A DNA stretch of 64,000 nt from Pseudoflavonifractor sp. An184. Its GTDB lineage: Bacteria > Bacillota > Clostridia > Oscillospirales > Oscillospiraceae. Location: assembly GCF_002160305.1 (NCBI RefSeq), contig NZ_NFKI01000002.1, positions 1-64,000 of the forward strand, in the 5' to 3' direction. Positions 1-64,000 of the stretch are shown here, piece by piece. The notes beneath the pieces are model-generated. The model was not told the origin of the DNA, made no database searches, and was given only the letters and a program-made list of their open reading frames with translations. The position numbers and the translations under genes were made by a program. The stretch's first letter is position 1. Each line of letters starts with the position of its first letter.

Positions 1-30
1 CCTGCGGCGGGGCCCCGGCGAAGGGGCCGG

Positions 31-1620
31 TCATCCCTTGGCGATGGCCTCGGCCACCCGGATACCATCCACCGCGGCACTAACAATCCCACCGGCATAC
101 CCGGCCCCTTCGCCGCAGGGGTAGAGACCCCGGAGGGCGGACTGGAGGGTCTCGTCCCGGAGGATGCGCACCGGTGAGGAGGAGCGGGTCTCCACTCCGG
201 TGAGCACCCCGTCCGGACAGGCAAAGCCCCGGAGCTTCCGGTCCATCAGGGGCAGGGCCCCCCGCAGGGTGTCGGCCACCGCCCGGGGCAGACACCGGTC
301 CAGCTCCGTCCAGGTCACCCCGGGGCGGTAGGTGGGCCGGATGCTCCCCGGCCCCTGGGAGGGCTGTTTCAGGAGGAAGTCCTCCACCCGCTGGGCGGGG
401 GCATAAAAGTTCCCGCCCCCCAGCTGAAAGGCCGCGTGCTCCCACTGCTCCTGGAAGCGCACCCCGGCCAGGGGGTCGGAGCCGAAGGCCGAAAAGTCCT
501 CCGGACCCACCCCCACCAGGAAGCCGCCGTTGATGTTCTTCCCGTCCCGGGCCCGGTAGCTCATGCCGTTGGTCACCACCTGCCCCGGGGCGGAGGCGGC
601 GGCCACCACCTCTCCCCCGGGGCACACGCAGAAGGTGAAGGCGGACCGGCCGGTGGGCAGGTGGCAGGCCAGCTTGTAGTCCGAGGGGGGCAGCTGCTCC
701 CAGGAGGGTCCGTACTGGGCCCGGGAGACGGCGGCCTGGTCCTGCTCAATGCGCACCCCGATGGCGAAGGGCTTCTGCTCCATAGGCACCCCCGCCCCGT
801 GGAGCATGGCAAAGGTGTCCCGGGCGGAGTGTCCCGGGGCCAGCACCAGGGCGTCACAGTCCAGGCGGTACGCCCCCTGGGGGCCCTCCACGCGCACGCC
901 GGTGAGCATCCCCTCCCCGGTCTCCAGGCCGGTGAGCTGATGGCCGAAGCGCACGTCGCACCCCAGGGCGATGAGCTCCTGGCGGATGCGCTTCACCACC
1001 TGCCGCAGAATGTCGGTGCCAATGTGGGGCTTGTGGGACCACTTCACGTCCGCCGGGGCCCCCGCCCCCACCAGGGCGTCCATCACCGCCGAGATGCGGG
1101 GGTCGTGGGTGCCGGTGGTCAACTTCCCGTCGGAGAAGGTGCCCGCGCCCCCCTCCCCGAACTGTACGTTGGAGGCGGGGTCCAGCGCTCCTCCGGCCCA
1201 GAACCCCTCCACCTTGGCGGTGCGGGCGTCCACGTCCTCGCCCCGCTCCAGCACCACGCTGGGGATGCCGTTCCGGGCCAGAAACAGGGCGGCAAACAGC
1301 CCCGCCGGCCCCATCCCCACCACCACGGGCATGGTCCCCGAGCGGCGCTTCACCTCCGGGAACACATAGGGCTTGGGGGTTACCAGGGCGATGTTTTTCT
1401 TTCCGGTCCGCTCCACCGCCTGCTCCTCCCCGCTTTTCAGGGATACGTCCACGGTGTACACGTAGTGCACGTCCTGCTTCTTCCGGGCGTCGATGGACTG
1501 CCGGACCAGGACAAGGTCCTCAATCGCCCCGGGGCGCACCCCAAGGGCCTTGCCCGCCCGCCTGCGTAAAAGCTCCAGATCCCCGCCGATGGGCAGGGGA
1601 ATATTTTGAATGCGTATCAT
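31..1620 (-). CDS. FAD-dependent dehydrogenase (COG2509-like)
   Basis: A predicted 529-residue NAD(P)/FAD-dependent oxidoreductase of the uncharacterised dehydrogenase family. A basic N-terminal region of about 95 residues precedes a Rossmann dinucleotide-binding motif (VVVGMGPAGLFAALFLARNG, about residues 99-118). The later GGAGTFSDGKLTT segment and the C-terminal CGEGAGYAGGIVSAAVDG segment are typical of this family's FAD pocket. The ATG at 1620 is chosen because upstream in-frame codons run through the divergent promoter region and the family begins with an MIRI-like beta strand. The gene is divergent from a nitroreductase 149 bp away, so both may serve redox metabolism. The substrate is unknown. 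Confidence 0.85.
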   Translation of the reverse strand: MIRIQNIPLPIGGDLELLRRRAGKALGVRPGAIEDLVLVRQSIDARKKQDVHYVYTVDVSLKSGEEQAVERTGKKNIALVTPKPYVFPEVKRRSGTMPVVVGMGPAGLFAALFLARNGIPSVVLERGEDVDARTAKVEGFWAGGALDPASNVQFGEGGAGTFSDGKLTTGTHDPRISAVMDALVGAGAPADVKWSHKPHIGTDILRQVVKRIRQELIALGCDVRFGHQLTGLETGEGMLTGVRVEGPQGAYRLDCDALVLAPGHSARDTFAMLHGAGVPMEQKPFAIGVRIEQDQAAVSRAQYGPSWEQLPPSDYKLACHLPTGRSAFTFCVCPGGEVVAAASAPGQVVTNGMSYRARDGKNINGGFLVGVGPEDFSAFGSDPLAGVRFQEQWEHAAFQLGGGNFYAPAQRVEDFLLKQPSQGPGSIRPTYRPGVTWTELDRCLPRAVADTLRGALPLMDRKLRGFACPDGVLTGVETRSSSPVRILRDETLQSALRGLYPCGEGAGYAGGIVSAAVDGIRVAEAIAKG

Positions 1621-1702
1621 AATGTAATCACCAGGGGTAAGTGTACCATATCCCCCTCCCCTTGAAAAGGGCGGGGGGCGGAAATTTTTCTCTCCCCTGC
1701 CC

Positions 1703-1731
1703 TTGACAAATGTTTCGCTCCGGTCTACCAT
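1703..1731 (+). promoter_or_regulatory. Sigma-A type promoter of nitroreductase
   Basis: TTGACA at 1703-1708 and TACCAT at 1726-1731 are separated by 17 bp, about 40 bp upstream of the nitroreductase start. An AGGAGG ribosome-binding site follows at 1755-1760. Confidence 0.7.
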
Positions 1732-1769
1732 AACCCCATCCCAATCATCGTTCCAGGAGGATTTTCTTG

Positions 1770-2312
1770 ATGGACGCACAGACCTGTATTCTCACCCGGC
1801 GCAGCGTTCGGAAATTTACCGACGAGCCGGTGAGCCGCGAGCTGCTGGAGAAGGTGGTGGCCCTGGCCGCCTACGCCCCCAGCTGGAAAAACACCCAGAT
1901 CAGCCGCTATCTGGCCATTGAGGACCCGGCGGTCCAAAACACCATCGCCGAGGAGTACTGTCTGGCCGGAGCCAACAACCCCAACATCATCAAGGGGGCT
2001 CCCCTGCTGGTGGCCCAGACCTTTGTAAAAGACCGCTGCGGCTACAACCGGGACGGCACCTTCACCACCGACCGGGAGGACGGCTGGCAGTACTACGACT
2101 GCGGCATCGCCGCTCAGACCTTCTGCCTGGCCGCCCACGACCTGGGGCTGGGCACCGTCATCATGGGGGTGTTCGACCGCAAGCGCCTCCAGGCCTACCT
2201 GGAGATCCCCCAGGACCAGGAGCTGATGGCCCTCATCGCCGTGGGACACCCGGCGGAGGTGGGCCCCGCCCCCAAGCGCAAGGACGTGGACGTGCTCCTG
2301 TCTTGGCGGTGA
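1770..2312 (+). CDS. Nitroreductase family protein
   Basis: A 180-residue FMN-dependent nitroreductase-fold protein. The N-terminal RRSVRKFTDEPVSRELLEK motif is the classic FMN phosphate-binding start of the family, and the C-terminal half has the DLGLGTVIMGVFDRKRL and AVGHPAE segments. A TTG lies one codon before the ATG, but the AGGAGG at 1755-1760 is 9 bp from the ATG at 1770, which is therefore preferred. It probably uses NAD(P)H to reduce nitro, quinone or flavin substrates in the cytoplasm. The exact substrate cannot be read from the sequence. Confidence 0.9.
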   Translation: MDAQTCILTRRSVRKFTDEPVSRELLEKVVALAAYAPSWKNTQISRYLAIEDPAVQNTIAEEYCLAGANNPNIIKGAPLLVAQTFVKDRCGYNRDGTFTTDREDGWQYYDCGIAAQTFCLAAHDLGLGTVIMGVFDRKRLQAYLEIPQDQELMALIAVGHPAEVGPAPKRKDVDVLLSWR

Positions 2313-2323
2313 CATGACCGAAA

Positions 2324-2356
2324 AAAATCCCGGCACCACGCGGTGCCGGGATTTTT
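2324..2356. terminator. Bidirectional terminator between nitroreductase and yccA-like gene
   Basis: A perfect stem (aatcccggcacc / ggtgccgggatt) with A-tract before and T-tract after. It sits between convergent genes and directly abuts repeat element copy A. Confidence 0.85.
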
Positions 2357-2535
2357 CAGCTTGTCAAAAAACCTCTGCTGAGTAGAATGCGCCTCAGTTT
2401 TGGCGGGGGAGCTCGAGGGGGCGGCAGCCCGCCTCGAATGGGATCGAATACCCTGAATGCCTTGCTTGGCAAGGCGTTCAGCGAGCGCAGCGAGGACTTT
2501 CCCGCCGCTGTGCGGCGGGAAAGTAACGGCATTTT
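2357..2535 (+). repeat. Terminator-associated element, copy A (truncated)
   Basis: The sequence matches about 180 bp of the 220-bp element seen complete at 11938, 14164 and 32657. The CAGCTTGTC end lies directly after the terminator at 2324-2356. The internal hairpins (ctcgaggggg...cccgcctcga, gccttgc/gcaaggc, cccgccgc/gcggcggg) are present. The opposite, CAGGCTGTCG-type terminal hairpin is missing, and the element stops at the stop codon of the yccA-like gene (2536-2538). No second copy of the terminator hairpin remains on that side. Confidence 0.85.
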
Positions 2536-3264
2536 TCAGTTGCGGCTCTTGCCCAGGAAGCGAAGCAGGTACAAAAACAGGTTGATAAAGTCCAGATACA
2601 GCTGCAACGCGGAGAAGATGGACGCCTTTTCCATCATATCCGGATAGCCGGCGTAGTAGTGGTAGTACTCCCGGATGCGCTGGGTGTCGTAGGCGGTGTA
2701 GCCCAGAAACACCGCGATGCCGATGAGGCACACAATGGTGTCAAAGGCGGTGAGAGCCGGGATGAACAGGCTCACCAGTCCAAACACCACCAGGAAGATC
2801 AGGCCGGAGAACAGGATGGGACCGATACCCGCCAGGTTCCGCTTGGTGAAATGTCCATAGGCCGCCAGCACGCCGAAGTACAGGGCAGTGGCCAGGAACA
2901 CAAGGATGATGCTGTCCAGCCGGTACACATACAGGTAGATGGACAGGGTAAACCCGAACAGGGCGGAGAAGGCCACAAAAATGGACCGGGCCGTCCCCAC
3001 CGACATCTTCTCAATGCGGGCGGACATGGTATAGGCCATGACCAGGGTGGCAATCAGCACCGCCAGCTGGACAAAGGGCGCGTACACATACACATACAGC
3101 GTCAGGTTGGTAATCCATCCCACCACCGCCACGCCAAAGGTAATCATCAGACCCAGCACCATCCACAGGAAGGTCCGGGAGGTATACTCCCCTTCGGTGA
3201 CCACCCGCCGGTTTGCAGGGTTGGGGGTGTAGTCCCGGTCAAATTCATAGGGATCAAAACTCAT
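2536..3264 (-). CDS. Bax inhibitor-1/YccA family membrane protein
   Basis: A 242-residue integral membrane protein with about seven hydrophobic segments. The family signature is YTAYDTQRIREYYHYYAG near residue 200, containing the conserved acidic pair region of the BI-1/YetJ fold. The ATG at 3264 follows a GAAAGGAGT ribosome-binding site, so the longer upstream reading is not used. Relatives are pH-sensitive Ca2+ leak channels or FtsH-interacting proteins; which applies here is unknown. The stop codon touches repeat element copy A. Confidence 0.9.
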   Translation of the reverse strand: MSFDPYEFDRDYTPNPANRRVVTEGEYTSRTFLWMVLGLMITFGVAVVGWITNLTLYVYVYAPFVQLAVLIATLVMAYTMSARIEKMSVGTARSIFVAFSALFGFTLSIYLYVYRLDSIILVFLATALYFGVLAAYGHFTKRNLAGIGPILFSGLIFLVVFGLVSLFIPALTAFDTIVCLIGIAVFLGYTAYDTQRIREYYHYYAGYPDMMEKASIFSALQLYLDFINLFLYLLRFLGKSRN

Positions 3265-3312
3265 TGAAAACACTCCTTTCCAGAGCTTCGAAAGTTCCAT
3301 TTGCACATCTTT

Positions 3313-3341
3313 ATTATACCCCAGACGGCAAGGAAAGTCAA
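3313..3341 (-). promoter_or_regulatory. Promoter of yccA-like gene
   Basis: On the minus strand TTGACT (plus 3336-3341) and TATAAT (plus 3313-3318) are 17 bp apart, about 50 bp upstream of the start codon. Confidence 0.8.
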
Positions 3342-3344
3342 AGA

Positions 3345-3640
3345 ACTCTTCTGTAAGGAGTTCCACCGCCCGCAGACGGCAGAATATGATGCGATTCCGT
3401 CATTCCCGAGGATGCCGCCTGTGGCGGCTTCTCTTGGCCTTCGGTCAACTTATCTTCTGCATCTCGGAAATAAGGCTTTTTCCAAAAATTTTACCAACAA
3501 TGATTGGTCCTCAAAACTACTCTATGGTTTTCCGGGAGAGGAGATACAGAAAGGACGAGCATCCAGGTTTGCACGGACGCAGACGATCCACAGCTTGCGG
3601 TAACGACATCAAGGCAAAGATTCCGTGCAGTTTAACGCAA
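3345..3640. other. Intergenic, no gene seen
   Basis: About 300 bp between the yccA promoter and the ZIP gene end. The composition is more AT-rich than the flanks. Open frames here lack a ribosome-binding site and any recognisable motif, and no clear terminator was found. Confidence 0.5.
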
Positions 3641-3643
3641 ATG

Positions 3644-4441
3644 CTACCCCAGGGCCACGTCCAAAATCATCATCAGGGTAAAACCCACGGCGAAGCCGAT
3701 GGTGCCCAGGTTGGAGTGGTCCCCCTGGCTGGCCTCGGGGATAAGCTCCTCCACCACCACATAGAGCATGGCTCCGGCGGCGAAGGCCAGGAGGTAGGGG
3801 AGGGCAGGGGCGATCTGAGAGGCCAGCAGAATGGTAAGCAGGGCGCCCACAGGTTCCACCACTCCGGAGAGCAGACCGTACAGGAAGGCGCGCCCCCGGC
3901 TGGCCCCCTCGCTTTTAAGCGGGAGGGAGATGATGGCCCCCTCCGGGAAGTTCTGGATGGCGATGCCAATGGACAGGGCGAAGGCCCCGGTGAGGGTGAT
4001 CTCGCCTTGTCCGGTGAGCATGCCGGCGAACACCACGCCCACCGCCATCCCCTCGGGGATGTTGTGGAGGGTGACCGCCAGCACCAGCATGGTCAGCCGC
4101 TTGAAGCTGCTGTGGGGGCCCTCCGCCTTCTTGCTGCCCAGGTGCAGGTGGGGGACCAGCTGGTCCATCAGCAGCAGAAAGGCCATGCCCAGCAGAAAGC
4201 CCACCGCCGCCGGCAGGAAGGCCAGCCGCCCCAGGTGGGCGGACTGGTCCATGGCGGGGATGAGCAGGGACCACACCGCGGCGGCCACCATCACCCCGGA
4301 GGCAAAGCCCAAAAGGGCCTTCTGCACCAGGGGATGGATCTGGTGTTTCAGGAAAAAGACGCACCCCGCGCCCAGCGTGGTGCCAAACAGGGGGAGGAGC
4401 AGCCCTAAGAGCAGCCCTCCGTCCAAGAGTTGATTCAACAT
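3644..4441 (-). CDS. ZIP family metal transporter
   Basis: A 265-residue membrane protein with about eight hydrophobic helices. The ZIP metal site motifs are visible: HNIPEGMAVGV (about residues 145-155) and the following FALSIGIAIQNFPEGAIISLPL segment, both carrying the conserved His/Asn/Pro-Glu of zinc permeases. It should import Zn2+ or related divalent metals. The start at 4441 has a GGAGG site upstream. It lies 39 bp downstream of a small coiled-coil gene on the same strand and may be co-transcribed with it. Confidence 0.92.
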   Translation of the reverse strand: MLNQLLDGGLLLGLLLPLFGTTLGAGCVFFLKHQIHPLVQKALLGFASGVMVAAAVWSLLIPAMDQSAHLGRLAFLPAAVGFLLGMAFLLLMDQLVPHLHLGSKKAEGPHSSFKRLTMLVLAVTLHNIPEGMAVGVVFAGMLTGQGEITLTGAFALSIGIAIQNFPEGAIISLPLKSEGASRGRAFLYGLLSGVVEPVGALLTILLASQIAPALPYLLAFAAGAMLYVVVEELIPEASQGDHSNLGTIGFAVGFTLMMILDVALG

Positions 4442-4480
4442 GGGGATTCCTCCATTCCGGCGGCTCCCCCGGAGATAAGA

Positions 4481-4738
4481 TCAGGGGAGCCTGTACTGCT
4501 CCAGCCGCAGCCGGAGCTGCTGGTTGACCAGCTTTCGGGCCATCAGCTCCTTAAACTGGACGGTCTTATTCTTCCCCTGAAGACGCAGCTCCTCCAGCTT
4601 TTGGGCCAGTTCGGTCTGTTCCCGCTCCAGGTCGGAGAGCAGGTCCTCGCACCGGCCCAGCCGGTCCAGGGCCCGGGAGAGCTCCGCCCCCTCCGCCAGG
4701 GCCCAGGTCTCCTCCCGGCGCTGGGTATAGCGCTCCAT
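4481..4738 (-). CDS. Small coiled-coil protein, unknown
   Basis: An 85-residue highly charged protein, rich in Glu, Arg, Leu and Gln, with heptad-like spacing from about residue 15 to 75. It has no signal peptide or membrane segment. A good GAGGAGGAAT site precedes the ATG. It sits between guaB and the ZIP gene on the same strand. The family is not recognised. The coiled-coil reading is by eye. Confidence 0.65.
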   Translation of the reverse strand: MERYTQRREETWALAEGAELSRALDRLGRCEDLLSDLEREQTELAQKLEELRLQGKNKTVQFKELMARKLVNQQLRLRLEQYRLP

Positions 4739-4767
4739 ATCAGATTCCTCCTCTGTGACGGCATCAT

Positions 4768-4798
4768 AAAAAATGGGCCGCGCCGGCAGGCGCGGCCC
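4768..4798 (-). terminator. guaB terminator
   Basis: A 10-bp GC stem (gggccgcgcc / ggcgcggccc) followed on the minus strand by a T-run (plus 4768-4774), just after the guaB stop. Confidence 0.85.
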
Positions 4799-4809
4799 TG
4801 AAACGGTGA

Positions 4810-6388
<1,579 letters not shown>

Positions 6389-6392
<4 letters not shown>

Positions 6393-7132
6393 GGAAGCAC
6401 TTCACCAAAAATCAGGGCCGCCTCAAAGCGGGATTTGCCGCCTTCGTCCATCCCCTGGACGAAGTGGGTACCGTCCTGCTCCTTGGTCCAGAGGAGCAGC
6501 TCCTCTCCGGGGCGGCACTCGGCCAGATAGCCGATCTGCATGGAGGACAGGAACCGGTCGGGGCCCAGGCGCTCCATCTCCAGGGCGTCGCAGGCGAAGT
6601 CGGCGTACCGGGTGTTGTTCACATGGCCGTTCAGGTCGGTGTCGCTGTAACGCAGCTTCCGCCGCCCGGCCAGCTCCAGGTCCTGAGGCAGGCGGAGCTT
6701 GGAGAGCTTCTTGCTTTTGCACAGCTCCCCGCCGCCGGTGCCGTCCAGCTCGTGCACGGTGGCAAGGCGGATGATCTGCCGGGTGTCCATGCTGGCCAGC
6801 ACCCAGGCGGAGACGCACTCGCCCACCGCCTCCCCGTCCACAAACAGGTCGTAGTCCCGGTACATGGTGGCCCCCTTGTCCTCCCGGTGCCAGGTGCGGA
6901 TGGTGAGGGGCTCCTCCCACCGCAGGGGGCGGCGGAGCTGATACCACACCCGGGTGAGCATCCAGAAGGCGTGGTAGCCGTCGGTGGTCATGGCCCGGCC
7001 GAAGCCCCCGTGCTCGGCGGCCTGGGTGGCCGCCTCCTGGATGTGGCCCAGCAGGGCGGAGGCCTTGCAGTAGCCGTTCCCATCCACGTCCCGGGAGTCG
7101 ATGGGCAGGGTCATCTCGTAAAAGAGGCTCAT
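6389..7132 (-). CDS. Acyl-ACP thioesterase (FatA/FatB-type)
   Basis: A 247-residue double-hotdog protein expected to hydrolyse acyl-ACP to free fatty acids. The N-terminal half has ALLGHIQEAATQAAEHGG and WMLTRVWYQLRRPLRWEE; the second hotdog has the DTDLNGHVNNTRYADFACDAL motif with the catalytic Asn/His region near residue 170. The ATG at 7132 overlaps the stop of the upstream zinc-ribbon gene as ATGA, showing tight coupling. The guaB promoter lies at its end. Confidence 0.9.
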
Positions 7133-7764
7133 TTGGACTCCTTTCCCCGCAGCAGCAGCGTGGTCTTGCAGCAGATGTCGTCCAGATCGTCGGCGGTGGC
7201 GGCGGGAATGCGCATCTGGGCCCCGCAGTCCCGGCACTGCAGGTCCACCGAGCTGTAATTCACCTGGAAGGTCCAGTTTTTGGAGCCGCAGGTGCAGGAG
7301 ATGCCGCCCCGGGCGGCAATGTCCCGGATCTCAGACAAAACCTCCTCCATGATCAGGGGGTCCAGGAAGGGGGGCTTCTCCTCGTCCTCGGTCTGGCCGG
7401 AGCCGTCGGGGGACTCCAGCTTGTCAATGGCCCGCTCCAGCCGGGCGGTGGCGGCGTATACCGGGCCCTCCTCGCCCACATAGCAGCAGTCCAGGCCGGA
7501 GGCGGCGCAGGAGAAGGCCAGAGCCTTTTCCCACAGAAAGGCGTGGGAGGGGCAGGAGACCAGGTGCTCCCGGCCGCAGGCCACGCAGGGGACGCTTAAG
7601 GTGACCCGCTGGGGCATGAACTCCACGGTCAGCTCCGACTTGCCGCAGGGGCACTTGATGTGGGCCGGAGCGGCGGCCAGGGCGAATACGTCCTTCTCCA
7701 CGATCACCGACTGGCGGCAGCGGGGGCAGATATAGGCAAGAAAGCGCGTCTTCTCATGTGTCAT
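7129..7764 (-). CDS. Cysteine-rich zinc-ribbon protein, unknown
   Basis: A 211-residue protein with several CxxC or CxC pairs: CPRC near residue 13, CPCG, CVACG, then near the C-terminus CTCGSKNW and CRDCG. These look like two or more zinc ribbons separated by an acidic linker. It may resemble CpXC-type proteins but the match is not firm. GGAGGAACGCCC precedes the ATG at 7764. It is translationally coupled to the acyl-ACP thioesterase and divergent from the P-loop ATPase. No function is assigned. Confidence 0.75.
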   Translation of the reverse strand: MTHEKTRFLAYICPRCRQSVIVEKDVFALAAAPAHIKCPCGKSELTVEFMPQRVTLSVPCVACGREHLVSCPSHAFLWEKALAFSCAASGLDCCYVGEEGPVYAATARLERAIDKLESPDGSGQTEDEEKPPFLDPLIMEEVLSEIRDIAARGGISCTCGSKNWTFQVNYSSVDLQCRDCGAQMRIPAATADDLDDICCKTTLLLRGKESK

Positions 7765-7831
7765 GGGCGTTCCTCCAGTTTCCTTGTGCGCGGTTGGGGC
7801 CGGGGCGGCGGGCCGTCCCGGCGCAAGGGAT

Positions 7832-7860
7832 ATTATACCGCAGATTTTCGCCGTTGACCA
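7832..7860 (-). promoter_or_regulatory. Promoter of zinc-ribbon/thioesterase operon
   Basis: On the minus strand TGGTCA (plus 7855-7860) and TATAAT (plus 7832-7837) are 17 bp apart, about 70 bp upstream of the zinc-ribbon start. Confidence 0.65.
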
Positions 7861-7935
7861 GTGGGTTTTTCGCACCACGGGGCGCTCAGGCGCATAGTCT
7901 GGGACAGATTTTGGAACCAATGGAGGGAAGCATCC

Positions 7936-9021
7936 ATGTCTCAGACCTATCAGATCCAATATTTTTTGGGGGCCAACTCGCCCCAGGGCTTTTACTCGCT
8001 CTACGACCAGCTGCTGCCCCCGGAGACAGCCAACGCCATTTACATCATCAAGGGCGGTCCGGGCTGCGGCAAGTCCACCCTCATGCGCCAGGTGGCGGCC
8101 CAGGCCGCCCAGGCGGGGGAGACGGTGGAGTACATCCTGTGTTCCGGAGACCCGGATTCCCTGGACGGGGTAGTACTGCCCCGGCTGAAGGCGGCCCTGG
8201 TGGACGGCACGGCCCCCCACGTCATAGAACCCAAGTATCCCGGCGTGGTGGAGCAGTACGTCAACCTGGGCGTTTGCTATGACCGGGAGGGGCTCCAGGC
8301 GGTGCGGGAGGAGCTCCAGGGGTGCATGAGGGGCTACAAGGAGCACTACCAGCGGGCCTACCGCTGCCTGGGGGCGGCCGCCGAGATCCGGGAGGACGTG
8401 CGGGACACCCTGATGACGGAGGAGCTGGAGGCGAAGCTGGCCAAGCGGGCCCGGGGCATTTTGAGCCGGGAGCTGAAGCCCAGAAAGACCGGCGAGGCGG
8501 GGGCGGTGAAGCAGCGCTTCCTGGGGGCGGTGACCCATAAGGGCGTACTGACCCTCTACGGCACCGCGTCCGCCCAGTGCACCCGGATCTATGAGCTGTC
8601 CGACCGGTACGGCCTGGCCCACCCTCTGCTGGCCCGGCTGCTCTCCGGGGCGGTGCTGGGGGGCTATGACGTGGTGGCCTGCCCCGACCCCATGGCACCG
8701 GAGCGGCTGGCCCACCTGCTGGTGCCCGAGGCGGGGCTGGCCTTCGTCACCTCCACTCCGGCCCAGCCCTACCCGGGGCGGGCCTGCCGCCGCCTGCGGC
8801 TGGAGACTATGGCGGACCAGGACCTGCTCCGCCGATGCCGGCCCCGGCTGCGCTTCGCCCTGAAAGTGTCCGCCGCCCTGGTGGAGGAGGCGGTGGACTC
8901 CCTGGCCCAGGCCAAGGCCATGCACGACGAGCTGGAGGGGCTCTACCACCCCTATGTGGACTTCGGTCGGGGCGCGCTGGAGGGGGAGCGGATCGCCGGA
9001 GAGATCCTGGTACTGACTTAG
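7936..9021 (+). CDS. P-loop NTPase (PRK06851-like), unknown role
   Basis: A 361-residue protein with a clear Walker A motif (GGPGCGKST, residues 40-48). Length and start resemble a clostridial ATPase family that I recall as PRK06851, which contains two P-loop-like halves. A second phosphate loop is not obvious here. The start at 7936 has a GGAGGG site 9 bp upstream. No membrane segment is seen. The substrate is unknown. Confidence 0.75.
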   Translation: MSQTYQIQYFLGANSPQGFYSLYDQLLPPETANAIYIIKGGPGCGKSTLMRQVAAQAAQAGETVEYILCSGDPDSLDGVVLPRLKAALVDGTAPHVIEPKYPGVVEQYVNLGVCYDREGLQAVREELQGCMRGYKEHYQRAYRCLGAAAEIREDVRDTLMTEELEAKLAKRARGILSRELKPRKTGEAGAVKQRFLGAVTHKGVLTLYGTASAQCTRIYELSDRYGLAHPLLARLLSGAVLGGYDVVACPDPMAPERLAHLLVPEAGLAFVTSTPAQPYPGRACRRLRLETMADQDLLRRCRPRLRFALKVSAALVEEAVDSLAQAKAMHDELEGLYHPYVDFGRGALEGERIAGEILVLT

Positions 9022-9208
9022 GACCAGTTTGTAATGTTGTCATGCTTCGTAGAGGACCTGGGACGAAAAAAACGGAGGTCAGGCATTTCAATGCCAGGCC
9101 CCCGTGAGGCTGTGGGAAAAACGGCTTCTTTTGGGCTGCGCCTATGTTGCAAACCTAAGAGCTCTGCCCTTTCGAAAACGAACGCATGCAAGATGGTTTT
9201 TTGACATC

Positions 9209-9249
9209 CATCCCCCCTTCCGGCGGCTTCGCTGTCGGAAGGGGGGATG
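9209..9249. other. Strong hairpin downstream of rpiR-type gene
   Basis: A 14-bp stem (catccccccttccg / cggaaggggggatg). A T-run lies only on the side preceding it on the plus strand, so it lacks a normal U-tail for either neighbour. It may protect the regulator mRNA 3' end. The rest of 9022-9252 shows no gene. Confidence 0.6.
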
Positions 9250-9252
9250 TTT

Positions 9253-10107
9253 CTATACATGCCTTCGTGCAATGGCTTCGGCGATGCGCTCCCGGCACTC
9301 CACCGCCTGCTCCGGAGCCCGCTGGAACAGCTCGGTGTACAGCAGGTCCAGTACAAACAGCTGAGCCACCCGGGCGGGAACCGACCCGGCCTGGAGGGGT
9401 CCCTCGTTGGAGCCGCACTGGAGGACCACATCCGCCTTCAGCCCCCCGGGGGACTTGGGAAAGCGGGTGATCAGGATCACCTTTCCCTTCCGGGCGTGGG
9501 CCACCTCCAGGGCGTCCTGGATCTCCCGGGTGGAACCGGAGTAGGAGAAGTACAGGGCCGCGTCCCCCTCCTCCATCAGGGCCAGGGCGGCCATCTGCTG
9601 GTGGGAGTCTGGCACCAGGGCAAATTTGGGGGAGATGGAGGACAGCAGGGTCCAGGCCTCCTCCGCCAGCACCATGGAGCTCCCCTGCCCCATACACAGC
9701 ACCCTCCCCGCCTGGAGCAGCAGGTCGGCCGCCCGCTTCAGGGCCTCCGGGTCCAGCCGCTTCACCGTCTGCTCCAGGGCGGCGGTGCTCTCCTGCATCC
9801 GCTCCCGGCACATGGCCTCAAAACCGTCCCGGCCGCCCTCCTCCATTCCCGCCCGGCGGGCGCTGTGGGCGGCCATGGACGCCTTGGCCAGCTCCAGCTT
9901 GAAGGTGTTGTAGCCCCCCAGCCCCAGGCGGCGGCAGAACCGGGAGATGGTGGCGTCGGCCACCGCGCACTCCTCCGCCAGTTCGGAGATGGACATGTAC
10001 TGGGCGTCCATCCGGTGGGCCAGCACATAGTCGGCCACTTTCTTCTCCGAGTTGGTCAGCTGAAAATACTGGCTGCTGATGGTCTCAAAAATATCCTGCG
10101 CGCTCAT
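9253..10107 (-). CDS. MurR/RpiR family transcriptional regulator
   Basis: A 284-residue sugar-phosphate responsive regulator. The N-terminal HTH_6 domain (residues 1-77) includes NSEKKVADYVLAHRMDAQYM and VADATISRFCRRLGLGGYNTFK, the recognition helix region. The C-terminal SIS domain (about 125-260) contains GQGSSMVLAEEAW and YFSYSGSTREIQDAL, the phosphosugar pocket serines. The ATG at 10107 follows GGAAAGGAGG. No sugar operon is adjacent, so the ligand is unknown. Confidence 0.93.
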   Translation of the reverse strand: MSAQDIFETISSQYFQLTNSEKKVADYVLAHRMDAQYMSISELAEECAVADATISRFCRRLGLGGYNTFKLELAKASMAAHSARRAGMEEGGRDGFEAMCRERMQESTAALEQTVKRLDPEALKRAADLLLQAGRVLCMGQGSSMVLAEEAWTLLSSISPKFALVPDSHQQMAALALMEEGDAALYFSYSGSTREIQDALEVAHARKGKVILITRFPKSPGGLKADVVLQCGSNEGPLQAGSVPARVAQLFVLDLLYTELFQRAPEQAVECRERIAEAIARRHV

Positions 10108-10156
10108 GGTTCCGCGCCTCCTTTCCCAAAAGGCGGCTGTCTCCTTCTTGTTATTC

Positions 10157-10185
10157 ATTATAATCGGTTTTGCAGGGTTCCGCAA
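10157..10185 (-). promoter_or_regulatory. Promoter of rpiR-type regulator
   Basis: On the minus strand TTGCGG (plus 10180-10185) and TATAAT (plus 10157-10162) are 17 bp apart. The remainder of the 361-bp intergenic stretch to 10468 is AT-richer and shows no gene. It should hold the promoter of the ylbJ-like gene, but no convincing sigma-A site was seen there. Confidence 0.7.
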
Positions 10186-10468
10186 GCGGAGGATGCAATT
10201 CTTTTCCCGTTTTGGTTTTTTTCCGTCGGAATTTCCCCGGGACAAGCAAGTTTTGCCCTCATTCCGCATATTCTTTTTCCAGTTTGATCTAGGCCTTGTT
10301 TGAAGCATGGAAATGTGCCCAACGGCGAGGAATTTTTTCGCCAGACAAGGCGATTTGCCGTGTAAATCCTTTGTGGATTGCAAGGAAAATCAACGCGGTA
10401 TGGCGGAAAAAGGCCCGCCGTCAGGGCTGATTGACATGCTTTATACAAGGCCTAAAGGAGGGAGCGCT

Positions 10469-11650
10469 GTGGGGCGGCTGGTGGGAAAGCGGCAATACCG
10501 GGAGCTTCTGCTGGCCCTGGGGCTGCTGTGCGCCGCGCTGGCCCTGGTGCTGTGGCCGGGGGAGGCCATGGGGGCCATGAGGGACGGCCTGAAGCTGTGC
10601 GGCAATGTGATCGTCCCCTCCCTGTTCCCCTTCTTCGTCCTCTCCTCCCTGGTGGTGGAGCTGGGGATGTCCCGATACCTGGGGCGGCTGTTTCAGCCGG
10701 TGATGGCGCCCCTGTTCCGGGTGAACGGGGCCTGCGCCTCCGCCCTGGCCCTGGGCTTTGTGGGGGGCTATCCGGTGGGGGCCCGGACGGCCATCTCCCT
10801 CTACCAGAGCGGCCAGTGCTCCAAGACGGAGGCGGAGCGGCTGCTGGCCTTCTGCAACAACTCCGGTCCCGCCTTCATCTTTGGGGTGGTGGGGGCCGGG
10901 ATCTTCGGCAGCGGGGCCCTGGGGCTGCTCCTCTACCTGGTCCACATGGCCGCCTCCCTGCTGGTGGGGCTGCTGTTCCGCTTCTACCGCCCGGGGGAGG
11001 GCCCCCGCAGTGGGCGGCTCCAGGGGGTCCAGTTTCAGACCGCCTCTTTCCCCACCGCCTTCACCCACTCGGTCGCCGGGGCTCTGGCCTCCACCCTGAA
11101 CATCTGCGCCTTTGTGCTGTTTTTTACCGTTATCATCCGCATGCTCAGCCTCACCGGCGTGCTCACCGGTCTGGCCCGGCTGCTCTCCCTGCTGTTCGGT
11201 CCCCTGGGCTTTGACCAGTCCTGGGCCCGGCGGCTGCTCACCGGCGTACTGGAGGTTTCATCAGGGGTGTCCTCCCTCACCGGCGGCTCCCTGTCCGGGC
11301 GGCTGTCCATGGCCGCCTTCATGCTGGGGTGGGCGGGTCTGTCCGTCCACTGTCAGGTGCTGGCCTTTCTGGGAGACAGCGGTCTGTCCATGCGCACCTA
11401 TCTGGTGGGAAAGCTCCTCCACGGGGGACTGTCCGCCGCGCTGCTGGGGCTTCTGGTCCCCCTCCTCCCCCTGGAGGCCCCCGTCTCCGCCTACCTGGCA
11501 GAGCAAACGGAGCTCCTGGCCGCTCTGGACTTTCAGCGGGCCCTCACCATCTCCACCGCATCCGCCTGGGGCACCTGGCTGCTGTTGTTTGCCCTGGCCC
11601 TCCAGGCGGTGAAAAAAAGCAGTGGAAAAAAGCGGCTCCGGGGAGTATAA
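10469..11650 (+). CDS. ylbJ: Sporulation integral membrane protein YlbJ-like
   Basis: A 393-residue polytopic membrane protein of the nucleoside-recognition/YlbJ type. Typical segments are NVIVPSLFPFFVLSSL, ALGFVGGYPVGARTA and FCNNSGPAFIFGVVGAGIFG in the N-terminal half, with GVLEVSSGVSSL in the second. YlbJ is a mother-cell protein needed for resistant spores in Bacillus. The start is taken as GTG at 10469 because AAAGGAGGG at 10455-10463 sits just before it; upstream in-frame sequence is not membrane-like. A small cysteine protein follows 40 bp downstream. Confidence 0.85.
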   Translation: MGRLVGKRQYRELLLALGLLCAALALVLWPGEAMGAMRDGLKLCGNVIVPSLFPFFVLSSLVVELGMSRYLGRLFQPVMAPLFRVNGACASALALGFVGGYPVGARTAISLYQSGQCSKTEAERLLAFCNNSGPAFIFGVVGAGIFGSGALGLLLYLVHMAASLLVGLLFRFYRPGEGPRSGRLQGVQFQTASFPTAFTHSVAGALASTLNICAFVLFFTVIIRMLSLTGVLTGLARLLSLLFGPLGFDQSWARRLLTGVLEVSSGVSSLTGGSLSGRLSMAAFMLGWAGLSVHCQVLAFLGDSGLSMRTYLVGKLLHGGLSAALLGLLVPLLPLEAPVSAYLAEQTELLAALDFQRALTISTASAWGTWLLLFALALQAVKKSSGKKRLRGV

Positions 11651-11690
11651 TAAAAGTTAAGATTTCACATCAGGAAAAGGAGGCCCTTTC

Positions 11691-11903
11691 ATGGCCCTGT
11701 TTCAAAAGAACATCGATCCCCGCTGCTCCTACTGCGCCCGCAGCCGCCCCCTGGACGCGGACCAGGTAGTGTGCGACAAGAAAGGCGTCATGTCCGGCGC
11801 GTCTCACTGCCGCGCCTTTCGGTATGACCCCCTCAAGCGGGTCCCGCCCCGCCCCGCCAAGGCGGACTTCAGCGGACTCAAAGACGAGGACTTTCAGCTG
11901 TAA
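11691..11903 (+). CDS. Small four-cysteine protein, unknown
   Basis: A 70-residue protein with CSYC (residues 12-15) and two further cysteines (about 28 and 40), a likely single metal-binding knuckle, then a proline/basic stretch. GGAAAAGGAGG precedes the ATG. It follows the ylbJ-like gene on the same strand and ends in front of a terminator that repeat element copy B has split. The family is not named here. Confidence 0.75.
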   Translation: MALFQKNIDPRCSYCARSRPLDADQVVCDKKGVMSGASHCRAFRYDPLKRVPPRPAKADFSGLKDEDFQL

Positions 11904-11910
11904 CCAACAA

Positions 11911-11937
11911 AAACAGCCGCCCAGTTGGGCGGCTGTT
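11911..11937 (+). terminator. Terminator hairpin, left copy at element B
   Basis: The stem acagccgccc / gggcggctgt with loop agtt follows the small protein stop. A nearly identical hairpin recurs at 12159-12188 on the other side of the element. Confidence 0.85.
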
Positions 11938-12158
11938 CAGCTTGTCAAAAAACTCTGTTGAGATGAATCCCACTCAAATTAGGGTGGGGGAGCTCGAGGG
12001 GGCGGCAGCCCGCCTCGAGTGGGATCGAATGCCCTGAATGCCTTGCAGAGCAAGGCGTTCAGCGAGCGCAGCGAGGACTTTTCCGCCGCGCAGCGGTGGG
12101 AAAGTATCGGCATTCTTTCAGGCTGTCGAAAAAGTCCAAAGACTTTTCCGACAGCCTG
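11938..12158 (+). repeat. Terminator-associated element, copy B (full length)
   Basis: A 221-bp noncoding element running from CAGCTTGTCAAAAAAC to GACTTTTCCGACAGCCTG. The ends form imperfect terminal inverted repeats, and the right end folds as its own 17-bp hairpin. Internal palindromes are ctcgaggggg...cgcctcgag, ccttgc..gcaagg and ccgccgc. It lies between two copies of the same terminator hairpin and between convergent genes. No ORF is present, so it would be non-autonomous. Confidence 0.9.
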
Positions 12159-12188
12159 AAAGCCGCCCAGTTGGGCGGCTGTTTTTTT
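12159..12188 (-). terminator. Terminator hairpin, right copy at element B
   Basis: Same stem and loop as 11911-11937, sharing 23 identical bases. The T-run runs into the LTA-synthase stop codon (12187-12189). Confidence 0.85.
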
Positions 12189-14028
12189 AATCCAGGCAGT
12201 ACATGGGCCTTGCCTCGTCGAACAGGTCCACCATGCCGCAGTAGTTCAGCGTCTCATAGGTGATGAGCCACTCCTGCTGCTCCTCATCGAGCTCCTCATC
12301 GGTGAGGAACTCCCCCTGGGCGGAGATCAGGCCCACCGGGGTGATCACCGGCAGCACCTCATAGAGCTGGGACAGAAAATTCATGTACCCGGTGAGGGGC
12401 AGACCGGCCATCTGGGCGGTGAGCACCCCCAGGAAATTGGGGCTGATGACCACGTCCTGCCGCTCCTCTATGTCGTAGTTGGTCCAGATGAAGAAGGGGG
12501 TGGCGTACTGCTGCATCACCTCTTCGGTGGTGCGCTCAGACAGCTTTTTGCCATAAAGCTGTTCATAGAAGGCGTTCTTCAGGGGCGGCTGATGGTCGCC
12601 GAAAAAGACCACCATGGTGGGCTCCTCACTCTGGCTGTAATGCTCGATCAGATCCCGCAGGGCGTCGTCGCTGGCCCGGATCAGGGACAGGTACTGCTCC
12701 GCTGTGGTGTCTGCCGCCTTCTGGACGTCCGGGAGGGTGACGGTTTTCTCCAGGTTGTTCCAGCCCTGGGCGTAGCTGCTGTGGTTCTGCATGGTCACAT
12801 TGAAGATGAAGGTCTTATCCCCCTGCTTCCCGTCAGTGATCTCATAGAGCTTCTCATAATCCGACTGGTCGGAGATATACCGCCGGATGAGATATGGGTC
12901 CTCCACGTCCTCCTGGTACATCTGATGGTCGAAGCGCATGTTGCTGTACACAATGGGCCGGTTCCAGCCGGAGGACTGATAGGGGTGAAAGGCGGTGCTC
13001 TCATATCCCTGGCTGCCCGCCAGGGCGGCCAGGGAGGGCATGCCCTCCTCGGTGTAGAGCTGATAGGCCACCGTGTGGGGCGGCTGGAAGATAGTGGCGA
13101 AGCCGGTGAGATACTCAAACTCCACGCTGGCCGTCCCGCCGCCGGTGACGGGGGAGTACATCCACCCCTTCACCGTGTTCTCCTCCAGGGAGTGGAGAAA
13201 GGGGGTGGGGTCGTCCGAGACCGCCAGGTTTTCAAAGATAGTCATATCCGCAAAGGACTCGTTCATGATGGCGATGATGTTCACCGGCTGGGTGACGGAG
13301 CCGTCCCCCTCCACCGCTGGGTACTCCTCCATCAGCTCCAGCACCTTGTCGTGGCTGTAATCCTCCGGCTTGTCCACCGAGCTGTACCGCATGGCCACGG
13401 TGAAGTTCAGCAGGAAGCCGTTGGCCTGGGTCACCCACTGCTGGGTGTAGATCCCCAGGGCCGGGAGGGCGCCGGTGCAGAAAAACGCGAAATTGTAGCC
13501 CAGGATAAAGAGGATGAGTCCGGCCCCCAGGGGCTTGGGCATCTTGTCCCGCTTTTTCTGGGGGACACAGAAGAACACCATGGCCAGATAGGCCACAAGA
13601 AGGATCAGGGCCTGCTGCATCTCCAGGTCGATGGAGAAGTCGAAGGCGTCGGCCACATTGGCCGCCGTCCGCCAGGCGGTCAGGTCGGCGGGAAACAGGA
13701 TGCGGCCCCGGAACCGGAGCACATAGTGGTTGACCAGTCCCACCAGAAAGCAAACCGCCGCCGCCAGGGCCGCCGCCCGCCTCCGCCGGCCCAGCGCCAG
13801 ACGGCACACCACGAACCATATGTAGTACCAGATCAGGTTCATCAGCACCTGCCAGGCGTAGAGATCGGAGAACACGTCGTTCTCATTTAGGATCTCCACC
13901 ATCCAAAAAGAGGCCCAGGGCCCCAGCAAAAATACCAGCCTTGACAGCCACTTGCCCGGCTGCTCCCGAAGATCCGCCGCCAGCCGGGGAAAGGTATCCC
14001 GGTACAGCAGGCTCCGCAATCCGCTCAA
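12187..14028 (-). CDS. LTA synthase family sulfatase-type protein
   Basis: A 613-residue membrane-anchored phosphoglycerol-transferase-like enzyme. About five N-terminal transmembrane helices (to residue about 190) precede an extracellular alkaline-phosphatase/sulfatase fold. The metal/nucleophile region is PVTGGGTASVEFEYLTGF, with NIIAIMNESFADM at the domain start and VVFFGDHQPPLKN further on. The family makes glycerolphosphate wall or lipid polymers. The start is a TTG at 14028 preceded by AGGAGG at good spacing. Its stop overlaps the duplicated terminator next to element B. Confidence 0.9.
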   Translation of the reverse strand: MSGLRSLLYRDTFPRLAADLREQPGKWLSRLVFLLGPWASFWMVEILNENDVFSDLYAWQVLMNLIWYYIWFVVCRLALGRRRRAAALAAAVCFLVGLVNHYVLRFRGRILFPADLTAWRTAANVADAFDFSIDLEMQQALILLVAYLAMVFFCVPQKKRDKMPKPLGAGLILFILGYNFAFFCTGALPALGIYTQQWVTQANGFLLNFTVAMRYSSVDKPEDYSHDKVLELMEEYPAVEGDGSVTQPVNIIAIMNESFADMTIFENLAVSDDPTPFLHSLEENTVKGWMYSPVTGGGTASVEFEYLTGFATIFQPPHTVAYQLYTEEGMPSLAALAGSQGYESTAFHPYQSSGWNRPIVYSNMRFDHQMYQEDVEDPYLIRRYISDQSDYEKLYEITDGKQGDKTFIFNVTMQNHSSYAQGWNNLEKTVTLPDVQKAADTTAEQYLSLIRASDDALRDLIEHYSQSEEPTMVVFFGDHQPPLKNAFYEQLYGKKLSERTTEEVMQQYATPFFIWTNYDIEERQDVVISPNFLGVLTAQMAGLPLTGYMNFLSQLYEVLPVITPVGLISAQGEFLTDEELDEEQQEWLITYETLNYCGMVDLFDEARPMYCLD

Positions 14029-14059
14029 TTTCGTCTCCTCCTATGCTGCAGTCCTCTCT

Positions 14060-14087
14060 AGCATACCGCTTTTTGTAAAAATTTCAA
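14060..14087 (-). promoter_or_regulatory. Promoter of LTA-synthase-like gene
   Basis: On the minus strand TTGAAA (plus 14082-14087) and TATGCT (plus 14060-14065) are 16 bp apart, 32 bp upstream of the TTG start. Confidence 0.65.
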
Positions 14088-14130
14088 TAGAATTTTCCTT
14101 AAATTTTACCATCTGTCTTAATAGACGAAC

Positions 14131-14163
14131 AACGTGCCGGAAGGTTGCACCTTCCGGCACGTT
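14131..14163 (-). terminator. Terminator hairpin, left copy at element C
   Basis: A 33-bp palindromic hairpin (aacgtgccggaagg / ccttccggcacgtt). It is identical over all 33 bases to 14384-14416. Confidence 0.9.
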
Positions 14164-14383
14164 CAGGCTGTCGAAAAAGTCTAAGGACTTTTCCGACAGC
14201 CTGTAAAAATGCCGTTACTTTCCCGCCGCTGCGCGGCGGAAAAGTCCTCGCTGCGCTCGCTGAACGCCTTGCCATGCAAGGCATTCAGGGCATTCGATCC
14301 CACTCGAGGCGGGCTGCCGCCCCCTCGAGCTCCCCCGCCGACACTCGGGCGGATTCATCTGAACAGAGGTTTTCGACAAGCTG
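14164..14383 (-). repeat. Terminator-associated element, copy C (full length)
   Basis: A 220-bp element in the opposite orientation to copy B: it starts CAGGCTGTCGAAAAAGTC and ends GGTTTTCGACAAGCTG. Internal hairpins lie at 14164-14203, about 14223-14239, 14262-14285 and 14303-14330. It is flanked by perfect 33-bp copies of the alr terminator hairpin, exactly as a long target-site duplication would look. It lies between two genes on the same strand. Confidence 0.92.
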
Positions 14384-14416
14384 AACGTGCCGGAAGGTTG
14401 CACCTTCCGGCACGTT
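14384..14416 (-). terminator. alr terminator, right copy at element C
   Basis: Same 33-bp hairpin as 14131-14163, two bases downstream of the alanine racemase stop. Confidence 0.88.
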
Positions 14417-14418
14417 TT

Positions 14419-15540
14419 TTACCGTTCCTCGTATACCCGGGCCACCCGCCCGCTGAGTAGGGAGGTGAGCCCGCACCCCTCGTCGTCCCCGATGAGGAGG
14501 GACACCTCCTGGGCGGAGAGAAAATTTCCCGCCCGGTCGTACCCGTACAGGGTCACCTCGTCGTCCACCCGGCAGTCCAGGCCGGTGACGTCCACAATGG
14601 TCTGGTCCATGCAGCAGGCCAGCATGGGGACCCGCCGCCCCCGGATAAGCACCGGGCCATTGGCCCCGACCAGCTCCGGGCTCAGACCGTCCCCGTAGCC
14701 CACGGCGATGGTGGCCACCGTCCCGTCCCGCTCCATCCGGACGTGTCCCCCGTATCCCAGGGCATCCCCCGCCTTCAGCTCCCGCAGGTTGGTCACCCAG
14801 GTGCGCCAGGAGGCCACCTCCCCGATGGTCCCCAGGGGCTTTGTGGGGTGGTCCATGTACAGCCGCCGGCCGATGCGCACCCCGTCCAGCCGGTACTCCG
14901 GGAAATACTCGCTGGCGGCGCTGGCGGAGATGTGCCGGAAGGGGATCTCCATCCCCCCCGCCTCCAACTGGTCCACGCCGGACAGGTAGGTCCTCACCTG
15001 CTCCCCGGTCCGCTCCCGGTCCCCCAGGTCGGCAAAGTGGCTGTATGCCCCGGTGACGGTCACCCAGGGGCGGGCGGCCCGCCACTCCTCCAGCAGGGCG
15101 GAGAGCTCCGCCCCCGGCGTCAGCCCCACCCGGTGCAGGCCGGTCTCCACCTTCACCTGGACCTTCACCGGCCGTCCCCGCTCCCGGCCCAGCCGGACCA
15201 GCTGGGGCAGCACCCCCAGCCGCCACACGGGCAGGGTCAGGTCCAGCTCCGCCGCCGGGGCCAGCAGCCGCTCCGGCACGCCCCCCAGCACCAGGATGTC
15301 CTTCTCCACTCCCGCTTCCCGCAGGGCCGCTCCCTCGGACACCTGGGCCACCGCCAGGGTGTGGATCTCGTCAAAGGCGGCCAGCTCCCGGCCGATCCGC
15401 TCCAGCCCCAGGCCGTAGGCGTTGCCCTTGAGCACCGGGATGAGCGCCTTCCCCTCCAGCTCACCCAGCAGGGTCCGCACGTTCCGGCGCAGCTGTTCCA
15501 AATTGACATGCAAAACTGAATTATGCAAAATTTTATTCAT
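14419..15540 (-). CDS. alr: Alanine racemase
   Basis: A 373-residue PLP enzyme interconverting L- and D-alanine for peptidoglycan. The PLP-lysine motif VLKGNAYGLG lies at about residues 36-45; GAYSHFADLGD and the C-terminal beta-domain with VGYGDGLSPEL and the cysteine/Met loop CCMDQTIVDVTG follow. Length is normal. It may equally be a serine/alanine racemase. The ribosome-binding site is weak. Its terminator hairpin has been duplicated by element C. Confidence 0.93.
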   Translation of the reverse strand: MNKILHNSVLHVNLEQLRRNVRTLLGELEGKALIPVLKGNAYGLGLERIGRELAAFDEIHTLAVAQVSEGAALREAGVEKDILVLGGVPERLLAPAAELDLTLPVWRLGVLPQLVRLGRERGRPVKVQVKVETGLHRVGLTPGAELSALLEEWRAARPWVTVTGAYSHFADLGDRERTGEQVRTYLSGVDQLEAGGMEIPFRHISASAASEYFPEYRLDGVRIGRRLYMDHPTKPLGTIGEVASWRTWVTNLRELKAGDALGYGGHVRMERDGTVATIAVGYGDGLSPELVGANGPVLIRGRRVPMLACCMDQTIVDVTGLDCRVDDEVTLYGYDRAGNFLSAQEVSLLIGDDEGCGLTSLLSGRVARVYEER

Positions 15541-15730
15541 TTTATTCCACTCTCATCCGGGGGCGGCCCGCCCAGCTCCCGCGTGACGCATCCCCATTTT
15601 TTCTCCTTCAAAAAACCTTGCAGTGGGGATTATACCCCCTTTCTTTCCCACTTTCAACTGCAAATTCTCCCGTGCTGTCATTTACGCCAAAAAAAATTCC
15701 GCAAAACAGGAGAATTCGCATATTTATCTA

Positions 15731-15794
15731 TTGACGATGTATAAATTTTAGGAGTATACTCTTAACAACCTGTTTGGACCGGGCAACCGGTCCA
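15731..15794 (+). promoter_or_regulatory. Promoter and leader hairpin of amino acid ABC operon
   Basis: TTGACG at 15731-15736 and TATACT at 15755-15760 are 18 bp apart. The leader contains an 8-bp stem with a GCAA tetraloop (tggaccgg / ccggtcca, about 15775-15794) just before the AAAGGAG site. The rest of 15541-15730 shows no gene. Confidence 0.7.
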
Positions 15795-15818
15795 GGCCTG
15801 TAAAGGAGATTGAAACGA

Positions 15819-16715
15819 ATGACGAAAAAACTTCTTGCGCTGGGCCTGTCCCTGACCATGGCCCTGAGCTTGGCCGCCTGCGGTGGGGACAGCAGCTCCT
15901 CCGCTTCCGGCTCTGCCTCTACCCCTGACAGCTCCTCCCAGACCAATAGCTCCGCCTCCACCGGCGACACCAGTACCGCTGCTGAGGTCACCACCGTAGA
16001 GCCCGGCAAGCTGATTCTGGGCACCTCCGCCGACTATCCCCCCTTCGAGTTCCACATCCTTGATGAGAACGGCGAGGACCAGATCGTGGGTCTGGATGTG
16101 GCTCTGGGCCGTCAGATCGCCGAGGACCTGGGCCTGGAGTTTGAGGTGGTCCACATGGACTTCGACAACCTGTTCACTCTGATGAACAACGGCCAGTGCG
16201 ACATGATCATCGCCGCCCTGGAGGATGACGGCGAGCGCAGCCAGAACGCCAACTGCTCTGACGGCTACTACTCCGACCTGCCCCCCAAGATCCTGGTGAA
16301 GGCGGGCAACGAGGGCAACTACTCCTCTCTGGAGGACTTTGACGGCATGGTGGTCGGCGCCCAGATGGCCACCACCAAGGCGGACATCGTCACCAATGAC
16401 ATGCCCGGCGCCACCCCCAACTTCATGTCCTCCGTTATCGACCTGGTGAACGCCCTGGTGTATGATCAGGTGGATGCTCTGATCCTGGACGGCGCGGTTG
16501 CCGACCAGTACCTGGAATCCAACCCCGATCTGGCCGCTGTTGATATTGATTTGAGCGGCTATGTGGAGCCCTACCGCGTGTGGGTGCCTAAGGATGACCC
16601 GGGTAACCTGCTCCCCTCCATCAACGAGACCATCGCCCGCGTGCTGGAGGACGGTACCATGGACAGCTTCATCGCCGAGGCCAACGAGCTCAGCGACCAG
16701 GCCCTGGAGGGCTGA
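15819..16715 (+). CDS. Polar amino acid ABC transporter, substrate-binding lipoprotein
   Basis: A 298-residue lipoprotein. The signal peptide ends in a lipobox LSLAAC with the lipidated cysteine at residue 21, followed by a Ser/Thr-rich linker to about residue 50. The periplasmic-binding fold (SBP_bac_3) starts at KLILGTSADYPPFEF and continues with IVGLDVALGRQIAEDLGLEFE and MDFDNLFTLMNNGQCDMII. The ATG at 15819 is preferred to an in-frame TTG because AAAGGAG is correctly spaced from it. First gene of a three-gene importer. Confidence 0.93.
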   Translation: MTKKLLALGLSLTMALSLAACGGDSSSSASGSASTPDSSSQTNSSASTGDTSTAAEVTTVEPGKLILGTSADYPPFEFHILDENGEDQIVGLDVALGRQIAEDLGLEFEVVHMDFDNLFTLMNNGQCDMIIAALEDDGERSQNANCSDGYYSDLPPKILVKAGNEGNYSSLEDFDGMVVGAQMATTKADIVTNDMPGATPNFMSSVIDLVNALVYDQVDALILDGAVADQYLESNPDLAAVDIDLSGYVEPYRVWVPKDDPGNLLPSINETIARVLEDGTMDSFIAEANELSDQALEG

Positions 16716-16742
16716 TCTTCCCCATCTTTTTAAATGACGCGT

Positions 16743-16777
16743 ACCGTGGAAAGCTGGTCTACCCGGCTTTCCACGGT
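16743..16777 (+). other. Intercistronic hairpin between binding protein and permease
   Basis: A 12-bp perfect stem (accgtggaaagc / gctttccacggt) followed by a moderately T-rich stretch. Such hairpins commonly stabilise or partly terminate the message after the highly expressed binding-protein gene. Confidence 0.7.
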
Positions 16778-16816
16778 CTCATCTTGTTTCCCTGACAGAA
16801 ATAAAGGAGTGCCGCC

Positions 16817-17587
16817 ATGTTTGAGAATCTCGCTCAACAGATTGCCACCACGTTTGAACCCTTCATTCATCTGTTTACCGATCCGGGCCCGGCCAGCTTT
16901 ATCAACTTCCAATTTCTTCCCAAATTCGCCCCCTATTTTGTCGATGGCGTTTTAAACACCTTGGCCCTGTCCGTTGCGGCGGTGCTTCTGGCCGTCATCC
17001 CCGCTCTGGTGCTGGCTTTGATGCGGCTGAGCAAAAATAAGCTGATTCATACCATCTCCGGGGCTTATATCGCGGTCTTTCGCTCCACCCCCTTGCTGGT
17101 TCAGCTGACCATCATCTACTTTGGCATTTTCTCTTCCATCATTCAGGTGCCCCGCATCACCGTAGGTTTTATCCGTCTGAATATGTTCATCCCCTTCGTG
17201 GTGGCTCTGGCTCTGAACAGTTCCGCCTATGTGGCCGAAATCTTCCGGGCCGGCATTCTGGCGGTGGACTCCGGCCAGACTGAGGCCGCCCGCTCCCTGG
17301 GACTGTCCCAGTGGCAGGCCATGAAGCTGGTGGTTCTGCCCCAGGCCATCAAGAACGTGCTCCCCGCTCTGGCCAATGAGGTGGTCACCATGGTGAAGGA
17401 GTCCTCCATCTGCTCCACCTACGGCATGATGGAGCTCACCTGGGCCGCCCGCAACGTAGCCGGAACCACCACCATCTCGGTGGGCCCCTTCGTCCTGGTA
17501 GCGGCCATCTATTTCTGCATCAACTTCCCCGCCAGCAAGGCGATTGAGGCAATCGAAAGGAGGATGCGCCGTGGCGACAAGCGGTAA
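16817..17587 (+). CDS. Amino acid ABC transporter permease
   Basis: A 256-residue HisM/GlnP-type permease with about five transmembrane helices. It contains [22 protein letters not shown] and the EAA loop [22 protein letters not shown] that contacts the ATPase. AAAGGAG precedes the ATG at 16817. It overlaps the ATPase gene by 17 bp, so the two are translationally coupled. Confidence 0.95.
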
Positions 17588-18317
17588 TCTGATCCGTGTG
17601 GAGCACGTGGTCAAGTCCTACAACCACGGGGCGGTCATGGCCCTGAACGACTGCTCCCTTACCATTCAAAAGGGCGAGGTGGTGGCCATCATCGGCCCCT
17701 CCGGCTCCGGCAAGTCCACCCTGCTCCGGTGTCTGAACCTGCTGGAGGTGCCCACCACGGGACACATCTACTTCAACGACGTGGATATCACCGACAAAAA
17801 GGTGGACATCAACCTCCACCGCCGGAAGATGGGCATGGTATTCCAGCACTTCAACCTGTTCCCCCACATGACGGTGCTGAAAAACATCACCCTGGCCCCG
17901 GTCCAGCTGAAGCTGAAAACCCAGGCCGAGGCGGAGGCGCAGGCCAAGAAGCTCCTGGAGCGCATTGGCTTGGCGGACAAGGCCGAGGAGTACCCCAACA
18001 TGCTCTCCGGCGGCCAGAAGCAGCGCATCGCCATTGTCCGGGCCCTGGCCATGGAGCCCGACGTGATGCTCTTTGACGAGCCCACCTCCGCCCTGGACCC
18101 TGAGATGGTGGGCGAGGTGCTGGATCTGATGCGTGATCTGGCCCACGAGGGCATGACCATGGCGGTGGTCACCCACGAGATGGGCTTCGCCCGCGAGGTG
18201 GCCAGCCGGGTCATCTTCATGGACAGCGGCAAGATCCTGGAGGAGAACTCCCCCAGCGAGCTGTTCGACCACCCCCAGAACCCCCGCACCCAGCTGTTCC
18301 TCAGCAAGGTCCTGTAA
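17571..18317 (+). CDS. Amino acid ABC transporter ATP-binding protein
   Basis: A 248-residue GlnQ/HisP-type ATPase. Walker A is GPSGSGKST, the Q-loop region is [14 protein letters not shown], the signature is LSGGQKQR, and Walker B is [11 protein letters not shown] with the switch His in VVTHEMGFA. The start is the GTG at 17571, preceded by AAAGGAGG at good spacing. Together with the two genes upstream it forms a complete importer, probably for polar or branched amino acids. Confidence 0.95.
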
Positions 18318-18331
18318 AATAGGCAAAACCC

Positions 18332-18370
18332 CGCCCCAGCGCATTTTATCGATGCGCTGGGGCGTTTTTT
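18332..18370 (+). terminator. Terminator of amino acid ABC operon
   Basis: A 13-bp stem (cgccccagcgcat / atgcgctggggcg) followed by TTTTTT. Confidence 0.92.
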
Positions 18371-18431
18371 CGTATAGGACAGCTCCTCCCCCGCATATCC
18401 ATAAGACAGCCATAGAAAGGGGGCATGCTCC

Positions 18432-18698
18432 ATGGAGACGCGGATCGCGGAGCTGCGCTGGAAAGAGGTAATCGGCCTGCGGGACGGAAGCCGGTTCGGA
18501 TATGTGGAGGACATGGAGGTGGACCTGGAGAGCGGCCAGGTGCGCTCACTGGTGGTCCCCGGCCGGCGGAGGCTGTTCGGCCTGTTGGGCCGGGAGGAGG
18601 ACCGGTATATCCCCTGGAGCTCGGTGCGCCGCTTCGGGGAGGACATTATTCTGGTGGAGCAGGAGCCCCAGTCCCGGCCGCCCCGGCGAAGACGCTGA
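18432..18698 (+). CDS. YlmC/YmxH family PRC-barrel protein
   Basis: An 88-residue PRC-barrel-like protein. The pattern ELRWKEVIGLRDGSRFGYVE, a central beta-rich core with LVVPGRRRLFGLLG, and DRYIPWSSVRRFGEDIILVE is typical of the YlmC/YmxH sporulation family. A short basic Arg tail ends the protein. Monocistronic, between two terminators. Confidence 0.85.
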   Translation: METRIAELRWKEVIGLRDGSRFGYVEDMEVDLESGQVRSLVVPGRRRLFGLLGREEDRYIPWSSVRRFGEDIILVEQEPQSRPPRRRR

Positions 18699-18761
18699 AC
18701 GCCCGCTCCCCTCCCCCTCTGCCGCCGGAAGCGCCATAAAAACCGCATATTGCAACAAGCG

Positions 18762-18796
18762 GAGCTGAAAGCCTTGAAATCCAAGGCTTTCAGCTC
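18762..18796 (+). terminator. Hairpin terminator after ylmC-like gene
   Basis: A 15-bp stem (gagctgaaagccttg / caaggctttcagctc). The T-tract is weak. The 335-bp gap 18699-19033 contains this and the next hairpin but no gene. Confidence 0.7.
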
Positions 18797-18928
18797 TCTT
18801 CAACTGCTGGGGATTTGGACCGCTTCCGCCCCCCCTGCACTTCCCGCAGAGGCATGTCCATCCTGCCCCAGAAGGGCGCATGGTGCATATTCTCTCACGC
18901 CGGGGGTATAGAGATGCGCTTCGTTGCA

Positions 18929-18960
18929 TAAAAAGGCTGGCAGCACTTTGGCTGCCAGCC
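18929..18960 (-). terminator. Terminator of reductase/flavodoxin operon
   Basis: A 10-bp stem (ggctggcagc / gctgccagcc) with a T-run on the minus strand, downstream of the Fe-alcohol dehydrogenase. Confidence 0.82.
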
Positions 18961-19033
18961 AGTATTGTTTGAATTATCTCTCCTGTCCTTTTGACGGGAC
19001 GGTGCACAAAGCCGGTGGATGTGCTCTTTCCCC

Positions 19034-20182
19034 TTACAGACACTCCTTTAAGATTTCATAAACCTCGTCGTGAGTGAGCTGCCGGGGGCCGTTGGGCAGG
19101 AGATTGGTGCTGTCCGCCACCTGCCGCAGCAACTCCGGTGTGACCTCCACCTTGGAGCGGAGCTGAGAGAGTCTGGTGGGCAGGCCACACTCCTGGATGA
19201 AGGCGGCCAAAGCATCCACCGCCCCATCAGAGCCGTCCACGTCAAATACAACTTTTCCCAGCTTTGTAAACTTCTCCGGCGCGTCTTTCACGATGTGCCG
19301 GTAGTAGGCGGGGTGGAGCACCGCCAGCCCCTGACCGTGGTTGCAGTCGGTGTAGGCCCCCAGCTGATGCTCGATCTGGTGGCACTCGAAGTCGGTGACC
19401 CGGCCTACCTTTAAAATGCCGTTCTCCGCCATGGCAGAGGTCCACATGAGATTGCTGCGGGCGGTGTAATCGTTGATGTCCTTCAGTAAAGTGCGCATAT
19501 TGACCACGGTGCTGTGCATGACGGCCAGGGCCACCTCGTCGGAGACGTTGTCCCGGTCGGAGCGGCCAAAATAGGTCTCCATGGCGTGGCTCAGGGTGTC
19601 AAAGGCGCCGGAGAGCACCTGCATCCGGGGCAGGCGCATAGTATACTCCGGGTCCAGAATGGCGAAGCGGGGGGCGGCGGCGAACATGCCGCCCTTGATT
19701 TTGGCCTCCTCATTGGTGATGACCGCCCCGCCGTTCATCTCCGCCCCGGTGCCCGAGGCGGTGACCACCGCCCCCAGAGGGATGGGGGGCACGGACGGCG
19801 CCTTGTGTTGAACCATCTCCAGATCCCACAGTTCCTCGTCGGTGACTGCCTGAGCGCACACAATCTTACAGCAGTCGATGACGCTGCCGCCGCCCACCGC
19901 CAGCACCAGATCGGCCTTACAGTCCCGGGCCAGCTGGGCCCCCTCCTGCACCTTTACCCAGGTGGGGTTGGACATGATGCCGGCAAACTCGGTGACCGTC
20001 TTGCCGGCGGCCTTCAATATTTCCAGCAGTTCCTCATAGACCCCGTTTTTCTTGATGGAACCGCCGCCGTAGGCCAGCAGCACATTGGGGCCGCAGGCAG
20101 ACAGAATGCCGGGCAGGTGGGCCTTGGCCGCCCCTTTTCCAAAACAGACTTTTGTAGGATATTCATAGACAAAGTTTTCCAT
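19034..20182 (-). CDS. Iron-containing alcohol dehydrogenase (YqhD/butanol-type)
   Basis: A 382-residue NAD(P)H-dependent alcohol dehydrogenase. The cofactor region AVGGGSVIDCCKIV and the metal-site segments GAFDTLSHAMETYFG and CNHGQGLAVLHPAYYRH, with the conserved histidines, are visible. It should reduce aldehydes to alcohols. It is last of four same-strand genes (cupin, aldo/keto reductase, SLH-flavodoxin, this), with 21-71 bp gaps. E. coli pairs a yqhD-type dehydrogenase with the dkgA aldo/keto reductase for aldehyde detoxification; a similar role here is inference. Confidence 0.93.
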   Translation of the reverse strand: MENFVYEYPTKVCFGKGAAKAHLPGILSACGPNVLLAYGGGSIKKNGVYEELLEILKAAGKTVTEFAGIMSNPTWVKVQEGAQLARDCKADLVLAVGGGSVIDCCKIVCAQAVTDEELWDLEMVQHKAPSVPPIPLGAVVTASGTGAEMNGGAVITNEEAKIKGGMFAAAPRFAILDPEYTMRLPRMQVLSGAFDTLSHAMETYFGRSDRDNVSDEVALAVMHSTVVNMRTLLKDINDYTARSNLMWTSAMAENGILKVGRVTDFECHQIEHQLGAYTDCNHGQGLAVLHPAYYRHIVKDAPEKFTKLGKVVFDVDGSDGAVDALAAFIQECGLPTRLSQLRSKVEVTPELLRQVADSTNLLPNGPRQLTHDEVYEILKECL

Positions 20183-20224
20183 GATTTAGACTTCCTTTTC
20201 TAAAGCTAGCGCTTTCTTTTCCAT

Positions 20225-21361
20225 TCAATTCAGTCCCAGGCTCTCCACCCAGGCAGTTACGTCCTCCTGAGAGGCGCTGGAGCGGAACCGCTGTCCCTCC
20301 ATCCAGTCGCCGGTGCCGGCCAGCTGGGCCAGCCGCTGCCCGCTCTCCCCAAGGCCGGAACTGGAGGAGGTGCAGAAGGGGATCACCGTCTTGCCGGTGA
20401 AGTCATTTTCCGCCACAAAGCCGTCCACCGGCCAGGCGGCGTCATACCACCAGATGGGGTAGCCCACAAAGACCACGTCATAGTCCGCCCAGTTCTCCGG
20501 GGTGTAGGCGACCAGCTCCGTATCCCGGGCATCCGGATTTTCGTACTCCTGGACCACCCGGCTGTTTTCGTCGGTCCAGTTCAAATCGTCGTCGGTGTAG
20601 GGGTCCGCCGGGGTGATTTCAAACAGGTCGCCTCCGGTGGCCTCCGCGATGGCATTGGCCACCCGCTCCGTGTTGCCGGTGGCGGAGAAGTAGGCCACCA
20701 GCACATGGCTCCCCTCCGCCGGGGGCTCCGGGAGCTCGGATGCGCCCATGGTCCGGTAGGCCCGGAGCATCACGGCCACCTCCGCCCGGGTGGCGCTGGC
20801 CTGGGGATCGAAGCGGCTGTTCTCCCGGCCGCTGAGGATGCCGCTGCTCTGGGCCCAGTCCACTGCCTGGGCGGCCCAGGAGGCGATGCTCCCCTCATCG
20901 GCGAAGGGGGAGCCGGCCTGGGCCTCCGGACTGCCTGCGTCCCGCCAGAGGATGACGGCGATTTGCTCCCGGCTCACCGGGTCGTTGGTACCGAAGAGCC
21001 CGCCTCCGTAGCCGCTGATGATCCCCTCCCGGGTGGCCCACAGGACGGCGTCGGCGTACCAGGCGTCCGCCTGGGTGTCGGTGAAGGCGTCGCTACCCGA
21101 GACGGTGGGGCTGCCCGCCGCCCGGTACAGGGTCTGGGCCAGCATGACCCGGGTCATGGTGCCGCTGGGGGAAAACTGGGCGTCCGAGGTGCCGCTCATC
21201 AGGCCGTTGTCCCGGACGTACTCCACCGCCTGGGCGTACCAGCTCCCGGCGTCCACGTCGGTATAGCCGGTGTCCTCCACCGCGGCCAGGGCGTTAAGAT
21301 TCAGGCTGGAGATCAGGGCCAGGGACAAAAGCACGGCCCCCATGCGTTTGAGATTGCCCAT
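20225..21361 (-). CDS. Secreted SLH-domain/flavodoxin fusion protein
   Basis: A 378-residue protein. Signal peptide at residues 1-27 (ends NALAA); three SLH repeats (about 33-85, 91-145, 150-205) with the hallmarks YTDVDAGSWYAQAVEYV, FTDTQADAWYADAVLWA and FADEGSIASWAAQAVDWA; then a flavodoxin-like domain from about residue 220 starting HVLVAYFSATGNTERVANAI, with the phosphate loop SATGNT and later GYPIWWYDAAW. The flavodoxin would therefore lie outside the membrane, anchored to wall polymer. The sequence is continuous, with no frameshift, and AAGGAGG precedes the ATG. Confidence 0.9.
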   Translation of the reverse strand: MGNLKRMGAVLLSLALISSLNLNALAAVEDTGYTDVDAGSWYAQAVEYVRDNGLMSGTSDAQFSPSGTMTRVMLAQTLYRAAGSPTVSGSDAFTDTQADAWYADAVLWATREGIISGYGGGLFGTNDPVSREQIAVILWRDAGSPEAQAGSPFADEGSIASWAAQAVDWAQSSGILSGRENSRFDPQASATRAEVAVMLRAYRTMGASELPEPPAEGSHVLVAYFSATGNTERVANAIAEATGGDLFEITPADPYTDDDLNWTDENSRVVQEYENPDARDTELVAYTPENWADYDVVFVGYPIWWYDAAWPVDGFVAENDFTGKTVIPFCTSSSSGLGESGQRLAQLAGTGDWMEGQRFRSSASQEDVTAWVESLGLN

Positions 21362-21432
21362 TGCTTGGTCCTCCTTACGTAACTTTAAATTGATTTTTAT
21401 GGACTCCGCCCCCGGGGGGACGGGGTTTCCCC

Positions 21433-22305
<873 letters not shown>

Positions 22306-22704
22306 TTACTTCAATTTTTGATAGTCCGCCTCATCCACGGCCTCCAGCCATTCCGCCTGCGAGCCGGGAATGGAGATGGCCACATGGGCGAACCAGCTGT
22401 CCGGGGCCGCCCCGTGCCAGTGCTTCACCTCCGGCGGGATGCTCACCACATCGCCGGGGCGCAGCTCCCGGGCGGGCCGACCCCACTCCTGGTAGTAGCC
22501 CCGTCCGGCAGTGCACAGGAGGATCTGACCGCCCTTGTGGTGGATGTGCCAGTTGTTCCGGCACCCCGGCTCGAAGGTCACGTTGGAAACGGAGACGCCA
22601 CCCTCATTGCTCAGAGGATAGAGGTAGCTGGCCCCGCTGAAATACTGGCCCGCCACGGTGTTGGGACCGCCCTGGGGAAAGAGATTCTGAAACCCTTCGC
22701 TCAT
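22306..22704 (-). CDS. Cupin domain protein
   Basis: A 132-residue single-cupin protein. Motif 1 is NWHIHHKGGQILLCTAGRG with metal-binding histidines; motif 2 is PPEVKHWHGAAPDSWFAH. Such cupins often accompany aldo/keto reductases and flavodoxins in clostridia. It is the first gene of the four-gene reductive operon. The function is unassigned. Confidence 0.9.
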   Translation of the reverse strand: MSEGFQNLFPQGGPNTVAGQYFSGASYLYPLSNEGGVSVSNVTFEPGCRNNWHIHHKGGQILLCTAGRGYYQEWGRPARELRPGDVVSIPPEVKHWHGAAPDSWFAHVAISIPGSQAEWLEAVDEADYQKLK

Positions 22705-22822
22705 ATGTTCCGCCCCCTTAACATACCCGATAGGTCGTAGACGATGCCGGGCAAAAGCTGTACACTTACATCAAGAGGTTAGCAACAACTAATCGAAGAA
22801 TTGATAAGAAGGTCTTGCATCC

Positions 22823-23749
22823 ATGAAACAAAAATCCGGCGGGATTAAGCGGTTGATGGAGTTCACGGGAAAACACCGTGGGCTGCTCACTGTTTCCCGC
22901 ATCCTATCCGGCATCAGTTCGGTCTTTATCCTTGGACCGTTCCTCTGCGTTTACTTTGCAGCGCGTGACTTGGTGGGCGTATTTGCCGGGACGCCGTTAA
23001 GCAACTGGAAACGGTCTTTGAAGGCTGCCTTCTACACGGCGATTGAGGATGACTGCATCCGCAAAAACCCGTTCAACTTCGCCATAGCCGATGTCCTGGA
23101 GGATGACACGGAGGAAAAAGCCGCGTTGACCCAGGAGCAGGAGGACCGCCTCCTGGCCTTCGCCGGCAGCGATCCGGTCTACCGGAAGTATTGTGATGAG
23201 ATCATCGTTCTGCTGGGGACCGGCCTCCGCATTTCCGAGTTGTGCGGATTGACAACGGACCTGGATTTTGAAAACCGCTGCATCCATGTGGACCACCAGC
23301 TCCTGCGGGACAGCGAGCTCGGCTACTATGTGGACGAGCCCAAGACCAAAAAGGGTGCGCGGCAGATCCCCATGAGCGAGAAGGTTTACCAGGCGTTGAA
23401 GCGGGCTGTGAAGAACAGAGGCAAGGCCGCCCCGGTCAATATCGGGGGCTACACCAACTTCCTGTTCCTCAACCAGAGCGACCTTCCCAAAACGGCGTCC
23501 TGTTACGAGAGTATGTTCCAGGGGCTTGTCAGGAAGTACAACAAGCACCACAAGCCAGAAGAAGCCCTGCCGAACATCACGCCCCATACCATGCGGCATA
23601 CCTTCTGCACTCGCCTTGCCCACGCTGGGATGAACCCCAAAGACTTGCAGTACATCATGGGACATTCCAACATCACCATGACGCTGAACTATTATGCTCA
23701 TGCGGATTACGCCTCCGCAAAGGCGGCGATGGACAGGCTGGCGGCGTAG
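22823..23749 (+). pseudogene. Chimeric remnant: ABC transporter N-terminus fused to Tn916-type integrase C-terminus
   Basis: One open frame of 308 residues. Residues 1-55 (start MKQKSGGIKRLMEFTGKHRG, then a hydrophobic stretch) look like the N-terminus of an ABC exporter membrane-ATPase subunit. From about residue 60 the sequence switches to a Tn916-family tyrosine recombinase lacking its arm-binding and part of its core-binding domain. Catalytic residues remain: Arg in GTGLRISELCGL, Lys in TKKGARQIPM, HxxR in TPHTMRHTFCTR, His in GHSNI and Tyr in LNYYAH. It is read as a deletion scar of an integrated element and is unlikely to be functional. GC content is lower than its neighbours. Confidence 0.8.
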
Positions 23750-23932
23750 TAGTAAGCCGCCGTTTCTACTACGGTTTTACTACTTTTCAACGCCAAGTGA
23801 GGCTCCGAAATGCCATGATATGCGGGGTATCTTCCGAAATGCAAAATGCCGGAAATGCTTGATATTCCAAGCCTTTCCGACATTTGCGGAGATTTGAAAA
23901 GATAATCAGAAAATCGGTAAAACTTTTATTAT

Positions 23933-23964
23933 AAAAAAATCGAGACCTCCGCAGAAGTCTCGAA
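23933..23964 (-). terminator. Terminator of LysR gene
   Basis: Stem cgagac / gtctcg with extended pairing and a seven-T run on the minus strand (plus 23933-23939), 26 bp after the LysR stop. Confidence 0.8.
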
Positions 23965-23989
23965 AAGTTATGCTGTATGTACGTCTGTG

Positions 23990-24886
23990 TTATAACTGAT
24001 ACACCGTCCGGACCGCCTTGAGAAACCGCCGGACCGTGGGCGTGGGGCGGGGGGAGTGGAGCAGGCCGTAGGGGATGGTGTAGCTCCAGTCCACCGGGAT
24101 GGTCTTGAGCAGGGGGTGGACCTGCCGCCAGTTGTCGATGGTCATGAGGATGTCCTCGGAGTTCTCGCACTGGTTGAACACGTTGATGTTGAACATCTCA
24201 AAGTCCACAATGCGGATCTGGGGGTGGTCCCGCCACAGCTCGTCCCGCATCTGGTCCAGATACCGGTTCCAGCCCCGGCGGATCAGCAGGAAGTTCTCCC
24301 CGTGCAGATCCTCCACCGTCAGATGGTCCTTGGCCGCCAGGGGGTGGTAGATGGATACCGCGCATCGGATGGGCTCCCGGCTGAGCTCCAGGGCGGCGCA
24401 CTGCCGGTTCTCCAGGAAATTCTGGTCGAAGAGCCCGGCCACAATGTCGATGTTCTGACCCAGGTTGCGCAGGATCTCCACCGAGTTCTCCGGGGTGTTC
24501 TCATAGGGGACCATCTTGAATTTGATGTTGGGACACTGGGTCTTGATGGCCGGCCAGAGATCCAGCAGGAACTGCCCCGGCGTCATGGGGGAGACTCCGA
24601 TGCGGATGATCTTGTCCCCCTCCTCGGCGGCGTTCTTGGCCCGCACCACCGAGTCCTTGCAGTACTGTACCACATACTGGGCGTCCCGGTAGATGGATTT
24701 GCCCGCCTCGGTGAGCTTCAGCCCCCGGGGGCTGCGGATGAACAGCTTCAAATCCAGGCTGGACTCCAGGGAGGTGATCTGCTTGATCACCGCCGGCGGC
24801 GTGATGAACAGCTCCTCCGCCGCCTTGTTGAAGCTCCCCGCGTCCGCCACCCGGAGGAAGGTCTCCAGCTGGGGGTTGTACATCAT
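23990..24886 (-). CDS. LysR family transcriptional regulator
   Basis: A 298-residue regulator. The winged HTH is at the N-terminus (YNPQLETFLRVADAGSFNKAAEEL, PAVIKQITSLE) and is followed by an effector-binding domain starting near KIIRIGVSPMTPGQFL. The start is placed at the paired ATGs at 24886/24883; a GTG eight codons upstream (24910) is an alternative. It lies upstream of the reductive operon on the same strand, separated by the integrase remnant, and may have controlled it. That link is inference. Confidence 0.9.
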   Translation of the reverse strand: MMYNPQLETFLRVADAGSFNKAAEELFITPPAVIKQITSLESSLDLKLFIRSPRGLKLTEAGKSIYRDAQYVVQYCKDSVVRAKNAAEEGDKIIRIGVSPMTPGQFLLDLWPAIKTQCPNIKFKMVPYENTPENSVEILRNLGQNIDIVAGLFDQNFLENRQCAALELSREPIRCAVSIYHPLAAKDHLTVEDLHGENFLLIRRGWNRYLDQMRDELWRDHPQIRIVDFEMFNINVFNQCENSEDILMTIDNWRQVHPLLKTIPVDWSYTIPYGLLHSPRPTPTVRRFLKAVRTVYQL

Positions 24887-25041
24887 GCGCGCCGCCGCCT
24901 CTCTGCCCACGTTCCAGGGCCTGTTTAAGGACTATTTTACTGTTTTCCAGTGGAAATAGCAAGGAAAAATATGCGGGCAGAAGATCGCCTGCCCGCGCGT
25001 TGCGGCGGGCTGAGACCTCCTGAATTTCGCTGCGGGCAGGG

Positions 25042-25077
25042 AAAAAGCCCGCCGCATCTTTTTCAATGCGGCGGGCT
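25042..25077 (-). terminator. Terminator of SLH beta-helix gene
   Basis: A 12-bp stem (agcccgccgcat / atgcggcgggct) with a T-run on the minus strand. A second GC hairpin lies at 24973-24996. Nothing else is seen in 24887-25218. Confidence 0.85.
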
Positions 25078-25218
25078 GCTGCAAAGTGATTTCTCGCCCT
25101 TCAGTTGTCGCTGTTTGGACACGTTGACACCTTTCAAACAGGACCTAGTCTGTCAATTTTCAAATGGGTGTTTGATATTCGTCACGACCAGATGATGTTT
25201 CGTCCCTCACCGGCGGGC

Positions 25219-27378
25219 TCAGGCCACGGTCTGGCAGAAGTTGGCCAGCACTTGAGCCACCTGGGCGCGGGTCGCGGTCCCGGCCGGAGTCAGCAGATGA
25301 TCCCCGGTGCCGGACAGCAGCTTGGCGTTTACCGCCCAGGCCATGGCCTCCACCGCCCAGTCGGAGATCTTCTCCATGTCCTGGAAGCCCTCCAGGGGCT
25401 CGCCGTCCACCTGCACATCATAGCTTTTGTGCTGGGCATAGCGGTACAGGATCAGGGCCATCTGCTCCCGGGTCAGGGCGTCGTTGGGGGCAAAGCGGTC
25501 CCCGCCCACGCCGGACACCAGGCCGTTCTCCGCGGCCCAGGCCACGGCGGCGGCGTACCAGTCGCCCTCCTCCACGTCGGAGAAGTCCTCCCCGCCGGAT
25601 GCCTGGGGTTTGTCCTCCATGGCGTACAGGGTCTGGGCCAGCATGGCGCGGGTCAGCGTGGCGCCGGGCTCAAAGCGGCCCTCCTCCACACCGGACATGA
25701 TGCCCTGCTCATAGACATACTGCACGGCGGCATAGAACCAGTCGCTCTCGGCCACGTCCCGGAAGACGGGCCCAAAGACCGCGGAGACCGTCACAGGGCT
25801 CTCCGGCATGGTAAAGGTGTAGGTCCCGTCCTCCTGCCGGGTGAGCTCCACGGCCTGGTCCTGGCCGTCCCGGGCCTCCAGCTTCTCCAGCCGGTACCCC
25901 TTCTCGGGGGTGACGGTGAGGGTGATCACCGCGCCGGACTGGGCCTGGGTGCGGTCAGCGGAGAGACTGCCGTTCTCGCCGGCCTCCAGGGTGACGGCGT
26001 GGCGGACAGGGGCAGGGGCGGACACGCTTCCGCTGTCCTTGTCATAGGTCAGGTCCACCCGGTCAGAGCCGCCGATGGAGGCCCGGACCTGCTCCAGAAT
26101 CTCCTCCATGTCCTCGGTGCTGCCCAAGGTCCCGATCTGCTCCAACGTTTCCGGGCTGATATACAACAGATTCGTCTCCGGGCTGGCATCCACGCTGTTC
26201 AAGGTCAGACTGGGCAGCTTGCTGTCCGCCTGGTAGGTGATGCTGGCCCCGGCCCCCTCCTGGGGCTTCAGGGCGCTGTTCTCCAGGGTGACAGAGGCCC
26301 CGTTCACCAGAATGGCGGCCGTCTGACCGCCCTGGACGGTGACGCCCTCCAGGCGGGCGTTCTCCGCCCCGGAGAAGGTCAGCACATGCCGGGCCTTGCC
26401 CCCGCCGGCAAAGCAGGCGTTCCGGATGGCGCTGTCCGCCCCGTCCACCGCCAGCAGGCTGTCAATCTCCGACTCTCCGGTATAAGTCACTGTGTGGCCC
26501 TGGCCGTTCAGGGTGACGCCGGCGGGCAGGGTCAGCGCCCCACCGGAGGACCGGGACTCCGCCTGCTCGCCGGAGCCTACGGATACGTTCTTCAGCAGGG
26601 TGACGGTCTTGTCCCCCTCGGACAGCCCGGCGGCCTCCAGGGCCTGGGCCAGCGTCTCATAGGAGGCGCCGTCCATCTGGGCCTCCACCCCCAGGTTGTC
26701 CTGGTCCAGGTAGATGTGGTCCTTGCCGGAGGCGTACTCGGTCCAGATGTACAGGGGTTGGCTCTCATTGGCCTGGATGGTCCCCTTTCCGCTGTCGCTC
26801 CACAGGGTGGGCTGTTCCTTGGTCTCGCTCTCGTTCACCAGAGCGGCCTGGGTCAGGTCCAGCTGGGCCTCCCGGCACACCTCGATACCGCCGAACTCAT
26901 TGTTCGACACGTCAATGGTGCCGCTCATGGTCACGGAGCCGCCGCTGACCTGGATTCCGGCGTTGGCCTGCCCCACGGTGACGTTCTGGAGCTGGGCCCC
27001 CCGGGCCTCATACAGCTTGATGCCGAACTCGCCGTTATCCCAGCCCTCGGCGTTGGTGTTGGGCCCCTCGACGGTCAGGTCCCGCAGGGTGGCGCCGGCG
27101 GTCACCAGAATCCCGGCGTTGTTGGGGAACACATCCTCCCCCTCCCCTTTGGTAATGGTATAGCCGTTGCCGTCCAGAACGATTTCCTTCTCAATCACCA
27201 GTTGGCTGGAGAGTTCCACGCTCCCGGTCAGCTCCACAGTGGCCCCGGCCTGGGCCTGCTCCAGGGCGGCAATCAGGTCCTCCTCCGTCATAGAGGCCCC
27301 CTGGGCGTAAGACATCATAGGCGCCTGCGCGGCCATCAGAGACAGAGCCATCGCGGCAGAAAGGATTCTCTTGTTCAT
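25219..27378 (-). CDS. Secreted SLH protein with beta-helix and InlB-type repeat
   Basis: A 719-residue surface protein. Signal peptide 1-26; a right-handed beta-helix/pectate-lyase-like region (about 40-420) with recurring short strand motifs such as VTLLKNVSVG and IVLDGNGYTIT; a divergent InlB B-repeat (about 440-515, GYRLEKLEARDGQ, YTFTMPESPVTVSAVF); then three SLH domains (FRDVAESDWFYAAVQYV, FSDVEEGDWYAAAVAWA, FQDMEKISDWAVEAMAWA) at the C-terminus. The ATG at 27378 follows AAGGAG. It would attach to the pyruvylated wall polymer. The ligand is unknown. Confidence 0.92.
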   Translation of the reverse strand: MNKRILSAAMALSLMAAQAPMMSYAQGASMTEEDLIAALEQAQAGATVELTGSVELSSQLVIEKEIVLDGNGYTITKGEGEDVFPNNAGILVTAGATLRDLTVEGPNTNAEGWDNGEFGIKLYEARGAQLQNVTVGQANAGIQVSGGSVTMSGTIDVSNNEFGGIEVCREAQLDLTQAALVNESETKEQPTLWSDSGKGTIQANESQPLYIWTEYASGKDHIYLDQDNLGVEAQMDGASYETLAQALEAAGLSEGDKTVTLLKNVSVGSGEQAESRSSGGALTLPAGVTLNGQGHTVTYTGESEIDSLLAVDGADSAIRNACFAGGGKARHVLTFSGAENARLEGVTVQGGQTAAILVNGASVTLENSALKPQEGAGASITYQADSKLPSLTLNSVDASPETNLLYISPETLEQIGTLGSTEDMEEILEQVRASIGGSDRVDLTYDKDSGSVSAPAPVRHAVTLEAGENGSLSADRTQAQSGAVITLTVTPEKGYRLEKLEARDGQDQAVELTRQEDGTYTFTMPESPVTVSAVFGPVFRDVAESDWFYAAVQYVYEQGIMSGVEEGRFEPGATLTRAMLAQTLYAMEDKPQASGGEDFSDVEEGDWYAAAVAWAAENGLVSGVGGDRFAPNDALTREQMALILYRYAQHKSYDVQVDGEPLEGFQDMEKISDWAVEAMAWAVNAKLLSGTGDHLLTPAGTATRAQVAQVLANFCQTVA

Positions 27379-27602
27379 TCGAATACACTCCTTGTTACAG
27401 TGGCTTCCCACCATTGGACAGGTATTTCTTCTTTACATTGCTTGTACTGCAAAGTTTCATTCAACCTATTTCGTTGGTGGGCAATACGGATTTTAGCCCA
27501 TCCTCCCTCCTTCCGTCAACCGGGAGTGGCTGGAAGTTTCCCTTTCTGACCCTGGCAGTTTTTCCTTTCGGAAATTTTTTTCAAATTTTTTTGAAAAACC
27601 CG

Positions 27603-27631
27603 TTGACAACCCGTCCAACTTCTGCTAGAAT
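27603..27631 (+). promoter_or_regulatory. tRNA-Gly promoter
   Basis: TTGACA at 27603-27608 and TAGAAT at 27626-27631 with a 17-bp spacer, 13 bp before the tRNA. Confidence 0.85.
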
Positions 27632-27644
27632 AACATCCGTCGCC

Positions 27645-27720
27645 GCGAGTGTAGCTCATCTGGTAGAGCGCCACCTTGCCAAGGTGGAGGTAGCGAGTTC
27701 GAGCCTCGTCACTCGCTCCA
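27645..27720 (+). tRNA. tRNA-Gly (anticodon GCC)
   Basis: A 76-nt cloverleaf. Acceptor GCGAGTG pairs with CACTCGC; the anticodon arm CCACCTTGCCAAGGTGG exposes GCC; the T-arm is GCGAGTTCGAGCCTCGT; discriminator T and an encoded CCA end it at 27720. Confidence 0.97.
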
Positions 27721-27757
27721 AAAAGAAAGGACTTCCTATCGGAAGTCCTTTCTTTTT
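27721..27757 (+). terminator. tRNA-Gly terminator
   Basis: A 16-bp perfect stem (gaaaggacttcc / ggaagtcctttc extended by A/T pairs), loop TATC, ending in a T-run. Confidence 0.9.
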
Positions 27758-27761
27758 GGGT

Positions 27762-28060
27762 TTCAGCCGCCAAAGGCGGCTTTCACCCTTTGGATTAAAA
27801 TGCTCGGCGGAAGTGAATTCCGCCTGCGCCGAGGTTTTGCCTGCGGCAAAACGCTCGTACGGCGCAAAGGCGCCGCCGGCCAGAAGGCCGGTGGGGTGGT
27901 TTCCCCTATACCTTTTTGATATTTCAAAACATCGATTTTAACCGCCCCTTCTGGATTTGAATGCTCGGAGCGGCGGAGCCGCCCCTGCGCATTTCCCGCC
28001 CACAGGCCGGGAATTTACGGCGCACCCGCGCCGTCAGCCGCCTGGCTCAGAGAAAACTCA
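27762..28060. repeat. GC-palindrome-rich intergenic region
   Basis: No gene is seen. The stretch is a series of short palindromes (cagccgcc/ggcggct, ggcgc/gcgcc, gccggcc/ggccggt, gcggcgg/ccgccc) and contains two diverged copies of a GGATTnnAATGCTCGG motif at about 27790 and 27951, about 160 bp apart. It looks like a dispersed noncoding repeat family, unrelated to the 220-bp element. Confidence 0.55.
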
Positions 28061-28084
28061 CAGAAATATTAGGAGGCCTCTGTT

Positions 28085-28531
28085 ATGACCCAAGTTGTCG
28101 CCGCCCTGATCTGGTCGGGGGATAAATTTATGATCTGCCAGCGTCCAGCCCACAAGGCCCGGGGCCTTCTGTGGGAGTTTGTAGGCGGCAAGGTGGAGCC
28201 CGGCGAGACCAAGGAGGCCGCCCTCATTCGGGAGTGCCGGGAGGAGCTGGCCGTCACGGTCTCCGTGGGCGGCGTCTTTCTGGAGGTCACCCACACCTAC
28301 CCCGATCTCACCATCCACCTGACTCTGTTCCACGCCTCCATCTCGGAGGGCGCGCCCCAGAAGCTGGAGCACAACGACATCCGCTGGATCACCGTGGACG
28401 AGATCCCCCAGTACGAGTTCTGCCCGGCGGACCAGGTCATCCTGGCCAAGCTGAGGAGCCGGGAGGACAGCGCTGATACAGCCTTCTTCGGGGTTCCATG
28501 CGCTTTTTCGGCCGATTATTCCAAAAAATGA
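28085..28531 (+). CDS. Nudix hydrolase (MutT-like)
   Basis: A 148-residue Nudix protein, probably an 8-oxo-dGTP or related nucleotide diphosphatase. The Nudix box GKVEPGETKEAALIRECREEL, with REcrEE, is present; the usual Gly after EE-L is Ala. The N-terminal AALIWSGDKFMICQRP is typical of MutT. The last 20 residues after LAKLRS diverge from the family and may be an unusual extension. Confidence 0.92.
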   Translation: MTQVVAALIWSGDKFMICQRPAHKARGLLWEFVGGKVEPGETKEAALIRECREELAVTVSVGGVFLEVTHTYPDLTIHLTLFHASISEGAPQKLEHNDIRWITVDEIPQYEFCPADQVILAKLRSREDSADTAFFGVPCAFSADYSKK

Positions 28532-28535
28532 AACA

Positions 28536-28592
28536 GGGCCGCATCCGGGAGGAGGCCGCACAAGCGGCCCGCCATCTCACCGGATGCGGCCC
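28536..28592. terminator. Bidirectional terminator between Nudix and folT-like genes
   Basis: An outer 13-bp stem (gggccgcatccgg / ccggatgcggccc) enclosing an inner gccgc/gcggc hairpin, between convergent genes. Confidence 0.8.
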
Positions 28593-28673
28593 AAAATATT
28601 TGGCGCTTTTGAACGGGTTCCCTGCCGGCGGGGAGTGTTTGCCAGGCGCGGCCCAGTTCTGCTCAAACACGGC

Positions 28674-29291
28674 CTAAAAAAACCGAATCCGCCCCTCGGT
28701 CTGATCGGGGATCAGGTCCATCCGGCGCAGGATGGGGAGCAGCGCCTGAAACAGGATGTACAGCGCCGCCGCCTTGGGGAGAATGGTAATCAGGTTCTTG
28801 GCCAGGCTGGGAATGAACCAGCCCAGGTATCCCCCGCCCCGGACCATGGTGCTCCACACCGAGCCCATGGCCGCATTCACCAGCAGATTCACCACCGCGT
28901 TGGCCAGCACCAGGTTCACCACGGTGATCCGCCGGCGGAAGAAGAACAGGGCGTACACCAGCACTCCCGCCATGGTGGACAGGGTGTAGCCGGGGAAAAA
29001 GTCCCCGGTGGGCTGGAGGACAAAGCCCAGAATATCCTCCACAAAGCCAAAGACCAGCCCCAGCACCGGGCCGCACACCAGGGCGCACACCGACCGGGCC
29101 AGGAAGCCCCAGGTGAGCTTGGTGTGCCAGATGGGGATGCCGGGGATCAGGGACAGGGCCCGGGTCACCGCAATCATCAGCGCCGCAAAGACCAGCAGTT
29201 TGAGGCACTTCATGGCCAGATTGGCCTCGTGCCAATAGGCGGGGGAACAGGGCGTTCGGTACAGGTTCATAGGGATTCGGATTTGCCGCAT
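28674..29291 (-). CDS. folT: Folate ECF transporter S component
   Basis: A 205-residue membrane protein with about six helices, of the folate-specific ECF substrate-binding family. Typical stretches are AALMIAVTRALSLIPGIPIW, GPVLGLVFGFVEDILGF and ATMAGVLVYALFF-like segments. It would bind folates and partner with a shared EcfA/A'/T module encoded elsewhere. The specificity is strongly supported by the THF-riboswitch-like leader directly upstream. The start at 29291 follows a GGAGG that lies inside the regulatory hairpin. Confidence 0.9.
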   Translation of the reverse strand: MRQIRIPMNLYRTPCSPAYWHEANLAMKCLKLLVFAALMIAVTRALSLIPGIPIWHTKLTWGFLARSVCALVCGPVLGLVFGFVEDILGFVLQPTGDFFPGYTLSTMAGVLVYALFFFRRRITVVNLVLANAVVNLLVNAAMGSVWSTMVRGGGYLGWFIPSLAKNLITILPKAAALYILFQALLPILRRMDLIPDQTEGRIRFF

Positions 29292-29294
29292 GAT

Positions 29295-29352
29295 AAAAAA
29301 CCTCCTTCTGTGTTCGGCAGCCCGTTTTGCGGGAATGCCGCACAGAAGGAGG
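29295..29352 (-). terminator. Expression-platform hairpin of folT leader
   Basis: The arms cctccttctgtg (29301-29312) and cacagaaggagg (29341-29352) pair perfectly over 12 bp. On the minus strand the GGAGG ribosome-binding site is in the 3' arm, followed by TTTTTT and then the ATG. The one hairpin can thus act as terminator and as ribosome-binding-site lock. Confidence 0.85.
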
Positions 29353-29378
29353 GAACTTTATCTCCGCTCGGCCCATGC

Positions 29379-29515
29379 GGCAGCGGGATGCGGACCACCC
29401 ACTGCCGCGTTTTGGAAACGCTGTTCGTCCGGCGGACAACTCCCCGTCCCGCCGGCACTGAAGGTCCCCCTGGCCCATTCCAGGCCGGGACCAGCACGTG
29501 TGGCCCTACTCTGCC
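29379..29515 (-). promoter_or_regulatory. Tetrahydrofolate (THF-I) riboswitch aptamer
   Basis: The minus strand fits the THF-I class. P1 is GGCAG/CUGCC; the conserved AGUA follows the 5' P1 strand; P2 is GGGCCAC/GUGGUCC; the conserved GCAUCC lies between P2 and P1 on the 3' side; and a P3 hairpin (ggtccc/gggacc) has a GAAUGGG loop segment, as expected for the pseudoknot. Two extra hairpins between P3 and the 3' P2 strand make this copy larger than the reference aptamer. It controls the folT gene. Confidence 0.8.
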
Positions 29516-29665
29516 AACGGGCAGTATACTCTACTTTTCTGAAAAAAGCAAGGAAATTCTGGAGGGCCCTCCCCCGCCGCCTCCCTCCCTTGTATTTCTC
29601 TGCCAAATATGCTATGATGGCATAACCGTTTTCCACTCCAATTTCATGCTATAACGAGGATCAAT

Positions 29666-30067
29666 ATGGATTATTTTCATCTGAACGCCAGCCGGGAGGA
29701 GCTGCTGAACATGAGCTCCCTGGGGCTGGCCCATCTGGGGGACGGGGTGTTTGAGCTGATGGTCCGCGCCTGGCTGTGCCTCCACGGGAAGGTCAAGGTA
29801 AAGGACCTGCACCGGGCCACCGTGGGCTATGTGGCCGCTCCCGCCCAGGCCGCCGCCATGGAGCGGCTGCTCCCCCTTCTCACCGACGAGGAGGCCGACG
29901 TGTACCGCCGGGGCCGGAACACCGCTCCCCACTCGGTGCCCCGGGCGGCCACCCGGGCCCAGTACCAGTCGGCCACCGGCCTGGAGGCCCTGTTCGGCTG
30001 GCTCTACCTCCAGGGCCGCACCGACCGCCTCAACGAGCTCTTCGACCACATCATGAACCCCCAGTGA
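29666..30067 (+). CDS. mrnC: Mini-ribonuclease III
   Basis: A 133-residue RNase III catalytic domain without a dsRNA-binding domain. LAHLGDGVFELMVRAWL is the degenerate RNase III signature, and LFGWLYLQGRTDRLNELFDHI the conserved C-terminal helix. It matures 23S rRNA in Firmicutes. The heptamer repeat tract starts right after its stop. Confidence 0.93.
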   Translation: MDYFHLNASREELLNMSSLGLAHLGDGVFELMVRAWLCLHGKVKVKDLHRATVGYVAAPAQAAAMERLLPLLTDEEADVYRRGRNTAPHSVPRAATRAQYQSATGLEALFGWLYLQGRTDRLNELFDHIMNPQ

Positions 30068-30069
30068 GA

Positions 30070-30239
30070 GATAGGAGTTAGGAGATAGAAGATAGGAGAT
30101 AAATTCCTAACTCCTAATTCCTAACTTAAAACTCCTATCTCCAAACTCCTATCTCCAAACTCCTATCTCCTATCTCCAAACTCCTATCTCCTATCTCCTA
30201 TCTCCAAACTCCTATCTCCTATCTCATATCTCCTATCTG
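30070..30239. repeat. Degenerate heptamer tandem repeat tract
   Basis: About 170 bp built from CTCCTAT/CTCCAAA-type heptamers. The first 35 bp carry the opposite strand sense (GATAGGAG, AGTTAGGAG); the rest is about a dozen ACTCCTATCTCC-like units. The two halves are complementary, so the RNA could fold into a long hairpin between mrnC and rqcH. Confidence 0.9.
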
Positions 30240-30256
30240 AAACCGAGGTGTTTCCC

Positions 30257-32035
30257 ATGCCCTTAGACGCCCTCTGCCTGTCCGGCCTGGTCCACGAGCT
30301 GGACCAGACGGTCACCGGCGGAAAAATTGATAAGATCTATCAGCCCGGCCGGGACGAGATCCTGCTGGCGGTGCGCACCCCCGCCCACGGGAACGTGCGC
30401 CTGCTGCTGTCCGCCAACCCCAACCACCCCCGGCCCCAGCTCACCCAGATCTCCCGGGAGAACCCGGACACGCCCCCCATGTTCTGCATGCTCCTGCGCA
30501 AGCACCTGTCCGGCGCCCGGCTGCTGGCGGTGGAACAGCCACCGCTGGAGCGGGTGGTGATCTTCACCCTGGAGGCCCTCAACGAGCTGGGGGACCGGGT
30601 GGAGCGCAGGCTGGTGCTGGAGGCCATCGGCCGCCGGTCCAACCTGATCCTGCTGGACGAGTCCGGCCGCATCCTGGACTGCATGCGGCGGGTGGAGTCC
30701 AGCCTGGGGACCGGAAACGCCAATCAGCGCTCCCTGCTGCCCGGCATGTTCTACCGCCTCCCCCCCGCCCAGGAGAAGCTGGACCCCACCGCCCAGAGCC
30801 GGGAGGAGCTGGAGCGCCTGCTCTCCGCCGCCCCGGAGGAGGCCCAGGCGGACAAGTGGCTGCTGGACACCTTCAGCGGCCTGTCCCCCCTGGTGTGCCG
30901 GGAGCTGGCCTTCCAGGCGGGGGGCGCCACCGACCTGCGCCTGAACGTGCTGGGACCGGCCGGCCGGACACGGCTGCTGGACAGCCTGGAGGGGCTGCTC
31001 GCCCTAGTCCGGGAACACCGCCTCTCCCCCACCCTGCTCAGCCGGGACGGGGCCCCCTGGGACTTTACCTTCTTCCCGGTGGCCCAGTACGGAGCCCTGG
31101 TGGAGTGCACCCCCTTCCCCTCTTTTTCGGAGCTGCTGGACCGGTTCTATGAGCAGCGGGAGCACCTGGAGCGGGTGAAGCAGCGGGGGCAGGATCTGAT
31201 CCGCTCGGTGACCACCGCAAGGGACCGCACCGCCCGCAAGATCGCCCACCAGGAGCAGGAGCTCGCCGCCACCCAGGACCGGGAGCGGCTGCGGGAGCTG
31301 GGGGACATCCTCACCTCCAACCTCTACCAGATGGAGCGGGGAATGGCCCGGCTGCGCACCGTGGACTTCTACGACCCGGAGGGAAAAGAGGTGGACATCC
31401 AGCTGGACCCCCTCCTCACCCCCCAGCAGAACGCCGCCAAGTATTATAAGGAGTACAACAAGGCAAAGACCGCCGAGGTGATGCTCACCCAGCAGCTGGA
31501 GAAAAACCGCCGGGAACTGGAGTACCTCAACAGCGTCCTGGACACCATCCCCCTGGCCGAGGGGGAGAAGGACCTCAGTGAGATCCGTCAGGAGCTCACC
31601 GACACCGGCTATCTCCGCCGCCCCTCCAAGGTCAAGGGCCGGGAAAAGCGGGTGGTCTCCAAGCCCATGGAGTTCCGCTCCTCCTCCGGCCTGCGCATCT
31701 CGGTGGGCAAGAACAACACCCAGAACGACCTGCTCACCTGCAAGCAGGCCTTCAAGAGCGACATCTGGTTCCACACCCAGAAGATCCACGGCTCCCACGT
31801 GATCCTGTGGACCGAGGGGCGGGAGCCCGACCTGCAGAGCGTCCAGGAGGCCGCCTGTCTGGCCGCCTGGTTCTCCCAGGCCCGGGACAGCAGCAAGGTG
31901 CCGGTGGACTACACCCCGGTGAAGTATGTGAAAAAGCCCGGCGGGGCCCGGCCGGGTATGGTGATCTACACCACCTACGAGACCGCCTGGGTCACTCCGG
32001 ACGGGGAGCTGGCCAGGCGGCTCCGGGTCCGCTGA
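30257..32035 (+). CDS. rqcH: NFACT protein RqcH (FbpA-like ribosome quality control factor)
   Basis: A 592-residue NFACT protein. The N-terminal NFACT-N region begins MPLDALCLSGLVHEL and includes GGKIDKIYQPGRDEIL and PPMFCMLLRKHLSGARL; helix-hairpin and coiled-coil segments span about 290-430; the C-terminal NFACT-R domain has FRSSSGLRISVGKNNTQND, SDIWFHTQKIHGSHVIL and the basic end. RqcH adds alanine tails to peptides on stalled 50S subunits. The ATG at 30257 is preferred, with GAGGTG before it; a GTG at 30248 would overlap that site. Confidence 0.93.
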   Translation: MPLDALCLSGLVHELDQTVTGGKIDKIYQPGRDEILLAVRTPAHGNVRLLLSANPNHPRPQLTQISRENPDTPPMFCMLLRKHLSGARLLAVEQPPLERVVIFTLEALNELGDRVERRLVLEAIGRRSNLILLDESGRILDCMRRVESSLGTGNANQRSLLPGMFYRLPPAQEKLDPTAQSREELERLLSAAPEEAQADKWLLDTFSGLSPLVCRELAFQAGGATDLRLNVLGPAGRTRLLDSLEGLLALVREHRLSPTLLSRDGAPWDFTFFPVAQYGALVECTPFPSFSELLDRFYEQREHLERVKQRGQDLIRSVTTARDRTARKIAHQEQELAATQDRERLRELGDILTSNLYQMERGMARLRTVDFYDPEGKEVDIQLDPLLTPQQNAAKYYKEYNKAKTAEVMLTQQLEKNRRELEYLNSVLDTIPLAEGEKDLSEIRQELTDTGYLRRPSKVKGREKRVVSKPMEFRSSSGLRISVGKNNTQNDLLTCKQAFKSDIWFHTQKIHGSHVILWTEGREPDLQSVQEAACLAAWFSQARDSSKVPVDYTPVKYVKKPGGARPGMVIYTTYETAWVTPDGELARRLRVR

Positions 32036-32058
32036 ACAATCTCACATTTTTCCATTTT

Positions 32059-32103
32059 AAAGCTGTGGGAGCATCCGGAATCTGGATGTTTCCACAGCTT
32101 TTT
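32059..32103 (+). terminator. rqcH terminator
   Basis: Stem aaagctgtgg / ccacagcttt with a long loop and a T-tail, 24 bp after the stop. Confidence 0.75.
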
Positions 32104-32299
32104 CCACAGAAAAGAATTTTATGCGTGAAAATTTCCCCGGAAATTCTCGGAGATTCGACGGGGTATGACGAAAAAACACTCTCGCGTCCTCGAAACCAGG
32201 CGAAATGTGAGATATTTTTTCGACCAGTTTTTCTTCCTCTTTCCACAGGCACACTATATAATGTGGTCATGTGTTCTAAAGGAGAGGAGAAAACGCTAC

Positions 32300-32569
32300 A
32301 TGATGGAAATTAAAATTGCATCCCGTACCTGCCCGGACGAGCTGGGCCGCTCCCGAACCTTTCACTATTCCCTTACGGTGGATACCGTGGAGTCGGGAGC
32401 TTTTTCCTGCGAAAACTATGGCGTAAAGATCTCCGAGGATGACGGAGACACCGCCGCCGTCCCCGGAATCACCACCAGCGCTCTGCGGATCGACGAGCTG
32501 ATGACCCTGTTGGTAGAGCACGGCGTGGGTCCCGCCTCTCTGCGGGATGTGGTGGACGACTGGCTGTAA
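32300..32569 (+). CDS. DUF6514-like small protein
   Basis: An 89-residue acidic protein resembling the clostridial DUF6514 family (YSLTVDTVESGAFSCENYGV, ITTSALRIDELMTLL, GVGPASLRDVVDDWL). The start is taken at 32300 with AGGAG at 32285-32289. A TATAAT at 32257-32262 suggests its own promoter, although the -35 is poor. The function is unknown. Confidence 0.75.
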   Translation: MMEIKIASRTCPDELGRSRTFHYSLTVDTVESGAFSCENYGVKISEDDGDTAAVPGITTSALRIDELMTLLVEHGVGPASLRDVVDDWL

Positions 32570-32616
32570 TGTTTCTCTGGCCGCTTGGTTTTTCCCGCAT
32601 GTGCCGGTCTCTCAGC

Positions 32617-32656
32617 AAAAAAGCTGACCCATCTCACTGGATGGGTCAGCTTTTTT
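32617..32656. terminator. Terminator hairpin, left copy at element D
   Basis: A 40-bp palindrome (aaaaaagctgacccat / atgggtcagctttttt). It differs from the copy at 32878-32917 at only two loop bases. Confidence 0.9.
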
Positions 32657-32877
32657 CAGGCTGTCGAAAAAGTCCAAAGACTTTTCCGACAGCCTGAAAA
32701 AATGCCAATACTTTCCCGCCGCTGCGCGGCGGAAAAGTCCTCGCTGCGCTCGCTGAATGCCTTGCCTTGCAAGGCATTCAGGGCATTCGTTCCCACTCGA
32801 GGCGGGCTGCCGCCCCCTCGAGCTCCCCCGCCCTAACTTGAGCGGATTCACCTATACAGAGGTTTTTTGACAAGCTG
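32657..32877 (-). repeat. Terminator-associated element, copy D (full length)
   Basis: A 221-bp element in the orientation of copy C, from CAGGCTGTCGAAAAAGTCC to GGTTTTTTGACAAGCTG. It carries the same internal hairpins and the shared gggctgccgccccctcgag core. It lies between two near-identical terminators and between convergent genes. Confidence 0.92.
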
Positions 32878-32917
32878 AAAAAAGCTGACCCATCCTACTG
32901 GATGGGTCAGCTTTTTT
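32878..32917. terminator. Terminator hairpin, right copy at element D
   Basis: Near-perfect duplicate of 32617-32656, 37 bp after the decarboxylase alpha-subunit stop on the minus strand. Confidence 0.88.
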
Positions 32918-32954
32918 ATTCTTTCACTTACAGCAACGCTGGCCGGGAGTACAC

Positions 32955-34964
32955 TCAGCCCAGAACCACCAGCAGATCGTCGGTGTTGACGGTGGCGCCG
33001 GTGGCCACAGCGATGGACTTGACCGTGCCGTCCACAGGGGCGGACACCTCGATCTCCATCTTCATGGCCTCCAGCACGATGAGCACGTCGCCCGCCTTCA
33101 CGGACTGGCCCACAGAGCACTCCACCTTGAAGATGCTGCCGGGCATGGGGCTGTTCACCGCAGTCTCACCGGCGGCGGGAGCCGCAGCCGCAGGAGCGGG
33201 AGCAGCGGCGGGAGCCGGCGCGGGGGCAGGAGCAGGCGCAGCCGGGGCCGCGGCGGGCGCGGGCGCAGGGGCGGGAGCCGGTGCGGGGGCCGCGACGGGA
33301 GCAGCCACAGGAGCGGCAGCCACGGGGGCGGCGGGGCCGTCCGCCTTGGCCACGGAGACCTGGAAGGGCTTGCCGTCAATGGTCACGGTGAAGGAGCCGG
33401 TCAGGTCCTCACGCTTGCCCATCTTCAGGTAGGCAGGCTGATAAGAGGCGGCGAACTGAGGAATGGGACGGCTGGTGTAGCCGGGCACCGCGGGGGCGGG
33501 CACCTCGGTGTAGTACACGTGGCCCTGCCAGGCGGGGATGGGGGCCATATCCTCCAGCTTGGGGGCGGGAGCAGCCTCCTTCTTGGGCTCCGCCTTCTTA
33601 GCCTCCTCCTTGGGCGGGAAGCCGGCCTCGCGGTCCTTGAAGAAGGCCATGGCCACCTGGGGGAAGGCGATGTAGCTCAGGACGTCCTCGTCGCTCTTGG
33701 CGGTGGCGCCCAGCTCCTTCTTGGTCTTCTCAAACTCGGGCTCCAGGGAGTCGGCATAGCGGCCCTTCACCACAGGGGTGTCGCCCAGGATCTTCTTCTG
33801 AATATCGGGGTCGATGGGGGCGGGAGTACGGCCGTACTCGCCGCGGCAGTAGGCCTTGATCTCCTTGCCCACCACCTTGTAGCGCTCGCCGGCCAGCACG
33901 TTCTGCACGGCCTGAGAGCCCACCATCTGGCTGGTGGGGGTGACCAGGGGAGGATAGCCCAGGTCGGCGCGGACCTTGGGGGTCTCGGCCAGGGCCTCGT
34001 CCAGCTTGTCCATGGCGTTCATCATCTTCAGCTGGGAGATCAGGTTGGACAGCATGCCGCCGGGGATCTGATAGTTCAGGCACTGGGTGTCGGTGGACAT
34101 GGAGATGGGGTCCAGAGTGCCGTCCTTCAGGAAGTCGGCGCGGACGCCCTTGAAGAAGTCGGCCATCTCCACCAGAACCTTGTCGTCCAGATCCACCTGG
34201 TAGCCCAGCTGACGCAGGGCGTAAGCCAGAGTCTCGGTGGCGGGCTGGGAGGTGCCGCCGGAGAAGGGGGAGATAGCGGTGTCGATCACATCGGCGCCGG
34301 CCTCCACCGCCTTCAGGTCGGTCATGAAGGCCAGACCGGTGGTGCAGTGGGTGTGGATGACCAGAGGCAGCTCGGGCACCGCATCCTTGATGGCGGAGAC
34401 CAGATCATAGGCGTCCTTGGGGCCCATGATACCGGCCATATCCTTGATGCAGATGGACTGCACACCCATGCTCTTCAGGTCCTTCACCATCTGGACGTTC
34501 TTCTCCAGGGTGTGAACCGGGCTGGTGGTGAAGCAGATGGTGCCGGAGGCGTGGGCGCCCTGCTTGTTGGTCTCGTCAATGGCCACCTCCAGATTGCGCA
34601 CGTCGTTGAGTGCGTCAAAAATCCGGATGATGTCGATGCCGTTCTTCACGGAGTACTCCACAAACTTGCGCACCACGTCGTCGGGGTAGTGCTTATAGCC
34701 CAGGATGTTCTGGCCGCGGAGCAGCATCTGCAGCTTGGTGTTGGGCATCTTGGCGCGGATCTTGCGCAGCCGCTCCCAGGGGTCCTCCCGCAGATAGCGC
34801 AGGCATACGTCAAAGGTGGCGCCGCCCCACACCTCGGCGGAGTAGAAGCCGGCCTTATCCATGGTCTCCAGGATGGGCTCAAACTTGTCGTAGGGGAGGC
34901 GGGTTGCGATCAGCGACTGGTTCGCGTCGCGCAGTACCGTCTCCGTAAACTGTACCTTTCTCAT
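32955..34964 (-). CDS. oadA: Biotin-dependent oxaloacetate/carboxylic acid decarboxylase alpha subunit
   Basis: A 669-residue carboxyltransferase. The HMGL-like barrel starts at residue 1 (VQFTETVLRDANQSLIATR) and contains the metal motif IHTHCTTGL (about 208-216). The conserved carboxyltransferase domain ends near 450. An Ala/Pro-rich linker of about 65 residues (about 530-600) leads to a C-terminal biotinyl domain with the biotin-lysine motif EAMKM. It transfers CO2 from the substrate to biotin for the Na+-pumping beta subunit. The beta and gamma genes lie 12 kb away (46712-48001). Confidence 0.92.
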   Translation of the reverse strand: MRKVQFTETVLRDANQSLIATRLPYDKFEPILETMDKAGFYSAEVWGGATFDVCLRYLREDPWERLRKIRAKMPNTKLQMLLRGQNILGYKHYPDDVVRKFVEYSVKNGIDIIRIFDALNDVRNLEVAIDETNKQGAHASGTICFTTSPVHTLEKNVQMVKDLKSMGVQSICIKDMAGIMGPKDAYDLVSAIKDAVPELPLVIHTHCTTGLAFMTDLKAVEAGADVIDTAISPFSGGTSQPATETLAYALRQLGYQVDLDDKVLVEMADFFKGVRADFLKDGTLDPISMSTDTQCLNYQIPGGMLSNLISQLKMMNAMDKLDEALAETPKVRADLGYPPLVTPTSQMVGSQAVQNVLAGERYKVVGKEIKAYCRGEYGRTPAPIDPDIQKKILGDTPVVKGRYADSLEPEFEKTKKELGATAKSDEDVLSYIAFPQVAMAFFKDREAGFPPKEEAKKAEPKKEAAPAPKLEDMAPIPAWQGHVYYTEVPAPAVPGYTSRPIPQFAASYQPAYLKMGKREDLTGSFTVTIDGKPFQVSVAKADGPAAPVAAAPVAAPVAAPAPAPAPAPAPAAAPAAPAPAPAPAPAAAPAPAAAAPAAGETAVNSPMPGSIFKVECSVGQSVKAGDVLIVLEAMKMEIEVSAPVDGTVKSIAVATGATVNTDDLLVVLG

Positions 34965-35081
34965 GTTGAATCGACCTCCAAATACTCTTTGGTATTCTCA
35001 GAAAATTCGGATCTGCCTTCTCACTCAGCATTCCGGTCTGTGGCGCCGGCCCCAAGCTCGCCGGAAAACTCACTGGTATCT

Positions 35082-35110
35082 ATTTTAGTATATCTTCCGC
35101 CGCAACGCAA
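35082..35110 (-). promoter_or_regulatory. Candidate oadA promoter
   Basis: On the minus strand TTGCGT (plus 35105-35110) and TAAAAT (plus 35082-35087) are 17 bp apart, about 117 bp upstream of the start. Confidence 0.5.
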
Positions 35111-35146
35111 CCCCTTAAGTGGAAAACCTTACAATTTTCCCGGGGC

Positions 35147-35195
35147 AAAAAAAGAAAAACACCGCGGTCAGCCGGGAAGAAAGCTGCCGCGGTGT
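35147..35195 (-). terminator. Terminator of 43-residue protein gene
   Basis: Stem acaccgcgg / ccgcggtgt with A/T-rich flanks; the minus strand has a long T-rich tail. It lies 36 bp after the small gene's stop. Confidence 0.85.
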
Positions 35196-35230
35196 CTATA
35201 TGTCCAGAACTGCAGTGCCGGGACTGTTCG

Positions 35231-35362
35231 TCACCGCTCGCTGCATGTATGGTCCTCCTTGTAGCCGTAGTAGGACTCCTCGCCGAAGATCAGATCGTCG
35301 ATGTCCCGGTCCTCCCGAACACGGCTCCAGATATTGTTGGGCTCACGCTTCACCATTGTCAT
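35231..35362 (-). CDS. 43-residue small protein, unknown
   Basis: An open frame of 43 codons plus stop, too short for many gene callers. It starts MTMVKREPNNIW and continues with an acidic/aromatic stretch (DIDDLIFGEESYYGYKED), ending with one cysteine. A strong AGGAGGAGGTGA site precedes the ATG. It has its own promoter (35626-35655) and terminator (35147-35195), so it is a complete transcription unit. There is no signal peptide or membrane segment. The family is not recognised. Confidence 0.75.
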   Translation of the reverse strand: MTMVKREPNNIWSRVREDRDIDDLIFGEESYYGYKEDHTCSER

Positions 35363-35625
35363 GCTTCTCACCTCCTCCTTTCTGTATTTTGGGTATAAAA
35401 ATACCACCGCCGCCTACCGCAAACGATGGAACAAAGTTTTGAGTTCGTATGAGCCTGTGGGAATTCACTCTTACGCACACACCAATGCTCCAGCACGTCC
35501 GCTCTGGTCCTTCCGGGTCCCCTGCTTCTCCATCTGCTGAGCCATTGGTCTTCACTCCATTCTCTCGTGGTAGCGTTCTTCGCCCGCACGCCGGGGCGCG
35601 TCCAGTTTCTCTTTGGACGTTCGTT
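35363..35625 (-). other. Long 5' leader of the small-protein gene
   Basis: About 250 nt of transcribed leader between the promoter and the small ORF. It contains a 24-codon frame (minus 35545 to 35471, start MAQQMEKQG) preceded by GGAGTGA, which could be a leader peptide. This is weakly supported. No known riboswitch was recognised. Confidence 0.4.
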
Positions 35626-35655
35626 ATTGTAAACCCAAACCTGTCATTTTGTCAA
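35626..35655 (-). promoter_or_regulatory. Promoter of small-protein transcription unit
   Basis: On the minus strand TTGACA (plus 35650-35655) and TACAAT (plus 35626-35631) with an 18-bp spacer in a locally AT-rich stretch. Confidence 0.75.
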
Positions 35656-35718
35656 GTGCTTTTTTCAAATTTTGCAAAACATTTTTCTTGTTCCTGCAAA
35701 ACGCCCCATCTTCTGCCG

Positions 35719-35762
35719 AAAAAGGCGGGGCCCAGGCGTGTGAAAATACGCCTGGGCCCCGC
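35719..35762 (-). terminator. Terminator of wall-polymer operon
   Basis: A 15-bp GC stem (gcggggcccaggcgt / acgcctgggccccgc) with a T-run on the minus strand, directly after the GT-CsaB gene. Confidence 0.92.
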
Positions 35763-35772
35763 ACATCCGTCA

Positions 35773-37995
35773 TCAGGATTTTTTTGCGGCTGAACCCTCC
35801 AGCAGCTGGAGCAGCAGCTCCTCGTTTCTCAGCGCCGCCTGGGACAGGGCCTGGGACTTGTCCCGGAGGCGGGAGAGAACCACGTCGTAGTCCGCCATCA
35901 GGCGGTCGGCGCAGGCGATGGCCTCCCGGGCGTCAAAGCGCTCCACATGGCCGGCGGAGGGCAGCTCCAGCTCCTGGAGGTAACTCTCCACCTTGGGGTC
36001 GTACACCAATCCCAAGCAGGGCACCGCCATCCGGGCGGCGAAAATCAGGGTGTGCAGGCGCATCGCTACGCACAGCCGTGCCTGTCCCAGCACCGCCATC
36101 AGCTCCTGCGGGGTGCAGGAGGCCTCCAGCAGATAGGAGGGCTCCTCCATAGCCTGGCGCACCTGCTGGGTGGCGGCCCGGTCGTGGCCGGGCTGCATCA
36201 TTAGAAACAGAATCTCCATGCCGTAGGCCCGGCGCAGGTGGTCGCACAGGGCGGCCAGCTGACGGGGAAACTCCCCCGTCCCAGGCCAGTCCCGCACGGA
36301 AACCGCCGCGAAGGGAACCCCCTGGGGCAGCCGGGCTGTTTCCAGCAGCTCCTGTCCCCGCGCCTCCGGGGCGGGGGGCAGATTGAACACCGGGTCCGCC
36401 GTCACATACAGGTCGGAGCGGCTCACTCCCATATCCTGGAGTTCCTTGGCGGAGCTGCGGTCCCGGAGGGTAACCAGAGCCGCCCGCTCCACCGCCTTTT
36501 TGACCCGCCGGCGGTTGGCCGGCCTGCTCACCGGACCGATGCCGTTGGCGTAGAGCATCACCGGCTTGTGGAACCGCTCCGCCAGCCGGATGATGGACAG
36601 ATAGTAGAGAAGGGACCGGGTGGAGGTCCGGTCCTGCAGGAGGCTCCCCCCTCCCGACAGAAGCGCGTCACACCGGCGCAGGGCCTGAAGGACTTTCCAT
36701 ACCTGGAATCGGGGTACCGCATCCAGGCCGTACAGCCGCTCGGTCAGCGCCGGGTCGTTGGACAGGACCGTGATGGAGATGTCCTCGCTGGCGGCCACAA
36801 TCCCCTCTTGAATGGACTGAAGGATGGCGTCGTCTCCCGCGTTGGAGAAGCCGTAGTAACCGCTCATCACCACGTTATACCGGCGCCGGCGCACCTGGTC
36901 GTACACCTTCAGGCAGTCCCCCGCCATCCGGCGCACCGAGTAGAAATCAAAGATCACCTGACGGCCGTACTCCCCCAGCTCCGCCTTCTTCTCCGGCGGG
37001 AGGGCCAGGGCGGCCAGCACATCCTCCCGCAGCCGCTCCGGGGTGGACATAGGCAGACCCCGGCAGCAGAAATTGCCCGCCTGGGCCTCCTCCAGCTTGT
37101 CCGGGCCGAAGAGCCCCTGATAGCCCTCGTTGCCCGCCACGATCACCGGCTTGGCCGCCGACATGGCCTCCAGAGCCGAGCGGGACACCCCCACAAACAG
37201 GTCCCCCGCCGCCACGATCTCGTTGATGTCGGTGCGGGGACCGGTCATCACCACGCAGGTGCGGCCCAGATCCGCGTTCACCTGGTCCGCTTGGGCTTTG
37301 ATTTCGTCAAACACATTGCCCCCGCCGGTGATGATCAGCTGGATACCCGGCACTTCCCGGTCCAGATCCCGGGCAACCTGCACCAGCTGACGGGCCACCA
37401 GAGCCCGGTCCTCATCCATCCGGCTCACATAGGAGATCACCGGCTTTTGGGGGTCCAGCCCCAGCTCGGCCATCACCCTGTCCCGGGATACCTCCGGGGA
37501 GAACTTGTTGGTGTCGATGCCGTTGACGGTGACGGTGATGTGCTCCTCCGGCACCCCGTACTCCCGCATCAGATATGCCTTGATATCCTCGGACACAGCC
37601 ACCGTCCGCTGCCCCCAGTTGGTGAGGTAGCGGAGCATCCCCCGGGTCTCAAAGACCCAGTGGGCGGTGGTGACAAAGGGAAAGTGCATGGTGGCATGAA
37701 GAGAGCCGCACAGAAAGGCGGGGATGCGGGCGTGGGCGTGGACCACATCGGGCTTCTCCTTTTGGATGATCTCCTTGAGAAGCTTCCGGGAGCGGCGCAT
37801 ATACCTTACGTTCCGCCGGTGCATGGGGACCGAGTAGTGGCGGATGCCCGCCGCCTTGATCTCGGGCACGTACACTCCCCCGTTGGAGGCGATGGCCACG
37901 TCATGGCCCTCCGCTTTCAGCTCCTTGGCCAGCTCCACGATGTGAGTCTCCGCTCCGCCGATATCCAGGCCCATGGTGGCCATTAAAATCTTCAC
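35773..37995 (-). CDS. Glycosyltransferase-CsaB pyruvyl transferase fusion
   Basis: A 740-residue two-domain enzyme. Residues 1-365 form a GT4-type glycosyltransferase (MGLDIGGAETHIVELAKEL, VHAHARIPAFL, VNGIDTNKFSPE, SRSALEAMSAAKPVIVAGNEG). From about 370 a polysaccharide pyruvyl transferase follows (VVMSGYYGFSNAGDDAIL, LSGGGSLLQDRTSTRSLLYY, MRLHTLIFAARMAVP). CsaB adds ketal pyruvate to secondary wall polymer, creating the ligand for SLH domains. The last gene of a six-gene operon that starts at murJ; 13 bp separate it from the DUF4330 gene. Confidence 0.92.
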   Translation of the reverse strand: MKILMATMGLDIGGAETHIVELAKELKAEGHDVAIASNGGVYVPEIKAAGIRHYSVPMHRRNVRYMRRSRKLLKEIIQKEKPDVVHAHARIPAFLCGSLHATMHFPFVTTAHWVFETRGMLRYLTNWGQRTVAVSEDIKAYLMREYGVPEEHITVTVNGIDTNKFSPEVSRDRVMAELGLDPQKPVISYVSRMDEDRALVARQLVQVARDLDREVPGIQLIITGGGNVFDEIKAQADQVNADLGRTCVVMTGPRTDINEIVAAGDLFVGVSRSALEAMSAAKPVIVAGNEGYQGLFGPDKLEEAQAGNFCCRGLPMSTPERLREDVLAALALPPEKKAELGEYGRQVIFDFYSVRRMAGDCLKVYDQVRRRRYNVVMSGYYGFSNAGDDAILQSIQEGIVAASEDISITVLSNDPALTERLYGLDAVPRFQVWKVLQALRRCDALLSGGGSLLQDRTSTRSLLYYLSIIRLAERFHKPVMLYANGIGPVSRPANRRRVKKAVERAALVTLRDRSSAKELQDMGVSRSDLYVTADPVFNLPPAPEARGQELLETARLPQGVPFAAVSVRDWPGTGEFPRQLAALCDHLRRAYGMEILFLMMQPGHDRAATQQVRQAMEEPSYLLEASCTPQELMAVLGQARLCVAMRLHTLIFAARMAVPCLGLVYDPKVESYLQELELPSAGHVERFDAREAIACADRLMADYDVVLSRLRDKSQALSQAALRNEELLLQLLEGSAAKKS

Positions 37996-38008
37996 GGACG
38001 CTTCCCCC

Positions 38009-38527
38009 TCACTGGGCCGAATCCGCTCCCTGGACCTGGATGTCCGTCACCATCCCCAGGAAGTAGGCGTACTTGGTGTTGAAGTGCCGGTGGGAGTTGA
38101 CGCCCAGATCATAGATCCGGTTCAGGGCCACTGTGCCGTCCGAACCAATCAGAGCGTCTCCCTCAATGGTCAGCAGGATATCATAGTACCCCTCCGCCGG
38201 CACATAGGCCACGGTGCCGTCGTCCAGCTCCCCCTGCTCCGTACCGGGGCTGACCTCAATATCTACAATCGTTCCCAGAGAGCCGCCGGTGCTGCGCTCT
38301 TTGTCGTACATCTGGTCTCCCACCTGGATGGCGGAGAGCATATACTCCGGCTGGTTGTTCAGCTTCATCTGATAGACCACCTTGGTGGTGGTCACGCTGG
38401 TGCCCGTCTGGGGCATCTGAGTCTTTACATAGATGGCCAGCGCCAATACGGCCACCACCAGAATTACGATCACATCAATAATGCTGATCTTGCCGAACAG
38501 GCGGCCGTCCCGATCCAGTATTTTCAT
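38009..38527 (-). CDS. DUF4330 membrane-anchored protein (second copy)
   Basis: A 172-residue protein with one N-terminal transmembrane helix (about 15-36, IIDVIVILVVAVLALAIYV) and an extracytoplasmic beta-rich domain. It matches the DUF4330 pattern (DRDGRLFGKISIIDV). The ATG overlaps the stop of the preceding paralogue as ATGA. It is always beside wall-polymer genes here, so it may be an assembly or scaffold component; this is inference. Confidence 0.85.
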   Translation of the reverse strand: MKILDRDGRLFGKISIIDVIVILVVAVLALAIYVKTQMPQTGTSVTTTKVVYQMKLNNQPEYMLSAIQVGDQMYDKERSTGGSLGTIVDIEVSPGTEQGELDDGTVAYVPAEGYYDILLTIEGDALIGSDGTVALNRIYDLGVNSHRHFNTKYAYFLGMVTDIQVQGADSAQ

Positions 38528-39024
38528 CCTTCCGCCTCCCTCACGATCTCCGTCACCGGGCCGCTGCCCATGTAGCCGGGCCCGCGGACATAGGTGGTCT
38601 GTCCCACCCGGAAGTCATAGCCCCCGTCCAGCAGGAGGGCCTCTCCGCTGTCGGTGCAGGTGCTCTCCACGGTGACATACACATCCTCAAAGCCCTCCAG
38701 CACCGCGTCCACATAGGTCTGGGTCTCCTGGTTGAGCACCTGAACCACGGCGGGCTCCGCCCGCACGGACACCACGCTGCCCATCCGATAGTTTTTCACC
38801 GTGTCCACCAGGGGGTCGCCGGGCTGGATCAGCTCGCTGCTCCCCTCAGTCATGCTTTGAAACATTATGGTGTACTGCACCGTCTGGGAGGCGGAGGACG
38901 TCTCCCCTCCCCCGGACCGAAGGCCAAACCAGGCCACCGCCGCGCCCGCCGCCAGAACCACCACCAGTACGATGGCGTCGAACAGGTTCAGGCGCAGGCG
39001 GAATTTATGGTTATTTTGTTCCAT
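38524..39024 (-). CDS. DUF4330 membrane-anchored protein (first copy)
   Basis: A 166-residue paralogue of the next gene with one N-terminal transmembrane segment (FDAIVLVVVLAAGAAVAWFGL) and an extracytoplasmic domain. GAAAGGAG precedes the ATG. It overlaps the glycosyltransferase upstream by 14 bp and the DUF4330 copy downstream by 4 bp. Confidence 0.8.
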   Translation of the reverse strand: MEQNNHKFRLRLNLFDAIVLVVVLAAGAAVAWFGLRSGGGETSSASQTVQYTIMFQSMTEGSSELIQPGDPLVDTVKNYRMGSVVSVRAEPAVVQVLNQETQTYVDAVLEGFEDVYVTVESTCTDSGEALLLDGGYDFRVGQTTYVRGPGYMGSGPVTEIVREAEG

Positions 39025-40141
39025 GGGGCACTCCTTTCAGCACGTCAAGATACACTTGCTCCACATTCTTGGCAAAAATTTCTCCGGTAAACCGGCTCTG
39101 GAAAATCTCCACCGCCCTCCGGCTCATCCGCGCCAGGGTCTCCGGCTCGTCCATGAGCCGGGCGATGCAGCGGGCCAGGGCGGCGCTGTCCCGGTTGGGG
39201 AAGATCAGTCCGTCCTCCCCGTCGTCAATAAGCCAGGGATTGCCCCCGTAACTGCTGACGACGGCGGGCAGGCCCATGCTCATCCCCTCCAGAATGGACA
39301 GGCTGGAGGTCTCGGTACCATAGGATGCGTTGAGCTGCACATCCAGCACGGAGAGCACCGGAGCCACGTCGGTCTGGAATCCCAGGAAAAACACCGTGTC
39401 CTCCAGCCCCCGGTGGGAGACTTCCCCGCGCAGCTCTTCCTCGTACCCGCCCACGCCGGCAATGAGGATCTGGAGTTTCCGCCCCTCCTCCTTCAGCTGC
39501 TGGGCCGCCTCCACAATGTGCAGGTGGCCCTTGTAAGGCTCGATGCGGGCCAGGATACCGGCAGTAAATACGTCCGGACTGAGGCCGTACCGTTCCCGAA
39601 AGTCCCGACACGTCTCAGGCGCGCTGCGCGCTACCGGAGCGACTCCGTTCATCATCACTGTGATGCGCTTGGACGAAATGCCGGCGTCGGTAAGATTGGC
39701 CGCCGCCGCCGGGCTCACGGCGATGATCCGGTCGGCGTAGTGCTCATTCACCCACTTATTCACCCACCGCCCGGGGGGATACCGCAGCTTGGCAGGCACC
39801 GGGAAGGCGGAGTGGCGGGTGTACACCACCTTTTTCCCGCACCGCCGGGCGGCGATGCGGCCGGACAGGGCCCCGTGGGTGTGGACGATGTCCGGGTCCA
39901 CCCGGCCAATAAGCTCCCGGAGCAGCTTCACATCCTCTTTATCATAGGAGCGGTCGGCGATACCGTCCACCTCATAGACCGTGGTGTTCAGCTCCTCCAG
40001 AGGGGCCTTCAGCAGACTCCCCCGGGGAAGGGCCACCGCCGTGTCAAACTGCGCCCGGTCGGCATACTGCAGGTAGTTGATCAGCACCCGTCCGGCGCCC
40101 CCAATATTGGTATCGCTGATGATGTTCAGCACGCGGATCAT
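39011..40141 (-). CDS. Glycosyltransferase family 4
   Basis: A 376-residue GT-B glycosyltransferase. The N-terminal LNIISDTNIGGAGRVLINYLQ and VHTHGALSG, and the C-terminal ARIEPYKGHLHIVEAAQQL and GMSMGLPAVVSSYGGNP (the nucleotide-sugar E-x7-E region), are characteristic. It probably adds a sugar to the wall polymer. Its start overlaps the stop of the O-antigen ligase gene. Confidence 0.92.
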   Translation of the reverse strand: MIRVLNIISDTNIGGAGRVLINYLQYADRAQFDTAVALPRGSLLKAPLEELNTTVYEVDGIADRSYDKEDVKLLRELIGRVDPDIVHTHGALSGRIAARRCGKKVVYTRHSAFPVPAKLRYPPGRWVNKWVNEHYADRIIAVSPAAAANLTDAGISSKRITVMMNGVAPVARSAPETCRDFRERYGLSPDVFTAGILARIEPYKGHLHIVEAAQQLKEEGRKLQILIAGVGGYEEELRGEVSHRGLEDTVFFLGFQTDVAPVLSVLDVQLNASYGTETSSLSILEGMSMGLPAVVSSYGGNPWLIDDGEDGLIFPNRDSAALARCIARLMDEPETLARMSRRAVEIFQSRFTGEIFAKNVEQVYLDVLKGVPHGTK

Positions 40142-41592
40142 TGGATTCTCCTCCCTTCCTCCGGAAGTTGTCCGCGCCGGGCCAGCAGACCGCCCAGGGC
40201 GATGAACACCCAGAACAGGAACATGACCCGGTAATTATAAAAAGAGTAGTCTGTCATGGCCTGGACCATAAAGCCGGCCATGCCTGCCACCACCGCCGCC
40301 TGGTGCAGACGGCTGTAAGAGTCCTTCTCCCGGCAGAAAGCGGCGCACAAATCCCGGAAAAAGTGGAACAGGAGCAGCACAAAGATCACCAGAGCGATGA
40401 CCCCCGCGTCACACATGATCTGCAAAAACAGATTGTGGGAGTGGGGGGCGGTAACGCCGCTGTAACTGTACCGGGGATAGACCAGGTTGAAGGCCGCATC
40501 TCCGGGGCCGATACCGCACAGCCAATAGTCCTTCAGCATGGCCAGGGTCCCCATCCAGATATATACCCGGTAGGAGGTGGACTGATCTCCCAGGTTTCCG
40601 ATGCTGGTAAAGCGCTGAATCACCGTCTCGGGAAGGACAAAATACATGGCCACCAGCAGCAGCGGGGAGAGCAGCAGCAGCCGGGGCTGGAGGAACATCA
40701 AAAAGACCAGCCCGGCAAACAGCAATCCCAGCCAGGCCCCCCGGGCAAAGGTGAGCAGCATACATACACACATGAGCCCGCAGCAGCAGAAGTAGACCAC
40801 TCGCATTCCCCACCCCTTGGCAGAGAGCAGTCCTGCTCCGCCCAGAGCGATGACCAGGATCAGATATTGCCCCAGCATGTTGGGATTCTCCAGGGTGGAT
40901 GTCGCCCGGAAGGTGATGCTGCTGAACATGTCGCTGTCCACCCAGGCGTCCGACTGGTAGCCCCAGCCGAAGATATACTGACAGATGCCGTACAGGGCCA
41001 CCGCTGTTCCCGCCAGCACCAGCAGGAGGACCAGGGTGTCCAGCTGCCGGCGGGTGGTGATGGAGTTCTCCAGCACCAGAGCAAAAAGGGTGAAGGCCAC
41101 CGTCAGGCATCCGCCCAGCAGACTGCCCGACCGGGTGACTGAGAACCAGGTCCCCACCAGATAGATGGCCGCATACATCCAGATATAGCGGTTATAGGGG
41201 GCGTAGAACAGTTCCAGTTCCCGCCGCTCCATCACCAGAAGCAGCAGGGAGAAGCAGCTCACCAGCATCAGCCCCAGCACCGCCATAGTGGGCAGGATGG
41301 GGGCCAGCGCCGCCGCCGCCCCCGCCCAGAGCCAGCACTTTTGAAAGACGCTCCCCGCGAACAGCTTTCGCAGGTGGAGGGCCTCATAGATCCGGCACAG
41401 GCCCCGGTGGACACACCGCCACAGGCGGGTAAAGACGCTGCTCTCCGACTCCGCCCGCTCCAGCCGGATGGGTGGGTGGAGGAACCACTGGATAACGCCG
41501 CTCCCCTGCCACTGCCGCCCGAACCACAGGCACAGGGCGAAAAGCGCCCGGTACAGGACGCTCGCTTTCACGATCCGCTGCATTCGTTCCAT
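40138..41592 (-). CDS. O-antigen ligase/polymerase family membrane protein
   Basis: A 484-residue polytopic protein of the Wzy/WaaL type with about ten transmembrane helices and the large extracytoplasmic loop near residues 330-400 (TSYRVYIWMGTLAMLKDYWLCG, YSGVTAPHSHNLFLQI). It should polymerise or ligate the polymer chain. It starts 3 bp after the MurJ stop. Confidence 0.9.
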   Translation of the reverse strand: MERMQRIVKASVLYRALFALCLWFGRQWQGSGVIQWFLHPPIRLERAESESSVFTRLWRCVHRGLCRIYEALHLRKLFAGSVFQKCWLWAGAAAALAPILPTMAVLGLMLVSCFSLLLLVMERRELELFYAPYNRYIWMYAAIYLVGTWFSVTRSGSLLGGCLTVAFTLFALVLENSITTRRQLDTLVLLLVLAGTAVALYGICQYIFGWGYQSDAWVDSDMFSSITFRATSTLENPNMLGQYLILVIALGGAGLLSAKGWGMRVVYFCCCGLMCVCMLLTFARGAWLGLLFAGLVFLMFLQPRLLLLSPLLLVAMYFVLPETVIQRFTSIGNLGDQSTSYRVYIWMGTLAMLKDYWLCGIGPGDAAFNLVYPRYSYSGVTAPHSHNLFLQIMCDAGVIALVIFVLLLFHFFRDLCAAFCREKDSYSRLHQAAVVAGMAGFMVQAMTDYSFYNYRVMFLFWVFIALGGLLARRGQLPEEGRRIQ

Positions 41593-41595
41593 CGC

Positions 41596-43161
41596 TCAAC
41601 CTCGTTTTCTCAGTTTGTTCCAAACGCTCCCTGCCAATTTCATTTCCTCCAGCCGCATGAGGCCGGCCAGCAGGAAGTAAACCGCCGCTCCCAAAGCGGC
41701 GCAGAGTCCCAGAAGGACCACCTCGCCCAACTTGCCCGAGGGCAGCAGCGATTCCAGCCCGGTCCGGGCCAGCCATACCACCGCAGACATGCCAACGGCA
41801 GCCAGGAGCATCTTTCCGAAATCCCCCAAAAATTCCCGGGAGAGCACCCCCTCTCCCCGCGCCTCCAGGGGAATCAGCAGAAGAACTGCGTACAACGTGG
41901 AGGATACCGTGGAGGAGATCGCCAGTCCCGCCACCCCCAGGGGCTCTGTGAGTACCATGCACAGGCCCAGGTTGGCCAGAATGGAAATGGCCCCGGCCAC
42001 CAGGGGGGTGCGCCCGTCCTGCCTGGCAAAGTAGGACCGGCTCAAAATATTCTGAAGGCCATAGCCCACCATCCCCAAAGAGACCCAAACCAGGGCCTGG
42101 GAGGTGATGGACACGGAAAATTCGTCAAACTCCCCGCCCCCGTACAGGAAGGACACCAGGGGCCGGGCCAGGAGCATGAGCCCCGCCGCCATGGGGAGGA
42201 CAAAAAACAGGCTCCCGTGGACCGTCTGGCGCAGAGTGTCCCGGAAGGCCGCCTCCTGGTGCTGGGCCGTAAGCCGGGACAGCTTGGGGAAGATCACATT
42301 GGTGATGGACAGAATAAATACCCCGGCAATTACCAGATATAAATTGGTGGAGTACTCCATGGCGGACACCCCCGCCCCGTCGTACAGGTGGGAGCCGAAC
42401 CGGGAGTTGATGGTCAGATTGATGGGCTGCACCCAGGTGGACACCATCACCGGCCCCATCAGGGCAAAGGCCCGGCGCATCCCATCGGTGCGGAAGGAGA
42501 AGTTGGGGTGGTACCGGAAGCCGATCTGTTTTAAGGAGGGCACCTGTACCAGGGCCTGGAGCAACCAGCCCGCCAGATAGGCGGCGGCCAGGCCGTATAC
42601 CCCATACTCCTCGTCCAGGAAGTAGAAATAGCCGATGATGACCAGATTGGAAACCGTGCTGATGAGGGCGGGGATATTGAACCGGTCCATAGCCTGCAAA
42701 ATTCCCACAAAGGAGAAGGCTACCCCGGTAAAGAGCACCGTGGGGAACATCACCCGGGTGAGGGAGGCCGCCAAGGCGGCGGTCTGGGCGTCATAGCCGT
42801 CGGCAAACAGGGTCACCAGGGGCTCCGCAAAGAGAATGCCCAGCCCCGTCAAAAGGGCGGTAAGCAGGGTCATGACAGACAAAAAGTTGCCTCCAAACCG
42901 GAATGCCTCCTGCTTTCCCTTCTTTGTCAGATACTCGCTGAACACAGGGATGAAGCAGGCCGCAATGGCCGAGGCAAACACCACATCAAAAAAGACTCTC
43001 GGAATCCGGCTGGCCACATAAAATGCCTTGGCCTCCATCCCGGCGGTGCCGTAGTGGACCGCCATGAGATGGTCCCGATACAGTCCCAGTATCTTTCCAA
43101 TCAAGGTAATGACCATCACGATACTGATGGTCCGAGTTGCATGTTCGTTTTCTCTTGCCAA
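41596..43161 (-). CDS. murJ: MurJ-type lipid flippase
   Basis: A 521-residue MATE/MOP-fold protein with about fourteen transmembrane helices. Conserved segments include GKILGLYRDHLMAVHYG, FVASAIAACFIPVFSEYL-like and VGYGLQNILSRSYFARQDGRTP. In this setting it may flip the polymer precursor rather than lipid II. A TTG at 43161 is chosen as start because GAGAGGAG lies 8 bp upstream and no ATG fits. First gene of the operon running to 35773. Confidence 0.9.
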   Translation of the reverse strand: MARENEHATRTISIVMVITLIGKILGLYRDHLMAVHYGTAGMEAKAFYVASRIPRVFFDVVFASAIAACFIPVFSEYLTKKGKQEAFRFGGNFLSVMTLLTALLTGLGILFAEPLVTLFADGYDAQTAALAASLTRVMFPTVLFTGVAFSFVGILQAMDRFNIPALISTVSNLVIIGYFYFLDEEYGVYGLAAAYLAGWLLQALVQVPSLKQIGFRYHPNFSFRTDGMRRAFALMGPVMVSTWVQPINLTINSRFGSHLYDGAGVSAMEYSTNLYLVIAGVFILSITNVIFPKLSRLTAQHQEAAFRDTLRQTVHGSLFFVLPMAAGLMLLARPLVSFLYGGGEFDEFSVSITSQALVWVSLGMVGYGLQNILSRSYFARQDGRTPLVAGAISILANLGLCMVLTEPLGVAGLAISSTVSSTLYAVLLLIPLEARGEGVLSREFLGDFGKMLLAAVGMSAVVWLARTGLESLLPSGKLGEVVLLGLCAALGAAVYFLLAGLMRLEEMKLAGSVWNKLRKRG

Positions 43162-43206
43162 ACTTTTCGCTCCTCTCCTGCTCCGGTCTGGATTGAGCCG
43201 CGCTTT

Positions 43207-43235
43207 ATTGTACACCAACCCCCTCCCTTTTTCAA
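43207..43235 (-). promoter_or_regulatory. Promoter of wall-polymer operon
   Basis: On the minus strand TTGAAA (plus 43230-43235) and TACAAT (plus 43207-43212) with a 17-bp spacer, 46 bp before the TTG start. Confidence 0.75.
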
Positions 43236-43317
43236 CCATTCTCCGCCAGATTCACGGCTTGTTCATACTTTTCCTCTTTTCTTCGGCGTACCGCAGTTTT
43301 TTCCACCGCTGCTCACA

Positions 43318-43346
43318 TTGATTTTATGTAAATTCCCTGCTATAAT
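43318..43346 (+). promoter_or_regulatory. Promoter of SLH/NAGPA gene
   Basis: TTGATT at 43318-43323 and TATAAT at 43341-43346 with a 17-bp spacer, divergent from the wall-polymer operon promoter about 90 bp away. Confidence 0.8.
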
Positions 43347-43428
43347 GAAGGCTGTTATGTCCCGCCCTGGCGGTGCGGTCCGCTGGAGGGTACTCGAATT
43401 TTATTCTCGATTGATTAAGGAGTGTATC

Positions 43429-46242
43429 ATGAATCGTTCTGCCATTCCGAAGCTTCCCAAGCGCGTTTTGGCTCTGGTGCTGGCGGCGGCTTTGCTGACC
43501 CCATCCGCCTTCGCCTCCGCCGGAACCGCTCAGATCAATACCGCCCAGACTCTGGCCGACGGGCTGGTCTACCGAAACACTGTCTCCAACCACTCCAGCG
43601 CCGGAAGGATGGAGAGCTTTGCCCTGGAGCTGGAGCCCGACAGCGAAATCTATCCCATTATGATTCAGGCAGCCGGTACCGTCTACGGGGCGGCTACCAT
43701 CAACCGGGCCATCCGCACGGCGGAGGAACTGGGCTATACGGTGGTGGGAGGCATCAACAGTGACTTCTTCACCCTGGGAACCGGAATCCCCAACGGCATT
43801 TCCATTGAGGACGGGGTCTACAAGTCCAGTCCCGGCGGGGAACACGCCATCTCCATGGTGGACGGAGAGCTCCGCCTGTCCGCCGCCCCACAGGTGGAAA
43901 TGACTGTGACCAACCAGCGCACCGGAGAGTCCGTCTCCCTGACCAACTTCAACAAGTGGCGCAGCTCTTCCGGCGGGCTCTACCTGTTCAACGAGGACTT
44001 CTCCACCGTCTCCACCCATACGGACTCCGCCGGAGGGCGGATGATCCGCATGGTGGTCTCGGAGGAGGATCAGGACACCCCCCTCACCGTCAACAGCACC
44101 CTCACCCTGGAGGTGACCGACGTCTTTGAGACCGAAGATGCCCAGCCCATCGGCGAGGACAACTACATACTCACCGCCGCCTATGAGTCCGGATACTGGG
44201 AGCTGTTCAACAGCTATCAGGCCGGGGATGAGGTCACCCTGACCACCACCTGTGCGGACGCCAACCTGTCTGAGGCTCAGTGGGCCAGCGGCTGCGGCGA
44301 CATCATTCTCTCCGACGGCTCTATCACCAACAGCGCCACCTGGAACTACGCCTCCGGCCGGGCTCCCCGCACCGCGGTGGGCGTTCAGGCCGACGGCACC
44401 ATGATCTTCTACACCGCCGATGGGCGGCAGTCCGGCTACTCCGGCGGCCTGACCGAGATGGACCTGGCTGAGGAGCTCCAGCGCCAGGGCTGCGTCTGGG
44501 CGGTCAACCTGGACGGAGGCGGCTCCACCACCTTCGCCCTCCGCGTCCCCGGCTCCAGCGGCCTCACTGTGATCAACTCCCCCTCGGAGGGAAGCCTGCG
44601 CTCCTGCGCCGCCTTTATTTTGTTGGTTACCGACTCGGATACCGCCGACGGCGCGGCGGAGCGGCTGGCCCTGAAGGAGGACGGCCTGGTGGTACTGGCC
44701 GGCTCCTCCGTCACCCTGGGCGATGTGGCCGCTCTGGACGGGAGTGGCTCCACGGTCTCCAGCCGGGTGTCCGACGCGGTCTTTACCTCGGAGGACGGAC
44801 TGGGCTCCTTCAACGGCGGCGTCTACACTGCGGGGACCCGGGCCGGCACGGACACCATCTCCATCGAATCCCCCTCCCTGGGCATCTCCGGCACCGCCCA
44901 GATCCACGTGGTCACCGCCCTGTCCGACCTGACGGTCACCCGGGCGGGGAGCAGTTCCGCCGTGTCCTCCCTGTCCCTGGAGCCCGGCGAGACGGTCTCC
45001 CTGACCGCCACAGGCACCTACTGGTCCCGCAGCGCCCTGCGCACCGGCTCCGCCGGCGTGACCTGGGCCGTCACCGGGAACGTGGGTACCATCACCCAGG
45101 ACGGCGTGTTCACCGCCTCCAGCGGCGGCACCAGCGGAACCATTACCGCCACCGCCGGCGGCGTCACCAAGACCATCTCGGTGAGCCTGAACAACGTCCA
45201 CACCGACGTCCCCGCAGACCACTGGGCCTATACGGCGGTGGAGTACTGCTATGACAACGGCATCGTCAGCGGCATCTCCGCCACCGAGTTCGGCACCAAC
45301 TACTCCATCTCCCGCAAGGACTTCGTCCTCATGCTCTACGGGGCTCTGGACCGTCCCGCCGTGTCCGGCTCCTCCGGCTTCTCCGATGTGGCGGACGACG
45401 CCTACTACGCCGACGCCGTCACCTGGGCCAGCTCCAACGGCCTGGTGTCCGGCGTGTCCGAGGGCCGCTTCGCTCCCGACGACCTGGTCACCCGGGAGCA
45501 GGCCGCCACCATCCTCCACCAGGCCATGCCCCTGCTGGGCCTGAGCAGCGCGGAGGCTGATCTGTCCGTTTTGGATCAGTTCGCCGACCAGGGACAGATT
45601 GCCGACTACGCCCGGCCCCATATGGCCGCCCTGGTGTCCCAGGGGCTGATGAGCGGCACGGGCTCCGGTCTGAATCCCAAGGGCAATCTGACCCGGGCGG
45701 AGATGGCTACCCTCCTCTACCGGCTGCTCACCACCTCTCCGGACAGCACGCCGGAGGAGCCCGACTCGGAGCCGGAAGTTAATCTGGACCCGGACGCCGC
45801 GCTGACTCTGGATGTGACGGAGTACACCCTGGCCTCTACTCAGACCCTGCAGCTCAACGCCACCCTCACCGGCGGCACCGGAACCGTCACCTGGAGCACC
45901 AGTGACGCCACCGTGGCCACCGTCTCCTCGGACGGCACCGTCACCAATGTGTACGCCGGGGTGGGCACTCCCTCGGTGACCATCACCGCCTCCTGCGGCT
46001 CCCTGACCGCCAGCGCGGTGATCCAGTGCTCCCCCGCCGACGTGGTGGGGCAGGTCACCGCCACCACCCTGAACGTCCGCTCCGGCCCCGGCACCGACTA
46101 TACCGCCATCTCCAGCCTGAAATCCGGCGCTCAGGTGGTGGTGCTGGACACCTCCACCCCCGGCTGGTATCAGGTCCTCTTCTCCAGCGGCGGCGCCGCC
46201 GTCACCGGCTGGGTGTCCGCCGACTATCTCACACTTCTGTAA
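43429..46242 (+). CDS. Secreted SLH protein with phosphodiester glycosidase (NAGPA) and SH3b domains
   Basis: A 937-residue surface protein. Signal peptide 1-30; NAGPA/DUF2233 domain (about 70-400) with VVGGINSDFFTLGTGIPNGI, PRTAVGVQADGTMIFYTADGR and the catalytic NLDGGGSTTFA near residue 360; Ig-like region (about 410-585); three SLH repeats (about 588-767); Big_2 domain (about 786-867); C-terminal SH3b (about 871-937, TLNVRSGPGTDYTAI). NAGPA domains cleave phosphodiester-linked sugars, so a wall-polymer remodelling role fits its divergent placement beside the polymer operon. AAGGAG precedes the ATG. Confidence 0.92.
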   Translation: MNRSAIPKLPKRVLALVLAAALLTPSAFASAGTAQINTAQTLADGLVYRNTVSNHSSAGRMESFALELEPDSEIYPIMIQAAGTVYGAATINRAIRTAEELGYTVVGGINSDFFTLGTGIPNGISIEDGVYKSSPGGEHAISMVDGELRLSAAPQVEMTVTNQRTGESVSLTNFNKWRSSSGGLYLFNEDFSTVSTHTDSAGGRMIRMVVSEEDQDTPLTVNSTLTLEVTDVFETEDAQPIGEDNYILTAAYESGYWELFNSYQAGDEVTLTTTCADANLSEAQWASGCGDIILSDGSITNSATWNYASGRAPRTAVGVQADGTMIFYTADGRQSGYSGGLTEMDLAEELQRQGCVWAVNLDGGGSTTFALRVPGSSGLTVINSPSEGSLRSCAAFILLVTDSDTADGAAERLALKEDGLVVLAGSSVTLGDVAALDGSGSTVSSRVSDAVFTSEDGLGSFNGGVYTAGTRAGTDTISIESPSLGISGTAQIHVVTALSDLTVTRAGSSSAVSSLSLEPGETVSLTATGTYWSRSALRTGSAGVTWAVTGNVGTITQDGVFTASSGGTSGTITATAGGVTKTISVSLNNVHTDVPADHWAYTAVEYCYDNGIVSGISATEFGTNYSISRKDFVLMLYGALDRPAVSGSSGFSDVADDAYYADAVTWASSNGLVSGVSEGRFAPDDLVTREQAATILHQAMPLLGLSSAEADLSVLDQFADQGQIADYARPHMAALVSQGLMSGTGSGLNPKGNLTRAEMATLLYRLLTTSPDSTPEEPDSEPEVNLDPDAALTLDVTEYTLASTQTLQLNATLTGGTGTVTWSTSDATVATVSSDGTVTNVYAGVGTPSVTITASCGSLTASAVIQCSPADVVGQVTATTLNVRSGPGTDYTAISSLKSGAQVVVLDTSTPGWYQVLFSSGGAAVTGWVSADYLTLL

Positions 46243-46263
46243 CCTGTCTCCTCTTTCCGCAGT

Positions 46264-46302
46264 AAAAGGGCGGAGAACTGCCAGCCAGTTCTCCGCCCTT
46301 TT
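46264..46302 (+). terminator. Terminator of SLH/NAGPA gene
   Basis: A 13-bp stem (gggcggagaactg / cagttctccgccc) followed by TTTT, preceded by AAAA. Confidence 0.9.
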
Positions 46303-46509
46303 CAATGTTCAAAAATGCGATTCCTCTGAATCCCGGCCGGAAGGAAACCGTGAAGCTGCGCCTTACTCGCTCTTCTGCGGGGCGCGGGAACGCATGGGCT
46401 GCCGCCCCCTCCAGATCTGCCGCTTATCGCCCCCCGCCTTCTCCGCTTCTGTTTGCTTTTATGCGTCAAAAGGGAGGAGAACTGCCAGTCAGTTCTCCTC
46501 CCCTCTTTT
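46303..46509. repeat. Possible decayed terminator-associated element (copy F)
   Basis: About 165 bp after the 46264-46302 terminator, followed at 46468-46509 by a second, diverged copy of that hairpin (gggaggagaactg / cagttctcctccc). The interval contains gggctgccgccccctc, matching the core of the 220-bp element, but the CAGgcTGTCG ends are not recognisable. The remaining 46510-46645 shows no gene. Confidence 0.4.
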
Positions 46510-46645
46510 GTCCGCCTCCCCACAAGGAGACAGACCCCGCTGCGGCGCCGCGAAGTGAATTTTGTGGCCGGTTCTGTCCGGCGGGCCCGGATGGGAATTC
46601 TCTCCCCCGGCAGTCTGCCCTTCCCGGACCGCTGGTCCCCACGGA

Positions 46646-46686
46646 ATAAAAGACGGGGTCTGAAACCAAAAGGTTCCAGACCCCGC
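46646..46686 (-). terminator. Terminator of decarboxylase beta/gamma unit
   Basis: Stem cggggtctg / cagaccccg extended by aacc/ggtt, loop AAAA, with a T-rich minus-strand tail, about 26 bp after the gamma stop. Confidence 0.85.
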
Positions 46687-46711
46687 GCAGCGTTTCGATT
46701 GGAAAACAGGC

Positions 46712-46840
46712 TCAGCCTTTCTTCTTGCCGCCTGTCTTGCCCATGAGCAGCACCAGGAGGGCGATGATGCCCAGCACCACGAAGATGCCGATCATGCCCT
46801 GAGCCAGCATCTCCAGAGCCAAAAACATATTTTCACTCAT
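46712..46840 (-). CDS. Decarboxylase gamma subunit (OadG-like), 42 residues
   Basis: A 42-residue protein starting MSENMFLALEMLAQGMIGIF, with one transmembrane helix (about 14-33) and a short basic tail (GKTGGKKKG). Size, topology and position right after the beta gene match OadG/GcdD-type small subunits that hold the alpha and beta parts together. GGAGGAG precedes the ATG; the gap from the beta stop is 15 bp. Usual OadG proteins are about 60-85 residues, so this is a minimal form without the C-terminal metal-binding tail. Confidence 0.8.
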   Translation of the reverse strand: MSENMFLALEMLAQGMIGIFVVLGIIALLVLLMGKTGGKKKG

Positions 46841-46855
46841 CGTATACTCCTCCTC

Positions 46856-48001
46856 TTAACCCATGTTGGCGAAGAACTGCAGCACCACGCCGCCGGCGAC
46901 CACGGAAGCGATCTGGCCGGACACGTTGGCGGCAGCCGCGTGCATCAGCAGGTGGTTCTGAGGATCGGCCTCCTGGCCCAGCTTCTCAATGACACGAGAG
47001 GACATGGGGAAGGCGGAGATGCCGGCAGCACCCACCATGGGGTTGATCTTGTTGTGGGGGGTGAAGATGTTCAGGATCTTCACGAAGATGACGCCCACCA
47101 TGGAGTCCAGCACGAAGGCCACCAGGCCCAGGCACATGATCATGATGGTAGCGGGCTGGACGAACTGATCGGCCTTCATGGAGGCGGCGATGGTGATGCC
47201 CAGCAGCAGGGTGATCAGGTTGGCCAGATCGTTCTGAGCGGTCTTGGAGAGGGACTCCAGCACACCGCACTCACGGATCAGGTTGCCGAACATGAGGAAG
47301 CCCACCAGAGCCACAGAGGAGGGGGCCACCAGGCCGGCAATCACGGAAACGACGATGGGGAACAGGATGCGCATCCGGCGGGTCACGCCCTGGGGCTTGT
47401 AGGGCATCCGCATGGCGCGCTCTTTCTTGGTGGTGACCAGCTTAATGGCAAAGGGCTGGATGATGGGAACCAGAGCCATGTAGGAGTAAGCGGCCACGGC
47501 GATGGCGCCGATGTAGTTGGAGCCCAGGGTCTGGGACACCAGGATGGAGGTGGGGCCGTCAGCGGCGCCGATGATGCCGATGGAGGCGGCGTCCTTCAGG
47601 TCGAAGCCCAGCACGACCGCGATGATGATGGTCAGGAAGATACCGGCCTGAGCGGCGGCGCCGCACAGGAACAGCTTGGGGTTGGACAGCAGAGGCCCGA
47701 AGTCGATCATGGCGCCGATGCCGATGAACAGCAGGATGGGCATGGCCTCACTGGCCTCGATGCCGATTTCAAACAGCCACTCAATGATACCGGCGGTCTC
47801 ACCCAGCGCCTCACTGGTTTGATTGATAACACCGGACAGGGGCAGGTTGACCAGGATGGCGCCGAAGCCCATGGGCATCAGCAGAGAGGGCTCAAACCCC
47901 TTCTCGATGGCCAGGTAAATCAGCACCGCGCCCACCACATACATGACAGCCTGCTGCCATGTAATGGAGAGGATGCCGCTTACCAGAAACGAAAAATCCA
48001 T
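46856..48001 (-). CDS. oadB: Na+-translocating decarboxylase beta subunit
   Basis: A 381-residue polytopic membrane protein of the OadB/GcdB/MmdB family. It contains GFEPSLLMPMGFGAILVNLP, LLFIGIGAMIDFGPLLSNP, the aspartate segment AASIGIIGAADGPTSILVS and GAAGISAFPMSSRV. It decarboxylates carboxybiotin and exports Na+. The ATG at 48001 has GGGAGGAAATTAC upstream; a longer in-frame reading runs into the attenuator and is rejected. The alpha subunit is probably the distant gene at 32955-34964. Confidence 0.94.
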   Translation of the reverse strand: MDFSFLVSGILSITWQQAVMYVVGAVLIYLAIEKGFEPSLLMPMGFGAILVNLPLSGVINQTSEALGETAGIIEWLFEIGIEASEAMPILLFIGIGAMIDFGPLLSNPKLFLCGAAAQAGIFLTIIIAVVLGFDLKDAASIGIIGAADGPTSILVSQTLGSNYIGAIAVAAYSYMALVPIIQPFAIKLVTTKKERAMRMPYKPQGVTRRMRILFPIVVSVIAGLVAPSSVALVGFLMFGNLIRECGVLESLSKTAQNDLANLITLLLGITIAASMKADQFVQPATIMIMCLGLVAFVLDSMVGVIFVKILNIFTPHNKINPMVGAAGISAFPMSSRVIEKLGQEADPQNHLLMHAAAANVSGQIASVVAGGVVLQFFANMG

Positions 48002-48076
48002 GTAATTTCCTCCCTTTACGTCTTTCTCTTTTGCAGCCTTTTTAGGGAGCGCCTGCATGCATCCTGTGAGCATGAC

Positions 48077-48112
48077 AAAAAAGACCTGCGTTCCCCCATC
48101 AGAACACAGGTC
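48077..48112 (-). terminator. Attenuator terminator in oadB leader
   Basis: An 11-bp stem (gacctgcgttc / gaacacaggtc, one mismatch) followed on the minus strand by TTTTTT (plus 48077-48082). It lies between the promoter and oadB, about 75 bp before the start codon. Confidence 0.88.
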
Positions 48113-48120
48113 TGGTCATT

Positions 48121-48205
48121 TCAGGCAAAACCAGGAAGGAAGGACCTTCCAGGATTGTTGGCTCTGCCACACAGCAGATACTGTGCCGACTACTCCCCTT
48201 AGCCC
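48121..48205 (-). promoter_or_regulatory. Structured leader, candidate riboswitch upstream of oadB
   Basis: From the predicted start site the minus strand carries TAAGGGGAGTAGTCGGC, a cacag/ctgtg hairpin, a GGC...GCC pairing and a ggaagg/ccttcc hairpin, then the attenuator. The GGGGAGUA string resembles the first conserved loop of the Mn2+ yybP-ykoY aptamer, but the matching 3' element is not clear. The ligand is unknown; an ion is a reasonable guess for a Na+ pump gene. Confidence 0.55.
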
Positions 48206-48209
48206 GACT

Positions 48210-48238
48210 ATCGTATCAAATTATTCTTCCAATGTCAA
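48210..48238 (-). promoter_or_regulatory. Promoter of oadB leader transcript
   Basis: On the minus strand TTGACA (plus 48233-48238) and TACGAT (plus 48210-48215) with a 17-bp spacer. Confidence 0.75.
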
Positions 48239-48266
48239 GAATTCTTCTTCAAAAATTTATTCCGTC

Positions 48267-48854
48267 TTAACGGGCGCCAGCCTCTGATACAGCCGCCTCA
48301 ATAGCGCTCTCCTCGTCCCGCATGGCGGACAGGGTCTGGTTCAGCAGCTCATCCAGGTCCCAGCCCAACAGCTCCGCCCCCTGGGCGATGATCTCCCGGG
48401 AACAGCCGGCGGCAAATTTTTTGTCCTTGAACTTCTTTTTGAGAGACTTGAGCTCCATGTCCGCCACGCTCTTGGAGGGGCGCATCAGAGCCGCCGCGCC
48501 GATGAGTCCGGTGAGCTCGTCCACGGCGAAGAGTACCTTCTCCATCTGGTGCTCCGGCTTGATGTCCACCCGGTGGCCCCAGCCGTGGCTGGCAGTGGCC
48601 CGGATGACGGCCTCGTCCACCCCGGCCTCCCGCATGAGCTCCTGGGACTTCTCGCAGTGCTCTTCGGGCCAGCGCTCAAAGTCCAGGTCGTGGAGCAGGC
48701 CCACAATGGACCAGAACTCCTTCTCGTCCCCATAGCCCAGCTTATCCGCAAACCAGCCCATCACATGCTCCACCGTAATGGCGTGGCGGAGGTGAAAGGG
48801 CTCCTCATTGTACTGCTTCAGCAGGTCCCAGGCCTGCTCTCTTGTGATGGACAT
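48267..48854 (-). CDS. HD domain phosphohydrolase-like protein
   Basis: A 195-residue HD-family protein. Metal ligands are visible in PFHLRHAITVEHVMGWFA and VGLLHDLDFERWPEEHCEKS, with a later ATASHGWGH. AAGGAGGAACC precedes the ATG. It probably hydrolyses a nucleotide or phosphoester; the substrate is unknown. It lies just upstream of the oadB leader on the same strand. Confidence 0.88.
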   Translation of the reverse strand: MSITREQAWDLLKQYNEEPFHLRHAITVEHVMGWFADKLGYGDEKEFWSIVGLLHDLDFERWPEEHCEKSQELMREAGVDEAVIRATASHGWGHRVDIKPEHQMEKVLFAVDELTGLIGAAALMRPSKSVADMELKSLKKKFKDKKFAAGCSREIIAQGAELLGWDLDELLNQTLSAMRDEESAIEAAVSEAGAR

Positions 48855-48899
48855 ATTCGGTTCCTCCTTATTTTTCTATGTTATTCTTTGGAAGAAAAC

Positions 48900-48919
48900 G
48901 GCGGGGGCAAGCCCCCGCC
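48900..48919. terminator. GC hairpin beside element E
   Basis: A 9-bp stem (ggcgggggc / gcccccgcc) with loop AA and a short T-tract on the minus strand. It is the surviving terminator next to truncated element copy E. Confidence 0.75.
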
Positions 48920-48920
48920 C

Positions 48921-49025
48921 CAGGCTGTCGAAAAAGTCCAAGGGCTTTTCCAACAGCCTGCAAAATGCCGTTACTTTCGCGCCTCACAGCGGCGCAAAAG
49001 TCCTCGCTTCGCCTCCCCCTCAGCG
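48921..49025 (-). repeat. Terminator-associated element, copy E (truncated)
   Basis: About 105 bp matching the CAGGCTGTCG-type end of the element: the terminal hairpin (48921-48960), then aaaatgccgttacttt and the aaagtcctcgcttcg region. The rest is missing, and it stops at the degV stop codon (49026-49028). The geometry mirrors copy A. Confidence 0.85.
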
Positions 49026-49865
49026 TCAGTAGGCCACCACAATGCCGCCCTCATTGGCGTACACGGTGGTGATGCCCCCCGCCTCCAGAATGAGGATCTT
49101 CCCCGCCTGGCAGGTCTCCTCGATCCGGCGCTTCACCTGGAAGGCCCGGTCCAGGCAGCCGCAGTGGCAGATGGCCACGGTGCGCCCCTTGTGGGCGGGG
49201 TCGGCGGCGATACGCTCCACCAGCTTGTTCAGGGCCTGCTTCATGGACAGGGCCTGTCCCAGCTTACAGATCTCCCCCTCCGGGGTGGCCCCGCACAGCA
49301 GCTTGATTTTCAGGGCGCTGGTGACCACCGCCTGCAGCTTGGTGAGCCGTCCGTTTTTCCGCAGGTTGTCCAGGGACTCCAGCACAAACAGGGTCTGCAT
49401 CTGGTAGATGAACTGCTCCACCTCCCGGACCACCTTTTTAAAGGGCATGCCGGAGGAGGCCAGCTCCTGGATCTTCAGGGCGGCCAGCACCTCGCCGGAG
49501 GAGGCGGAACAGGAGTTGAACACGTGGATATTGCGCTCGGGCTGTTCCTCCTCCAGCAGGACTCGGGCCTGTTCCGCGCTGTTGTGGGAGCCGCTGAGCA
49601 GGGCGGACAGGGTGACCACATAGACGTCCTCCCCCTCCTCCCCCTGGTAGGCGTCCAGGTAGGCCTGGGGCGAGGGGCAGGCGGTGGAGGGGGCGTCCTC
49701 GCTCTGCCGCATGGACCAGAGCAGGTCTGCCTGGTCCAGGGTGTCGTCGTCCACAAAGACGCTCCCGTTGGCGTGGATGGAGAGCGGAACCTTCACAAAG
49801 CAGGGGTCCTTGCGCATCTGGGGCGTCAGGTCACAGCAGCTGTCCACTACGATCTTAAAACTCAT
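49026..49865 (-). CDS. DegV family fatty-acid-binding protein
   Basis: A 279-residue DegV protein (MSFKIVVDSCCDLTPQM, VVTLSALLSGSHNSAEQA, SCSASSGEVLAAL, LKIKLLCGATPEGEI). DegV/FakB proteins bind a fatty acid for phosphorylation by FakA. GGAG lies 9 bp before the ATG at 49865, so that start is preferred over two upstream in-frame starts. Confidence 0.92.
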   Translation of the reverse strand: MSFKIVVDSCCDLTPQMRKDPCFVKVPLSIHANGSVFVDDDTLDQADLLWSMRQSEDAPSTACPSPQAYLDAYQGEEGEDVYVVTLSALLSGSHNSAEQARVLLEEEQPERNIHVFNSCSASSGEVLAALKIQELASSGMPFKKVVREVEQFIYQMQTLFVLESLDNLRKNGRLTKLQAVVTSALKIKLLCGATPEGEICKLGQALSMKQALNKLVERIAADPAHKGRTVAICHCGCLDRAFQVKRRIEETCQAGKILILEAGGITTVYANEGGIVVAY

Positions 49866-49961
49866 GCTCTTCATCTCCAAACATCGTTTTTAAAACGAAA
49901 TTAACATTATCTTTACCATAACACAGGCCGAAGGAATTGTAAAGAGAATTCCCGTCGATTT

Positions 49962-50717
49962 TTACAGCGGCTCCCCCGTCTCCTCCCTCAGCTCAGAGAG
50001 CAGCTTCTTGTCCTCCTTGGAGGACAGGTCCAGCTTCTCGTACAGGTCGGGCCGGCGGCGGTAGGTGCGCAGGATGGACTGCTTCCGCCGCCACTGGTCC
50101 ACCTTGGCGTGGTTGCCGGAGAGCAGGATGGACGGCACCGCCCGGTCGTGCCACACCTCGGGCCGGGAGTACTGGGGGGCCTCCAGCATGCCGCTCCAGT
50201 GGCTCTCGTTCTCATAGCAGGAGGGGTCGGAGAGCACCCCGGGCACCAGGCGGCACACCGCGTCGGCCACCGCCATGGCGGGGATCTCCCCTCCGGTCAT
50301 CACAAAGTCCCCCAGGGAGATCTCCTCGTCCACACACTCCTCAATGAAGCGCTCGTCGATCCCCTCGTAGTGGCCGCACACCAGGATGAGCCGGGTGTAG
50401 TCGTCCCGCAGCCGCCGGGCGTCCGCCTGACGGAAGGTCTTGCCCGCCGGGGACATGTAAATGGTGTGGACCCGCTCCCCCGCCTCGTCACAGATGTGCT
50501 TCCAGCACTGGTAGAGGGGGTCGGCCTGCATCACCGCCCCCCGGCCGCCGCCGTAGGGGTAGTCGTCCACCTGCCTCTGCTTATTCAAGGTGTAATCCCG
50601 GATCTGGTGGCACTCAATGCGGATATAGCCCCGCTCCTGCCCCCGGCCCAGAATCGACTCGCACAGCATATCGCCCACCACATCCGGGAAGAGCGTCATA
50701 ATATCAATCCGGTACAT
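49962..50717 (-). CDS. trmD: tRNA (guanine-37-N1) methyltransferase
   Basis: A 251-residue SPOUT methyltransferase that makes m1G37 in tRNA. The N-terminal YRIDIMTLFPDVV, the QVDDYPYGGGRGAVMQADPL segment, and the trefoil-knot motifs LVCGHYEGIDERFIE and SLGDFVMTGGEIPAMAVADA are all present. It is not beside rimM or rplS here. Confidence 0.96.
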   Translation of the reverse strand: MYRIDIMTLFPDVVGDMLCESILGRGQERGYIRIECHQIRDYTLNKQRQVDDYPYGGGRGAVMQADPLYQCWKHICDEAGERVHTIYMSPAGKTFRQADARRLRDDYTRLILVCGHYEGIDERFIEECVDEEISLGDFVMTGGEIPAMAVADAVCRLVPGVLSDPSCYENESHWSGMLEAPQYSRPEVWHDRAVPSILLSGNHAKVDQWRRKQSILRTYRRRPDLYEKLDLSSKEDKKLLSELREETGEPL

Positions 50718-50810
50718 AGTTTCCTCTGATCCCTCACTTATGGTTCTGTCGTTCTCTTGATTATACGCAATCGCCCCCGGCTTTTCAAGCTGGAATTCAT
50801 CCCGTGCCCG

Positions 50811-51824
50811 TTACAGCAGCCCGGCCGCCCGCAGCAGGAAAATCCACAGGAACAGCGTGATCATGCTGAAGGCGGAGGTCCACACCACATACTGGCGGGC
50901 CAGCTCGGCGTCGCCGCCCATCTCCTCCGCCATCACCGCGCTGGCCGAGGCCACCGGCGAGCCGTACATGCCCACCAGGGCGCTGAGCACCGCCGGCGTC
51001 ACCGTGAACAGGCCCAGGCCGTCGGCCAAAAAGGCCATGCCGAAGCCCACCGCCGGCGCCACAATCAGCCGCTGGACCACGCCCACCGCCAGCTCCTTTT
51101 TCATATCGCCCACAGCGCTGAAATTCACACGGGCCCCCAGCAGAATCAGAATCAGCGGAGAGGCCATGTCCGCCAGACTTTCTATCGGGGCGTAGAGAAA
51201 CGGCAGATCGCCGGCCAGTGAGAAAACCAGCTCCCCTTGGGCGTCCCGGGGCACGAATTCCCGGACAGCCAGGCAGATCAGCCCGGCCACCTGGCCCAGA
51301 ATCATGGGGTTGGTGGCGATCTTCTTCAGGATGCCCCCCACATCCACCGCCCGGTTCGGCTGGTCGGAGTAGATGGTCAGGAACAGCACCGCCGCCACGT
51401 TGTAGTAAATGATGGCCGGGGCCTGGATGCTTGCGGAGACCGCGCCTCCCGCCGCCCCTCCCAGAGAGAAGGCCAGGGTGGTCCCGATGATGGCAAAGTT
51501 GCTGCGGAAGCTGTTTTGGATCATAATGCCCCGCCGCTCCCGGCGGTCTGTAAAGATATGGGCCTCCACCCAGCCCAGCCCCGTCAGCACCAGACAGGTG
51601 GCCAGCACGAACCAGATGCTGTCCAGGTGAATCTCCCGCAGGGAGGACAGGCTGTAGATGTTGCGGAACATCATGGCGGAGATCCCAAAGCGGAAGGTGA
51701 AGGAGTTCATCCGCTTCAGCAGGTTGTCGTCAAAAAAATGGGCCGCCTTCAGCCCCCACCCCAGCAGCATCAGAAGCAGCATGGGCGTGACCGCATTAAA
51801 GGCGTACAGGAAGGTATCAAACAT
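50811..51824 (-). CDS. AEC family transporter (auxin efflux carrier-like)
   Basis: A 337-residue membrane protein with about ten transmembrane helices and the AEC pattern: N-terminal NAVTPMLLLMLLGWGLK, RNSFRSNFAIIGTTLAFSLGG-like centre, and LSALVGMYGSPVASASAVMAEEMGG near the C-terminus. It probably exports a small organic acid. GAGAGG precedes the ATG. Confidence 0.9.
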   Translation of the reverse strand: MFDTFLYAFNAVTPMLLLMLLGWGLKAAHFFDDNLLKRMNSFTFRFGISAMMFRNIYSLSSLREIHLDSIWFVLATCLVLTGLGWVEAHIFTDRRERRGIMIQNSFRSNFAIIGTTLAFSLGGAAGGAVSASIQAPAIIYYNVAAVLFLTIYSDQPNRAVDVGGILKKIATNPMILGQVAGLICLAVREFVPRDAQGELVFSLAGDLPFLYAPIESLADMASPLILILLGARVNFSAVGDMKKELAVGVVQRLIVAPAVGFGMAFLADGLGLFTVTPAVLSALVGMYGSPVASASAVMAEEMGGDAELARQYVVWTSAFSMITLFLWIFLLRAAGLL

Positions 51825-51965
51825 TGCGAAGCCTCTCTCTTTCCATCCGCAGCGCCCGCCGTCTCTCGCACGGCGGGCAAAATCGTATCTCCCGGCCAGA
51901 CGGCCGGCTTCTTTTTATATTATAGCGAATTTCATAGGCCGGCACAAGATACCCCTTCGCGCAGA

Positions 51966-51998
51966 AAGGCGGGCACTCCCTACCGGAGCGCCCGCCTT
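51966..51998 (-). terminator. Terminator of hbd
   Basis: Stem aaggcgggc / gcccgcctt extended by gctcc/ggagt, 40 bp after the hbd stop. The U-tail is short. Confidence 0.7.
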
Positions 51999-52037
51999 GC
52001 GTATCAAATCAATTCAGATGCTGGTTTGTTCCGATTC

Positions 52038-52928
52038 TTACTTCACCAGAACCGGGTTGACGCCCACCTTCTTGCCCTTCTCATAGACATAGAAGCCGGC
52101 GCCGGACTTGCGGCCCAGGTAGCCGGCGGCCACCATCTTCCGCAGCAGGTGGGCAGGACGGTACTTGGTGTCGCCCAGGTCGATGTAGAAGGTCTCCATA
52201 ACCTCCAGCAGGATGTCCAGGCCGATCATATCCGCCAGAGCCAGGGGGCCCATGGGGTGGTTACAGCCGCGCATCATGCCCTCATCCACGTCCTCCACGC
52301 TGCCGATGTCCTCGTCCAGGACCTGCACGGCCTCGTTGAGCATGGGCAGGAGCATACGGTTGACGATGAAGCCGGGCTTGTCCTTGGCCAGGATGGTGCG
52401 CTTGCCCATGTGCTGACCAACAGTGGTCACGATGTCAATGGTCTCCTGAGAGGTGCGCAGGCCGTAGACGATCTCCACCAGGCCCATCACCGGCACGGGG
52501 GAGAAGAAGTGCAGGCCCACAACCTTCTCCGGACGAGTGGTGGCGGCGGCCAGGCTGGTCATGGAGATAGAGGAGGTGTTGGAGGCAAAAATGGTGCGGT
52601 CGTCGCAGATCTTGTCCAGCTGCTGGAAAATGGCGCGCTTGGCGTCCAGATTCTCATAGATGGCCTCGATGACCAGATCCACGTTGGAAGCGGTATGTAC
52701 GCTGGGGGTGATGGTCAGACGGCTCATGCAGTCTTCCTTCTCCTCGGCGGTCATCTTGCCCTTCTCCACCAGACGGTCCAGACGGGCGCTGATGCCGGCC
52801 TGCCCCCGCTCAAGGGCGGCCTTGCTCTGATCGTTCAGGATAACCTCATAGCCGTACTGGAGGGCGGTCTGGGCGATGCCGCTGCCCATCAGACCGGAAC
52901 CGACAACAAAGATTTTACGGATTTCCAT
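52038..52928 (-). CDS. hbd: 3-hydroxybutyryl-CoA dehydrogenase
   Basis: A 296-residue NAD(P)-dependent dehydrogenase that reduces acetoacetyl-CoA in the butyrate pathway. The Rossmann motif VVGSGLMGSGIAQ is at residues 8-20; the catalytic region SNTSSISMTSLA and VGLHFFSPVPVMGLVE, with the catalytic His, and the C-terminal GCNHPMGPLALADMIGLD dimer domain are clear. The other butyrate genes are not adjacent. AAGGAGATCAAA precedes the ATG. Confidence 0.95.
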   Translation of the reverse strand: MEIRKIFVVGSGLMGSGIAQTALQYGYEVILNDQSKAALERGQAGISARLDRLVEKGKMTAEEKEDCMSRLTITPSVHTASNVDLVIEAIYENLDAKRAIFQQLDKICDDRTIFASNTSSISMTSLAAATTRPEKVVGLHFFSPVPVMGLVEIVYGLRTSQETIDIVTTVGQHMGKRTILAKDKPGFIVNRMLLPMLNEAVQVLDEDIGSVEDVDEGMMRGCNHPMGPLALADMIGLDILLEVMETFYIDLGDTKYRPAHLLRKMVAAGYLGRKSGAGFYVYEKGKKVGVNPVLVK

Positions 52929-53011
52929 TTTGATCTCCTTCTTTTACTATGAAATTGTACGCCCTGGAGTTTCCTCCAGGCAACCGGCTTCGGCGGAAAT
53001 CGGTCACAATC

Positions 53012-53040
53012 ATCTTAACACACCGCCCTCTATTTGTCCA
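53012..53040 (-). promoter_or_regulatory. hbd promoter
   Basis: On the minus strand TGGACA (plus 53035-53040) and TAAGAT (plus 53012-53017) with a 17-bp spacer. The rest of 52929-53336 shows no gene. Confidence 0.65.
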
Positions 53041-53242
53041 GCGGAAATCCGGATTCCACCGGATTTTGTCGCCCGCCTCCCTCCCGGATCTATAAAAAGC
53101 CGGCCTGTCGGAGCGGACAGCGCTCAGCAGCAGCCGAAAACCCCTTGCTTTCTTCCTCCAAACCGCCTATCATAACATCTGCCTGGCAGACCGCATCGGG
53201 GACGGCCCCATACGCTCAGCACCGCCCCCTGCGCCTCCATGC

Positions 53243-53271
53243 TTGCGGCTTTGCCCTCCCTGCATTATAAT
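53243..53271 (+). promoter_or_regulatory. Promoter of DUF4352-like lipoprotein gene
   Basis: TTGCGG at 53243-53248 and TATAAT at 53266-53271 with a 17-bp spacer, 65 bp before the start. Confidence 0.7.
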
Positions 53272-53336
53272 AGGGACACGACCGCGGGCTCCCATACCGG
53301 TGAACCCGCCATTTTGATCTGGAAGGAGCACCTGCC

Positions 53337-53849
53337 ATGCAAGGGACAAAAATCTGGCTTCTGGGAGGGCTGACGGCCCTGGTCCTGTCCGGCTGCGGCC
53401 TCCTCCCCGGAACGGAGCGCACCGAGACGGAGGAGGTCCATGTGGGGGATACCGTCTCCACCTCCTGGTTTGACTACACCATCACCAGCGCGCAGTCCGC
53501 GGACTCCTATCAGGCCCGCGCCGCCGACGAGGGCTGCAAGCTGATCGTGGTGGAGCTCACCATCCAAAACCGCTTCGACGAGCCGGTCCCCATGTATGAC
53601 TCCGACTTTCAGCTGTACTGGGGCGAATACGCCCAGGACCAGTGGGCCCTCCCACTGGAGACCTACTGCTCTGAGCAGCTGCCCCAGGAGTACAGCCTGG
53701 CCGTGGGCGAGACCCGGGAGGGCGCCCTGGTGTACCAGGTCCCCGACAGCGCCTGCGACTTCACCCTGGCCTTTCTGGAGGTCTTTGACAACGGCACCCC
53801 CGAGGGCGAGGAGGGAGACGTCTACCTGGCCTACTTTACCACCTCCTGA
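53337..53849 (+). CDS. Lipoprotein, DUF4352-like
   Basis: A 170-residue lipoprotein. The signal peptide has lipobox VLSGC with the cysteine at residue 20. The mature domain has the DUF4352 telokin-like pattern (VGDTVSTSWFDYTITSAQSA, LIVVELTIQNRFDEPVPMYDSDFQLYW, ALVYQVPDSACDFTLAF). GGAAGGAG precedes the ATG. The function is unknown. Confidence 0.85.
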   Translation: MQGTKIWLLGGLTALVLSGCGLLPGTERTETEEVHVGDTVSTSWFDYTITSAQSADSYQARAADEGCKLIVVELTIQNRFDEPVPMYDSDFQLYWGEYAQDQWALPLETYCSEQLPQEYSLAVGETREGALVYQVPDSACDFTLAFLEVFDNGTPEGEEGDVYLAYFTTS

Positions 53850-53883
53850 GTCCGCCAGATCCACCGTTTTGACGCGCATGAAC

Positions 53884-53918
53884 AGGGCCGCCGGTTTTAC
53901 CGGCGGCCCTCAGTTTTT
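53884..53918. terminator. Terminator between lipoprotein and hydrolase genes
   Basis: Stem agggccgccgg / ccggcggccct (TTTTA loop), followed by a T-run. It lies between convergent genes. Confidence 0.85.
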
Positions 53919-53947
53919 AGGAAACACTCCAAGGCTTCCGGGGCGAT

Positions 53948-54712
53948 CTATGTTACCCCGTCCGGAACCAGAAACGCCCGGACGTCCCCGGCCAGCTCCT
54001 CCGCACGGGACAGGATGAGCGGATGCTCGCCGGTCTCGTACAGTTTATAGTGGATGTTTGGGTTTAAGCCGCACAGCCGCCTGCACTCCCCCTCCATGTC
54101 GTTGGCCAGCATCCGGTCCGCCCGGCTGACCGTGATGAGCAGAGGGACCTGGATGGTCTCGATGGGGCGGTGGAACAGCCGGACGCCCTTCCGCTCATAG
54201 TTCACCAGGGCCTGGGTGTCCAGATCCACCACCGTCTCCCAGTCCTCCCCCTGGCACCACTCATAAAACCCCCGGGCCTGCTCGTCCCCCTTGGCGGCCT
54301 GCCGCTCCCGGAGGATTCCGTCCCCAAAGCCCTGGGGCAGGGCGCTCCCGTCAAAGCTGTCCGCCACCACCCGGCCAAACAGCTCGGGGGCCTCCAGCGC
54401 GGCGTTGATGGCGGCGTACGCGCCCCCGCTGGTCCCCACCAGATTTACCTTCCCACAGTCCAGGCGCCGGCACAGCTCCGCCGCCTGGCGGCCCTGGTCG
54501 ATCCACAGCTCCTCCGGGAAGGCGTCCACCCGCTGGGACTTTCCATTCCCCAGAAAGTCCAGCAAAATCACCCGGAAGTGCCGGGTGTACAGGGGCAGGA
54601 GAAAGGTAAACATCCGGGAGGAGGCGGTGTTTCCGTGGAGGAATAGGCAGGGCTCCCCTTGGCCCGCCTCCTGGTAGAAAATCTCCTTTCCCCGATAGGT
54701 GAAATACGGCAT
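53948..54712 (-). CDS. Alpha/beta hydrolase
   Basis: A 254-residue alpha/beta hydrolase. Oxyanion region CLFLHGNTASSRMF, nucleophile elbow LVGTSGGAYAA (Ser about residue 94), acid in ITVSRADRML, and catalytic His in YETGEHPLILSR. No signal peptide. The substrate is unknown. Confidence 0.93.
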   Translation of the reverse strand: MPYFTYRGKEIFYQEAGQGEPCLFLHGNTASSRMFTFLLPLYTRHFRVILLDFLGNGKSQRVDAFPEELWIDQGRQAAELCRRLDCGKVNLVGTSGGAYAAINAALEAPELFGRVVADSFDGSALPQGFGDGILRERQAAKGDEQARGFYEWCQGEDWETVVDLDTQALVNYERKGVRLFHRPIETIQVPLLITVSRADRMLANDMEGECRRLCGLNPNIHYKLYETGEHPLILSRAEELAGDVRAFLVPDGVT

Positions 54713-54816
54713 CCGCGCCGCCTCCCCTCGTCATTTGCCGGAATCCGCCCGGACCCGGCTTGTCTCTGGTCCCACTATACCTGATTTTTCCTCCGGATGC
54801 AAGGATGGGCCGCGAG

Positions 54817-54850
54817 AAAGGCCGCCCGGCTCAAATGGGAGCCGGGCGGC
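54817..54850 (-). terminator. Terminator of amidase gene
   Basis: A 12-bp stem (gccgcccggctc / gagccgggcggc) 13 bp after the stop, with a weak T-tract on the minus strand. Confidence 0.65.
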
Positions 54851-54862
54851 GGGCACTGCGGG

Positions 54863-55375
54863 CTATCCCGCCGCCGGGGGGCGGGTGCCCAGGATGTGGA
54901 GAAACCGGATCTCCTGAAAGTAGTAGGTGCTCAGGGGGCGGAAGTCCGCGTCCTGGCTGTGGGCGGCCACCAGGATGTTGTCCAGGGTGGGCGGGTCCCC
55001 CACCTCCACAATGATGGGGGTGTGGCCGAACGTGTCGTAAGCAAACCGGAGCTGCACAAAATCCCCGGGCAGCAGCATATCCGGGGAGGCCGCCACCCCC
55101 ACCGGTCCCTGGGACGCCTCCCGCCGGGTCATAAAGTTGTAAAAGTATGGCACTCCCGTCCAGGCGGGGGCTTTATGCCCCGCGTCAATGTAGTACCAGC
55201 CGAAATCCGGGGTGAAATTCATCACTCCGCTGCCCTGGTACAGGCACTGGGAGGCGAAGTTGGTGCAGTCGCCCCCGATGGTCTCAAAGTCAAAATACCT
55301 GGGATTGCGGCTGAAGGCCCACTGGTGGGCGTAGCGCACCGCCGCCTGGCGGTCGTATGGAATCAGCTCGGGCAA
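54863..55375 (-). CDS. Amidase domain (Amidase_6-type) protein
   Basis: A 170-residue papain-like amidase of the Amidase_6/CHAP type. YDRQAAVRYAHQWAFSRNPRY is the family start; GGDCTNFASQCLYQG holds the catalytic Cys; FGHTPIIVEV the catalytic His. No signal peptide is visible, odd for a wall hydrolase. The start appears to be a TTG at 55375 with GGGGGAG upstream. An unseen longer form is possible. Confidence 0.85.
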   Translation of the reverse strand: MPELIPYDRQAAVRYAHQWAFSRNPRYFDFETIGGDCTNFASQCLYQGSGVMNFTPDFGWYYIDAGHKAPAWTGVPYFYNFMTRREASQGPVGVAASPDMLLPGDFVQLRFAYDTFGHTPIIVEVGDPPTLDNILVAAHSQDADFRPLSTYYFQEIRFLHILGTRPPAAG

Positions 55376-55441
55376 GGTATCTCCCCCTCTCCTCCCTCCA
55401 TGCTATGCCCGCGGCGGCGGCCGGGGAACCCCGCGGCAGAC

Positions 55442-55483
55442 AAAAGGGCCGTCTGCGGCATGTTATTTTGCCGCAGACGGCCC
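55442..55483 (-). terminator. Terminator of truncated HTH regulator
   Basis: A 14-bp stem (gggccgtctgcggc / gccgcagacggccc), 19 bp after the stop, with a short T-tract. Confidence 0.75.
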
Positions 55484-55501
55484 CGTCCAGCTCTATTTAG
55501 T

Positions 55502-56698
55502 TTAGAGGGTAAAGTCCCAGTCCGCCGGGTCGGAGGAGTAGGAACCGCCTGTGCTCCACTCCCCATCCACCACATGCAGATCCGGGTAGGATACCACCAT
55601 AAAGCTCCGGCCGTACTGGTCGGTGACCTGAGCGGCAAAACACAGGGTATCCCCCTCCTCCAGTTCCACCTCCTGAGGGTCCAGGCGGAAACACCGGCCT
55701 CCCTCCTCAGCGTCCCAGCTCTCCGGCTTCTCGCAGCGCTCCATCCACGCCACCAATTTTTGGTTTTGGAACAGCCCCATACGTACTGTCTTGACCCAGC
55801 TCCGTCCCACCGTATTGTTGACTTTGGAAGCCTCCGAACTGTTTTCCTCCACCACCAGCCCAAAGCTCTCTGGTATCTCCACCGTCCCCTCCAGGGACTG
55901 AGGAAGGGTCATCAGCGCGAACTCCAGGTAGCGGATGCCCACCGAGGGGAAGCTGTTCTGGTATAGATTTTCGTACTGGTCCAGCAGCTGGGTCTGCCGG
56001 GTATCCCCGGCGATAAAGACAGCGGAGAGGGCAATCACATCCGTGAGAGGACAGGTGGCCTCCCCGGTAAACGCGCCGCTCTCCTCCTCCTGGGCGGGAA
56101 ACTCCAGGGTCTCCTCCCCGTTGTCCGCCAGAAAAACCACCGACATTCCGGGGGTATAGGTTTTTGGCACCACCCGCAGAGAGAAGGCGACCGTGTTGGC
56201 CGCCAGGTCGGCGGAGCGCAGCTGGGTGCCGTAGTCGGCGGTGAGGTCGTTCTGGGCCTTCAGCACCTCCTCCACCCGGTCGGTAATGGAGCCGATCTGG
56301 CGGTTGACCGAGGACGTGACATTCCCCACCGAATTGGCCAGCTCGTAATATCGCCGGTCCATCTGGTCCAGGCGCTGAAAAAGCGTCACACCGCCCACAG
56401 CGATCATCAGAGCCGCCAGCCCCGCCGCAGCCCAGGGCCACCAGCGGCGCTTTTTGGTGGACTGCCCCACCAGCTCCTCCACCTGCTTCCGCTGGCCCTC
56501 GCTGAGCTCTTCCGGCTCGGTGCGCTGATAGCGGCCCAAAATCTCCTCCAGCAGCTTCAGCTGCTCCGGGGAGAAGTCCACGCTCTGGGGCTCCGGCTCC
56601 TCCTCCACCCCCAGCAGCCAGCCCACGGGCACCTGAAAGAGGCGGCTCAGGGCCACCAGCTTGTCGATGTCGGGCAGAGACAGGTCTGTTTCCCATAG
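55502..56698 (-). pseudogene. HTH-XRE membrane regulator, 5' end removed by mobile element
   Basis: The in-frame sequence from 56698 reads WETDLSLPDIDKLVALSRLF, the second half of a typical XRE helix-turn-helix (sKWE...PDIDKL). The first about 30-35 residues are missing and an in-frame TAA (56699-56701) lies at the junction. The rest continues: a linker, a transmembrane helix (about 95-115), a coiled region and a C-terminal domain of about 260 residues of unknown role. A GTG at 56656 could restart a 384-residue product without a complete DNA-binding domain. Confidence 0.85.
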
Positions 56699-56717
56699 TT
56701 AAGGATATGGATGCAAG

Positions 56718-58325
56718 TTAATCAATTTTGCCGATAAATCGGTAGTAAATCTCAATCTCCTGATCTCGCATCCCATCCGCACCTTTAGTAGCCTCATGAA
56801 TCACAATCTTCTCAATCAGGGTATTGAGAAGTTCAGCGGTCAGTTCTGTGGGATTGGCGTACTGCTTGATGAGAGCGACCCACTTTTCGGCATTCAGGGC
56901 AGTTTGCTGCTCTGCGGACAGCTCCGCTTGCAAGCGGCTGATCTTTTCCTCCAGCTCCAGCTGTTCTGCCTGGTACTTTTTCGTCAGCAGATTGAAGTTA
57001 TACTCGGTGATGCGTCCGGCGGACCAGTCCTCATACATTCGGACAAACTTTCCATCCACTTCTGCCTTGCGCTTTTCCGCCCGTTTCAGTTCGGATTCCT
57101 GACGCTTGGCGGCGGTCATGCGTTCCCGGTCACCGTTTTTCAAAATCTGCTGCAAGAGTTTTTCTTCGCTCAGCTGCGCCCGATGGGACCAATACTGGAT
57201 TCTGGACAGTACATAGACATAGAGCGTGTCATAGCGGATATAATGCGCCGAGCATTGTGTACCCATCTGTCCGTATTGGCTGCAAGTGAAGTGGCTGTAC
57301 GGCGTTTTATTCTGCCGGTTTGTGCCGAAGCGCATAGACCAGCCACAATCTGCACATTTTACAAGACCGGCGAAAATCTGCGTTGTGGCATCCTTCTGCT
57401 GCCGTCTGCGGCTGGCAATCTGCTTTTGCACCTGCTCAAACACATCCCGGCTGATGATCGCCTCATGGGTATTTTCCACCCGAATCCATTCTTCTTTCGG
57501 CTTGCGCACCTTTTTCTTGTTTTTATAAGAGATATTGGTCTGCTTATTGTGCACGCTGTTGCCGATATAGGTTTCATCTTGCAGGATACTTTTGACCTGA
57601 GCAATCGTCCAGGCATAGGATTTTTCTTCCGGCGCATTGGCATAGATATTGGCGAAAGTTCCATACCGCTGATAATTGAGCCAGCCCGCAGTCGGGACTT
57701 TCTCTGCAATCAGGGTCTTGGTGATCTTCGCCGCACCTGCTCCATGAAACGCAAGGTCAAAGATTTTCTCGATGATCCAGCGGGTTTCTTCGTCTATGGC
57801 TAAAGTGTTTTTGATTTCTGGATGGCGGATGTATCCCAGCGGCGCATAGGCAAAAGTACGTTCTCCGGCAGCAAATTTGGCACGGAGCGCCGTTTTCACC
57901 TTGCGGCTGGTATCCTTTGCAAACCATTCGTTGAAAAGGTTCTTGAACGGCACAAAATCCGAAAGTCCTTTTTCGGTGTCCTCATTTTCGGCCACAGCGA
58001 TGTATCGAATCTGCTTTTCCGGGAACACAAATTCCAGATAGTAGTCCATCATTACGTGTTCACGGCCAAAGCGACTGAGGTCTTTGGTAATGATGCAGTT
58101 GACCTTTCCGGCCTCCACATCATCCATCATCCGCTGAAAACTGGGACGCTCGAAGTTCGTTCCGCTCCATCCGTCATCGACATATTCGCCATACACCGAA
58201 AGGCCATGTTCCTTTGCGTACTGCTGCAAAATGGTGCGCTGAGTCTCGATACTCACGCTGTCGCCATAGTTTTCGTCGTCACGGCTGAGACGCATATAGA
58301 GTGCGGTATTGTAAGGTTGTTTCAC
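56718..58325 (-). CDS. Large serine recombinase (TnpX-like)
   Basis: A 535-residue recombinase. The N-terminal resolvase domain has the catalytic serine in ALYMRLSRDDENYGDSVS and later CIITKDLSRFGREHVMMDYYLE. Then come the recombinase domain (FAYAPLGYIRH), a zinc ribbon (FAGLVKCADCGWSMRFGT...HFTCSQYG) and a C-terminal coiled coil (about 395-490). The GTG start at 58325 has AGAAGGAGG upstream. Its position at the element end adjoining the broken target gene fits an integrase/excisionase. Confidence 0.94.
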   Translation of the reverse strand: MKQPYNTALYMRLSRDDENYGDSVSIETQRTILQQYAKEHGLSVYGEYVDDGWSGTNFERPSFQRMMDDVEAGKVNCIITKDLSRFGREHVMMDYYLEFVFPEKQIRYIAVAENEDTEKGLSDFVPFKNLFNEWFAKDTSRKVKTALRAKFAAGERTFAYAPLGYIRHPEIKNTLAIDEETRWIIEKIFDLAFHGAGAAKITKTLIAEKVPTAGWLNYQRYGTFANIYANAPEEKSYAWTIAQVKSILQDETYIGNSVHNKQTNISYKNKKKVRKPKEEWIRVENTHEAIISRDVFEQVQKQIASRRRQQKDATTQIFAGLVKCADCGWSMRFGTNRQNKTPYSHFTCSQYGQMGTQCSAHYIRYDTLYVYVLSRIQYWSHRAQLSEEKLLQQILKNGDRERMTAAKRQESELKRAEKRKAEVDGKFVRMYEDWSAGRITEYNFNLLTKKYQAEQLELEEKISRLQAELSAEQQTALNAEKWVALIKQYANPTELTAELLNTLIEKIVIHEATKGADGMRDQEIEIYYRFIGKID

Positions 58326-58354
58326 GGTAAAAATCCTCCTTCTAATCGAAACAA

Positions 58355-58409
58355 CCCACGCTTACAATACTTCTGTTTTTATTATACCGTAAGCGTGGGT
58401 GTGGTTCAA
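58355..58409 (-). promoter_or_regulatory. Recombinase promoter framed by an 11-bp inverted repeat
   Basis: On the minus strand TTGAAC (plus 58404-58409) and TATAAT (plus 58381-58386) are 17 bp apart. Perfect arms CCCACGCTTAC (58355-58365) and GTAAGCGTGGG (58389-58399) flank the -10. They could be an operator or a leader hairpin. Confidence 0.8.
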
Positions 58410-58432
58410 CGACATTTTGTTGTGGAATGGGT

Positions 58433-58732
58433 TTATCCAGCGTTGCGGGCAGCATACTGGATCACATTTTCAATCAGCCTGTCCATGGGTTTACCTGCTT
58501 GGGAGAAATGCTCGGATACTCGAATCCGAGTATTGCCGCAGTAAAAATATTGGATGCCATCCGGCTCTGTGACATAGACCGAGGTGTTCTCCAGTGTCGG
58601 TTCGGGTTCATCCTCCCAGCTGCGCCATTCTTCCAGAGTTTCCAACGGCGGTTCAAAAATCGGTTCAAAGCAGGATTCAATGTCGATATAACCATAGTCG
58701 GGTTCGCTCATAAAATCTTTGTGTTTTCTCAT
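58433..58732 (-). CDS. TnpW-like small protein
   Basis: A 99-residue protein. The C-terminal half (GNTRIRVSEHFSQAGKPMDRLIENVIQYA) matches the pattern of TnpW-family transposon proteins; the N-terminal half is acidic and proline-rich. GGAGGAAACTGC precedes the ATG. It lies between the relaxase and the recombinase on the same strand. The function is unknown. Confidence 0.7.
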   Translation of the reverse strand: MRKHKDFMSEPDYGYIDIESCFEPIFEPPLETLEEWRSWEDEPEPTLENTSVYVTEPDGIQYFYCGNTRIRVSEHFSQAGKPMDRLIENVIQYAARNAG

Positions 58733-58749
58733 GCAGTTTCCTCCATCAA

Positions 58750-60036
58750 TTAAAGTTCCATATCCTGCGACTTACGGCGGGAAGGTTGATCGTGCTGCCT
58801 CGTTTGTCGGGTTCGGGTCAAAATGGCGTCAAGAAAAGCCCGCACCTTTTCGGGTGCGAGCTTGACAGCGTCCAGATATGGCTGGACTTCCTTTTTCAGT
58901 TCTTGGTACTTGTCATAAATCTTTTCATACCGCTGTTTCCAGACAGCGGCACTCTTTTGCGCTTGTTGCAACTTATCTTCCAAGCGGCTGTTTTCTGCCT
59001 TGGCAAGAATCCCATTGACCGCATAATCCTTGAGCGTGCTGCACTCAGATGGAGTCAGAGTGATATTGCCGGTGATCGTCTTTTTCCCCATGGAGCGGAT
59101 TTCCTGTACGGTCAGGGCGGTGGTGCGCTGTTCTTTGGTCTGCTTTTGCAGGGATTGCAGCTCTTTTTGCTTTTTCTCTACAGCAGCCTGTGCGGTGTCC
59201 AGCGCCTGCTCCGTCTGAGCGATTTGGGCGGTCACATCTTCCAGCCGCTGCTGTTCCTGTGCTACCTTGAACTGGGTCACCGTCAGATGTTCCTCGGTGC
59301 TGCCACGCTCTCCACGCTCCACATCCGTATATCCGGCAGCTTTCATATAGTTGAAGAAATCGTCTTGCAGGACACTGTATGATGTCCGCAGGACTTTCTT
59401 GCCCTTGGCGGTCAAAAGCGGATTGCCCTGCTCATCCAGAGCTACCTTGGATTCCCACTTTTTACTGCGGCTGACCTGCATAATGGTCTCCTTGACTGTA
59501 CCTACAAGGGACTTATCCTTGCACCGCTTCGACCAAAGAATCTGTTTTTCCACCACCGGGACATAGACCACATGAAGGTGGTAGTGGTACACATCCTGCC
59601 CCAGAGCTTCCGACATAGCCCGGTTGCGTTCATCGGCGTGCATGACGGCAGAGAGGATATACTGCTCACCGCCCACGATCTCTACGGCAGCTTTGTATGC
59701 ATCGGTGTAGAATTGCTTGGCATATTCGTAGCCACCGTGGTTGTGGAAGTAGGCGGAGTTCACATCAAAAATCAGTTCCCCGTATTTCACCGCATCGGCT
59801 TTCAGACCACGGGTAGAGATAACGCCATCGGCAATCAACTGATCGAACATGGCGGCATAGCTGTCGGTGGGTGCTTTGAAATGGATATTCCGGTAGGTCT
59901 GGGTGGTATCAATATCCTGGTTGGAGTAGCTATCCTTTTCTCGTTCATTATGTTCCTGAACTTTCGCCACATCATCAAGTGTGGGCAAGTCCTGGTTACG
60001 GGCAAAGGTGCGGTCGATTCCGTCGTTTCTGGCCAT
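58750..60036 (-). CDS. Mob/Pre-type relaxase (plasmid recombination protein)
   Basis: A 428-residue relaxase. The N-terminal half has the DINA-like region (EKDSYSNQDIDTTQTYRN) and the metal motif YHYHLHVVYVPVVEK, with HxH near residue 155. The C-terminal half is a long coiled coil (about 265-400). It would nick the candidate oriT just upstream and allow mobilisation by a helper system. GGAGCTGATTTTT precedes the ATG. Confidence 0.92.
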   Translation of the reverse strand: MARNDGIDRTFARNQDLPTLDDVAKVQEHNEREKDSYSNQDIDTTQTYRNIHFKAPTDSYAAMFDQLIADGVISTRGLKADAVKYGELIFDVNSAYFHNHGGYEYAKQFYTDAYKAAVEIVGGEQYILSAVMHADERNRAMSEALGQDVYHYHLHVVYVPVVEKQILWSKRCKDKSLVGTVKETIMQVSRSKKWESKVALDEQGNPLLTAKGKKVLRTSYSVLQDDFFNYMKAAGYTDVERGERGSTEEHLTVTQFKVAQEQQRLEDVTAQIAQTEQALDTAQAAVEKKQKELQSLQKQTKEQRTTALTVQEIRSMGKKTITGNITLTPSECSTLKDYAVNGILAKAENSRLEDKLQQAQKSAAVWKQRYEKIYDKYQELKKEVQPYLDAVKLAPEKVRAFLDAILTRTRQTRQHDQPSRRKSQDMEL

Positions 60037-60086
60037 AAAAATCAGCTCCTTTCCATTGTGTGGCAGACGGCTGAGGGACGGGGATG

Positions 60087-60192
60087 CACTTCCTGCGGGA
60101 AGTGTAATAACCCACTATGACACTTTCATCCCGAAGGGCTGCAAAGTGCCGTGGGCTCTCCGAGGGGGAATTGCGGTCATTGCGATGACCGC
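60087..60192. other. Candidate oriT
   Basis: Upstream of the relaxase gene lie three inverted repeats: cacttcc/ggaagtg (60087-60104); nested cccac/gtggg, cacttt/aaagtg and ccc/ggg (60111-60155); and gcggtcat/atgaccgc (60173-60192). Position and structure fit an origin of transfer for a Mob/Pre relaxase. The nick site is not identified. The rest of 60037-60382 has no gene. Confidence 0.5.
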
Positions 60193-60382
60193 TGCTGAAC
60201 TGCCCGGAAACCGTCTGCATCGCTTCCTGTTGTTCAGCCCGGACAGCCGATGTTCTGCCAAACATCAGCCATCCGGCAGCAAACAAAGGCGTGCTTTGTC
60301 TGCCGTTGGGGTGCGATACGAGAGTCCCATATAGAGACGGTTTTGGGTAAAACGCTGTGTACATACGTACAAGAGCACGGTG

Positions 60383-61747
60383 TTATTCGTCCTGCCACGG
60401 TACGTACGTATCTTCTGAAACAGTGGAAACTCCGTTTATATGAGGTCTGGCAATCGCTTCAATTCCGAAAAATCCCCACACCCTCCGTCCGGCGGTGTTG
60501 GTGATCCTGTTGCAGTATTCCAGATTGTACTTGCCTTGATTGGAGATCACAGCATCACTAAAGCTGCGCCGCTTCAGCGCCGTCAGATTGTTTTCCTCAC
60601 ACCACATCTGGTAAATTTCATACAGTTCCTTAGAACTGATGGTACTGTCTGCTTTCAGCCGGATATATCCCTCGGATTCCAGAAAATCAAAGATATTATT
60701 ATTATCCCGTTTGACAGCCTCCCGGTTATCTTTTGTGCGCTGGCTCTCGGTAAACTTGAAGTTGTTGGCGGCCAGCCGCTGCAACCCCTCAAAAGCCCAC
60801 AGCAGGATACCCTCCACCTCGGCCTTCATCTTTTCGGCCAAGTCAGGGTCATCCACACGTCCGGCAGGCTTTTCTTTTGTGGTCAGCACCAGTTGGCGAC
60901 GGTAGAACCCGTTGCTCCGGTCAAACAGTGCCTGCAAATCTCCATTGGAGAAAGCCAGCAGCCGGGCACACATCCATCCCTGATAGCTCTGTTTGCCCTT
61001 GCGCTCCAAATCCATCTTGCCCTGGGCGGTGACGATGGATTTCACATAGTTGGTCTGGCGTAGGGCCTCCATCCGCATATCGTCATCTACGCACAGGAGG
61101 ATATGCTCCAAATCGGCACGGGCAAATCGGTTCTCCGATATTTTCCCAATGCTGCCATCCTTCATGTTGGAGCCGAACAAAGTTCCCAGCACAGCGCCGA
61201 TCTGCGACTTGCCTTCGCCGCCGTTGCCCTTAATGACCATCATCCGCTGACCTTTGTTGCTGGGAATCAGGCAGTAGCCGATGTATTCCTGCAAGGTGGG
61301 AATGTCCTCCGGGTAGAGCAGGCCATCCAGAAATTTCAGCCAGAGAATGGGTTTGGATGCCCCGGGATTGTAGGCCACAGGGAAACGATTACGGACGATT
61401 TCGGGTTTTCCCTCCACAAATTTTCCATCCAGAAAAAGCGTCCCGTTGGAGAGGTGAATCCGGTCCGGCTCCGGGGGAAAATCCTCCACCAGCGCCACCA
61501 GCTTCATCAGCTCCACAATGTTGCTGATTTTGCGGGGGATATTGCTGACCGCACAGCATTTCAGCTCCTCAAAAATCTCTCCCCGCAGGGGCAGCTCATC
61601 GGTCACACGGCCTTCGGACGTGAAAAAAGCCCCGTTTGTGAAGAGGATTTTGTGCGTCTGCAAGAACTCCTCACAAAACAGGGCTTCGTTGATGTTTTTT
61701 CCATCGAACCAGACGGGCATTCCGTCAGGCGGATTGTTTTTCTTCAT
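60383..61747 (-). CDS. Phage/plasmid D5-type primase-helicase
   Basis: A 454-residue SF3/D5 family helicase. The D5 N-terminal region (FLDGLLYPEDIPTLQEYIGYCL) precedes Walker A (VIKGNGGEGKSQIGAVLG) and Walker B (HILLCVDDDMRM). The C-terminal winged-helix region has ISSKELYEIYQMWCEENNL. It likely unwinds the element's replication origin. The ATG at 61747 lies inside the end of the primase gene (23-bp overlap), showing coupling. Confidence 0.9.
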   Translation of the reverse strand: MKKNNPPDGMPVWFDGKNINEALFCEEFLQTHKILFTNGAFFTSEGRVTDELPLRGEIFEELKCCAVSNIPRKISNIVELMKLVALVEDFPPEPDRIHLSNGTLFLDGKFVEGKPEIVRNRFPVAYNPGASKPILWLKFLDGLLYPEDIPTLQEYIGYCLIPSNKGQRMMVIKGNGGEGKSQIGAVLGTLFGSNMKDGSIGKISENRFARADLEHILLCVDDDMRMEALRQTNYVKSIVTAQGKMDLERKGKQSYQGWMCARLLAFSNGDLQALFDRSNGFYRRQLVLTTKEKPAGRVDDPDLAEKMKAEVEGILLWAFEGLQRLAANNFKFTESQRTKDNREAVKRDNNNIFDFLESEGYIRLKADSTISSKELYEIYQMWCEENNLTALKRRSFSDAVISNQGKYNLEYCNRITNTAGRRVWGFFGIEAIARPHINGVSTVSEDTYVPWQDE

Positions 61748-62345
61748 AGGGTGTTTCCTCCTCCTTTTGTCGTTCCAGCCGCGTCTCCAAGCTGGCAATC
61801 AGGTCATCTTTGTCCAGCATTTCTACGATTTTTACCCGCTGTTCCAGTTCGGCAGCAATGAGCAAATCCGCCAGATACTCCACATACTCCAGCATCTGAC
61901 AGGCTTCCACAAACCGGTCATCCAAAGCATCTTCCGGTGTCTTGGGCGCATACTGTACCTTCCAGCGTTCTAAAAGATGCAGATAATCGCACAGCACCCG
62001 AAGGCAGCGCATTTCCTCCTGCCGGTATGCCGTCAGCAGGGGGCGTTTCGGCTTGGGCAGAGCAATGGCCGCCGGGGGCTTATCCGGGTCAATCCCGAAA
62101 TCCTGTGCCAGCTTTTGTGCCGCCTCGAAGCTGCTCAAACCAAAGAGCCTTGCCACAAGGTCGATCACATCGCCGGTGGCCCCGCAGCCGAAGCAGTAAA
62201 AATACTTCTCATTCAGCTTCATGCTGGGATGCCGGTCATCGTGGAATGGGCAGCGGCACATCCCACTGCGATTGACCTGCAAGCCGTAATGCTCCGCTGC
62301 ATCCCGCACATGAATCGTTTGCTTCACCAGCTCAAACAGCGTCAT
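61725..62345 (-). CDS. CHC2 zinc-finger primase
   Basis: A 206-residue protein. The CHC2 zinc finger is visible: CRCPFHDDRHPSM and YFYCFGCGATGDVIDLV (about residues 30-65). The C-terminal part is helical and lacks an obvious TOPRIM domain. It initiates primers with the downstream helicase. GGGGAGGGAG precedes the ATG. Confidence 0.92.
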   Translation of the reverse strand: MTLFELVKQTIHVRDAAEHYGLQVNRSGMCRCPFHDDRHPSMKLNEKYFYCFGCGATGDVIDLVARLFGLSSFEAAQKLAQDFGIDPDKPPAAIALPKPKRPLLTAYRQEEMRCLRVLCDYLHLLERWKVQYAPKTPEDALDDRFVEACQMLEYVEYLADLLIAAELEQRVKIVEMLDKDDLIASLETRLERQKEEETPYEEKQSA

Positions 62346-62406
62346 TTTCGCTCCCTCCCCTCTGAAAAATGATCGGATGCCGTTTTTTCCATAGAGCCTC
62401 TCTTTC

Positions 62407-62476
62407 TTGCGCTTCCGGCGCAGCTGTTGTATAATGTTGATACGGTTCCGAAAAAAGTAATCTGCTTTCAGATTAC
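62407..62476 (+). promoter_or_regulatory. Promoter and hairpin upstream of sigma-like gene
   Basis: TTGCGC at 62407-62412 and TATAAT at 62430-62435 are 17 bp apart. A perfect hairpin gtaatctg/cagattac lies at 62457-62476 with an A-run before it, so on the minus strand it reads as a terminator in front of the primase operon. Confidence 0.7.
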
Positions 62477-62560
62477 CCTTTCACTAATAGGAGAAATCCC
62501 GGGTGTAAAACGGAACCATTTTTTGAAAAATCATAAAAAATTTTTGAAGGGGGTGGAGTC

Positions 62561-63406
62561 ATGGCGTATCTCACAGATGATGAGCTTCTGGATACCGAAG
62601 ATGGCTTCACCGAATGGGATGAGGACACAGCCGCCGGATCGACGGAGGAAACGCTGGAACAGGCCCTTGCGGGAGAACGCCTGGCAGAACTGGAAAGCGA
62701 GCTGGAGCAGGATGAGCATCCCGTTGATTATGATACCGAGCTGGAGACCGAGGAAGAAGAAGCCGCCCCGGTCAGCGAAAAGCGACTGAAACAGGAGATT
62801 CGGGCGGAAGCCATGCGCCGGCTGGAGGAAGCGGCCCGTACCGAAAGTGATTTTCGGGTGGTCGTGGACGAATGGAACAAGCTGGACCGGAACCGGGAGC
62901 GCCGGGAGCGGGACCACGAAAACCTCCGTGGGGATGTGCCGCTGGAATACCAAGCAGTTCCGGAACCAAAGCTCATCCCCCTGTGGATGAACAACCCGGC
63001 ATACCGGCAGCTGATGGCCGGGAACTTTCTGGACATCCTGTTTGACTGCCCCTATGAGATGCACTATCTGAGCGCCGACCCATTTATCTCCGGCATGATC
63101 GAAAATCTCAGTGAGGAACACAAGGAAGTCCTGTATTTTCTCTCTTTGCGGCTGTACAGCATCACCCGGCTTGCTGCCATTCGTGGACAGTCTGACCGCA
63201 ATATCCGCAAGCTGCGGAAAACCATCCATAAAAAATTGCAGCGCCAGATGTATGACCATCTGTGCAGCAAGCCGGAAAACGGCCTGACCTTGCGGGAGCG
63301 CCGGTTTCTGGAGGAATACTCGAAAATCGCAAAGAAACAGGGCAAGGACGCCGTGATTCGGCGGGAGAACAAGACCAAGCGCAGAAAAAAGAAAAAACGC
63401 CCCTGA
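62561..63406 (+). CDS. Sigma-70 region-4-like protein of the mobile element
   Basis: A 281-residue protein. The N-terminal 90 residues are acidic (ELETEEEEAAP). Around residues 185-230, LSEEHKEVLYFLSLRLYSITRLAAIRGQSDRNIRKLRKTI, is a sigma-70 region-4-like helix-turn-helix. The C-terminus is strongly basic (KTKRRKKKKRP). GGGGGTGGAG precedes the ATG. It probably regulates element genes; this is inference. Confidence 0.8.
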   Translation: MAYLTDDELLDTEDGFTEWDEDTAAGSTEETLEQALAGERLAELESELEQDEHPVDYDTELETEEEEAAPVSEKRLKQEIRAEAMRRLEEAARTESDFRVVVDEWNKLDRNRERRERDHENLRGDVPLEYQAVPEPKLIPLWMNNPAYRQLMAGNFLDILFDCPYEMHYLSADPFISGMIENLSEEHKEVLYFLSLRLYSITRLAAIRGQSDRNIRKLRKTIHKKLQRQMYDHLCSKPENGLTLRERRFLEEYSKIAKKQGKDAVIRRENKTKRRKKKKRP

Positions 63407-63440
63407 TGGCAGGGGCGATGAAACAGAAAGGGCACGCATA

Positions 63441-64000
63441 ATGAAGAATCTATTTGAACAATCCCGTTCTCATTGGGTGCGCTACGATCATTATGAGCTG
63501 AAAACAGCGGAAGATGGCAAACGGTACATCACTCCCGGCAAAAACGCAAAGCCGGATGTCTACAATCCGCTGAAAGAGATCCCGAACATTGTGTTGGATG
63601 CACTAAATGTGGGGATGCTGCTGATGGGACGTAAACCGGAGGCAGAAGTGGAAAAGGCTGTGATGGAGTTTGTCACCCGGTACGGCCTACTGGGGCTGAT
63701 GACCGCTCTGCCCACGACGCCGACTTTTATGGACTACGAGGCGGTGTACCTGCCGAAAAACCACTTTATCAAGGAAGAATCTATGGCGACAGGCCAATAT
63801 CTGTCCCTTTTTTACCCCTTCGACCAGCTGGACGTGGTGAAAAAGGGCATTGAATCCACATGGAATGTGTCCAGAGACCGGACCATGATTGCCCTGACCA
63901 TGACTTTCATGGACGAGCCGATGGCAAAGAACATGAGCTTCCAGCGAGAGTATGCTGAACCCTACGACTGGGTTGCCCAGCAGTTCAAGGACTGGGCATT
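63441..64000 (+). CDS. Mobile-element protein, unknown (3' end beyond window)
   Basis: An open frame from ATG 63441 to the window end (186 codons, no stop). It begins MKNLFEQSRSHWVRYDHYEL. It has no recognised motif and no membrane segment. It lies 34 bp after the sigma-like gene on the same strand and is probably co-transcribed. It may belong to a family of element-encoded DUF proteins. Confidence 0.7.
   Translation, partial: MKNLFEQSRSHWVRYDHYELKTAEDGKRYITPGKNAKPDVYNPLKEIPNIVLDALNVGMLLMGRKPEAEVEKAVMEFVTRYGLLGLMTALPTTPTFMDYEAVYLPKNHFIKEESMATGQYLSLFYPFDQLDVVKKGIESTWNVSRDRTMIALTMTFMDEPMAKNMSFQREYAEPYDWVAQQFKDWA

Follow-up and report, generated by a model that had tools for sequence, protein, structure and literature searches.

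Duplication of complete hairpins at insertions of a MITE with IS1182-type ends in Pseudoflavonifractor

In the genome of Pseudoflavonifractor sp. An184, insertion of a 220-bp MITE is accompanied by duplication of a complete hairpin. The duplicated hairpin is specific to each copy of the element, the borders of the duplication are centered on the hairpin dyad, and four orthologous sites that lack the element each hold a single hairpin. Nearly the same ends are found on an IS1182-family element that behaves in the same way, and together with relatives of that element, the evidence for duplication, over lengths of 16–40 bp, comes to 85 insertions in three sets (33 + 16 + 36, not all of them independent, with the MITE set drawn from among the matches listed). 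How much DNA is duplicated seems to be determined by the shape of the target and not by the enzyme.

The reading that we consider highly probable, judging from the sequences compared, is that the MITE depends for its movement on an IS1182-family DDE transposase acting in trans, which would recognize its target, a hairpin or cruciform, by shape. The hairpin would be extruded as a cruciform, and on each strand a 3′ end of the element would be joined at the 5′ foot of the hairpin; these two points, distant along the DNA, would come to lie side by side where the extruded cruciform has its base. Gap repair would then copy the hairpin onto both sides, yielding a duplication that equals the hairpin, whatever its length.

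The element, its hairpin, and its copies in the genome

The window analyzed here is the whole stretch of 64,000 nucleotides at the start of contig NZ_NFKI01000002.1; its own genome, G000, comprises 3.59 Mb in 162 contigs. The copy of the element designated C (Table 1) is bounded exactly by two 33-bp direct repeats of 100% identity, as the first-pass annotation had described. Folded as single-stranded DNA, this repeat forms a hairpin of 15 pairs with a 3-nt loop at −18.9 kcal/mol, which none of 200 shuffled sequences equaled. The imperfect inverted repeats claimed for the ends of copy C are likewise borne out by end comparison, with CAGGCTGTCGAAAA on the left and CAGCTTGTCGAAAA on the right, read inward. 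The open reading frames touching copy C consist of mechanical frames of 61 to 84 aa and one 313-aa out-of-frame ORF lying mostly over alr, and the short frames within the copy were set aside as genes. An RNA family was likewise set aside, given that Rfam at gathering thresholds produced no match at copy C.

Table 1. Copies of the MITE in the window and the features belonging to them.
Feature	Position	Strand	Basis
MITE copy C, 220 bp, non-autonomous, IS1182-type ends	14164..14383	+	Repeat and end comparison
Target hairpin of copy C, 33 bp, left copy	14131..14163	.	Repeat analysis and folding
Target hairpin of copy C, 33 bp, right copy, identical to left	14384..14416	.	Repeat analysis
Left terminal palindrome of copy C, 40 bp (inverted-repeat end plus mirror)	14164..14203	+	End comparison, folding
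Right inverted-repeat end of copy C, GTTTTCGACAAGCTG	14369..14383	+	
MITE copy B, full length (L049); orthologous site in G010 without element, one hairpin	11938..12158	−	
Hairpin of copy B, left side	12159..12183	.	
Hairpin of copy B, right side, 24/25 identical	11913..11937	.	
MITE copy D, full length	32657..32877	+	
Hairpin of copy D, 40 bp, left	32617..32656	.	Repeat analysis and folding
Hairpin of copy D, 40 bp, right, 38/40 identical	32878..32917	.	
MITE copy A, without left terminal palindrome and left hairpin	2357..2536	−	
MITE copy E, right part missing	48921..49012	+	

An alanine racemase gene (14419–15540, minus strand; TIGR00492 185 bits, cut-off 168) is followed, 2 bases past its stop codon, by the hairpin of copy C. 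The designation of this hairpin in the first-pass annotation as the alr terminator is plausible from this position and derives from it, since a simple terminator scan makes no call for the hairpins at 14131 and 14384, whereas it does call those around 11938–12158. The neighboring gene is weakly lipoteichoic acid synthase–like (NF053595 47 bits versus a cut-off of 970), and the ltaS label in the alr–ltaS junction named in the same annotation is weak. Elsewhere in the window, Rfam at gathering thresholds gives only two matches, a THF riboswitch at 29379–29515 (minus strand, 54 bits) and a tRNA gene at 27645–27717 (plus strand), and a tandem heptamer repeat with units TCCTATC and TCCAAAC lies at 30091–30265.

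The 220-bp element is a MITE with dozens of copies. An element search of G000 returned at least 51 matches (40 of 163 first-look candidates scored), and its left-end pattern, allowing up to 2 mismatches, has 103 forward and 101 reverse matches, whereas the reversed pattern has 6 and 8. Since the 40-bp left end is palindromic, one copy can yield two left-end matches. The copies examined were taken from about 100 listed of 204 and of 144 end matches, and the genome holds more; at least 42 distinct full-length copies are present, none of them with a transposase. Five copies lie in the window, three full-length and two truncated. By eye, truncated copy A keeps its right hairpin at about 2323–2356, and copy E keeps its left hairpin at about 48899–48920. 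Eleven copies in the genome start at element position 40–45, with the left hairpin absent by eye (e.g., L085, L096, and L098); in copies starting near this position, including the one at 2357–2536 of the window, the left palindrome and the left hairpin have been lost jointly, and only the right hairpin is kept.

Tandem element–hairpin–element arrays are present at L041, L040, and L046 (contigs C127, C117, and C35 of G000). In these arrays, a hairpin from one insertion seems to have been targeted again, leaving the site not exhausted. G000 also contains a second short element of ~150 bp with a palindromic left end of ~30 bp (L095, L093, L074, and L076); by eye, copies of a single hairpin bound it on both sides in L095 and, in more diverged form, in L074. 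Contigs of the draft break within the MITE, e.g., C80/C108, C76/C83, C16/C10, and C102/C121. The hairpins at the broken ends match in pairs by eye and hence could be used as tags to link contigs.

Hairpin duplication at MITE copies and at orthologous empty sites

Among the matches listed, a hairpin foot (score ≥6) lies within 3 nt of 72 of 76 right ends and 58 of 61 left ends, against a background of 3.1% of 3000 random window positions; hairpins at the element ends are thus not a matter of chance. Three of the 42 full-length copies were dropped for short flanks, leaving 39 with flanks of 45 nt or more on either side. The first-pass annotation had suggested testing whether each copy is flanked by duplicated hairpins, and a copy-specific hairpin direct repeat (score ≥10) is present at 33 of these 39, among the matches listed. 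Within the same 33 copies, among the matches listed, the repeats are 16–40 bp long with scores of 10–39, 19 of them have no mismatch, and the center of the repeat falls within 0.5 nt of the hairpin dyad in 32, exactly on it in 23. By comparison, among 1482 mismatched left–right flank pairings, the 99th percentile of the score is 4 and the highest score is 16. A fixed-length staggered cut is rejected by the spread of the duplications from 16 to 40 bp.

The six remaining copies of the 39, again among the matches listed, score below 10. Inspected by eye, L014, L017, and L044 carry a hairpin on either side, the two differing in minor changes, and L036 has lost one hairpin arm; for L186 and L188, a repeat was sought at both ends and none was found. 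L038, which is counted as positive with 16 bp, retains just one hairpin arm on its right side. At L083 (G000:C78:16294-16514), one of the two hairpin copies is inverted (loops GGTA and TACC): the right loop is the reverse complement of the left, and the left loop is also the one seen at the empty site for this copy in G010. This inversion leaves our main reading intact without being accounted for by it, as do the missing left ends of the eleven copies and the absence of the partner IS from the draft.

The target had been described as a terminator hairpin, a description that holds usually rather than always: a T4 or A4 run stands beside the hairpin foot in 21 of the 33 MITE targets, among the matches listed, and hence most but not all targets resemble intrinsic terminators.

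The symmetry of these borders could also be explained with the same IS1182 element but without extrusion, if a transposase multimer were to read the long palindromic duplex and cut it symmetrically, since dyad-symmetric borders are what a symmetric protein complex would leave. However, the cuts lie anywhere from 16 to 40 bp apart, their spacing tracking the foot of the stem, whereas a single spacing would be expected of a rigid complex acting on linear DNA, and the duplicated sequences vary among copies. We therefore regard such reading of linear duplex as unlikely and favor a hairpin extruded as a cruciform.

Direct proof of insertion with hairpin duplication comes from four empty orthologous sites of other copies. 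From the near relative G010, some 757 kb was compared with 56 MITE copies, of which 15 have both flanks on one piece and 10 have a single flank; the remaining copies have no match in the ~757 kb compared. At the sites of L049, L083, L084, and the more diverged L060, the element is absent from G010 and the flanks are joined with a single hairpin, their overlap being equal to the duplicated hairpin (25, 30, 34, and 30 bp, respectively). The initial interpretation of copy C, an insertion that duplicated a complete stem-loop, is thereby supported. For L014, L053, L022, L038, and L051, 184–238 bases separate the flanks in G010, on contigs that carry a listed element, and these insertions hence probably predate the split of the two genomes. 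The site of L050 lacks the element and contains other DNA, that of the left-truncated copy L098 has the hairpin without the element, and those of L092, L031, L202, and L210 are not simply readable.

The first-pass annotation had pointed to the same junction in relatives as the place to look for insertion at copy C itself. Of 24 same-genus genomes searched, 22 have some match, and 4 have both genes adjacent at the DNA level. By eye, G012 and G015 show one hairpin at the homologous place, G010 shows one hairpin of other sequence beside ~0.9 kb of extra DNA, and G011 shows no clear hairpin. Two hairpins are found in none of these four relatives. The exact pre-insertion 33-bp hairpin of copy C is absent from all relatives searched, and the junction data for this reason support insertion at copy C and do not alone prove it.

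These sites also bear on whether a second hairpin could have been there before the element, which would then have inserted between pre-existing tandem hairpins, or have been gained later by recombination or conversion. Multi-hairpin sites do occur, as the three element–hairpin–element arrays show, but a single hairpin stands at the four orthologous empty sites and in three of the four relatives with the alr–ltaS junction, and because the hairpins vary among copies, they must be local. Pre-existing double hairpins are rejected on the empty sites of G010, and we consider this explanation highly improbable. Least probable of all, and rejected on the same sites, is a mobile unit of hairpin plus core brought from a donor site, which would account for the fact that nearly all ends adjoin a hairpin, but the hairpin varies by copy and equals that of the empty site.

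Hairpin duplication at IS1182-family elements

An IS1182 transposase with MITE-type ends is not assembled in the draft of G000, where PF13751 has 2 matches and PF05598 has 1. These matches represent one IS with other ends and a fragment, and the IS1182-type IS in question (G000:C130) was set aside as a mobilizer because its ends differ. In G010, an IS1182-type transposase gene runs off the end of a contig, and its similar left end adjoins a hairpin; G017 (7 contigs, with MITE matches) has neither PF13751 nor PF05598 matches. A comparison of the MITE interior with the IS loci gave no strong match and little beyond the short end matches.

A candidate mobilizer is found in G007, a genome of the same genus on a single contig, with 37 PF13751 matches. 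We fetched and aligned 27 loci of one type and dropped three truncated ones; L127, which has a damaged left end, was kept and counted as a miss. Copy alignment delimits an IS of 1590 bp with the ends CAGCCTGTCGAAAAAGTC and, read inward, CAGCTTGTCGAAAAA. Between its inverted repeats lies a single 524-aa frame (slightly overrunning the right end in L118), whose product is assigned to the IS1182 family by NF033551 (392.6 bits, cut-off 270) and also scores above the cut-offs for Pfam DDE_Tnp_1_6 and DUF772. On the left, this IS and the MITE agree at 17 of 18 end bases; on the right, the IS agrees at 15 of 15 bases with the MITE consensus taken among the matches listed, a consensus from which the right end of copy C differs in one base. 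A hairpin repeat is present in 16 of the 24 G007 copies, with its center within 0.5 of the dyad in all 16 and exactly on it in 14, whereas none of 552 mismatched pairs reaches a score of 12. The right hairpins of L136 and L129 in this genome are almost reverse complements of one another.

In the GTDB collection, relatives are encoded at 262 places. Eighty of these were kept, most of them Clostridia by title; short flanks excluded 21, and 10 of the 59 left were dropped because an end was missing. Without any choice of ends, the direct repeat scores ≥19 at 37 of the 59, and at none of the other 22 does it exceed 12. Where both ends could be located, a repeat is found in 36 of 49, centered exactly in 35 of these 36; for these 49, the ends were picked so as to maximize the repeat score, seven loci come from one genome, and L255 and L256 represent one site. 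Three of 2352 mismatched pairs score ≥12, two of which probably stem from these twin loci. Eight of the 24 G007 copies and 13 of the 49 relatives lack a matching pair. About six of the former and 12 of the latter show, by eye, a different hairpin on each side, as would be expected if copies had recombined with each other, which is our tentative reading.

Complementarity between the two sides of the target, scored in restored order, drops at the cut in all three sets. In the MITE set, it is 0.72–0.85 at bases 2–10 inside the cut, 0.42–0.61 at the three positions at the cut, and 0.18–0.39 at bases 3–8 outside; the corresponding values are 0.75–1.00, 0.56–0.69, and 0.31–0.44 for the G007 IS and 0.79–0.97, 0.60–0.74, and 0.20–0.57 for the named relatives. 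Since the IS sets pair more near the cut and outside it, the stem often runs 1–2 pairs past the cut.

Hairpin-duplicating IS1182 elements include many relatives, mostly in Clostridia and some in Bacilli. On plasmids, eight IS1182 places were fetched, and hairpin duplication is seen in three of the eight, within the best 40 of 1181 records with a match: two in Enterococcus and one in Cytobacillus. The Staphylococcus simulans place has differing hairpins near its two sides, and hairpin duplication was sought and not found at the ISEfa7, ISCfr1, and Thermaerobacter plasmid places. The part of PMC3196728 consulted tabulates ISCaa15 of Amoebophilus as IS1182, with direct repeats of 4 bp. Together with the negative plasmid places, this indicates that hairpin duplication belongs to part of the IS1182 family. 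On plasmid pTVN of Thermocaproicibacter melissae, an IS1182 relative (L337) lies beside cas10, with its left end adjoining a hairpin and its right side cut by the record start.

Comparison with known transposition systems

Bacterial MITEs are short, gene-less elements with terminal inverted repeats that occur in many copies and are mobilized in trans, and the duplications that they leave are usually short and of fixed length. The element described here resembles them in being short and gene-less, in its terminal inverted repeats, in its many copies, and, as its ends suggest, in being moved in trans; it differs in that its duplication is a whole hairpin of variable length. More generally, DDE transposons as a rule leave short target-site duplications, with a length fixed by the enzyme. 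Direct repeats of 0–60 bp are reportedly given for the IS1182 family in ISfinder, and these may include such hairpins. We consider it fairly probable that a widespread IS1182-type branch integrates across the base of a cruciform, with the length of the duplication set by the structure of the target. Integration of this kind would leave two intact targets, spare the terminator, and keep sites re-usable, giving rise to arrays and to a hairpin-bound pool of MITEs.

Palindromes have been named before as targets of some IS1182 members by Siguier et al. 2015, as cited in the sections consulted of PMC4923244 and PMC5678879, the latter (Wan et al.) stating that no detailed data were given there. IS1182 is also among the families over-represented between convergent genes according to the part of PMC9208149 consulted, which fits the present targets. 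The literature covered by our search, in the portions consulted, describes no actual duplication of a whole hairpin, which may be recorded in the main IS review or in ISfinder.

The nearest known system is IS1272 / TnSha1 of the IS1182 family, which, in the sections consulted of Furi et al. 2016 (PMC4923244), inserts at hairpins and deletes them without duplication. As with the present elements, an IS1182-family transposase acts on hairpin targets, some of them terminators, with no sequence consensus. Unlike the present elements, which keep and duplicate the hairpin, IS1272 removes part or all of it, and in the model of Wan et al. 2017 (PMC5678879, as far as consulted), joining takes place at the 3′ feet and the stem-loop is lost. 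Such replacement, with the hairpin deleted and not duplicated, is not what we find, as two hairpins stand at 33 of 39 copies, among the matches listed, and one stands at the four empty sites. The present elements hence differ from IS1272 in outcome and not in the kind of target, and because the hairpin is kept and duplicated, the target survives and is open to further insertion.

The same model of Wan et al. 2017 contains, in the part consulted, a hypothetical alternative branch drawn without examples (pathway b, Fig. 13), in which joining at the 5′ foot may duplicate the whole stem-loop. Duplication of the whole stem-loop, the outcome that pathway b predicts, is also what the present elements show, and our data fit this pathway. 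What had been drawn merely as a possibility thereby becomes directly testable, and the comparison suggests that, on targets of the same kind, a single transposase family can bring about either deletion or duplication. Duplication could explain how dozens of copies come to lie behind genes without loss of terminators, and the duplications themselves offer a sequence record of sites at which cruciforms or hairpins form in living cells.
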